Positions 1 to 30,732 of a stretch of 30,732 nt of DNA are shown piece by piece. The notes beneath the pieces were generated by a model. It was given only the letters and a program-made list of their open reading frames with translations. It made no database searches and was not told the origin of the DNA. The first letter of the stretch is position 1, and the number at the start of each line of letters is the position of its first letter. The translations under genes were made by a program, and so were the position numbers. Source of the DNA: a virus; the IMG/VR virus record IMGVR_UViG_3300032805_000013, positions 1 to 30,732 of that record. One strand, given 5' to 3'.

Positions 1-113
1 GCTCGAGAACCAGGCCGGCGCTCAGGACCAGGCTCGAGCAGATCGTGCGGCAAACGGGCTGGGATGCGTCGCGTGAGGGGAATGCCTTAAGGGAGAGGGA
101 CGGGCAGAAATAA
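1..113 (+). CDS. 3' end of a truncated gene (frame uncertain)
   Basis: The window opens inside what is probably a coding region. Reading from base 3 gives 36 residues ending ...RERDGQK before TAA at 111-113. Reading from base 2 gives a shorter tail that stops at 74-76. Both have GC-rich third positions, so the frame cannot be settled here. Neither tail shows a recognisable domain. Frame 3 uses several AGG codons, which look uncommon in the other genes of the window, and this weakens it. No function is assigned. Confidence 0.3.
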   Translation, partial: SRTRPALRTRLEQIVRQTGWDASREGNALRERDGQK

Positions 114-117
114 GGTG

Positions 118-147
118 TTGACTGTATGTATTTGTATCTGCTACTGT
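118..147 (+). promoter_or_regulatory. possible sigma70-type promoter
   Basis: TTGACT at 118-123 is a good -35 box, followed 18 bases later by TACTGT at 142-147, a poor -10 box. If used, transcription would start about base 154, almost on the ATG at 155, giving a leaderless message for the next gene. No Shine-Dalgarno sequence precedes that ATG, which fits, but the weak -10 box keeps this tentative. Confidence 0.3.
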
Positions 148-154
148 GCTCCAC

Positions 155-400
155 ATGCCCGAATTGGAAAACAATGTTCCATTCCCTCCTCTTAGGAAAT
201 TATACGCAAAACCAACGAGATACGGCCTTGTTGAGATGGAGATCGGGCAGAGTTTCCTTATTCCTTGCGAACATGAAGATTCCCAACTCATCCGATCCCG
301 CCTAACTGCCAATATCAGTTATTTGCGGAAAAAACACCCAGAACGGCGATTCACCGTTGGAAAGGTTGAAGGCGGCGTCCGCTGCTGGAGGATCGAGTGA
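155..400 (+). CDS. small hypothetical phage protein
   Basis: This gene encodes 81 residues from ATG 155; a GTG at 146 in the same frame would add three. It is a soluble basic protein with a GLVEMEIGQSFLIP-type segment near residues 27-40 and a basic stretch (LRKKHPERRF) near residues 58-67. Small proteins of this type are common just before phage replication genes, but no function is known to me. The last four bases overlap the GTG start of the DUF1376 gene, so the two are probably translated together. Neither possible start has a convincing ribosome binding site. Confidence 0.6.
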   Translation: MPELENNVPFPPLRKLYAKPTRYGLVEMEIGQSFLIPCEHEDSQLIRSRLTANISYLRKKHPERRFTVGKVEGGVRCWRIE

Positions 401-993
401 AATATCCGTGGATTTCATGGTATCCCGGCGAGTACCTGAATAAAACCCGGCATTTGACCATGTCACAGCACGGCGCATACCTGCTGTTGCTCTGGGAATA
501 CTATATAAATGGGCCTTTTCCAACGGACGTTCAACGGGCGTTCAACGTCTGTTCAGCGCATTCTGAAGAAGAGCAGAAATCAGTAACCCATGTTTTGCGC
601 GAATTTTTCGTAAAGAAACACGGTAAATACCGACATTTGAGAGCAGATGAAGAGATCGAACGACGCGCAACTATAAGACAACAAGCGAGTAAAGCCGGAA
701 AAGTGTCGGCAACGAAACGTCAACGACCGTTGAACGGACGTTCAACAGACGTTGAACAACCGAATCAACCCAAAACCAACTATTCACAGTCACATAATAC
801 TATAACCCCCCCTACCCCCCTTTCAGGGGGGCTTTCAAATCGACAGATCAAATCCATCACGAACGAAATGCAAAAAATCGCAGCGGCTATGGTTGGAGCG
901 AATTACAGCCTTGAGGAAGCTCTCGCCAAAGCGTGCGGCAAGGTTGGAGTCGAATTCGAGAAAGCCAAATATCTCCTCGGAGAACAGGCATGA
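397..993 (+). CDS. DUF1376 family protein, probable replication-initiator-type protein
   Basis: This is a 198-residue protein. Residues 1-100 match the DUF1376 (YdaU-like) pattern: YPWISWYPGEYLN, then LTMSQHGAYLLLLWEYY, then a C-terminal strand ending KYRHLRADEEIE. In phages, genes with this domain usually sit where a replication initiator would be and are thought to bind DNA through a winged-helix-like fold. Residues 100-145 are a polar linker, and residues 146-198 form a separate helical domain. Translation starts at GTG 397 behind a strong GGAGG. The coding sequence carries 11-bp-phased repeats, an AT-rich tract and a C6/G6 hairpin, which together look like an origin within the gene, as in lambda O. 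Family assignment is firm; the role is inferred. Confidence 0.85.
   Translation: MKYPWISWYPGEYLNKTRHLTMSQHGAYLLLLWEYYINGPFPTDVQRAFNVCSAHSEEEQKSVTHVLREFFVKKHGKYRHLRADEEIERRATIRQQASKAGKVSATKRQRPLNGRSTDVEQPNQPKTNYSQSHNTITPPTPLSGGLSNRQIKSITNEMQKIAAAMVGANYSLEEALAKACGKVGVEFEKAKYLLGEQA
527..559 (+). repeat. iteron-like repeat cluster A (three 11-bp units)
   Basis: The heptamer GTTCAAC begins at 529 and 540, and a variant GTTCAGC at 551, so the units are spaced exactly 11 bp apart. Eleven is not a multiple of three, so the repeats fall in different codon phases and are not explained by a repeated peptide. A 14-base stretch, AACGGACGTTCAAC (522-535), recurs exactly at 733-746 in cluster B. Confidence 0.6.
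718..757 (+). repeat. iteron-like repeat cluster B (three to four 11-bp units)
   Basis: GTTGAAC at 729, GTTCAAC at 740 and GTTGAAC at 751 alternate in orientation at exact 11-bp spacing. A degenerate copy (CGTCAAC) sits one more step upstream at 718. The spacing matches cluster A, about 200 bp away, and puts the sites on one face of the helix, as expected for cooperative binding of an initiator protein. Confidence 0.6.
768..831 (+). other. AT-rich tract with DnaA-box-like site and C6/G6 hairpin (candidate origin)
   Basis: Directly after repeat cluster B the sequence is rich in A, T and C up to about 805. It includes CTATTCACA at 780-788, which matches a consensus DnaA box at seven of nine positions. 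It is followed by a C7 run (806-812) and a hairpin with stem CCCCCC (815-820), loop TTTCA and GGGGGG (826-831). All of this lies in the linker-coding part of the DUF1376 gene. Repeats, then an AT-rich tract, then structure is the order seen in lambda-type origins. Confidence 0.4.
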
Positions 994-1313
994 CTGAACT
1001 GCAAGTGTTGGCCGCAATATGTCTCGACAACGAGTATCGGCGCATGAAGTACATCTCCATGCCGCAGGCTGAACGCCACGAGAAGTGGCTCAAGAAGCAA
1101 CAGCGCAAACGGGAGTATCGAATTGAAAAAACTCTGGAGCACCCGCAAAGCGTGGCAGCTGGTAGTCGAGTGGAAGGAATCGAAACCGTGCGTGGACTGC
1201 GGTCTGTTTTACCGCTACTTCCAGATCGAGGCGGATCACACGCGGGGGCAGAAAAAATTCAACCTCGGAGCGAGAGATGCGAGAAACCGCAGCGAACAAG
1301 AGCTTCGCGATGA
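990..1313 (+). CDS. basic N-terminal segment, possibly part of the HNH protein by frameshift
   Basis: This frame starts at ATG 990, overlapping the DUF1376 stop by ATGA. About 45 residues look genuinely coding: charged, helical and basic (AERHEKWLKKQQRKREYRIEK). After about base 1130 the frame overlaps the HNH gene and its translation looks like noise to the stop at 1313. The switch falls at an A6 run (1126-1131), where a +1 shift would join this segment to the HNH domain. The choices are a short independent gene overlapping the HNH gene, a programmed +1 frameshift, or an indel in the sequence. The segment suits the basic N-terminal arm common in phage HNH proteins. Confidence 0.5.
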   Translation: MTELQVLAAICLDNEYRRMKYISMPQAERHEKWLKKQQRKREYRIEKTLEHPQSVAAGSRVEGIETVRGLRSVLPLLPDRGGSHAGAEKIQPRSERCEKPQRTRASR

Positions 1314-1596
1314 ACTGGCGAAGTGTGACCCGGTTTGTCGAAACTGCCATGCGGCACGAGGCTGGTGTCGCGTGCGTGGACTTGGATTCGGTGATTTTGC
1401 GGCACAATCGGGACGAGGGCTACCACCTGGGGCCAGTCTTACCGCTTGGCCGAAAACTCGTTCAACTCCTCCAGCGCAAGGGCTGGCGGGTAGTCGTGTT
1501 AACTTCACGCGACCGAGGGCACCAGCAAATTTTGTCGTATCTCAACCGCAGCAACGTGTGGCCGGAATCCGTGACCAACCGAAAACCATACGCTGA
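1123..1596 (+). CDS. HNH endonuclease (start and 3' end uncertain)
   Basis: This is an HNH nuclease, a metal-dependent DNA-cutting enzyme. Numbered from TTG 1123, the motifs are CVDC at residues 23-26, a D-H pair at 38-39, N47 and CRNCH at 72-76, which together form the zinc-braced HNH core. The core ends near base 1365. From there to the stop at 1596 the frame overlaps the HAD gene, and its Pro/Arg/Gly-rich translation looks out of frame. The genuine protein therefore probably ends or shifts frame near 1350-1370. In phages such enzymes act in packaging, recombination or as homing nucleases. It lies about 6 kb upstream of the terminase, so a packaging role cannot be assumed. Confidence 0.7.
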   Translation: MKKLWSTRKAWQLVVEWKESKPCVDCGLFYRYFQIEADHTRGQKKFNLGARDARNRSEQELRDELAKCDPVCRNCHAARGWCRVRGLGFGDFAAQSGRGLPPGASLTAWPKTRSTPPAQGLAGSRVNFTRPRAPANFVVSQPQQRVAGIRDQPKTIR

Positions 1597-1645
1597 CGTG
1601 TACTTCGACGATAAGGCGGCGAGAGTGCCGAAAAACTGGCGATGA
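1349..1645 (+). CDS. HAD-like phosphatase domain protein
   Basis: This gene encodes 98 residues from ATG 1349. The haloacid dehalogenase (HAD) signature motifs are in order: VDLDSVIL with D11 and D13 (nucleophile and acid/base), VVVLTSRD with T52/S53, K79, and VYFDDK with D87/D88 for the metal. It is small, with a minimal or no cap, like the phage polynucleotide kinase 3'-phosphatase or 5'-nucleotidase-type HAD proteins. The substrate is unknown, perhaps a nucleotide or a DNA/RNA end. It overlaps the HNH core at its start and has no clear Shine-Dalgarno site, so it may be translated by coupling or fused to the HNH protein through a second +1 shift. Its stop overlaps the next start (ATGA). Confidence 0.75.
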   Translation: MRHEAGVACVDLDSVILRHNRDEGYHLGPVLPLGRKLVQLLQRKGWRVVVLTSRDRGHQQILSYLNRSNVWPESVTNRKPYADVYFDDKAARVPKNWR

Positions 1646-2382
1646 TTCCGTTTCTCGAAATCGACGAATACACAGGCTCCATCGAGACACTGGGCGAAGC
1701 CATCGACAAGTACGAAATCTCGAACTTCGCTCGCGATAACACGCAAAAATTTCTCGAACTCGTAGACCTGCTGAATCCGCGTGACGCTGAAATCATGCTG
1801 TGCTACGCTGTGCTCCAAAAACGCCCGACAGATTTGTCTGTACTTTTTGGTAAAGCTGGGCATCGTGCCGAAGAGGATTTACACAAAGCTGCTCACAAGC
1901 TCGCAGGACTTATCGAGTTTGGAGCACTGCCGGAAATTGATCGCATTCGCGAATTGCTTGATCGACATGGGCTGTCTGACTTCGGCGGATACGATCTTGC
2001 GGCGTGTATCTGGCAGTATGCACGCTGCCGCGACTTTGCGGAAATGTCTCGACTTCTCCGACAGCGACAAACCGGGGGACTGAGACAACAAATGCTGAAA
2101 GTTTTCAAAACACTGCACGCGCTTGAGGGCCGCGAGGAGGGCTTGCTGGCAGGCTGGATTCTCTGGCTTGTCGATGGCTCGAATCCGGCAGGCAAGGGCT
2201 GGCGCAAACGAAAACGCTGCGGACGCGAGTACAGGCTGGGTCCGACCGTGTTCCGCACTTTCAAGCCCAGCGTCGAGAATCTGAATCCACGCGCAACGGG
2301 TCGCGGAGGCCAGCGACAGAAACCTGCAACCGTGCGGATTACGCGCACGATGAAATTTATTTTGCGAGGAAAGAATGCCTGA
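1642..2382 (+). CDS. protein with sigma-region-4-like helix-turn-helix and basic tail
   Basis: This is a 246-residue protein starting in an ATGA overlap. Residues about 43-95 (LNPRDAEIMLCYAVL, then a helical stretch ending KLAGLIEFG) have the spacing of a sigma70 region-4 or winged-helix DNA-binding unit, where DLSVLF and AEEDLHKAAHKL would be the two helices. The middle is helical, and residues 185-246 are strongly basic (GKGWRKRKRCGREYR), fit for binding nucleic acid. I cannot place it in a named family. It could be a phage transcription factor, which is relevant because the late genes carry a shared non-sigma70 promoter-like element. This is resemblance by eye, not a proven match. Confidence 0.6.
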   Translation: MIPFLEIDEYTGSIETLGEAIDKYEISNFARDNTQKFLELVDLLNPRDAEIMLCYAVLQKRPTDLSVLFGKAGHRAEEDLHKAAHKLAGLIEFGALPEIDRIRELLDRHGLSDFGGYDLAACIWQYARCRDFAEMSRLLRQRQTGGLRQQMLKVFKTLHALEGREEGLLAGWILWLVDGSNPAGKGWRKRKRCGREYRLGPTVFRTFKPSVENLNPRATGRGGQRQKPATVRITRTMKFILRGKNA

Positions 2383-3646
2383 GCAAGGGTCGATGATGAC
2401 CAAGCAATTAGCGCGAGAGCAGCTTGTCTATTGGCGAAACATGATGGCTCTGCGCCCAGATGAATCGGAGACGATGCAGAACGCAGCTTCGTGTATGTTC
2501 ACGCTTGGAATGCACGAGGAAGCGTTAAAACTCTACCCGGAAGCCTACGCGATGAACACAGCATCGTCGGCTATCGCAATGAACTACGGCATGGTGCTGA
2601 AAGACATGGGACGATTCGCCGAGAGCGCAACCGTCGTCCAGCACGCCTACACGCTCGACCCGGATTATTTCTACCTGAAACTCGGCTGGTCAGAATCGCT
2701 TTTGCGAAATGGCAACTGGCGCGATGCGTGGCCGCTCTACGACGAAGCGCGACCCGGAACGAAGCAGGGCGCTCGGAACATGCTGCAACTGCCGAACGAA
2801 GTCGAACTCTGGACAGGCCAGAAATTAACCGCGCCCGAAAACAAACTCATCGTCGTGGGCGAAGGCGGCACCGGAGATCGCATCACGTACTCGCGCTGGC
2901 TGCCGAAACTTGATGAACTCGGAATTGATTGGGCGTACTTCCCTGACGCGCATCCGCCGATCCCTGGATTGCAGCCGTTGTTTGATCGCGTGCCGTGGTT
3001 GCAAGGCAAGATCAAAAAATTCGGCGATGGGTACAACGTCTCGCACTGGACGACGGTATTTTCGCTCCCGGCAAACTTGAACATCATGCCGACACAGATT
3101 CCCGAATATCCAAGTCCGTTCGTGCCTAATCCCGAATTGCAGCAACGCTACGCGATGAAATCTCCGGACGGGAAACCGATCTACGGTTTGATCTGGGGCG
3201 CGAATGAACTGTTCGAGGGCGGCATGAAGTTTCGCTCGCTGCTCGAATCGCAGGCGATGCGGCTTGTGCTCTCGACTGCCGATTTGTGCCATTGGGTAAA
3301 CTGCTGGGCCGGAGACACGCACGGAAATAATTTCAAACTCGGCGCTCCCGTCTACAACCCGCCGTTCGAGAATTGGGAAGAAACTGCGGCATTACTTTCC
3401 TGTATGGACGGAATTGTCACTACAGACAACGGGGCGGGATGGCTCGCGCAGGCGCTATGGAAACCAACGTCGGTTCTGCTCTCAGGAAATTCCGACTGGA
3501 AATTTTTGCGCGGGACGGAAAAATCGTACTGGCACAAACGCTCGCGGCTTTTCCGCAACGAGGAGCAGGGATTCGAGAAAGCCGTGGACAAGTGCATCAT
3601 GGCAATTCGGAACGGAGAGGGCGTCGGTCGTGCCCTCAAAACTTAG
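2375..3646 (+). CDS. TPR-containing glycosyltransferase-like protein
   Basis: This is a 423-residue protein. Residues 10-115 hold two to three tetratricopeptide repeats (EEALKLYPEAYAMN, GMVLKDMGRFAESATVVQHAYTLDP). The C-terminal half has the layout of GT9/GT41-type GT-B glycosyltransferases: a strand-loop GEGGTGDRI (about 163-171), a late DGIVTTDNGAGWLAQALWKPTSVLL segment, and WKFLRG, matching the sugar-nucleotide binding end. Such TPR-transferases modify proteins or cell-surface glycans; in a phage the target could be virion proteins, host surface sugars or DNA bases. ATG 2375 sits behind GAGGAAAG and overlaps the previous stop; ATG 2393 and 2396 are alternatives. The last bases include late element 1, which drives the next gene. 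Confidence 0.75.
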   Translation: MPEQGSMMTKQLAREQLVYWRNMMALRPDESETMQNAASCMFTLGMHEEALKLYPEAYAMNTASSAIAMNYGMVLKDMGRFAESATVVQHAYTLDPDYFYLKLGWSESLLRNGNWRDAWPLYDEARPGTKQGARNMLQLPNEVELWTGQKLTAPENKLIVVGEGGTGDRITYSRWLPKLDELGIDWAYFPDAHPPIPGLQPLFDRVPWLQGKIKKFGDGYNVSHWTTVFSLPANLNIMPTQIPEYPSPFVPNPELQQRYAMKSPDGKPIYGLIWGANELFEGGMKFRSLLESQAMRLVLSTADLCHWVNCWAGDTHGNNFKLGAPVYNPPFENWEETAALLSCMDGIVTTDNGAGWLAQALWKPTSVLLSGNSDWKFLRGTEKSYWHKRSRLFRNEEQGFEKAVDKCIMAIRNGEGVGRALKT

Positions 3647-3648
3647 CG
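3629..3648 (+). promoter_or_regulatory. late promoter-like element, copy 1
   Basis: This is one of ten copies of CGTGCYYTSAAANTWWAGYG. It reads CGTGCCCTCAAAACTTAGCG, lies over the stop codon of the glycosyltransferase gene, and the next ATG (3650) begins 21 bases from its first base. Confidence 0.75.
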
Positions 3649-3649
3649 T

Positions 3650-4027
3650 ATGGCTTGGACCTACGAACAAATCACGGGCAACCTGATCGACCCCACGGGC
3701 AGTTTGCAGGGCAAGGGATATTCCGGTCAGCCGCCGCATCGCAACGATCCCGAATCGCAATTCATTCCCGACGTCGGGCCGATCCCGGCTGGCAAGTGGC
3801 AGGGCGTCGAATTGATTCCGCAAAGTACGCATGGGCCGTTCGCAATCCGGCTGGAGCCTTACCCAGAAACCAACACGTTCGGGCGCTCTGGATTCCTGAT
3901 GCACGGCGATTCGATTCCGCATCCCGGTTTTGCCAGTGAGGGCTGTATTATTCAATCACGCGATGTCCGCGAATTGTTCTGGGCATCCACGGATCACGAC
4001 ATCGAAGTCGTGCGAGGCGGTCAATGA
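3650..4027 (+). CDS. DUF2778/Tlde1-like protein (L,D-transpeptidase fold), possible peptidoglycan enzyme
   Basis: This is a 125-residue protein matching the DUF2778/tlde1 pattern: GYSG (23-26), GPIPAGKW (43-50), AIRLEP, then GRSGFLMHGD with H85, and ASEGCI with S96 and C99. The His and Cys are the expected catalytic pair of an L,D-transpeptidase-type domain. Known Tlde1 proteins are type VI secretion effectors that cut or modify peptidoglycan side chains. There is no signal peptide, so release to the periplasm would need a holin or virion delivery. No canonical lysozyme or amidase is visible in this window, so this is a candidate lysis enzyme or a virion-carried wall hydrolase. It sits directly after late element 1 and has no Shine-Dalgarno site. 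Confidence 0.8.
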   Translation: MAWTYEQITGNLIDPTGSLQGKGYSGQPPHRNDPESQFIPDVGPIPAGKWQGVELIPQSTHGPFAIRLEPYPETNTFGRSGFLMHGDSIPHPGFASEGCIIQSRDVRELFWASTDHDIEVVRGGQ

Positions 4028-4326
4028 GCCAAGCAAACATCACACAGAATCCGCCGCTCGGCACGATGAACATCGAGCCGTATGACGTGTGGTACGCGGA
4101 CACGGGCGAGGCACGCAGTGAAGGCGGGGCTGGTGGAGTAAATATTCCGTGGCTGCTGTCACTCTCGCTCGCGATTGGCAATGCGACAACTCAGGCCATC
4201 GACATGAACGCGATTGTGTGTTGCGAGCCGGAATGGGGCTTCGACATGACCGGGGCAGGCAAAGGTTCTCTGTACGGAAATGGCGGCGAAGGCGGCGGAA
4301 CTGGAGGGCTGTATGTGGGCTGGTGA
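4024..4326 (+). CDS. hypothetical protein with glycine-rich tail
   Basis: This gene encodes 100 residues and starts in an ATGA overlap with the Tlde1-like gene, so the two are probably co-translated. Residues 40-68 are moderately hydrophobic (NIPWLLSLSLAIG) and could form a membrane-interacting helix, followed by a CC pair at about 67-68. The C-terminus is glycine-rich (GNGGEGGGTGG). No family is recognised. Its place between a possible wall enzyme and a membrane protein hints at lysis or envelope work, but this rests on position only. Confidence 0.65.
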   Translation: MSQANITQNPPLGTMNIEPYDVWYADTGEARSEGGAGGVNIPWLLSLSLAIGNATTQAIDMNAIVCCEPEWGFDMTGAGKGSLYGNGGEGGGTGGLYVGW

Positions 4327-4630
4327 AATCACAATCGGCGAGATTATTTCGCTTGCGATGTTTCTGATCGGGCTATTCCTGGCTGTGTTTTATTTTGTCC
4401 GCGCATGGCAACTCGGCGGCTACGAAGAAAAAATGCACACGCAGATCGAGCGCGACAGAAACGCGGCGCATGAACTCATGGCTCGCGCAAAAGTTCTCGC
4501 GCATCTCGCGAACGTCGAGCAGGATCATGCCGTGTGTCAATCATGCGAGCGCATCACCACGCGCTATCGGCGTGACGACAACGGCATCACATGTGTGAAC
4601 TGCGCGGTCGATCATGCGGAGTTGGGCTAG
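4313..4630 (+). CDS. membrane-anchored zinc-ribbon protein
   Basis: This gene encodes 105 residues from ATG 4313, which has an ideal GGAGG five bases upstream; an ATG at 4280 in the same frame is less likely. The N-terminus carries one strong transmembrane helix (IISLAMFLIGLFLAVFYFV, about residues 9-27). A charged helical stretch follows, rich in Glu, Arg and Ala (about 35-68), then a C-terminal CxxC...CxxC pair (CQSC and CVNC, spaced about 17 residues) that should bind zinc. The layout, membrane anchor plus helix plus zinc knuckle, could suit a holin-associated or inner-membrane spanin-like protein, but no family is recognised. The stop is followed immediately by the next ATG. Confidence 0.75.
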   Translation: MWAGEITIGEIISLAMFLIGLFLAVFYFVRAWQLGGYEEKMHTQIERDRNAAHELMARAKVLAHLANVEQDHAVCQSCERITTRYRRDDNGITCVNCAVDHAELG

Positions 4631-5299
4631 ATGGCGATTGCGTTCATTGCAGCAACAGCGAGTTCGAGCGCGGCCACAGTCGGCACCGCGTTCACGGTGA
4701 CTTACTCGCCGACCAATGGCAACAAGATCGTTTTGGGCGGATCGTTCTCCGGCACTATCGGCAACCCCACATGCACTGACAACAACGCGAACGCTTTGAC
4801 GCTCATTGCGACGGCTGGCGCGGGGCACATGGTTCAGTTCTACGGAACCGCTTCGAGCAACCCGACTGCGTACACGCTGAATTGGGTCACGTCGAGCAAA
4901 GCCTCGGCAATTCTCGGCGAGTACGCTGGGCCGACTTCATCGGGCGCTGTGGCAACCGCGAGCGCGACTTCGACAACTCCCACGGTATCGCTGATCGAGA
5001 CAGGCGCCAATTCGTTCAACGTCGCGGTTATCATGTCGCAGGGCAACGTGACGTTCACGCAAGCGACGGGAACATTGCGCGGACAGGTTTCAGCCGGGGC
5101 AGGAAATGCAAACTCTATCGCGCTGGTAGACAATTCCGGTTTGTCGGCGGGAAACACGATCACATGTGCCTGCACGGTATCGAACACGACATGGTTTGCG
5201 GCAGGACTGGAAATTATTCCCCCGGCTGGTGGCGGGGGTGGCGGATCGAATTGGTTGGGTGTATCTTTGGCGCAAGGATGGAACAAGCACGGCGGCTAG
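4631..5299 (+). CDS. beta-rich virion-type protein
   Basis: This is a 222-residue protein rich in Ala, Ser, Thr and Gly with alternating hydrophobic residues, typical of secreted or virion beta-sandwich proteins. The segment ending AAGLEIIPPAGGGGGG looks like the last strand of a sandwich followed by a flexible glycine run. Similar proteins occur in phages as decoration or tail-fibre accessory proteins, but no specific family can be named. The glycine run is encoded by a CCCCCG/CGGGGG inverted repeat near 5219-5240. Late element 2 begins just after the stop. Confidence 0.65.
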   Translation: MAIAFIAATASSSAATVGTAFTVTYSPTNGNKIVLGGSFSGTIGNPTCTDNNANALTLIATAGAGHMVQFYGTASSNPTAYTLNWVTSSKASAILGEYAGPTSSGAVATASATSTTPTVSLIETGANSFNVAVIMSQGNVTFTQATGTLRGQVSAGAGNANSIALVDNSGLSAGNTITCACTVSNTTWFAAGLEIIPPAGGGGGGSNWLGVSLAQGWNKHGG

Positions 5300-5300
5300 T

Positions 5301-5320
5301 CGTGCTTTCAAAACTTAACG
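5301..5320 (+). promoter_or_regulatory. late promoter-like element, copy 2
   Basis: It reads CGTGCTTTCAAAACTTAACG and differs from copy 1 at only three positions. The next ATG (5322) again starts 21 bases from its first base, with no Shine-Dalgarno site. Confidence 0.75.
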
Positions 5321-5321
5321 T

Positions 5322-5627
5322 ATGGCTACTTACACACCGACCGTAAACCCGATGTCAATCACGAGCGCGGCGACCGTCGTTGCGTCTCGCCCGTTTCTGG
5401 TCAAACGCATTGAATGGCTCACGCCCGTGAACATCGGCGACAAGGTTGTCATTGCCGACACAGATGCTTCGCCGAATCTCATCATCGCGGGAACGTGTGA
5501 AGTTGCCAGTCAATCGCAAATTCTCTGGAGTGGGCCGCAAAAACTCACGCTTCCCGGCAAGGCGACACAGACTGCAAGCTGGCAAGTGAGCACGATTCAG
5601 TCCGGCTCGCTGCTGATTTGGTTTTGA
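5322..5627 (+). CDS. small beta-rich hypothetical protein
   Basis: This is a 101-residue protein of alternating hydrophobic and polar residues, with repeated short strands (KVVIADTDASPNLIIAG, SLLIWF at the end). It has no signal peptide and no cysteine motif. The make-up suggests a small virion or accessory beta-sandwich. It starts directly at late element 2 and heads a run of small genes up to the terminator at 7.4 kb. Function unknown. Confidence 0.65.
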   Translation: MATYTPTVNPMSITSAATVVASRPFLVKRIEWLTPVNIGDKVVIADTDASPNLIIAGTCEVASQSQILWSGPQKLTLPGKATQTASWQVSTIQSGSLLIWF

Positions 5628-5628
5628 C

Positions 5629-5850
5629 ATGCGAACAGATCATTCACAACTCGCCCCAGTGTTGTTTAATTTTGTCCCTCGCGGTCGAGGGAAAGTTGAC
5701 GCTGCGCTTTATCGGATATTGCGTCGAGAGGCGAGAAAAAATCGACAGCAGATGTGGGACGCCGCGCAGCAGGTTGTTTTCGACGCATTCAAATACGGCA
5801 CCGGAATTGTGAGGACGAAATGGACATCATCCGCAAAAGACGTGGGCTAG
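5629..5850 (+). CDS. small basic hypothetical protein
   Basis: This gene encodes 73 residues beginning two bases after the previous stop. It is basic and helical (KVDAALYRILRREARKNRQQMWDAAQQVVFDAFK, read in parts), a profile seen in nucleic-acid-binding or head-associated small proteins. No family is recognised. It overlaps the next gene by 31 bases. Confidence 0.55.
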   Translation: MRTDHSQLAPVLFNFVPRGRGKVDAALYRILRREARKNRQQMWDAAQQVVFDAFKYGTGIVRTKWTSSAKDVG

Positions 5851-6065
5851 GTGGGCACGGCAATGCAGCCGCAGAATATTCCGACATCATCTCGCGAGCG
5901 CAGAGCTGGTCGCGTGGCGCGGACACCGCGTGGCAGGACATCGACGACGAAAAGCGCGAGGAAGATTTGGCTTTCGGCATTCCGCATTCTGAAACCATCG
6001 ACAGCGCATTGAGCGGCTCGCGCACGCCAAAGGGCGGTCGCACGGATGGAGTGAAGCATGAGTAA
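5820..6065 (+). CDS. small acidic hypothetical protein
   Basis: This gene encodes 81 residues from ATG 5820, chosen because GAGGA lies just upstream. The protein is polar and helical with a DDEKREEDL acidic patch near residues 42-50. Nothing in it points to a named family. Its last bases overlap the next ATG at 6058, so translation is probably coupled. Confidence 0.6.
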   Translation: MDIIRKRRGLGGHGNAAAEYSDIISRAQSWSRGADTAWQDIDDEKREEDLAFGIPHSETIDSALSGSRTPKGGRTDGVKHE

Positions 6066-6294
6066 ATTCAAAACCAACGCAGAACTCGCCAGAGAAAATT
6101 GCGGCGGGATGGACAAGATCGACAACCCTCACAACTTCAGCAGCAATCCCGGTTTCATGTCTACAGAGGGAATGCTTGGGGCTTCTACCCCGGTAGACGG
6201 CGGCGTAATTCGCGGCACGTCTGCAAGGGGGTCACTTCCCACGCGACCCGGTACAGGTCCGGCGCGGCCCATCTCCGGCTTCAACGGACGGTAG
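6058..6294 (+). CDS. small hypothetical protein, Gly/Pro-rich C-terminus
   Basis: This gene encodes 78 residues with a polar start (MSKFKTNAELAREN) and a low-complexity Gly/Pro/Arg C-terminal half (SLPTRPGTGPARPISG). It is likely unstructured. No family is recognised. It belongs to the tight cluster of small genes downstream of late element 2. Confidence 0.55.
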   Translation: MSKFKTNAELARENCGGMDKIDNPHNFSSNPGFMSTEGMLGASTPVDGGVIRGTSARGSLPTRPGTGPARPISGFNGR

Positions 6295-6310
6295 GCAGGA
6301 CACGGGCAGC

Positions 6311-6370
6311 ATGGGCGGTGATACAATCGGCAGCAGTCCCACAGGGCCAGCCGAAAGTTTGGTGCGATGA
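6311..6370 (+). CDS. possible 19-residue peptide gene
   Basis: ATG 6311 opens a short frame of 19 codons whose TGA overlaps the next ATG (ATGA at 6367-6370). The overlap is the style used throughout this genome and could serve translational coupling. The upstream ribosome binding site is weak and the peptide is too short to judge, so it may be chance. Confidence 0.25.
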   Translation: MGGDTIGSSPTGPAESLVR

Positions 6371-6564
6371 ACGAAAACCGATGCGACACGTGCCGCTATT
6401 TCGTGCCAATGTACCATCAGATCGGGCGATGCGCTCGATTTGAAGGCAACAACATGAACGCGAAATTATTCACCGATGACGGGAAAGCGAGAGTTTTGGT
6501 CCACATCTCGTTCGGCTGCGTTCAATGGGAAAAACCGATGCCGTCAGAATCGGAGACGCTCTGA
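6367..6564 (+). CDS. small cysteine-rich (zinc-binding-type) protein
   Basis: This gene encodes 65 residues with CDTC at 6-9, CARF around residue 22 and a late FGCVQWE. The four cysteines are spaced as in the small phage proteins that bind one zinc ion. The role is unknown; such proteins are frequent among small phage genes. It overlaps the next start (TGATG). Confidence 0.65.
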   Translation: MNENRCDTCRYFVPMYHQIGRCARFEGNNMNAKLFTDDGKARVLVHISFGCVQWEKPMPSESETL

Positions 6565-6827
6565 TGGAATACCGCGAAGATGGTTTGATCGTCGATTTCT
6601 CCGGCTGGAAAAAGCAGGAAGTCGAACTCGCGCCAGTCGATCAGGAAACGCGACTCATGCGAGCCATGAACGAAATCCGCGCCTACTCGCCGAAGTCGAT
6701 GAACGCGCAGCAGCGCCAGATGTTCGACACGCTCGTCGAAGGAATCTTACGAAAGCACGGCATCACGCCGGAAGTTTACGCCGCGCAGTTCGGGCATTTG
6801 GGCACGCCGCAGAACTTGCACCGCTAA
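6564..6827 (+). CDS. small helical hypothetical protein
   Basis: This gene encodes 87 residues from ATG 6564, which overlaps the preceding TGA. The protein is polar; residues 30-75 are predicted helical (RLMRAMNEIRAYSPKSM, then QRQMFDTLVEGILRKHG). The size and helical DNA-binding-like pattern would be compatible with a small terminase subunit, which is otherwise missing here, but nothing specific supports that. Confidence 0.6.
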   Translation: MEYREDGLIVDFSGWKKQEVELAPVDQETRLMRAMNEIRAYSPKSMNAQQRQMFDTLVEGILRKHGITPEVYAAQFGHLGTPQNLHR

Positions 6828-6832
6828 CAACT

Positions 6833-6852
6833 CGTGCTTTGAAAGTTTAGTG
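6833..6852 (+). promoter_or_regulatory. late promoter-like element, copy 3
   Basis: It reads CGTGCTTTGAAAGTTTAGTG. It lies six bases past a stop codon, and the next ATG (6854) begins 21 bases from its first base. Confidence 0.75.
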
Positions 6853-6853
6853 T

Positions 6854-7117
6854 ATGCACAAGACGCATCCAATCAAGACGGGAAAATACGGGCCGAAACT
6901 GGACCAGATGTCAATGCAAAACAATCCGTTCCGAGCGGCCTACGAGGGCGGTCACGAACTCAACGAATCGTACAAGATGCCCGTCCCGAATTCGAGCGGA
7001 CAGAATCACTCGTACATACGTCCGGTTGCTGCCAGCGGTGGCGCGAACACACAGAAGTTGAATCGCAAACAGAATCTCCCGGCTGGTCCGATCAAGCTGG
7101 GCAAAAACACGTTCTAG
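6854..7117 (+). CDS. small basic hypothetical protein
   Basis: This gene encodes 87 polar residues, rich in Lys, Asn, Gly and Pro, with little predicted structure. It starts at late element 3 and shares its probable mRNA with the 7128 gene only, because a terminator follows. No family is recognised. Confidence 0.6.
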   Translation: MHKTHPIKTGKYGPKLDQMSMQNNPFRAAYEGGHELNESYKMPVPNSSGQNHSYIRPVAASGGANTQKLNRKQNLPAGPIKLGKNTF

Positions 7118-7127
7118 GAGAAACTCA

Positions 7128-7400
7128 ATGGCTCGCACAGTCCAACCCGGAAACGCAATGCCTCTCGGTCGCGCCGTCACGCACAACACTTCCCGTGACC
7201 GCGAAAACGAGATCATCAGCAAAACCAAGACACTCGCGTTTCCTGAAGGCGAGATTCTGAACCTGGAGAATTTCGGGATGCGCGGCGAGTACAACACCGT
7301 CGAGAAAATGTGCGAGGAGTCCGGCAAAGATTTGCAGGAAAGCTATCGCGCTCAGTTCTCCGAATCGGCGAAATACACCGACAAAGTGTCCGACCGCTAA
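7128..7400 (+). CDS. small hypothetical protein
   Basis: This gene encodes 90 residues behind a clean AGGAGAAA site. The protein is soluble and charged, with a helical C-terminal half (EYNTVEKMCEESGKDLQESY). It is the last gene before an intrinsic terminator, so the two-gene unit 6854-7400 has its own promoter-like element and stop. Abundant small virion or host-takeover proteins are often arranged like this, but the function is unknown. Confidence 0.65.
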   Translation: MARTVQPGNAMPLGRAVTHNTSRDRENEIISKTKTLAFPEGEILNLENFGMRGEYNTVEKMCEESGKDLQESYRAQFSESAKYTDKVSDR

Positions 7401-7421
7401 CGCTTTTCCCTCGTGAAGGCT

Positions 7422-7458
7422 GGGGCGGGTTTCCGCACGTTTCCCGCCCCGATTTTTT
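7422..7458 (+). terminator. intrinsic (Rho-independent) terminator
   Basis: An 8-bp perfect stem, GGGGCGGG (7422-7429) with CCCGCCCC (7443-7450), encloses a 13-base loop and is followed by GA and six T. It ends the unit 6854-7400 and separates it from the packaging and head genes. Confidence 0.85.
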
Positions 7459-7470
7459 CGGAGTCCATGA

Positions 7471-7647
7471 ATGGCCGTAGAGCATGTCCTCGGAAGTGAA
7501 AAAGTCGCGAAAACCCTCTCCGAGTTCAAAGCAGGAAAACTCCGATCCGGTAAGTCCGGTCCCAGAGTCCGAACCAAAAAGCAAGCCCTTGCCATCGGAC
7601 TCTCTCAAGCCCGAAAACGTGGGGCAAAGATTCCAAAACCTCACTGA
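7471..7647 (+). CDS. DUF6496-like small basic protein, overlapping the terminase gene
   Basis: This gene encodes 58 residues from ATG 7471, eight bases after a GGAG. The C-terminal half, with KSGPRVRTKKQALAIGLS then QARKRGAKIP, fits the DUF6496-type pattern (glycine/lysine lead-in, KQAIAIGLSxAR, GAKxP) of short basic bacterial and phage proteins of unknown role. The frame is different from the terminase and overlaps its first 164 bases. The pattern match and the ribosome binding site argue that this frame is the genuine coding frame here, which in turn throws doubt on the terminase start. Confidence 0.7.
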   Translation: MAVEHVLGSEKVAKTLSEFKAGKLRSGKSGPRVRTKKQALAIGLSQARKRGAKIPKPH

Positions 7648-9217
7648 GGTTCAGCAATCTGCCGCCGAGCGCGGACGCTCCGACCTGTTTTTCCTCGCCA
7701 AAGAAATCCTGCACTACAAAGACATGCTGCCGCGTGTGCATCAGCAAGTGTGCGACATTTACGGCAAAGTAGATCCCACAAAGCCCATTGAGGAGCAGGA
7801 CGAGATTCACAACTTCCTGATTCTCGATCCTCGCGGCGAATTCAAAACGTCGATCTCGCTCGCGAAAACAATTCAGAACTGGATTAACTTCCCCGATCAC
7901 GCCACGCTTCGCATGTCTGGCAAAGAGCCGCTTGTGAAGGGCATGGTGCAGGAAATCAAAGATCAGTTTTTGACGAACACAGACTTGCGAACTCTGTACC
8001 CGGAGCATGTTCCTTGGAGCGAAAAGAAAGGGCAGGAGAATGAGCCGCCGTCTGACTTCGGCACGGCTTACGGAATCACCAATCCCAAAAGAACCAAGCC
8101 GCGCAAAGAGCCTACGATCTCGATTTCCACGCTTGAATCAGCGAAGGCCAGCACGCACTACGAGTGGATCACGGGCGACGATCTCGTCCACGAAACAAAC
8201 TTTCAGACGCGAGAACTTCTCCAAAAAACAATCGAGCAGTGGGACTTATCGCGCAATCTGCTAAACCCTCGCGGTTACCGCGAATTGCTGGGCACGCGCT
8301 ACGACTGGTCCGATCTCTACGGCCACATCATCGAAAAAAATAAGGGCCAGTGGAGAATTCACCTACGCCCGATCTGGACTGACGATCTCGACTTCGCACG
8401 CAAAAACGGCTTCTACATTCCTGACGAGTATCAGCCGGGAGATTTGATTCATCTGCACCCGGAACGTTGGGGATTGAAGGAACTCGCAGAAATTCAGGCC
8501 GACAATCAATTCCTGTTCAACTGTCAGCGATTGAACAATCCAGTTCCGCCGAGCGCCGAGAATTTTCCGATGGTTGAACTGGTGAAGCACACGATCAAGC
8601 GCGAACGCTATCCCGATACGGGCCTGATGAATTTGTTTATGGCGTGGTTCTTCAACTTCGCGGACTCGGAAGCGGAGCCTGCCGTGGGCGTAGTGGGCGG
8701 CTGGGACTCGAAAGGCCGGCTGTTCCTGATCGACTTGGTAACGGGCCACATGAAGCCCTCGCAGGTCATCGACAATATCATCGCGCTGTGGCAGAAGTGG
8801 CCTATCTCGCGTGTCTGTTTTGAGGACAACAAAAAACAGCGAATGCTGGAGCCTGGATTGATGTCACGTCTGCGAATGATGCGGATGTCGTTCCCGATTG
8901 ATTGGGTGAAGTTCGGCGGGAACCAGCAGACCGACGACGACATGATCTCGCAGGTACTCGGCTTGCAGCCGTTGCTGAAAGAAAATCAATTCTGGTTTCA
9001 CTCAGAACTGCCACACCTGACGAACCTGTATTTGCAGTTCTCGCGCTTCCCGAAATTCAAGTTGCGCGGAATCCCGTTCGCAATCTCGCGGCTGATGCAC
9101 TACCGCACGATGGCAAGTTCGATCACGGCAGAGGCGATCTATGGCTCAGAACTCTACTCCCCGGCGCTGTCATGGGATCGGTCCGATCAGGAACTCGGAG
9201 CAGGTTTGACGGGTTAG
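7484..9217 (+). CDS. terminase large subunit
   Basis: This is the packaging motor, which pumps DNA into the prohead and cuts it. Numbered from ATG 7484 (577 residues), the ATPase has a variant Walker A, DPRGEFKTS (115-123), a Walker-B-like WITGDDLVHE (228-237) and a coupling-type GTRYDW (270-275). The C-terminal nuclease domain begins near 400 with VGVVGGWDSKGRLFLIDLV (an RNase H-like strand with Asp) and continues with FEDNKKQ. Residues 1-60 are Ser/Pro/Lys-rich and overlap the DUF6496-like gene in another frame; the family-like sequence starts near residue 65, so GTG 7619 is a possible true start. It is followed directly by late element 4 and the portal gene. Confidence 0.92.
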   Translation: MSSEVKKSRKPSPSSKQENSDPVSPVPESEPKSKPLPSDSLKPENVGQRFQNLTEVQQSAAERGRSDLFFLAKEILHYKDMLPRVHQQVCDIYGKVDPTKPIEEQDEIHNFLILDPRGEFKTSISLAKTIQNWINFPDHATLRMSGKEPLVKGMVQEIKDQFLTNTDLRTLYPEHVPWSEKKGQENEPPSDFGTAYGITNPKRTKPRKEPTISISTLESAKASTHYEWITGDDLVHETNFQTRELLQKTIEQWDLSRNLLNPRGYRELLGTRYDWSDLYGHIIEKNKGQWRIHLRPIWTDDLDFARKNGFYIPDEYQPGDLIHLHPERWGLKELAEIQADNQFLFNCQRLNNPVPPSAENFPMVELVKHTIKRERYPDTGLMNLFMAWFFNFADSEAEPAVGVVGGWDSKGRLFLIDLVTGHMKPSQVIDNIIALWQKWPISRVCFEDNKKQRMLEPGLMSRLRMMRMSFPIDWVKFGGNQQTDDDMISQVLGLQPLLKENQFWFHSELPHLTNLYLQFSRFPKFKLRGIPFAISRLMHYRTMASSITAEAIYGSELYSPALSWDRSDQELGAGLTG

Positions 9218-9218
9218 A

Positions 9219-9238
9219 CGTGCCCTCAAACTATAGCG
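9219..9238 (+). promoter_or_regulatory. late promoter-like element, copy 4
   Basis: It reads CGTGCCCTCAAACTATAGCG. The CTATAG core is identical to the initiation region of T7-type promoters. The portal ATG (9240) starts 21 bases from the first base of the element. Confidence 0.8.
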
Positions 9239-9239
9239 T

Positions 9240-11315
9240 ATGGCTCTCATCCAAGGCGACTCTACCCTTCATCTCGGGCAGGAAATCAAAGCCGCCGAAG
9301 TTCCGCTCCCGCCGCAAACTCCAGAAAACGACACAGTTCTGAATCTCGTTCTGAAAGACCTGAACCGCGCCGAATACTATCTGCTGGCAAAGGGAATGTC
9401 GGTCGAGTGGGACGCCGACGACCGTCTCTACCTGTTCCGCGTTCCGCAAGGATTCTGGGAAGGCTCCAGCGTGCCCCGTGCCTCTCTGGGTCGACCTGTC
9501 ATCTACCAGCACATTGAGAGCCTGATGCCGCAGGTGATGTCGGCACTGTTTTCTGACGATCCGCCATTCGAGGCTATCTCGCGCCCCAAGACTCCGCAGA
9601 ATGCCGCACGCGCCTCGAAAGAGATCATCAACTACCAGTTGGCGGAAATGGGCTTTCGTGAGGAGCTACGAAAATCCTGCAAGGAATTGATGGTCTACGG
9701 CACGACCGTGTTTCGTGTAGGTTGGCGCAAATACAAGAAAACCATTCGCAAGCGCGTCCGCAAGGGCACGCCCACAGTGCAGGCAATCAATGGCCTGCCC
9801 GTAAAGAGCTATCCCAAAGGCTCCAAGTGGGTGATGAAAAACGAGACGGTCGAAGTCAACGAGCCGTACTGCGAATCGGTCCACATCCGGCACATCATTC
9901 CCGACCCGAAGTTGCGATGCCCGGACATCCGCAAGGCGCAGTTCATCATTCACCGCGAGTACATGGGCGTCGAGCAACTGATAAAAGCATTCCGCCAGGT
10001 GCCGGGAAATTTTCTGCCCGACGATGAAACGCTCAAGAGCTTTTTCGAGCAGCCGAAGGAATCGCCGGAGCGGTCGATGCTCGAGGGCCGTTCCACGACG
10101 AGCGTAATGAACACGGGCATTTCCTCGCTCGATCTGAACATGGAATTCAAGGCCATGCCGCGCTATCAGGAATCGACGGCAGACCCGAACAAAGAGCAGT
10201 TAGAAGTGCTAGAATACTGGACGGCGCAACAGCACTACGTCGTGCTGAATCGCAAACTGGTAATCATCAATGAGCAGAACACGTTCGGGGAGATTCCATA
10301 CAGATCGGCTTGTTTTACAGACGTGCTCGACAGCTTTTATGGCATCGGACTTGGCCGACTCCTTAAAGGCGAACAGCGCCTTCAGCAAGGTATTATCAAC
10401 GGAAGACTTGACGATCTTAGCCTGCGCTTGTCAGGATCTTTCATCCGTGTGCGAGGTTCTAATACGCCTGCTCAGCAGATGCGCCTCCGTCCAGGTGGCA
10501 TCATCGACACGGACAACGCGGACGGAATCAAAATGATCGAGTATCCGCCAGCCTTGGCGGATGCCTTCACAGAAGTTGAAGCGAGCGACACGCGCTGCCA
10601 GACTCTCTCCGGCGCAAACGAAACCATCACACAGGGCGGTCAACAAGGGCCTTCGTCGATCACTCGCACCGCTACGGGCATGAATGCGCTCGCAGCGGGA
10701 GTCGGCGCACGTCTCGGATACCTGATCGATTTCATCTCAAACCTGATCTTCGTTCCCACTCTGGAATTCATTCAGGAATGCAACTCGAAATGGCTGGACG
10801 AAGAAACGATTCAGATGATCCTGACCGATGAACTCGATCACGCCTACGAAGGCGACATGATTGACATCGTGAACGCGAACATCAAGTTTCGAATGCTCGC
10901 GTCATCGAAGGCGAAGGCGCGTCAGGCGCTCGCGCAAAATCTCATGCCGCTGCTTCAAGTGCTGCAACAGGCTCCAGTATTGCAGGCTATGCAGGAAGCC
11001 GGACTTGTGGCAGACTGGGTTGAGATCGCGCAGGCGGTTGCAGACATTTCTGAAATCGCCGGAACGCAGAAATGGGTTCGCCCCATGACTGCCGACGAAA
11101 AGAAGGCTATGGTCGCACGCAACGAATTCAATCAGCAGATGGCGACACAGGCGATTCAGAATCAGCACCAGTTGCAGCAGATCGACGCCAAGGGTCAGGC
11201 GCAGACCAAGACCGCGATTGCCAAGACGATCACAGAAGCCTTAGCGCAAGGCGCGAACGGAGAAGATACCGCAGGCGAGGAAGCAGAGGCGCAACCGTCC
11301 AATGCCGGAGCTTAA
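9240..11315 (+). CDS. portal protein
   Basis: This is the portal, a dodecameric ring at the capsid vertex through which DNA is packaged and ejected. It has 691 residues, a length typical of podovirus portals of the P22/N4 kind. Features include QHIESLMPQVMSALFSDDPPFEA (read in parts, about 90-110), a stem and clip region with DVLDSFYGIGLGRLL (about 360-375), ASDTRCQTLSGANETI, and TATGMNALAAG before the crown. The C-terminal 150 residues are Gln/Ala-rich helices, as in portal barrel extensions. It starts immediately at late element 4 without a Shine-Dalgarno site and overlaps the next gene by 14 bases. Confidence 0.88.
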   Translation: MALIQGDSTLHLGQEIKAAEVPLPPQTPENDTVLNLVLKDLNRAEYYLLAKGMSVEWDADDRLYLFRVPQGFWEGSSVPRASLGRPVIYQHIESLMPQVMSALFSDDPPFEAISRPKTPQNAARASKEIINYQLAEMGFREELRKSCKELMVYGTTVFRVGWRKYKKTIRKRVRKGTPTVQAINGLPVKSYPKGSKWVMKNETVEVNEPYCESVHIRHIIPDPKLRCPDIRKAQFIIHREYMGVEQLIKAFRQVPGNFLPDDETLKSFFEQPKESPERSMLEGRSTTSVMNTGISSLDLNMEFKAMPRYQESTADPNKEQLEVLEYWTAQQHYVVLNRKLVIINEQNTFGEIPYRSACFTDVLDSFYGIGLGRLLKGEQRLQQGIINGRLDDLSLRLSGSFIRVRGSNTPAQQMRLRPGGIIDTDNADGIKMIEYPPALADAFTEVEASDTRCQTLSGANETITQGGQQGPSSITRTATGMNALAAGVGARLGYLIDFISNLIFVPTLEFIQECNSKWLDEETIQMILTDELDHAYEGDMIDIVNANIKFRMLASSKAKARQALAQNLMPLLQVLQQAPVLQAMQEAGLVADWVEIAQAVADISEIAGTQKWVRPMTADEKKAMVARNEFNQQMATQAIQNQHQLQQIDAKGQAQTKTAIAKTITEALAQGANGEDTAGEEAEAQPSNAGA

Positions 11316-11649
11316 ATTTGAACTGTCTGAGCATGAACTGGAATTCCTTCACCAGATACACAATGCTCAGGCAATCAAAGAACTGACGAATCACCCCGGC
11401 TGGCCGCTCTTGCAGAAATTATCGCGGGGCATCATTGGCCGGATGGAAGATCAGCATCTCGAATTCAGCGGCAAGGGAACGCGAGATGCTTACTGGCTTT
11501 CAGGCGCACGGTTGGCAGGCGCGAGAACTTATGCGAAACTGCTGATGGAAAGCGTGTTCAAGGAAGTGGGAGTGCTCGACCAAGATTTGACGGACCCCAG
11601 AACGCACCAGCCGGAACTCGATGGAGATTTCAATGGCGACAGTGATTGA
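11302..11649 (+). CDS. small head-region protein
   Basis: This gene encodes 115 residues lying between portal and scaffold and overlapping both. The protein is helical and acidic (FELSEHELEFLHQIHNAQ at the start), with a LSGARLAGARTYAKLL helix near residues 66-81. Small genes at this place often encode head-assembly or head-completion factors. No family is recognised. Confidence 0.65.
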   Translation: MPELKFELSEHELEFLHQIHNAQAIKELTNHPGWPLLQKLSRGIIGRMEDQHLEFSGKGTRDAYWLSGARLAGARTYAKLLMESVFKEVGVLDQDLTDPRTHQPELDGDFNGDSD

Positions 11650-12511
11650 CAAGCCGATTCAGCCTTTCGACGATCAAACGGATTTCTCGCGCAACAATCC
11701 CAATCGGCAAAAGTGGGGCGAACAGAAAGGCGCACAAAACTTCCACCTGGGTGATGAATACGCAGAGACGACTGCGACGCCGGAGGCTGTCGTACCGAAT
11801 CAGCCCGTTACGCCGCCTCCGGCTCCCCCCGCGCCAAAGTTCACGCACAAGTTGGCGAACGGCACGACACTCGAAGCTGGTTCCGTTGAAGCCCTCGCAG
11901 CGGCCATCGAGAAATCCATTCAGCAACAGGCTCCCCCGGCTCCCGTGGAATTTGAAGATGACCCGGTTTACAAGCCGATCAAGTTCCAGCGGAAAGAACT
12001 GAGTTTGCAGGAACAGGCGAATATCCTGAACCTGATGAAAGAAAATCCGCAGAAGGCGATTCGGATGCTGCAAGAGGCGGAATTTGGCGCACCGATGGAA
12101 ACGATCCTGAATCAGTTGGATCGCAGCGAAGTGCGAGAATTCAACCGCCGAGAGGAAGAAATCGGCATTGAATGGGTGTACGACAACGTTGAAAAGTACA
12201 ACCCGACTCCAGAGAACGGGCAGAAATTGACGAAGTTTCTGCGCGAGAAAAACAAGCCCATCACGAAAAAGAATCTCGACATCGCGTTTGCAACCCTGTC
12301 GGCATCCGATCCGGGCATGGTGAAAACTCCAGCGCCCCCGCCGCCCGATCCGACCGCAGAATTGGAAGAAGCCCCGCCGCCTCCGACTGTCGTTCCATCG
12401 AATCAAGGCGGGATCGTTCCCCCGGTTCAGCAATCCGTGGATGTGGATGCCTTCAAGAAAATGACGCTGAAGCAACAGCAGGACTATTTCGCCAAGTTGC
12501 GGCGTGCGTAA
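11633..12511 (+). CDS. probable scaffolding protein
   Basis: This gene encodes 292 residues from ATG 11633, six bases after GGAGA; an ATG at 11621 is also in frame. It is probably the internal scaffold that guides capsid assembly and leaves before or during packaging. It lies directly before the capsid gene, is acidic, rich in Glu, Gln and Pro, lacks cysteine, and has proline-rich linkers (TPPPAPPAP, APPPPPDP) between helical stretches. Its end (FKKMTLKQQQDYFAKL) is a short basic amphipathic helix, the usual capsid-binding end of scaffolds. Assignment rests on position and composition. Confidence 0.75.
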   Translation: MATVIDKPIQPFDDQTDFSRNNPNRQKWGEQKGAQNFHLGDEYAETTATPEAVVPNQPVTPPPAPPAPKFTHKLANGTTLEAGSVEALAAAIEKSIQQQAPPAPVEFEDDPVYKPIKFQRKELSLQEQANILNLMKENPQKAIRMLQEAEFGAPMETILNQLDRSEVREFNRREEEIGIEWVYDNVEKYNPTPENGQKLTKFLREKNKPITKKNLDIAFATLSASDPGMVKTPAPPPPDPTAELEEAPPPPTVVPSNQGGIVPPVQQSVDVDAFKKMTLKQQQDYFAKLRRA

Positions 12512-12549
12512 TTTTCTCGTGCCCTGAAATTAAAGTGTAATCACTTAGA
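12507..12549 (+). repeat. 43-bp direct repeat, left copy
   Basis: This stretch is nearly identical to 14987-15029, with about three differing bases in 43. It contains the stop codon of the upstream gene, TTTTCT, late element 5 and the following TCACTTAG. The pair flanks the capsid-phosphatase block. Confidence 0.8.
12518..12537 (+). promoter_or_regulatory. late promoter-like element, copy 5 (capsid gene)
   Basis: It reads CGTGCCCTGAAATTAAAGTG. Here no start codon follows at 21 bases. Instead a leader of about 30 bases with AGGAG leads to GTG 12570, as fits a heavily translated capsid gene. Confidence 0.75.
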
Positions 12550-12569
12550 AATTTCAGGAGCCTAACCAA

Positions 12570-13562
12570 GTGGCATACCAACCGGCATCAGTTCTCACAT
12601 CGACCGCTGGACTCTCGCATCTTTCCTCGATCTACTATGACCGCGTGGGCGTGGAGAACCTGAAGGCCAACCTGCCCTTTGTCGCGACCACTTCGCGCCG
12701 AAAATTGCCAGATCGCAACGGGCGCACCATCCAGCTTTACAGCTATGACCTGTTGGGCGCGGCCACAACGCCCGGTTCAGAAGGCACCGTAGGCACGGGC
12801 GAAAACCCGACGACCTCAATCCGCAACGTGACGGTGCAGCAGTATTTCAACTTTGCATCGTTCTCGGACATTCTCGTCGAGACGGCCATCGACCCCATCG
12901 TCGAAAACACGGCGGCAGAAATGGGCTATCAGGCCGCATTGACTGCGAACACTCTCGCGCGTACCGAGTACGAAGCAGAAGCGACCGCAGTCTCGGCCAT
13001 CGTGACTTCCTGCACTGACAACGAATTCATGTCGGCCTCGCTCGTGCGTGCCGCTGCTATGTCGCTGCGAAACGCAGACGTTCGTCCACAGTCGGACGGC
13101 ATGTTTGTGGGCGTCATCTCCCCGGCCCCGGCGTTTGACCTGATGAATGACAACACGGCAGGCGGCGTCATTGACATCCTGAAGTATCACCGCGAAGGTG
13201 CCGAGGAACTCATGCGCGGCGTGCAAGCCTATCGCGTCATCGACATTGGCGGCGTGCGCTTCATTGAAACCACGACCGCCTCCACCTTTACCAACTTCCC
13301 GTCGTCCGGCAAGACTGGATACGGAACCTACGTCATCGGACAGGACGCCGTGTTCAGTGTTTCGCTGGGCGCGACGGAAATTCCCGAACAGCGCAATTTC
13401 CAGATCACTGTGAGGAATTGGGAGCCTTCGGTTGCTGATCCTGCCCGTGTCGTGGGTGCAAGCGCGGCCTACAATTTCAAGTATGCAGCTTTGCGCGTCC
13501 CGCAGAATCCGTCCCTCAACCCTCGATTCCGGCAGATCAAGTGTGAGGCGTCCATCTCGTAA
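12570..13562 (+). CDS. major capsid protein, N4-gp56 family
   Basis: This is the main shell protein, 330 residues, with the HK97-like fold expected for the family. The N4-gp56 pattern runs through it: VLTSTAGLSHLSSIYYDRV (6-24), a basic stretch then GRTIQLYSYDLLGAATTPGSEGTVGTGE (read in parts, 51-78), FSDILVETAIDPIVEN, FVGVISPAPAFDLMNDNTAGG (about 173-193), and IGGVRFIETT. Translation starts at GTG 12570 behind AGGAG (12556-12560). The scaffold gene lies upstream and late element 5 sits directly ahead, so capsid can be made independently of the scaffold. The stop overlaps the next ATG (TAATG). Confidence 0.93.
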   Translation: MAYQPASVLTSTAGLSHLSSIYYDRVGVENLKANLPFVATTSRRKLPDRNGRTIQLYSYDLLGAATTPGSEGTVGTGENPTTSIRNVTVQQYFNFASFSDILVETAIDPIVENTAAEMGYQAALTANTLARTEYEAEATAVSAIVTSCTDNEFMSASLVRAAAMSLRNADVRPQSDGMFVGVISPAPAFDLMNDNTAGGVIDILKYHREGAEELMRGVQAYRVIDIGGVRFIETTTASTFTNFPSSGKTGYGTYVIGQDAVFSVSLGATEIPEQRNFQITVRNWEPSVADPARVVGASAAYNFKYAALRVPQNPSLNPRFRQIKCEASIS

Positions 13563-14233
13563 TGAGCTATTCGCCTTCGATGCTGCTCAACCCGACCTCG
13601 GACTTCGGCGGCGCTCCTCAATTGGGAGCGCCGTTGCTGTATATTGTCAGGCATGCCCAAAACGACGACGACGAAGCGGGAAAAATCAGAGGACTTAAAG
13701 ATCAGCCACTCAATGCCGAGGGCGAAAAACAACTTCAGGCACTTCGGGAATTTTTTGCGGACAAGCCCCTACTTGAAGTTATTACCGACGACCTCTCGCG
13801 CACTCGCGCAACTGCTATGGCTGTGGCATCCGCAGCGGGTTGCTCGGTGGGAACAGATATTGGCCTCCGCTCATGGGATGTCGGCAAACTCGAAGGCAAG
13901 TCGATGTCCGCGCACAAGCTCGAAATCCAAGACTTCAAAACTCACCCATCGAAAGTCCCAGTAGCAGGGCAATCATGGGGAGACTTTCACCGGACCGCGA
14001 CGGATACGCTGGAGCGCTACGTCCGCAAGGGTATGGAATCCTCGGGACCGATTGCGCTGGTGACGCACGGCTCGGTCATCCAAGTTGCGTTCCAGGCCTA
14101 CAGCGATTGGCCGGAAAATGCCGACTACGATCACACACCGCTGGATCAGGCCGGAGTCGCCGCGCTGTACCTGACGCGAAGTGGGATGGAACTCAAAGGA
14201 CTGAAGGGCGCCAAGGAATCTCCCGATGAATGA
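13562..14233 (+). CDS. histidine phosphatase superfamily protein
   Basis: This is a phosphoglycerate-mutase-like histidine phosphatase of 223 residues from ATG 13562. The nucleophile motif is LYIVRHAQ with R30 and H31; the second catalytic His is in LVTHGS (about 169). TDDLSRTRATA near 76-86 supplies the conserved Arg. These enzymes remove phosphate from small molecules or proteins through a phospho-His. The first 24 residues precede the fold and are encoded by a strong hairpin, so TTG 13634 could be the true start. A metabolic enzyme between capsid and tail genes is unusual and looks like acquired cargo. Confidence 0.85.
   Translation: MSYSPSMLLNPTSDFGGAPQLGAPLLYIVRHAQNDDDEAGKIRGLKDQPLNAEGEKQLQALREFFADKPLLEVITDDLSRTRATAMAVASAAGCSVGTDIGLRSWDVGKLEGKSMSAHKLEIQDFKTHPSKVPVAGQSWGDFHRTATDTLERYVRKGMESSGPIALVTHGSVIQVAFQAYSDWPENADYDHTPLDQAGVAALYLTRSGMELKGLKGAKESPDE
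13609..13633 (+). other. strong GC hairpin just after the capsid gene
   Basis: A perfect 9-bp stem, CGGCGCTCC (13609-13617) with GGAGCGCCG (13625-13633), closes a 7-base loop. No T run follows, so it is not a normal terminator. It lies 47 bases past the capsid stop and immediately before TTG 13634. It may protect the capsid mRNA end or hold down translation of the phosphatase. Confidence 0.55.
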
Positions 14234-14357
14234 ATATCGCGTAATTTTAAACTCGAAGCCAAAAGATATGACTCCGGCAGAATTGGTCGCTATGGCGTTG
14301 GCCAGAAAGTTAGATCGCGAGATTTTGGAGTCATTGAAAAAGGAATCGGATGAGTAG
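14226..14357 (+). CDS. 43-residue hypothetical protein
   Basis: ATG 14226 overlaps the phosphatase stop region, and the TAG overlaps the next ATG (14350) by eight bases. The peptide is charged, with a helical second half (AELVAMALARKLDREILESLKKE), a pattern that looks coding and could be a small DNA- or protein-binding helix pair. No family is recognised. It was found from overlap style and composition. Confidence 0.6.
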   Translation: MNEYRVILNSKPKDMTPAELVAMALARKLDREILESLKKESDE

Positions 14358-14991
14358 CATTGCCGTAGTCTCGGAATACACGCCAGTCGAGAAGGCGCTG
14401 TCCGTCCACGCGAAAAATTGGGCCGTTAAACCCAAGCCGGAGCCGCTACACGTAGATCGGCACGTCAAAGGGCCGTGCAGGGTCAAATTCAAAGATCACA
14501 CGCTTAAATCGCCTCTAAAGCAGGAATTCGACAATCCAGAAGAAATGCTGCGAGGGCTGCGCGAGGAGAATGCCCGAAAACTTCAAGCCTACCGCTATCC
14601 CGATCAGGAAAAATTTACCAACGTCGAGAAGCAGTCGCAGGGCGGCATGTGGTCGGCGGAATTGGTCCGCAGAATCCAGAAGTTGAATCCCAAGCTGATC
14701 GTGCAGGACTCTAAAAATGTTCCCGGCTGCGCTGGCTTTTACAAGATGGTCGACGATGAATTGACGTTCACGAATGCGTCCTTCCGTCATGGCTTCGTGC
14801 CACAACACACGATCATGCGGGAAGATCGCAACGGACTGGCAACAGAATTCACTTACGGCTGGTCTACAGTGCTGATGCGGCTTTTGAAAACTGGCGACCT
14901 GAAATGGAATCAGGTGTGCCGCGAATTCGGCTACATCGCGGATGACCGCGCAAAGCAATGGGCCGCGCACACTTCAGAATTCAGAACGTAA
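14350..14991 (+). CDS. hypothetical protein, conserved-looking
   Basis: This is a 213-residue protein without signal peptide or membrane helix. It is mixed alpha/beta and basic in the first half (VKPKPEPLHVDRHVKGPCRVKF in parts). The segment ending QHTIMREDRNGLATEFTYGW and the helix VLMRLLKTGDLKWNQVCREFGY (in parts, about 178-199) look like an ordered domain. Proteins with this feel are found beside capsid genes in related phage contigs, but I cannot name a family. It is the last gene of the capsid transcription unit before late element 6. Confidence 0.65.
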   Translation: MSSIAVVSEYTPVEKALSVHAKNWAVKPKPEPLHVDRHVKGPCRVKFKDHTLKSPLKQEFDNPEEMLRGLREENARKLQAYRYPDQEKFTNVEKQSQGGMWSAELVRRIQKLNPKLIVQDSKNVPGCAGFYKMVDDELTFTNASFRHGFVPQHTIMREDRNGLATEFTYGWSTVLMRLLKTGDLKWNQVCREFGYIADDRAKQWAAHTSEFRT

Positions 14992-15029
14992 TTTTCTCGT
15001 GCCCTGAAAGTAAAGTGTAATCACCTAGG
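14987..15029 (+). repeat. 43-bp direct repeat, right copy
   Basis: This is the partner of 12507-12549, again covering a stop codon and a late element. It marks the right end of a 2.48-kb block holding the capsid, phosphatase and two unknown genes. Confidence 0.8.
14998..15017 (+). promoter_or_regulatory. late promoter-like element, copy 6
   Basis: It reads CGTGCCCTGAAAGTAAAGTG, one base different from copy 5. It is followed by a leader with AGGAGAA before ATG 15041. Confidence 0.75.
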
Positions 15030-15040
15030 AGAACAATCAC

Positions 15041-15496
15041 ATGGCCGTCATCGGAACTCTCGTAACCTCAGCCCCGTCCAGTGTTGGCTGGTGGAGTGAA
15101 TGCACTCTCGCCTCTGCTCAGGCCGTCACCGGGACTTCGACGACGACCGGAACCATCGTGTACTCGAATACCTCGAACCGTGTGTTCCAGCCTTCGTTGC
15201 CCCTCGCGTGCATCGTGCTCTCACAGACGACCGCGACGTCGGCGGCAAGCTCTGCCTACTCGACGCTCATCAACGGGACCAATAACATTGGCGCTGTCGC
15301 GGCCAGCGGCGGCACGGGCGGAATCGGAATCAACTCGGTCATTCTCGGCGTCACCGCGCAATCGACCAACACCGCGACATCTCTGGTGAGTTACACGGAA
15401 ACCGGAACGCTTACTCTGTCTTTCGTGAACGCGGGAGCGACAGCAACCTTGACGGCTGGGACGCGACTCCTGTTCCTTCAGTCCAACGGCAACTAA
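15041..15496 (+). CDS. small beta-rich virion protein (decoration-type)
   Basis: This gene encodes 151 residues rich in Thr, Ser, Ala and Gly, with alternating hydrophobic positions and almost no charge, ending GTRLLFLQSNGN. The composition is typical of capsid decoration or fibre-like proteins. It has its own late element and a strong ribosome binding site, which predicts high expression, in line with a structural protein. No specific family is recognised. Confidence 0.65.
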   Translation: MAVIGTLVTSAPSSVGWWSECTLASAQAVTGTSTTTGTIVYSNTSNRVFQPSLPLACIVLSQTTATSAASSAYSTLINGTNNIGAVAASGGTGGIGINSVILGVTAQSTNTATSLVSYTETGTLTLSFVNAGATATLTAGTRLLFLQSNGN

Positions 15497-15505
15497 GGGG
15501 GATTT

Positions 15506-15889
15506 ATGGCTTGGGCGGCATTCCAAAAACCGAACTGGACTCGCGTTGCTGGTCCGCAGAAGATGGTGCAGTATTTCCCGGCATCGTCCAATGGGACGGC
15601 AACCGGGAACCTGACCTTCACTGCGGGACAGGTAAAGACGATCACCCTGACGGCTGCCTTCAACTTCAAGGGTAACGGCATGGTGGAAGTCTGGGCACCG
15701 GAAGGCGCTGGGTCCGGCTATGCGACGGCGGCTGCGGCTGGCGTGGCAATCGAAAACTCATGGCTGCAAGGTCCGGGGTCCGGCTCTTACGCGGCTGGCA
15801 ATCATCCGCTGATCCTCTTGCAGATTTCGTCCGGCGCGGCGTACACTACCGCTGCAACTGGATTCGATCTGATCGCAATGGAGAGTTAA
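15506..15889 (+). CDS. small beta-rich virion protein
   Basis: This gene encodes 127 residues starting nine bases after the previous stop, behind GGGGGA. It has low charge and is Gly/Ala/Thr-rich with strands such as QVKTITLTAAFNF, and ends in GFDLIAMES. The composition is close to that of the preceding protein, and the pair may be paralogues or partners in the capsid shell. Function is inferred from context. Confidence 0.6.
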   Translation: MAWAAFQKPNWTRVAGPQKMVQYFPASSNGTATGNLTFTAGQVKTITLTAAFNFKGNGMVEVWAPEGAGSGYATAAAAGVAIENSWLQGPGSGSYAAGNHPLILLQISSGAAYTTAATGFDLIAMES

Positions 15890-15891
15890 TC

Positions 15892-16284
15892 TTGGCAGAA
15901 AATCTCAGCCTCTCGGCTACGCAGCTTGAATCAATCCTTCGCACGCTCGTAGCCGAGATTCGCAAACCGCCCGTCGATCCCATCAAGGAAGCCCAAAAGA
16001 CTCGTCAAGAGAAAATGAAAAACGAAGGCAACAAGGAGCGTTGGGCGCGAATGCTCGACAAACTCACACGTTGCCTGCATTCCCGCGAAGATGGAACCTG
16101 TGTCATCGCGTGGGCCGTGCAATCGGATGGAGTCGAACGCGGATATTGTCCGCACTGCGATTGCGCCATCGCCCCAGAACTCGCGCAACTGTTTCCAGAG
16201 CGCAAAGAGGAAATGACGAAGCTCTACCAGGAGCAGCGCAAGCGGCCTCGCGGACGAAAAGAGAATATCCGGTACGTCGCCTAA
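15892..16284 (+). CDS. hypothetical protein with zinc-binding cysteine motif
   Basis: This gene encodes 130 residues from TTG 15892, behind GGAGAG. The N-terminal half is helical and basic (DPIKEAQKTRQEKMKNEGNK in parts). The second half holds C and H residues (TRCLHSREDGTCVIAW) and GYCPHCD, making a likely one-zinc site. Gene products of this type recur in phage structural regions, role unknown. The overlap-like spacing and shared leader suggest co-expression with the two genes upstream. Confidence 0.65.
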   Translation: MAENLSLSATQLESILRTLVAEIRKPPVDPIKEAQKTRQEKMKNEGNKERWARMLDKLTRCLHSREDGTCVIAWAVQSDGVERGYCPHCDCAIAPELAQLFPERKEEMTKLYQEQRKRPRGRKENIRYVA

Positions 16285-16286
16285 CC

Positions 16287-16306
16287 CGTGCCCTCAAAAT
16301 AAAGTA
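16287..16306 (+). promoter_or_regulatory. late promoter-like element, copy 7 (tail spike)
   Basis: It reads CGTGCCCTCAAAATAAAGTA. The tail-spike ATG (16309) begins 22 bases from its first base, one more than in most other copies. Confidence 0.75.
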
Positions 16307-16308
16307 GC

Positions 16309-18660
16309 ATGGCATCCGCGAAATGCTACGTCTTTACGCCGCCGACTTCGAGCACCAGTGCGCTAGGGACGATCTACGCAAATGCGGATGGCGGCATCGT
16401 TTCTATTCCATGGTCCTCTGACGTTCTCCCGGCAAGTCATGGCGGCTGGGAATCGACCGTATCGAGCACCGCGAGCGCCGGATATTCCTTCACTCAGTTC
16501 GATAACGTCATCTCGAAGCAGATTTCCTTTGGCGCATCCTCGGTTGTGGTTGTCCTCGAACCGATCAGCTTCTACAACTCCAAGACTGGCACAGGAAATC
16601 AAACGACGCCGAACTATGTGTTCACGTCCGGCTATGCAGCCACGGCGGGATTCACGCAACTCTACACGGCGGCAGGGTCGGACTATCCCGGCAATGGTTC
16701 CATCGCGCAAGGTCACTCGGCACAGGGCGTAGACAATACCGCATTTCCGGCAACGTGGATGCCAGCGTTTTATCAGGCGTGGAAGTCGGCATTCACGGCG
16801 GCTATCAATCACATGGCGACTGCGACCTATGCGTCTCAGATCGCTTACGTGCGCGTGGGCGGAGGGGCAGGCGGTGAATGGAATCCGTTTGCAACAGCAA
16901 TCGGCACGGCTGGACTTCTGACGATCCCCGGAGGGCCGACAAATCTCACTCAGCTCTCGACGACATGGATCAATCAGTACATGTCGAGCACACAGGCCGC
17001 GCTCGTCAGCCTATCCTCTCCGTTCAAATTTGTGCAGGCGACGGACGCGGGATTTGCGAACAGCCACATTCCGTATTCGTGGGCCGATTCAGAAGCGTCT
17101 CTCGCGGCATCGAATAGTCTAGGCATCGGTTGTGAAGGCTTGAAGGGCGCGGACATCACTGCTTTCACAAACCATCAGACGAACTCAGGCGGGTCAAACT
17201 ATACCGGATATACGTCGATGGACCACGCCTACACGTTCGCAAACAATTCAGTCCCGATCTACCAGTTTCAGACTTCCGCTGCGTCGGACCCGACGAACAC
17301 AAATTCCCCCGGCTCACTGATTCCCCTGATTCCCTATGCCCTTCAACGGGGCGCAACTTCGCTCGAACTCTACTATCAAGACTGGCAAGTCGCCTACGAC
17401 ACAAGCAACCAATACAACGCTCAGTACGGGCCATCGTACGCGGCTGCGATTCAGGGCGCACGCACCGGGACAGAACTTCAGTTGACGGTAAGCTCTGGCA
17501 ACAATCAGTCAGGAACCGTGAGCACCACTCTTCCGGCTGCGCTTGTCGTCGAAGCTCTTGCGGGAGGCTCGGCACAATCGGGCATTGTCGTGACGTTCTC
17601 GGACGGCGGGGCGGGAGGAACTTTCAGCGCAAATCCTGTGACGACGAACGGGAGCGGCCTCGCGTCCACGACTTATAAACTTCCCGCGACTCCCGGCGCT
17701 ATCGTCATCAACGCGACGAGCACGCCATTCAATCCGGCAACGTTCAACGAGACAGCAAACTCGAATGTTCTCTCGCTCTCCGTGGCAAGCGGGAACAATC
17801 AAACTGGCTTCGTGAATGCGACTCTGGCGAATCCGCTTGTCGTGAATGCTTCAGTCAATGGGACGCTCACGGCGGGAATTCCGGTCACCTTCTCGACAGG
17901 ATCGGGCGGAAGTTTCGGCACAAATCCAGCGACCACGGGATCGAACGGGGCAGCAACTTCGACCTACACTTTGCCGAATTCGCCGGGAAGCATTGCCATT
18001 ACTGCGACTGCCAGCGGATACACGACCGCGCAATTCGCCGAGACTGCTCAATCGACGACGAATGTCCTGTCTATCGTGAGCGGCAGCAATCAGAGCGGAA
18101 GTGTGAGCGCAATTCTGACGGCTCCATTGGTTGTCAAAGCGAAGGTGAACGGCACCGCGACTTCAGGAGTGTCCGTTGTCTGGACGACTCCGGCTGGCAG
18201 TGTTGCGCCGGGAACAAGTACAACGAATGCGCTGGGCGTTGCTTCGACGACTGCGACCTTGCCCTCGACTCCGCAGGTCTATTCGATCACGGCAGCGGCG
18301 ACGAGTTTCTCGCCAGTGACGTTTACTGAGACAGCTTTGAGCAGCACGGCGGCGAGCAGTCTGGGATTGGTGAGCGGCTATTTCACTGATCCTTCCGGAG
18401 TCGCTATCAATGGCACCGTGGAATTCAAGTTGTCGGGCGAAGGGCGCAACGGAGTCTCGGCGTGCTTCGTGCCTGTCCCGGTAAATTTCTCGGTGAATGG
18501 CGGGACCGTGACGGCGCTCGTTGCCTTCAATGATAAGATTCTGCCATTCGGCACAACCTACCAGATTTCCGTGAAGGATTTGAAGGGCGGCCAACTATTC
18601 AATGGCACCTACACTCTCGTTGGAACGTTTGCGGATTTGACGAAAATTCCGCCAGGATAA
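16309..18660 (+). CDS. tail spike / receptor-binding protein with Ig-like repeats
   Basis: This 783-residue protein probably recognises and perhaps degrades host surface glycans. Residues 1-385 look like a single large domain, possibly a glycoside-hydrolase-type barrel: VRVGGGAGGEWNPF (about 180-193) and IGCEGLKG carry candidate acidic catalytic residues, and LELYYQDWQVAYD closes it. Then come three Ig-like (Big-type) repeats of about 97 residues beginning near 388, 484 and 583, each with a SGNNQ/SGSNQ-SG start. From about 682 a last domain ending KIPPG is shared with the next gene product. Starts directly at late element 7. The enzyme function is inferred from fold-like features only. Confidence 0.7.
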   Translation: MASAKCYVFTPPTSSTSALGTIYANADGGIVSIPWSSDVLPASHGGWESTVSSTASAGYSFTQFDNVISKQISFGASSVVVVLEPISFYNSKTGTGNQTTPNYVFTSGYAATAGFTQLYTAAGSDYPGNGSIAQGHSAQGVDNTAFPATWMPAFYQAWKSAFTAAINHMATATYASQIAYVRVGGGAGGEWNPFATAIGTAGLLTIPGGPTNLTQLSTTWINQYMSSTQAALVSLSSPFKFVQATDAGFANSHIPYSWADSEASLAASNSLGIGCEGLKGADITAFTNHQTNSGGSNYTGYTSMDHAYTFANNSVPIYQFQTSAASDPTNTNSPGSLIPLIPYALQRGATSLELYYQDWQVAYDTSNQYNAQYGPSYAAAIQGARTGTELQLTVSSGNNQSGTVSTTLPAALVVEALAGGSAQSGIVVTFSDGGAGGTFSANPVTTNGSGLASTTYKLPATPGAIVINATSTPFNPATFNETANSNVLSLSVASGNNQTGFVNATLANPLVVNASVNGTLTAGIPVTFSTGSGGSFGTNPATTGSNGAATSTYTLPNSPGSIAITATASGYTTAQFAETAQSTTNVLSIVSGSNQSGSVSAILTAPLVVKAKVNGTATSGVSVVWTTPAGSVAPGTSTTNALGVASTTATLPSTPQVYSITAAATSFSPVTFTETALSSTAASSLGLVSGYFTDPSGVAINGTVEFKLSGEGRNGVSACFVPVPVNFSVNGGTVTALVAFNDKILPFGTTYQISVKDLKGGQLFNGTYTLVGTFADLTKIPPG
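17470..18350 (+). repeat. three tandem Ig-like domain repeats
   Basis: Three coding repeats of about 290-297 bases start near 17470, 17760 and 18056. Each encodes a strand set beginning with S(G/S)NNQ(S/T)G and running to a PATF/TAQF/PVTF-ETA ending. Such Ig-like modules extend the receptor-binding part from the virion and expand or shrink by recombination. Confidence 0.75.
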
Positions 18661-18978
18661 GCGCATGGGCGTAGTCACAGGCGTCTTTCAATTCGCTAAT
18701 GGCTCTCCGGTAGCAAATGCTTCCTTCCAGTGGAAGCTCTCAGGGGATGCAGTTCTGTTCTCAGGCACAGCCGCGTGCGTGGCCCCTCCAGTTATCAGCG
18801 GAACCTTAGATGCAAATGGGAACATGACCTCGACGTTTGCGTTCAACGATGTTTTGAGCACGACGGCAGGAGCATCGACGACTTACCAGCTTTCGGTGAA
18901 AGCGCGAAATGGCGGACAGGTCTGGAATGAGACGTACTATCTCACAGGCACGGCTGCGAATCTGAATATCATCCCACC
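18358..18978 (+). repeat. duplicated domain shared by neighbouring tail genes
   Basis: The final domain of the 783-residue spike (18358-18660) and the first of the next protein (18665-18978) align throughout: G-V-F/Y, KLSG, AFND, TYQ-SVK, GGQ-N-TY, and the identical ending IPPG. They are a tandem duplication of one beta-domain, now split between two genes. Confidence 0.75.
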
Positions 18979-19627
18979 GGGAGGCTCGCCACAGGTAACC
19001 GTTACTGCGACAGCGGCAACTGGCTCCGGCGGATTGGTTTTCACCACAGCAGGAAATCCGGGCTTTTTCTCAATGGGTTTAACAGGGAATGCCCTTACGT
19101 GGCTGTGTGGTGTGAATGCCGGGTCGGGCGGCTCCACTGGAAGCAACAACGGACAAGTCAACGTCGTGCAATTTACGTTGCAAAATACATGGGCAATTCG
19201 ATCAATTACGGCGGTGCGCGACGGTCAAATGTTGACAGCATCCGCGCATCGTTCATCTGTGGGAATCTATTCAAGCGACGGAAACACGAAATTGGTTGAT
19301 TCTGGCGTGTTCACCGTCTTGAGTTCGTCCGCTATTTACACTGTGATGACGAACACGATTGCGGCTGTGACTCTAACTCCGGGGGCTTATTTGTTCGCAT
19401 CCACCAGCGAATTCAAGATAGGCTCTGGACTTCCGACATGGGTAGTTGCGCCGAGCGGAGTTTCCAGTAACTTCCCGATGTTGCCGACGAACGTCACGGC
19501 TCCGAGATTGGGTATTGCTGCGAATACATCGACGGCGGGAGCGTTGCCGTCAACCATCGGCGTCATCACCACATATAGTGCAGCAAGCGCGACCGCTGCC
19601 TTTATATCAGCATATTTCGAGCCATAA
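18665..19627 (+). CDS. tail spike-associated beta-rich protein
   Basis: This is a 320-residue protein. Residues 1-105 are a copy of the spike's C-terminal domain (GVVTGVFQFANGSPVANASF through IIPPG). Residues 106-320 are a second beta-rich domain with low charge (LYSSDGNTKLVDSGVF-type segments) resembling jelly-roll carbohydrate-binding modules. The shared domain suggests both proteins dock to the same tail site or to each other. Gene start ATG 18665 lies four bases past the spike stop, so both are made from one message. Confidence 0.65.
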   Translation: MGVVTGVFQFANGSPVANASFQWKLSGDAVLFSGTAACVAPPVISGTLDANGNMTSTFAFNDVLSTTAGASTTYQLSVKARNGGQVWNETYYLTGTAANLNIIPPGGSPQVTVTATAATGSGGLVFTTAGNPGFFSMGLTGNALTWLCGVNAGSGGSTGSNNGQVNVVQFTLQNTWAIRSITAVRDGQMLTASAHRSSVGIYSSDGNTKLVDSGVFTVLSSSAIYTVMTNTIAAVTLTPGAYLFASTSEFKIGSGLPTWVVAPSGVSSNFPMLPTNVTAPRLGIAANTSTAGALPSTIGVITTYSAASATAAFISAYFEP

Positions 19628-19631
19628 GCCT

Positions 19632-20711
19632 ATGCCCTCAAACATCTCGCTCCAATCCGTCATCGACTACGTGACGACCAACGTTCGCGGCGTCAACTTG
19701 CAGGACGTTCTCGGAATTCAAAACGAGCCTGCCCTGTCGATCTGTAACGATGTCTATCAGGAAGTCTTGCAGAAGCCCTTGACGTGGCGCTTCAATCGGG
19801 CAAACGCCGCAACAACGGGCATGGGAATCCTGTACTGGACGACCATCCAATATCAGCAGGACTACCAACTGACAAACGCGAACATCAGCCCCGTGAAGTA
19901 TGCGGGGAACGTGAACAATCCCTATCCGGCACCCTTTCCGAATGGCGGCAACGTCGTGCACATTCCGACCGTCGCCAATAGCGGACTCGTGGTGTCGGGC
20001 GGCGTCGGCACGCTCACAACGAATTGGCCTCACGGATACGTGGCCGGGAACACGTTCTACCTGCTCAACGTCGGGCAGTGGTCGAACGGGGTCTTTGTCG
20101 CTGACACTTCGGGAAACATCAACGGCACTGCGCTCACGGTCGCGTCCGCGCCGACGGCAACGACCCTGACCTTCAACACCGCAGCTACGGCTGGCACCTA
20201 TGGCGCACCGGGGATCAACGACATTGGATGGATCACGAAAACAGTGTTCGAGGATTTCGCCAACACTTCTACAGTGAAGCCGCGTCACTCGATTGAAGTG
20301 ACGATGAACCTTGAACTCGAATCCATCGTTCAGCCGCCTTTCAAACTTTCCTACGAGTACACGTTGACAGACTCGTCATTGGCCGCAGGCGCGACTTTGC
20401 CGAGCACGACAGCAGTGTTCAGGACATGGCCTGTACCCTCACAACAAATCTGGGGCATTATGATCGACTACCAGATGAAGCCCACGATTTTCACCGACCT
20501 GCAAAACGTGTGGGGAGTGTGGCCGGACGAGTTGATGTACGTCGTGCGGCAGGGCGTGAAAGCCTTTGCGCTCGACTTCGTAGAGGACCCACGATCGGTT
20601 CAGGAGTACCAACTGTTTCAGACTCGCCTCGATCAGGTGAGAGAGATTCGCGACCAAGAGCGCCCCAGCCAAACAATGTTTCCAGATAGACCCTTAATGT
20701 TTGGAGGATGA
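19632..20711 (+). CDS. head-tail adaptor / tail tube A-like protein
   Basis: This gene encodes 359 residues from ATG 19632. The N-terminal helix pattern (VLGIQNEPALSICNDVYQEVL then PLTWRFNR, about 25-56) is what adaptor rings such as T7 gp11 and P22 gp4 show, where the protein joins portal to nozzle. The middle (about 95-225) is a beta-rich insertion, and the C-terminal part returns to helical, aromatic-rich sequence (WGIMIDYQMKPTIF, DFVEDPRSVQEY). It comes before the nozzle-like gene, from which it is parted by three cargo genes. The role is inferred from position and the N-terminal pattern. Confidence 0.55.
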   Translation: MPSNISLQSVIDYVTTNVRGVNLQDVLGIQNEPALSICNDVYQEVLQKPLTWRFNRANAATTGMGILYWTTIQYQQDYQLTNANISPVKYAGNVNNPYPAPFPNGGNVVHIPTVANSGLVVSGGVGTLTTNWPHGYVAGNTFYLLNVGQWSNGVFVADTSGNINGTALTVASAPTATTLTFNTAATAGTYGAPGINDIGWITKTVFEDFANTSTVKPRHSIEVTMNLELESIVQPPFKLSYEYTLTDSSLAAGATLPSTTAVFRTWPVPSQQIWGIMIDYQMKPTIFTDLQNVWGVWPDELMYVVRQGVKAFALDFVEDPRSVQEYQLFQTRLDQVREIRDQERPSQTMFPDRPLMFGG

Positions 20712-21110
20712 TTGCTGCGCGAATATGGAACTCTGCCCCAAAATCTGAACATCGCCGAAATCAACATGATTAACCGCATCTATGCGTTCGAGATGAGAAT
20801 GATGGCGCTCGCGTCGATGCGCTTGCACCGCTCGCAGGTTTCGACTCGCAGAGGATTGCAGGACCGTCGCCGCAGATTCTATCGTGCTCTGGCGGCAACA
20901 GTGTACATCTCGACTTTGGCAGCGTGCAGTTCTGTGCACGCTGCCCCGCCGCCACAAGCGCCCGTATCCCCTTCTCCGACTTGCACAGTACAGATCAAGA
21001 CGATGGTCATTCAGGATGCCGCGCCGACTGTCGAGCCTGTCGCTTCGTTCAATACGAAAGTCTGCGGATGTACGGATGGAATTGTGCGTTGGGGAGCATT
21101 CTGCAAATAG
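20712..21110 (+). CDS. lipoprotein with long N-terminal part (start uncertain)
   Basis: This gene encodes 132 residues from TTG 20712, which has GGAGG just upstream and follows the adaptor stop directly. A lipobox STLAACSS with C72 comes after a hydrophobic run (ALAATVYISTLAA) and an arginine cluster (DRRRRFYR), as in a lipoprotein signal. For a normal signal peptide the start would be ATG 20817 (36 residues before the Cys). The mature part is Pro-rich at first (PPPQAPVSPSP) and has four cysteines (CTVQI, CGCTDG, FC). It could be an outer-membrane spanin or a host-envelope modifier. Two starts could give two products. Confidence 0.6.
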   Translation: MLREYGTLPQNLNIAEINMINRIYAFEMRMMALASMRLHRSQVSTRRGLQDRRRRFYRALAATVYISTLAACSSVHAAPPPQAPVSPSPTCTVQIKTMVIQDAAPTVEPVASFNTKVCGCTDGIVRWGAFCK

Positions 21111-21112
21111 GC

Positions 21113-21132
21113 CGTGCTTTCAAAGTAAAGTG
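21113..21132 (+). promoter_or_regulatory. late promoter-like element, copy 8
   Basis: It reads CGTGCTTTCAAAGTAAAGTG. A 53-base leader with an inverted repeat follows before the methyltransferase ATG. Confidence 0.7.
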
Positions 21133-21167
21133 ACTGTGCCTAGGCGCTCTGAAAATTTCCCACAGTC
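21132..21167 (+). promoter_or_regulatory. inverted repeat in the methyltransferase leader
   Basis: GACTGTG (21132-21138) and CACAGTC (21161-21167) form a 7-bp stem round a 22-base loop that itself contains the palindrome GCCTAGGC (21138-21145). It begins where the late element ends, so it would be at the very 5' end of the message and could protect it or control translation. Confidence 0.45.
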
Positions 21168-21185
21168 CTAGCCGAATGGAGCGAA

Positions 21186-21776
21186 ATGGAAGTAGCCGAA
21201 AAGACTCTCGCCGAATTTCTCGACTCCTACAATTTCGCATGGCGACGAAATGCCTTTATGCTGATCGCTCAGGAATTGTGCGCCCTTGAGCGCCCTGTGA
21301 TGATCTGCGAAACGGGATGTATGCGTGCGCCCAATCAACCGGATCACGAATTTGAAGATGGACAATCCACACTCGTCTGGGATTATCTTGCGACCATGAC
21401 GGGCGGCAAGGCTATCAGCATCGACATGAATCCTGAAAACTGCGCCTATGCCCGTGAGCGCGTCGGACCAAACACGACGATCTACGAGGCGAATTCTATC
21501 CAATTTCTGAGCAACGCAGAGTTCGAGCACAAAATTGATCTGCTGTACCTGGATTCGATGGATTACACGAAACAGACTGCGTTTCATTCGGCGCTCAATC
21601 ATGCGGGAGAACTCGCAGCCGCGTGGGAACATCTGGAATCGGGCGCAATCGTGGCGGTCGATGATTGTATCGGGCCGTACAATGGAAAACACGCGCTCGT
21701 GAAATGTTTCTTTGAAATCCTCGGCGGCGTGTTGCCTTCGGGGATCAGTCACATCAGTTGGTGGAAGAAACCATGA
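21186..21776 (+). CDS. class I SAM-dependent methyltransferase
   Basis: This is a 196-residue methyltransferase of the Rossmann type (Methyltransf_24-like). Motif I is CETGCM (41-46), the acidic residue after strand 2 is SIDMNP with D80, motif IV-like segment is IDLLYLDSMDY (117-127) and a later AVDDCIG carries D159/D160. These bind S-adenosylmethionine and probably metal. Proteins of this set methylate sugars or small molecules in glycan pathways rather than DNA; no DPPY-type motif is present. It could work with the glycosyltransferase at 2.4 kb. It sits in a cargo cassette between adaptor and nozzle genes. Confidence 0.8.
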   Translation: MEVAEKTLAEFLDSYNFAWRRNAFMLIAQELCALERPVMICETGCMRAPNQPDHEFEDGQSTLVWDYLATMTGGKAISIDMNPENCAYARERVGPNTTIYEANSIQFLSNAEFEHKIDLLYLDSMDYTKQTAFHSALNHAGELAAAWEHLESGAIVAVDDCIGPYNGKHALVKCFFEILGGVLPSGISHISWWKKP

Positions 21777-22060
21777 AAACGTTCTTGCTGATTGTCCTCC
21801 AGTTGGCAGCGTCAGGAAGTGATGCGTATTTCACGCACAAGCAACTCGCAAGCCGTGGGGTCGAGTTCGATCCGATTGCTCGCCCCTTTGTTCGGACCAC
21901 GACAGGACAGGTCGCATACTTTGGAAGCACGGCAGCAATTTCCATTGCAGTTCCTTACGAACTGCGAAAGCATCGTCACGAACGATTAGCCGATTTAGCA
22001 AGCATCGCCGCAATCGCCGATAGCGCGACAGGAGCCGCACAGAGTGCCATTCATCAGTGA
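21773..22060 (+). CDS. small membrane protein, DUF5658-like pattern
   Basis: This gene encodes 95 residues starting in an ATGA overlap with the methyltransferase. The first helix (KTFLLIVLQLAASGSDAYFTHKQLA in parts) is followed by GVEFDPIARPF, then another hydrophobic stretch (VAYFGSTAAISIAVPYEL) and a C-terminal helix. A first membrane helix ending in S-D-x-Y-x-T, then (G)xExDPxxRP, is the pattern I know from DUF5658-type small membrane proteins. The function is unknown. It overlaps the nozzle gene start by 17 bases. Confidence 0.65.
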   Translation: MKTFLLIVLQLAASGSDAYFTHKQLASRGVEFDPIARPFVRTTTGQVAYFGSTAAISIAVPYELRKHRHERLADLASIAAIADSATGAAQSAIHQ

Positions 22061-24458
22061 AGTCGCGACTATTTTCATCCAGCGCCTTTATACGGGTTGG
22101 ATCACGCTTCGCAATCAGACGACGACGCCGATCCGTGTCATGGGCCGGAGAGTCATTGAACTCTATGATGCCTTGATCGCTGGCAACGATTGGGAAATCA
22201 CGCCGTGGCTGTCACTGAAACGTCGGGCGGGGCATACCGCTTACGTGACCATCACCTATGCGGCGATGAAACTCTACTCGTGGAAGTCGAATACGCAGGG
22301 AACAATTCCTATCGTTGATACGTTGCAGGATGTCGAATACGTGAGTAGCGGCTCAACAGTGCAGATCAACACGAAAGCAGTGAATTCTGGACAAAATCTG
22401 CAATCGAGCATTCTGGGAATCGGCGACTATCTGTATGTCGGAAATCCTCAGCAGAGTTTCAAATGGGACGGGCCGAATGGCATTCAGGGAGTGACGAATT
22501 GGGGCATCACAAACAACGCCACAGCCTACGGGCCGACTATCGCCGGAACGGGCGCAAATTCTGGCGGCGGCGTAGCATGGACAAACCCGACAAACGTCAC
22601 CAGTGCTGTGAGTTTCGCCACTGTCAGTCTCTCCTCATCTCAAACCGCACAGATTTTGACTGCAACGTCCTTCGGTTTTTCGGTGCCGACCGGATCGAAC
22701 ATCACTGGAATTGTCGTGACGATGAACGCCCAAAACTCAGGCAGGCAGTTGCAGGTAAATTTGATGAAGGCCGGGGTTGCGGTTGGGACTTTGAAAACGG
22801 TCGCGATTTCCGGCAGCCCCATCGCATTGACCCTCGGAACGGCATCCGATCTGTGGGGCGCGACGTGGGCAGCGACCGATGTCAACAACACAAATTTTGG
22901 CATCTCGATCAGAAGCGGCTTTCCTTCAGTGGCGACGAACAACGAAATCAACAATGTAAACATCACGATCTATGTCAATGCAGGAGTGACGGGCACGCCG
23001 ACAGGATCAGGCTCATTTTCGGCGGTGAACGGATTCACCTACGTCGTCGCGTATGGCAATTCGATCTCAGGTGAAATCTCGAATGCTTCTGTGCCCGGAC
23101 CGAACACGGGACCATTCAGCAGCAAATCGTATGTCGGAGTTCCGGTCACAGCTTCGACCGATCCGCAAGTGAATCAAATCAGGGTATTCCGCACGACAGA
23201 CAGCGGCGGCGGCAATCAGTTCTTCGAGATCAGTAATTCGCCGTTTGCCAACACGAGCACAACGATTCAGGACACAACGCCGGACACCAGCTTGCAAGTA
23301 ACATCCCAAGCCGAGATCAATCTGGGAAACACGCCTCCTCCGGCTGGCATCGTCAACTTGGAATGGTTCGCAGGCCGCATGTGGGGCAGCGTCAACAATC
23401 TGCTCTACGCCTCGACCGGACCCGAAACGCTTTCCGGCACCGCGCCAAACTCAAACTGGAACCCCGAGTTTCAGTGGGTCATTCCGGGTCCAATTGTCCG
23501 CAACGTGAACAGTCCGAACGGCATGATCGTTTTCACGAATGATGACTCGTACATCGTGCGCGGCACCGACATCACGAACTACACGGTCAACGAATTCGTG
23601 AAGGACTTCGGCATCCGTACATACAACGCCGTCGATACGGATGGCACCAATCTCTACGTGTTTACTTCAGATCGCCAGTTCATCATGCTCGGACCATCCG
23701 GGGCGGAAGATATTGGGCTGCCGATTGCCGATCAGTTGCTCAACGTCGATTCGACTTCGTGCTACGTCTCGGTAAACCGCTACGGCCTTGATTCCATCGT
23801 GCGAATCTTGGACACGGTGAACAACGTCTACTATGACTTCAACCTAAATCAACAGTGCTGGCAGTTGCCGGGAATCCTTCAGATGGCAGCCTGCACTGCA
23901 ATGGGCAGCATCGAAACTTCGCCGGGAGTCTGGAGATTGTTGCTCTCCTCGACCAATTCAGGAGTGACGCAACTCGCCTACCGTGACCTGTCAAGTTTTC
24001 TCGATCTCGGAACCGCTTATGCTCCGAATGCCGTGTTCGGCTCAATCCAGTTGGCCGATCCGGGGAACCTCGCAAAGTTTGGAGGGCGCGGCGGTATGTG
24101 CTTGGAGTACACGAATGCGGGAACGGCACCGACTCTCTCAGTCCTGTTCAACGACATCGGCGCAACTCTGACGAATGCCGTAGGCTCACAGATCACGGGA
24201 ACCTTTACGGGCTTCAATGCAGGCTATCCGATCTCCGGCATTCCAACTCTCGCAGAGCCGACTGTCAACTATCGAACGCTTTATTACTACATGGCGGGAT
24301 TGAAGAAGCGACTGAGCGGCCTCGTCCGGCATATGCAATTCCAGATTTCCGCACCAGCCGAAAACACTGCAACGGAACTCATCGGGTTTGGTATCTTTGG
24401 AGATCAGAAATCAGAGGCAGAGGCTTCGGGCCAACTGCCGCAACTACAGGGTAAGTAA
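22044..24458 (+). CDS. tail nozzle-like protein (T7 gp12 / P22 gp10 type)
   Basis: This is an 804-residue beta-rich protein from GTG 22044, with GGAG about ten bases upstream. Repeated blades of the form FAGRMWGSVNNLLYAS, DDSYIVRGTDITNY, TDGTNLYVFTSDRQFIMLG (each about 40-50 residues, in the region 440-620) indicate a beta-propeller, the core of podovirus nozzle proteins. Residues 125-320 form a large beta-sandwich insertion. Together with the adaptor it would build the short tail. The start region FIQRLYTGWITLRNQTTTP (in parts) is like the N-terminus of nozzle proteins, which states how many rounds the ring makes. The family match is by pattern. Confidence 0.7.
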   Translation: MPFISEVATIFIQRLYTGWITLRNQTTTPIRVMGRRVIELYDALIAGNDWEITPWLSLKRRAGHTAYVTITYAAMKLYSWKSNTQGTIPIVDTLQDVEYVSSGSTVQINTKAVNSGQNLQSSILGIGDYLYVGNPQQSFKWDGPNGIQGVTNWGITNNATAYGPTIAGTGANSGGGVAWTNPTNVTSAVSFATVSLSSSQTAQILTATSFGFSVPTGSNITGIVVTMNAQNSGRQLQVNLMKAGVAVGTLKTVAISGSPIALTLGTASDLWGATWAATDVNNTNFGISIRSGFPSVATNNEINNVNITIYVNAGVTGTPTGSGSFSAVNGFTYVVAYGNSISGEISNASVPGPNTGPFSSKSYVGVPVTASTDPQVNQIRVFRTTDSGGGNQFFEISNSPFANTSTTIQDTTPDTSLQVTSQAEINLGNTPPPAGIVNLEWFAGRMWGSVNNLLYASTGPETLSGTAPNSNWNPEFQWVIPGPIVRNVNSPNGMIVFTNDDSYIVRGTDITNYTVNEFVKDFGIRTYNAVDTDGTNLYVFTSDRQFIMLGPSGAEDIGLPIADQLLNVDSTSCYVSVNRYGLDSIVRILDTVNNVYYDFNLNQQCWQLPGILQMAACTAMGSIETSPGVWRLLLSSTNSGVTQLAYRDLSSFLDLGTAYAPNAVFGSIQLADPGNLAKFGGRGGMCLEYTNAGTAPTLSVLFNDIGATLTNAVGSQITGTFTGFNAGYPISGIPTLAEPTVNYRTLYYYMAGLKKRLSGLVRHMQFQISAPAENTATELIGFGIFGDQKSEAEASGQLPQLQGK

Positions 24459-25109
24459 ATGGCAAAACCGACACTGGCAGAGCGCATCACGTCCGCGATT
24501 CAGGCGAATAACACGAAAGACGGCCTGATCCCCATGGGGAAAGGGCCAGTCCTGACTCCCGCTCGAACCTACATGACGGCCACGGATGCGAACGAGGACA
24601 GCATCGGCTATGACAATCCGACTGATGGGCTGACACCGGGGCGCACGCGCTACCAGTGGTCGATTCTCGAACAACAACAGGCCAGCGTGCCCGTGACCAA
24701 CCTGACGAGTTCAGGCAACACGAGCAATAACTCGATTGCGGCGATTCAGGGCGGAATCCCGCAGAATCCCGTCGCACCGGCCTCGGCATGGTCATCGGTG
24801 CCTCAGATGATCCTTCCCGTGAATGCCAAAGGGCCTGTGATGATCATGGCGAATTTGACATGCCAATCGACCGCCGCGCACGACAATATCGCCTTTGCCA
24901 TCTACCGGGACGGGCAACTGCTGGGCAACCATTTGACCCACCAGTTTCCGGCAGCGACGAACGCGCCCAACCTGGTGCAATTGAGCGCGATGGACAATCC
25001 GCCGACCGGGACGCACATCTATGCTCTTTATTGGTCACCGGGAACGGGAACATTGACAGCCGTCTCGAATCAGCGCAATCTGTATGCGATTAACCTGCAA
25101 CCGCAGTAA
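24459..25109 (+). CDS. virion protein with jelly-roll-like C-terminus
   Basis: This gene encodes 216 residues starting directly after the nozzle stop. The first 110 residues are extended and polar; the rest has strands typical of a TNF-like or jelly-roll fold (GPVMIMANLTCQSTAAHDNIAFAIYRDGQLLG in parts, THIYALYW, NLYAINLQ). Such trimer-forming domains top phage fibres and needles. It is likely a tail tip, needle or small fibre protein; the exact job is inferred. Confidence 0.6.
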   Translation: MAKPTLAERITSAIQANNTKDGLIPMGKGPVLTPARTYMTATDANEDSIGYDNPTDGLTPGRTRYQWSILEQQQASVPVTNLTSSGNTSNNSIAAIQGGIPQNPVAPASAWSSVPQMILPVNAKGPVMIMANLTCQSTAAHDNIAFAIYRDGQLLGNHLTHQFPAATNAPNLVQLSAMDNPPTGTHIYALYWSPGTGTLTAVSNQRNLYAINLQPQ

Positions 25110-25112
25110 GGC

Positions 25113-25132
25113 CGTGCTTTCAAAGTATTTAC
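25113..25132 (+). promoter_or_regulatory. late promoter-like element, copy 9 (divergent 3' half)
   Basis: It reads CGTGCTTTCAAAGTATTTAC. The first 15 bases equal copy 8, but the A-G at positions 17-18 is lost. A leader with GGGAGAAAG follows before ATG 25165. Confidence 0.6.
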
Positions 25133-25164
25133 GAGGAGACAAAATCCCAGCCGGGAGAAAGTGA

Positions 25165-25524
25165 ATGAAGAAGCTGCTTTACGTGCTGCCGTTCATCCTA
25201 GTGTTGACGGCTTGCTCTCCGATTGAACAACAGGCTCGCAACACCGCCGCCGCGCTTCAGGGCGTGATTGTGGCGGCTCAGGCCAAGTACCACGATTCTT
25301 GTGTCGCAAATTCGGCGCAATCCGTCTGTCAGGACATCAATAAGGGCATTTCCGCCGAGAATGCGCTCATCACCGCAACCGAAACTTACTGCGGATGGTC
25401 TACGACCGCGCCTCCGTCCGACACGAGCGCGAAATGCGTTCCGGTCAAAACGGCTCAGGCTGGACTCAGCGCGGCCATCGGCAATGCAACTCAACTCACC
25501 GTGGAACTGAAAGGAGCACTCTAA
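25165..25524 (+). CDS. lipoprotein
   Basis: This is a 119-residue lipoprotein with a textbook signal: KK at the start, hydrophobic LLYVLPFILVL, lipobox LTAC with C17. The mature part is Ala/Thr-rich and helical with four cysteines (SCVANS, SVCQD, YCGW, KCVP), which may pair as disulfides in the periplasm. Phage lipoproteins of this size are often outer-membrane spanins or exclusion factors; a spanin usually has a Pro-rich mature part, which this lacks. Stop and next start overlap (TAATG). Confidence 0.75.
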   Translation: MKKLLYVLPFILVLTACSPIEQQARNTAAALQGVIVAAQAKYHDSCVANSAQSVCQDINKGISAENALITATETYCGWSTTAPPSDTSAKCVPVKTAQAGLSAAIGNATQLTVELKGAL

Positions 25525-25715
25525 TGGGAGCCTCGACACTCATCGCTTTGGTTCTCTCGCTGCTCCAGTCGGTTCTCAGCGCAGCGAAGGTCGGCGGCGT
25601 TCCGGCAGAAGTCGTGACGCTGATCGAAGGGGCAGTACAGAATCTTCTCCAAGTGCAGGGTACGGATGTGACGTACTCGCAACTGGAAAGCTTGCGGGTC
25701 AAGACGGAGTGGTAA
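25524..25715 (+). CDS. small hydrophobic protein (holin-like size)
   Basis: This gene encodes 63 residues. Residues 3-22 (ASTLIALVLSLLQSVLSAAK) form a hydrophobic helix, followed by an amphipathic helix (EVVTLIEGAVQNLLQ) and a polar end. One membrane helix and 63 residues fit a small holin or a virion membrane-active peptide, but no family is recognised. Stop and next start overlap (TAATG). Confidence 0.65.
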   Translation: MGASTLIALVLSLLQSVLSAAKVGGVPAEVVTLIEGAVQNLLQVQGTDVTYSQLESLRVKTEW

Positions 25716-26101
25716 TGCTCAAAGTCCGGCATGTCGAGGAGCGTGACAGGGATTTGCTGAATGCGGCAGCTTTGGCCGATCCCTATCACGCCGCCATCGG
25801 CCTAACCGGAGACTACTGGAAACCAGCAGACTCGATTCTCTACGAGGATGCAGAAGGCCCGGTAGTCGCCTTAAAAACGCAGAACATCGTCAGGAGCGAC
25901 ATTCAATTCCTGACCCAGAATCACGAACGAAACTCGCGTGCGCTGTACGAAGGATTTTGGACGTACGTGAAGATCATGCAGGCGCGGCATGTGCGTGAGA
26001 TTATTTTCAACACGCAGTCGCCGGACGTGACGCGATTCTTTCAGCGACGGTTTCATTTTGCGGAAGTCAAGCCGATCACGATGTCTTTGAGGATTGACTA
26101 A
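25715..26101 (+). CDS. GNAT-fold-like protein near internal virion genes
   Basis: This gene encodes 128 residues. Strand-helix order (MLKVRHVEERDRDLL; VVALKTQNIVRSDIQFL; helix ALYEGFWTYVKIMQARHV; EIIFNTQSPDVTRFFQRRF with F and RRF closing) follows a small acetyltransferase (GNAT) fold. The acetyl-CoA loop (R/Q-x-x-G-x-G/A) is not visible, so activity is doubtful. In many podoviruses a GNAT-like protein sits just before the internal virion proteins, as it does here. It may be a virion assembly factor. Confidence 0.6.
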   Translation: MLKVRHVEERDRDLLNAAALADPYHAAIGLTGDYWKPADSILYEDAEGPVVALKTQNIVRSDIQFLTQNHERNSRALYEGFWTYVKIMQARHVREIIFNTQSPDVTRFFQRRFHFAEVKPITMSLRID

Positions 26102-26103
26102 TC

Positions 26104-26772
26104 ATGGGTGGGCCTTCACCATCGGAACAGCAGTTGCAGTCGGAGCAAGCCGCCGAGACACGGCAGTACATGCAGCAGCAGGCGACGAACTACTCCGAAC
26201 AGCAAGACCTGTTCTCCACTTTGAAGCCGATGCTCGAAGCGGAGATCGCCAACCCGACAGGATTCACTCCGCAGGAACTGGCCGACCTGAACGCCTCGAA
26301 CGTCAACACGACGGGCGCACAGTACGCGAATGTGCAGAAGCAACTGAATCTGCGGAACGCCTCGCAGAACATGGCGGGATTGACTTCAGGCGTGGCGGCA
26401 AGCGAAACAGCGGCCTTGCAGGGCGCGGCAGCGGGAACGGTCGCATCCAATGCGGAAAATGTGCAACTCCAGAACGCTCAACTCCAGCAGCAGAACAAAA
26501 CCACGGCACAGGCCCAATTGCTCGGGCTGGAAGCGAACGCGGGCGGACAGGCGGTAAGTCTAGGACAGGTCGAGAATCAGAGCGAGAATCAGGCATTCCA
26601 GCAAGCCTACACGGAGCAGCAACAGAGTTCGCAGTTGATGAGCGGGATTCTTGGCGGATTAATCAATACTGGGATAGGCGTTGCAACCGGAGGCTTGGAG
26701 GGCGGCCTGAATTCAGTATTGAACCAAGGGCAGAGTTTCGGTAGCGGCTTCGCGGCGGGAGCTTTCGGATAA
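26104..26772 (+). CDS. internal virion (ejection) protein-like, Gln-rich
   Basis: This is a 222-residue protein of very high Gln/Ala content with long helices (SEQAAETRQYMQQQATNY, NAQLQQQNKTTAQAQLLGL). The C-terminal 40 residues are Gly-rich with GILGGLINTGIGVATGG, a membrane-active-looking segment as in ejection proteins that form a channel. It lies between a GNAT-like protein and a long helical protein, as internal virion proteins of T7/P22 phages do. Function is inferred. Confidence 0.65.
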   Translation: MGGPSPSEQQLQSEQAAETRQYMQQQATNYSEQQDLFSTLKPMLEAEIANPTGFTPQELADLNASNVNTTGAQYANVQKQLNLRNASQNMAGLTSGVAASETAALQGAAAGTVASNAENVQLQNAQLQQQNKTTAQAQLLGLEANAGGQAVSLGQVENQSENQAFQQAYTEQQQSSQLMSGILGGLINTGIGVATGGLEGGLNSVLNQGQSFGSGFAAGAFG

Positions 26773-28634
26773 TGGCAGACGAACCTCAAAATACGGCGCT
26801 CCAAGATTCCGAGCAGGATGACAATACAGGCGATTTCTCGGCCTTTGGCATCGGCGGGGATACTCAGACACCCCCCGCGCCTCAAAGTGCGCCCCAAGCG
26901 ACTCCCAGCGCAACTGCGGCCACTCCTCCAATCCAGGTAGACACGAAACAGAAGGTTCACCCTCATATGGCACTTCTAGCAGGACTGCTGGGCCGCGTCC
27001 TGACCGGAGTCCGCAACGCGCCGGGAAACCCGAACAATGCCCTCGACCGGGGCTTTATGGCAGCCTCGCCGAACAATCAGGCCATGCAACAGGCGGCAGT
27101 CTCCAAGGCGCAGAGCGAAGCCGATCTCGCCAAGATGCAGGTGTCGATTACTGGCATGAAGGCACTCCAATATGAATACCTGTTGAAGCGGATGCCGCAA
27201 GAGGAGCAGCAGAAGCATCTCGACGCCATTTCGCAGTTCAAGCAAAATCTCATCAAAGAGGGCGCGAACGTCGAAGCAGAGGGTGACGACGAGAAAGCCT
27301 CAGACGCGCAAGCGACCCACATGAACGCGACCGATCCGCGAGCAACCGGACACGCGGGACGTTTTTACTCGTTGCCGACGATGGACGCGAGCGGTAAAGC
27401 AAAGTTTGATGTAGTTTACGTTCCGTCAAAAGACACACTGCAAAGCGATTTCAAATGGACTGATCCTGACGGAAACGAGCAGACGATTCCGGCAGGCACG
27501 CCGATGTCCGGGGCGCTGGGGAAATTCGTCGAAGCGCAACAGAAGGGTGCACAGGGACAGGCGAAAGCCGAACACAAGGCAATGGCCGACGCGCTCGGAC
27601 CCGTGACTGACGAGAAGGCTAGCGGGGTTGCAGATTGGCTCGAATCCCAGCAAAAACAAAACACCCCGCTCTACCAGCAAAACAAGGCCGCAGTCGATCA
27701 GCAGATCACGACCCTTCGCGGGGCGCACCAACGCGCACAGCAAGAGAAATTGCAGCAAGCGCGAGCCGGAGCGGAAGTTAGAACCGAAGCAAAACAGAGC
27801 GGAGCAAAGGCCGGGAATTACTATCATTGGGTCGGATCGGATGGTGAGACGCACGTCGGCAAGGGAAACGAAGTGCCTGAAGGTGTGGAAGCAACGCCCA
27901 TCGGCGGCGAAAAGGAATTCGCGCAGTACACCGCCGAAGCTCACATCTCGAACATCGTGCAGCAATCGCTGAACCGCGTTCATCAGGACATCGATGAGCA
28001 TCCTGAACTGTTCGACAACTCGACAGCGAGAAATATCCTCGCAACGACGTTGGAGCAGATCGACCGCGCCTCGGCAGGAATCCTCGTGGCCGGAACGGGC
28101 GGCAGCGTACCACTTCCCTCTGGCATGGGGGCGATGATTAACACCGCTCTGCAAAACAAGGCACTCAATCGGACCACGGCAGATGCGGTAAAACAGTACA
28201 TCGCCGACTACAAGGCGATGAAGGACAAAGCCATCTCGATGCAGATGGAAATGCAGGGCGGCAAGATCGGGCGCGGCGCGGCGCAGATGTTCAAGTCGAT
28301 CACCGATCAGATCCCGAACGGAGAGACGGCAGACTCGCGCACCGCGCATCGGCAAATGGAAGATTTACAGCAGACCCAAGACGAACTCTCAAAGAAGTAC
28401 GGCAATTACGGAGACTTCAAAAAGATCGCGCCTTACAAACCGCTAGATCGCGGCGAAAGTTCAACCTCGAAACAAACTGAAGCCGAGCGCGAAGCCAAAT
28501 TTGAGAATCGAGGACAGCACGGCGGATTGCGAAAAGTATTCGAGAAGCAACTGCAAGCCACGCAGGATGCAATCAAATCTATTGGCGAGGCCGAGATGAA
28601 GTTGGCTGGCAAGAAGCCAAAAGATGAGGAGTAG
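26772..28634 (+). CDS. large helical internal virion protein
   Basis: This is a 620-residue soluble protein. Residues 1-60 are disordered (Gln, Pro, Thr-rich); then long helices with high Gln, Lys, Glu and Ala. A short beta-rich part lies near 190-260 (AGRFYSLPTMDASGKAKFDVVYV in parts). No lysozyme or transglycosylase motif is visible. It is likely an ejection or core protein released into the cell with the DNA. The start overlaps the previous stop (TAATG). The 3' end overlaps an antisense open frame. Confidence 0.65.
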   Translation: MADEPQNTALQDSEQDDNTGDFSAFGIGGDTQTPPAPQSAPQATPSATAATPPIQVDTKQKVHPHMALLAGLLGRVLTGVRNAPGNPNNALDRGFMAASPNNQAMQQAAVSKAQSEADLAKMQVSITGMKALQYEYLLKRMPQEEQQKHLDAISQFKQNLIKEGANVEAEGDDEKASDAQATHMNATDPRATGHAGRFYSLPTMDASGKAKFDVVYVPSKDTLQSDFKWTDPDGNEQTIPAGTPMSGALGKFVEAQQKGAQGQAKAEHKAMADALGPVTDEKASGVADWLESQQKQNTPLYQQNKAAVDQQITTLRGAHQRAQQEKLQQARAGAEVRTEAKQSGAKAGNYYHWVGSDGETHVGKGNEVPEGVEATPIGGEKEFAQYTAEAHISNIVQQSLNRVHQDIDEHPELFDNSTARNILATTLEQIDRASAGILVAGTGGSVPLPSGMGAMINTALQNKALNRTTADAVKQYIADYKAMKDKAISMQMEMQGGKIGRGAAQMFKSITDQIPNGETADSRTAHRQMEDLQQTQDELSKKYGNYGDFKKIAPYKPLDRGESSTSKQTEAEREAKFENRGQHGGLRKVFEKQLQATQDAIKSIGEAEMKLAGKKPKDEE

Positions 28635-28749
28635 TTTTTCGCAGCGCGTCCATGATGCAAATCAGTTTGGCCGCGAGTTCCTGTTTTCGCATCTCATCTG
28701 CACGCTTCGTCAATTTCTCTTTGAAAACTTTGTCCTGTCTTTTGTACAT
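28579..28749 (-). CDS. candidate antisense small gene
   Basis: On the minus strand, ATG 28749 opens 56 codons ending at TAG (28579-28581). The first 40 residues look coding: a charged helix with MYKRQDKVFKEKLTKRADE and MRKQELAAKLICIMDALRK. A weak sigma70-like promoter (TTGTTT, 17 bases, TACATT) lies at 28756-28784 on the minus strand and would give a leaderless message. No clear Shine-Dalgarno site is present. The gene would be convergent to the internal virion gene, overlapping its last 56 bases. Every other gene is on the + strand, so it is either a real exception or chance. Confidence 0.4.
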   Translation of the reverse strand: MYKRQDKVFKEKLTKRADEMRKQELAAKLICIMDALRKTTPHLLASCQPTSSRPRQ

Positions 28750-28769
28750 GGCCTAAATGTAGCACCAGT

Positions 28770-28789
28770 CGTGCTTTCAAACAATAGTA
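28770..28789 (+). promoter_or_regulatory. late promoter-like element, copy 10
   Basis: It reads CGTGCTTTCAAACAATAGTA. An ATG stands 21 bases from its first base, at 28791, and opens a 10-codon leader peptide. Confidence 0.7.
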
Positions 28790-28790
28790 C

Positions 28791-28823
28791 ATGCGGACGG
28801 GATCGAAGGGACAGGCGGCGTGA
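28791..28823 (+). CDS. possible leader peptide, coupled to the next gene
   Basis: ATG 28791 is at the standard 21-base offset of the late element. It opens ten codons, MRTGSKGQAA, then TGA (28821-28823), which overlaps the GTG start of the next gene as GTGA. This arrangement suggests that ribosomes start at the element-linked ATG and re-initiate on the membrane-protein gene. Confidence 0.4.
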   Translation: MRTGSKGQAA

Positions 28824-29017
28824 ATGAATGGATCAGGCTTGGCATCACTATCGTATCTGGCGTCGTGGTTTCTCTTGTTGGCTTCGTTGTTCGTGATTTA
28901 CGAGATCGTGTGCTACGTCTTGAAACATCCCAGACAGAAACGGGCGAATTGGTTGCCGAACTTAAGGGCCGCTGCGATGCGAATTTTTCAGGGTCACACG
29001 GACGATTCCACGACTAG
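28820..29017 (+). CDS. small membrane protein with coiled coil (lysis-type)
   Basis: This gene encodes 65 residues from GTG 28820. One transmembrane helix (ITIVSGVVVSLVGFVV, about 9-24) is followed by DLRDRVLRLETSQTETGELVAELKG, a heptad-like coiled coil. The design, membrane helix then coiled coil, is common in small phage membrane proteins of the XhlA/holin-associated and inner-membrane spanin kinds. Reading the same bases in the frame from 28824 gives a Leu/Trp-rich sequence that looks like a shadow. Expected to be expressed late through element 10. Confidence 0.7.
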   Translation: MNEWIRLGITIVSGVVVSLVGFVVRDLRDRVLRLETSQTETGELVAELKGRCDANFSGSHGRFHD

Positions 29018-29024
29018 GCGCGGA

Positions 29025-29381
29025 ATGGGACGGATTCTCGGCGTCGTTTTCTGCGGCGTTCTGGGCGCAGCGGCTTTCGTCGGTTACACCATGCGTTCCT
29101 CGGAAGTGCAAGCCAACGTCATTGACACTTACTACAATGCCCTAGTCGTGAGCAATCCAGATGGAGCCTATCGCTATTGGATAAAGCCGCATAGCGCGTC
29201 GGGCGAAGCCTTGCCGCTCACATACCTGAACTTTTGCCACGATTTCGAGCCGGAATTTTCGCCTGGACAAACGCTTCTGATTTTAAAAGTCGAGCACAAA
29301 TGGGGCTGTGTGAGCGTAGCTAACACTCACCCCGGATACAGGATAAAACGCGATGACCGACCCAACGAAACAGCCAACTGA
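29025..29381 (+). CDS. membrane-anchored hypothetical protein
   Basis: This gene encodes 118 residues from ATG 29025. The start is chosen because the upstream part of the frame (28824-29017) overlaps the previous gene out of frame, and a GGCGCGGA lies just ahead. An N-terminal anchor (ILGVVFCGVLGAAAFVGYTM, about 4-23) is followed by a soluble domain facing the periplasm, with two cysteines (NFCHDF, WGCVSV). No family is recognised. It may be a lysis or superinfection protein by position. Confidence 0.65.
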   Translation: MGRILGVVFCGVLGAAAFVGYTMRSSEVQANVIDTYYNALVVSNPDGAYRYWIKPHSASGEALPLTYLNFCHDFEPEFSPGQTLLILKVEHKWGCVSVANTHPGYRIKRDDRPNETAN

Positions 29382-29439
29382 CCCGAAACCGGACGACGAC
29401 AACCCGAACAAACCGCCCGATCCCCCAGATAAGGGATAA
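29353..29439 (+). CDS. possible 28-residue Pro/Asp-rich peptide
   Basis: ATG 29353 opens 28 codons rich in Pro, Asp, Lys and Asn (KPDDDNPNKPPDPPDKG), ending in TAA at 29437-29439, only ten bases before the -10 box of the next gene. The repeated P-D/P-N pattern is not typical of chance translation, and short Pro-rich tails are known in phage envelope proteins. The ribosome binding site is weak, so it is a tentative gene. Confidence 0.4.
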   Translation: MTDPTKQPTDPKPDDDNPNKPPDPPDKG

Positions 29440-29454
29440 GCTGTATGGTATAGT
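29426..29454 (+). promoter_or_regulatory. extended -10 promoter before the NusG-like gene
   Basis: TGGTATAGT (29446-29454) is an extended -10 box: TG, one base, then TATAGT, five of six to consensus. The -35 region 17 bases upstream (CAGATA, 29426-29431) is poor, which extended -10 promoters tolerate. The start would be about 29461, four bases before ATG 29465, giving an almost leaderless message; no Shine-Dalgarno site is present. Confidence 0.6.
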
Positions 29455-29464
29455 GGGCAGAAAA

Positions 29465-30004
29465 ATGCTGCTCACTAAAGGCAAGGTTGCTTCGTCTGAG
29501 CCGTGGAAGATTCTGGAAGTCGCACTCGGCCAATCACCCGATGTGCTCGCGCTTCGTCTTGCCAAAGAACTGAAACGCATCCACGAACCGGGAATCGAAG
29601 CTCTTGTGCCCATGAAGCGCAACGCGGACGGCGACCCGGAATGGATTGTCGAGCATGTCTACGTCCGAGGCGCAAATGGTTCCCTTGGACGGCTGGCGCG
29701 AACGCCGGGAATTGACTTCATCCGACCGGAAGCTGCCGATTCGAACTGGATTGCAGAACTCCTCAAGTACGAGCACTCCGTAGAGACAATGATCGACCCT
29801 GGCATGTTTGTGCGCGTCCTGACAGGCCCGTGCGCCCGGATGTGCGGACATGTAAAGGCAAATGCCGATGGAACCGTGACGGTCGCAATCCCCATGCGGA
29901 CCAAGCTGGTTACCTGCTATACCTACCCTGAAAATGTGCAACGAGTGAACGCCCCGCCAGAACTACAAACATTTTTCTTTCAATCGACGCTATTTTCCTC
30001 TTGA
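29465..30004 (+). CDS. NusG/RfaH-like transcription factor
   Basis: This is a 179-residue protein built like NusG. Residues about 14-90 resemble an NGN domain: WKILEVALGQ, a helix VLALRLAKELKRI, GIEALVPMKR, a strand WIVEHVYVRG in the place of the usual GYVFV segment, then LARTPGIDFI. Residues 112-140 are KOW-like: MFVRVLTGPCARMCGHV then DGTVTVAIPM. NusG proteins ride on RNA polymerase and suppress pausing; RfaH-type paralogues act on selected operons. In a phage it could serve antitermination. GTG 29453 is an alternative start but would lie ahead of the predicted transcription start. TGA overlaps the next -35 box. Confidence 0.7.
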   Translation: MLLTKGKVASSEPWKILEVALGQSPDVLALRLAKELKRIHEPGIEALVPMKRNADGDPEWIVEHVYVRGANGSLGRLARTPGIDFIRPEAADSNWIAELLKYEHSVETMIDPGMFVRVLTGPCARMCGHVKANADGTVTVAIPMRTKLVTCYTYPENVQRVNAPPELQTFFFQSTLFSS

Positions 30005-30030
30005 CACAATGTGGTACATTGCGGTAATTT
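30001..30030 (+). promoter_or_regulatory. sigma70 promoter with palindromic operator
   Basis: A perfect -35 box TTGACA (30001-30006) and TAATTT (30025-30030) are 18 bases apart. The spacer is filled by CAATGTGGTACATTG (30007-30021), a perfect 6-bp inverted repeat with a 3-base centre. A palindrome placed between the boxes is the classic operator position for a repressor, probably one of the two DNA-binding proteins encoded just downstream. Confidence 0.7.
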
Positions 30031-30039
30031 TGTTCCCGC

Positions 30040-30195
30040 ATGACAAAGCCATCGGAAACTATAAGGCTCAGGATTGACGCCGATCTGCTGAAGCGTATTG
30101 GCAAACGAGCCAAAGCGGAGCAGCGCACAGCGTCAAGCCTGATTCGGTACGCAGTCGTGAAATATCTGGAGGAAGCGTGCGAATCGGACAAGTAA
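30040..30195 (+). CDS. ribbon-helix-helix (CopG/Arc-type) regulator
   Basis: This is a 51-residue protein with the full RHH fold: strand ETIRLRID (6-13), helix ADLLKRIGKRAKAEQ (14-28), turn, and helix SSLIRYAVVKYLEEA (32-46). Such proteins dimerise, and the paired strand binds the major groove of short palindromes. The operator 10 bases upstream (30007-30021) is therefore a likely target and points to self-repression. The protein overlaps the next gene by 19 bases. Confidence 0.8.
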   Translation: MTKPSETIRLRIDADLLKRIGKRAKAEQRTASSLIRYAVVKYLEEACESDK

Positions 30196-30431
30196 TCAAG
30201 AAATGGCGGCTCGTCTCGAACATGGAGTGCAAGGAAGCGGCTGCGATGATCGGGCTTACCGAGTCCACGTTGCGGCGAATCGAGAAGGGTGTCGTGCCGG
30301 ACGGAAAAACACTTATCCAGTTGTGGATGTGGCTGATGGGAGATGGCGATGACGATATTTTACGACGAGAAGTTTCTGAAGTTACTGAAACAGAACATGA
30401 ACATGTCGCCGCACACCGTTCTTCTGATTAA
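30177..30431 (+). CDS. XRE/Cro-type helix-turn-helix regulator
   Basis: This gene encodes 84 residues from GTG 30177, behind GGAGGAAGC. Residues 2-55 have the Cro/C1 helix-turn-helix pattern: IGQVIKKWRL, then KEAAAMIGLTESTLRRIEKG (about 19-38) with the recognition helix at ESTLRRIEKG. The acidic C-terminus follows. Together with the RHH protein it makes a two-protein early switch under one promoter, as in Cro-like control circuits. The 3' end overlaps the next gene by 83 bases. Confidence 0.8.
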   Translation: MRIGQVIKKWRLVSNMECKEAAAMIGLTESTLRRIEKGVVPDGKTLIQLWMWLMGDGDDDILRREVSEVTETEHEHVAAHRSSD

Positions 30432-30534
30432 TAATCCGCTACACGCCTACTTGTGTACTGGCAAGGATTGCCGGGAACGAGTAAATCGAGAGGGAGCGAA
30501 TGAAGAAACGGACGCCGCCGACGCAGGGAACTAA
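30349..30534 (+). CDS. small hypothetical protein
   Basis: This gene encodes 61 residues from ATG 30349, six bases after GGGAG; ATG 30343 is in frame but lies on that site. The N-terminal half is hydrophobic and helical (IFYDEKFLKLLKQNMNM) and the C-terminal half is acidic and polar. It overlaps the HTH gene by 83 bases. No family is recognised. Confidence 0.5.
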   Translation: MTIFYDEKFLKLLKQNMNMSPHTVLLINNPLHAYLCTGKDCRERVNREGANEETDAADAGN

Positions 30535-30573
30535 CGGACTCATGCACGCCACGCTTTACGGGAGAAAAAAGCA

Positions 30574-30732
30574 ATGCCGCAAACATTGGCTGAAAAGATT
30601 GCTGAAGCCGCTGCTGAAATTGGTGATGTCGCCAAAGAAGGCAACAACGGCGAGTACACCTACATCCGAGCCTCGGACCTATTTCGGGAAGTTAGGAATC
30701 GTCTTTTCAAGCGAGGCGTCGTCATCATCCCA
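30574..30732 (+). CDS. 5' end of an ERF-family single-strand annealing protein (partial)
   Basis: Here 53 codons are seen before the window ends. The N-terminus has the ERF superfamily start: LAEKIAEAAAEIGDVAKEG, NGEYTYIRASDLFREVRNRLFKRGVVIIP (in parts), where the Y-x-Y-x-(R/K)-A-S and R-x-x-L-x-x-x-G-(V/L) pattern is typical. ERF proteins pair complementary DNA strands in phage recombination. GGGAG nine bases upstream supports ATG 30574. It starts the replication/recombination module that continues to the right. Confidence 0.75.
   Translation, partial: MPQTLAEKIAEAAAEIGDVAKEGNNGEYTYIRASDLFREVRNRLFKRGVVIIP

Follow-up and report, generated by a model that had tools for sequence, protein, structure and literature searches.

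Between the structural genes of this virus and its early regulators lies a gene that the initial annotation read as coding for a NusG-like protein with its own promoter. This raises the questions of whether the gene is genuine, whether its product belongs to the NusG family and what such a factor could do for a phage. We addressed them computationally on the whole stretch of DNA (hereafter the window), a 30.7-kb IMG/VR virus record that carries genes for terminase, portal and major head protein; the NusG-like gene is located 3′ of the structural genes and immediately 5′ of a regulator operon. The head protein has its best isolate relative in Tunturi_3 (32%, full length), which infects the acidobacterium Tunturiibacter, so the host is likely a member of the Acidobacteriota, a group for which we know of no studies of Rho or NusG.

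Several other genes of the record stood out in passing. A 423-aa TPR-repeat protein with a weak match to glycosyltransferase family 9 (2375-3646; 71-74% identical in two related phages) occupies an unusual place between the replication and structural genes, and a Tlde1-domain protein (3650-4027; PF10908, E 3.5e-11), far from the NusG-like gene, is likely a cell-wall-cutting lysis enzyme. A histidine phosphatase (13562-14233; PF00300, E 5.6e-31) lies directly 3′ of the major head protein in all three phages. A methyltransferase of the structural module (21186-21776; PF13578) has a relative in the phage G001 elsewhere and on the opposite strand (15399-16058 minus) and is possibly a mobile cassette.

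Gene, promoter and neighbourhood

Two syntenic phages, G001 and G003, carry orthologues of the protein (65% and 58% amino-acid identity, respectively), in both cases 3′ of the same structural module and 5′ of the regulator promoter. The features of this region are as follows.

29446-29454, plus strand: extended -10 element TGGTATAGT, its position kept in G001 and G003
29465-30004, plus strand: NGN-KOW (NusG-like) protein of 179 aa, supported by orthologues, dN/dS, models and profile links
30001-30006, plus strand: TTGACA, a -35-like box that overlaps the TGA and may belong to an early promoter of the regulator operon; seen in three phages
30007-30021, no strand assigned: inverted repeat CAATGT-GGT-ACATTG (perfect palindrome) in the regulator promoter, candidate operator
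30040-30195, plus strand: ribbon-helix-helix (Arc/CopG-like) regulator, 51 aa (phrog_582 Arc-like repressor, E 3.1e-5; PF01402, above cut-off)
30177-30431, plus strand: HTH_3 regulator, 84 aa (PF01381, E 9.2e-6, above cut-off)

The reading frame opens with an ATG at 29465 and closes with a TGA at 30002-30004, and its translation contains exactly the residues quoted in the initial annotation (MFVRVLTGPCARMCGHV...DGTVTV). A start at the in-frame GTG 29453 would lengthen the protein by four residues, but both orthologues begin at the residue equivalent to the ATG and not at the GTG equivalent. Across the window, G001 and G003, dN was 0.29-0.37 with dS near saturation, and 105 of the 192 nucleotide differences between the window and G001 fell at third codon positions. 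Given syntenic orthologues, dN far below dS and this excess of third-position changes, the frame, judged from sequence comparison, is a genuine gene under purifying selection and not a chance frame.

By count, the extended -10 element is ordinary: the window holds four near-matches to TGGTATAGT-type sites versus 6.6 expected from shuffles, so that by sequence alone the element would be weak evidence, and no sigma-70 -35 box was found upstream of the gene. The claim that the gene has its own promoter is nevertheless supported by position, as TGnTAnnnT precedes the ATG by 10 nt in the window, 19 nt in G001 and 13 nt in G003. Such a site 4-22 nt upstream occurs for just 0.44-0.62% of positions per genome, and among the other conserved genes tested the motif precedes only one. 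The product over three phages is ~1e-7; because the motif was picked after the window copy had been seen, ~2e-5, from the two orthologues, is the fairer figure. Transcription is predicted to begin 3-12 nt ahead of the ATG, in the window 3-4 nt, and no Shine-Dalgarno sequence is present, which suggests a near-leaderless transcript from a promoter that would set the gene apart from the early operon.

The proposed setting, at a switch from lysis-type genes to early regulators, was confirmed on the 3′ side, where the ribbon-helix-helix and HTH_3 genes are found, but found no support on the 5′ side, where the open reading frames match nothing. Two small frames there (28820-29017 and 29022-29381) encode a membrane-like N-terminus, have no database match and are not conserved in the related phages; they are followed by a 28-aa proline-rich frame (29354-29440). 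Downstream, each of the three phages has TTGACA at the stop codon or no more than 4 nt from it, and in G003 a TATACA box follows after 17 nt. The palindrome next to the window's TTGACA may be bound by the ribbon-helix-helix protein, which would make this an autoregulated early promoter; at the same place G003 has ACGTTGTA...TACAACGT. Judged from G001, whose gene matches phrog_155 at 1.2e-7, the window ends inside an Erf-like annealing gene.

Fold and kinship with NusG

We predicted the structure of the protein with AlphaFold2 from two sequences (model 1) and from three (model 2). Confidence was modest (mean pLDDT 59.8 and 58.9, both below 60), and whole-chain TM-scores of ~0.3 for both models, as expected if the relative placement of two domains is unreliable, mean that support for the fold is per domain. 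In model 1, the elements run beta-alpha-beta-beta-beta-alpha-beta-alpha and end in a five-strand barrel. The two domains could be delimited as follows.

29498-29779, plus strand: NGN-like domain, residues ~12-105 (VIA-align with model 2; W14, P49)
29786-29953, plus strand: KOW-like beta-barrel domain, residues ~108-163 (VIA-align with model 1; KOW glycine G128)

Both models, overlaid on known structures, retrieved NusG, RfaH and Spt5 first in the PDB. With Foldseek, all 16 matches of model 1 at E <= 1e-3 were NusG, RfaH or Spt5 (153-178 columns), as were 50 of 50 VIA-align rows for model 2, many of them over residues ~9-105 alone and others over both domains. Retrieval was strongest for the KOW barrel in model 1 (Z 7.6, 57 residues, 2.0 A on the E. 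coli NusG CTD, 2jvv; Z 8.1 on 3c4s) and for the NGN domain in model 2 (best Z 8.2, 90 residues, 2.5 A on B. subtilis NusG, 8ehq_G). By the tool's own guidance, Z-scores of 7-8 are not decisive alone, and the fold call draws its weight from the uniform match list together with the sequence evidence. In an alignment including E. coli NusG and RfaH, W14 is invariant and P49 nearly so, and the conserved KOW glycine is G128. A search of predicted viral proteins returned as its third match one named 'NusG Transcription antiterminator'. RfaH has a helical, autoinhibited KOW domain that refolds; the KOW domain here is drawn as beta in both models, which, as AlphaFold models, do not report alternative states.

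On its own, the sequence retrieved nothing useful from Pfam, NCBIfam, PHROG or PDB sequence searches, and it falls below the cut-offs of PF02357 and of the NCBIfam NusG models. The first lead was a weak tblastn match to gp25 of the jumbo phage Tunturi_5 (XOB77468.1), annotated 'transcription antiterminator', which a two-sequence profile then recovered from the 309-kb Tunturi_5 genome at E 1.9e-7. To find further members, we scanned IMG/VR with a degenerate DNA pattern for FVR(V/I)xxGxxxxxCGxV, obtaining 46 stretches, of which 41 were of Tunturi_5 type, two were the orthologues and three were unrelated. Ten of the contigs with Tunturi_5-type members exceed 200 kb, the largest reaching 463 kb. 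Scans of genome contigs gave no relative of the window protein, a search via the neighbouring ERF gene gave only an already-known one, and no family member was seen in Tunturi_2, Tunturi_3, Tunturi_4 or remoter terminase relatives, a negative of little weight because several of these records are fragments.

We aligned 27 non-redundant Tunturi_5-type phage proteins (A7) and compared profiles with hhalign. The window family matched A7 over its full length (residues 1-174; P 99.2, E 3.6e-19), and A7 matched the NusG/RfaH alignment through both domains in order (P 96.6, E 5.5e-10). Directly against NusG, the window family gave a weak collinear alignment of residues 12-152 (E 0.0027, probability only 11%). 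Some records in the NusG alignment (A9) are labelled phage and are probably bacterial contamination, which is harmless for their use as NusG. Raw scores for window-A7, A7-NusG and window-NusG were 121.5, 68.2 and 25.4; the 150 column-shuffled profiles per pair reached at most 26.5, 20.7 and 21.4. Searched against PDB chains, the A7 profile placed A. aeolicus NusG on top (E 0.0036), then Spt5 and NusG, with uL24 also scoring. Among the 27 A7 members, 20 match phrog_6386 'transcription antiterminator' (best 9e-6), which does not match the window protein itself, and eight match Pfam KOW5_SPT5 (best 4.6e-5). At the level of profiles, these comparisons confirm homology to NusG over both domains by way of the A7 family, and the identity of the protein as a two-domain NGN-KOW (NusG/Spt5-type) protein is well supported. 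The NGN-like N-terminus and KOW-like end first read from the letters were in this way borne out, and the outcome that would have refuted them, a predicted structure lacking an NGN or KOW fold, did not arise.

In a tree, 30 family members separated from 11 NusG/RfaH rows with 100/97 support. The window trio forms a long branch on the phage-family side, and such long branches make finer placing unsure; RfaH did not group with the window family, its own branch being very long and its placing unsure. The full-length likeness of the window protein to Tunturi_5 gp25, the IMG/VR relatives and PHROG 6386 extends to an N-terminal ML-x-x-G ... W-x-x-x-E and the KOW signature FVR-(V/I)-x-x-G-x5-C-G-x-V. 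Many Tunturi_5-type proteins, often from large phages, have long C-terminal extensions (open frames of ~335-812 aa); the window protein is the minimal form. In L033, L030, L061 and other large phages, the extensions comprise 150-300 or more residues, and no known domain was found in that of L033. Two large phages (L033:6937-7683; L039:4230-5138 minus) have the NGN-KOW family gene followed directly by an Rz-like spanin candidate (PHROG E 0.01 and 2.4e-4). Elsewhere, a short family member (L073:8114-8647 minus) adjoins a protein that weakly matches sigma-70 region 4 (E 0.013) and is possibly a phage sigma-like partner.

Phage NusG paralogues had been called uncommon. This is true of copies recognisable by tblastn with E. 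coli NusG, which matched 46 of 50,697 phage records. These include phages of Microcystis (MaAM05), Synechococcus, Rhizobium and Sinorhizobium as well as metagenomic megaphages, although several matches resemble bacterial contamination. The diverged NGN-KOW family, in contrast, is recurrent in IMG/VR, and its phages are often large. Rhizobium phage PPF1 and Sinorhizobium phage phi3LM21 likewise carry a NusG-type gene, directly 3′ of an HTH gene, but their proteins keep an FGR/YGR loop and are found by plain tblastn with E. coli NusG, neither of which applies to the window protein.

The loop that contacts Rho and S10 in NusG

Housekeeping NusG has an NGN followed by a KOW domain, collinear with the window protein, in which the equivalents of W9 and P45 are kept. 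The window protein differs in being phage-borne, in lying under Pfam and NCBIfam detection and in one loop of the KOW domain.

29894-29905, plus strand: M144-R145-T146-K147 in place of NusG I164-F165-G166-R167, the Rho/S10 contact loop (alignment of 30 family and 11 NusG/RfaH sequences)

The I-F-G-R loop is replaced in all 30 family members, typically by [LM]-[KR]-T-[KR], a change that the window protein shares with the Tunturi_5 gp25 type. Position 165 is basic in 25 of the 30 and aromatic in none; in the ten NusG sequences compared it is always F or Y, with R at 167 throughout, and in RfaH it is I. In NusG, I164, F165 and G166 are key Rho contacts (PMC7593976). RfaH has L-I-N at those positions and does not bind Rho (PMC7593976; PMC7819879), and losing Rho contact has been proposed as the first step in the evolution of RfaH from NusG (PMC7593976). 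The Rho-contact residues are thus absent from RfaH as they are from the window protein, but RfaH differs from the family at the mostly basic position 165. Of the specialised paralogues RfaH, LoaP, TaA and UpxY, our comparison covers RfaH alone.

The Rho-contacting region of NusG also binds S10 (PMC7819879), and contact with the ribosome may therefore be lost too. If F165 is lost, the parallel with RfaH may not extend to ribosome recruitment. RfaH is also distinguished by its ops element: we found no copy of GGCGGTAGnnTG on either strand of the window, G001 or G003, where a different element is possible, and a comparison of intergenic regions among the three phages for common 10-mers gave nothing convincing as a shared cis-acting site. 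With no recruitment element found, the protein, once made, may act globally.

Possible role and rival readings

We consider it probable, with real room for doubt, that the protein is an elongation factor that takes the seat of NusG on the host RNA polymerase without recruiting Rho, giving RfaH-like antitermination. From the family to which it belongs, we infer its timing and its antitermination activity, as well as binding to polymerase, the exclusion of NusG and the loss of contact with Rho and S10. A host sigma factor would drive transcription from the extended -10, near-leaderless promoter; the NGN domain would then bind the beta′ clamp helices, the site of host NusG, with less pausing and NusG displaced. 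As the KOW loop lacks the residues with which NusG contacts Rho, polymerase carrying the protein would be a poor Rho target, and long phage transcripts would be read through to completion. Lambda N serves the same end, phage antitermination against Rho (PMC7819879), but is a disordered protein working with host NusG, whereas the window protein is itself of NusG type.

The same fold and changed loop would also suit a host-takeover competitor that occupies RNA polymerase, displaces NusG and disturbs transcription in the host or its coupling to translation, without particularly favouring phage genes. A promoter of its own outside the regulator operon fits this, as does the failure to find a cis-acting recruitment site, since action could then be global; one syntenic place beside the regulator operon in three phages, however, better suits a regulator of phage transcription, and we think the takeover reading unlikely. 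We give slightly less credence to a stand-in for housekeeping NusG, acting as a general processivity or pausing factor with the normal KOW partners (S10 and Rho) where host NusG is limiting or altered in infection. The collinear NGN-KOW architecture agrees with such a role and true NusG copies do occur in phages, for example in Microcystis phage MaAM05, but a loop replaced throughout the family while NusG retains F/Y 165 and R 167 argues against it.

We weighed two further explanations. Ribosomal-protein KOW barrels also score in fold searches, uL24 appeared in the profile search and the loop is basic, all of which would fit a KOW-type protein, uL24-like or otherwise, that binds RNA or the ribosome and has an N-terminal half with no more than a resemblance to NGN. 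Such a protein is improbable, as the NGN half alone retrieved only NusG, RfaH and Spt5 (VIA-align, model 2) and the profile alignment to NusG spans both domains in order. That the frame is a chance or unrelated one, its likeness an artefact of low-confidence models, could be argued from pLDDT below 60 and from the absence of any database match for the window protein alone. We find this barely credible, since a chance frame is already refuted by orthologues with dN much below dS, and two models from different alignments agree with an independent sequence-profile route.

Phages must guard long transcripts from Rho, and the known solutions, such as lambda N, act on or around host NusG. In the open-access literature (subscription papers and preprints being outside our scope), we found no paper that addresses what a phage-encoded NusG does. 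Phage-borne NusG as such is already known, and PHROG 6386 labels related proteins antiterminators; what appears to be new, and undescribed in the literature searched, is a diverged phage branch with a changed loop in small and giant phages alike. Tentatively, and without leaning towards it, we suggest that these proteins could form a large phage-only branch of NusG/Spt5, on contigs from 30 kb to more than 450 kb, that has traded the Rho/S10 loop throughout for a mostly basic [LM]-[KR]-T-[KR]. If so, dedicated elongation factors would replace host NusG and make Rho ineffective against phage transcription, and their KOW domain may have a new partner, for instance nascent RNA or a protein of the phage. 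Because the family lies below Pfam and NCBIfam cut-offs and PHROGs capture only part of it, a testable role could be assigned to many 'hypothetical proteins' of phages. A NusG-type protein that is widespread in phages and lacks the Rho-contact residues would be a direct and simple solution to the problem of Rho, parallel to the origin of bacterial RfaH from NusG.
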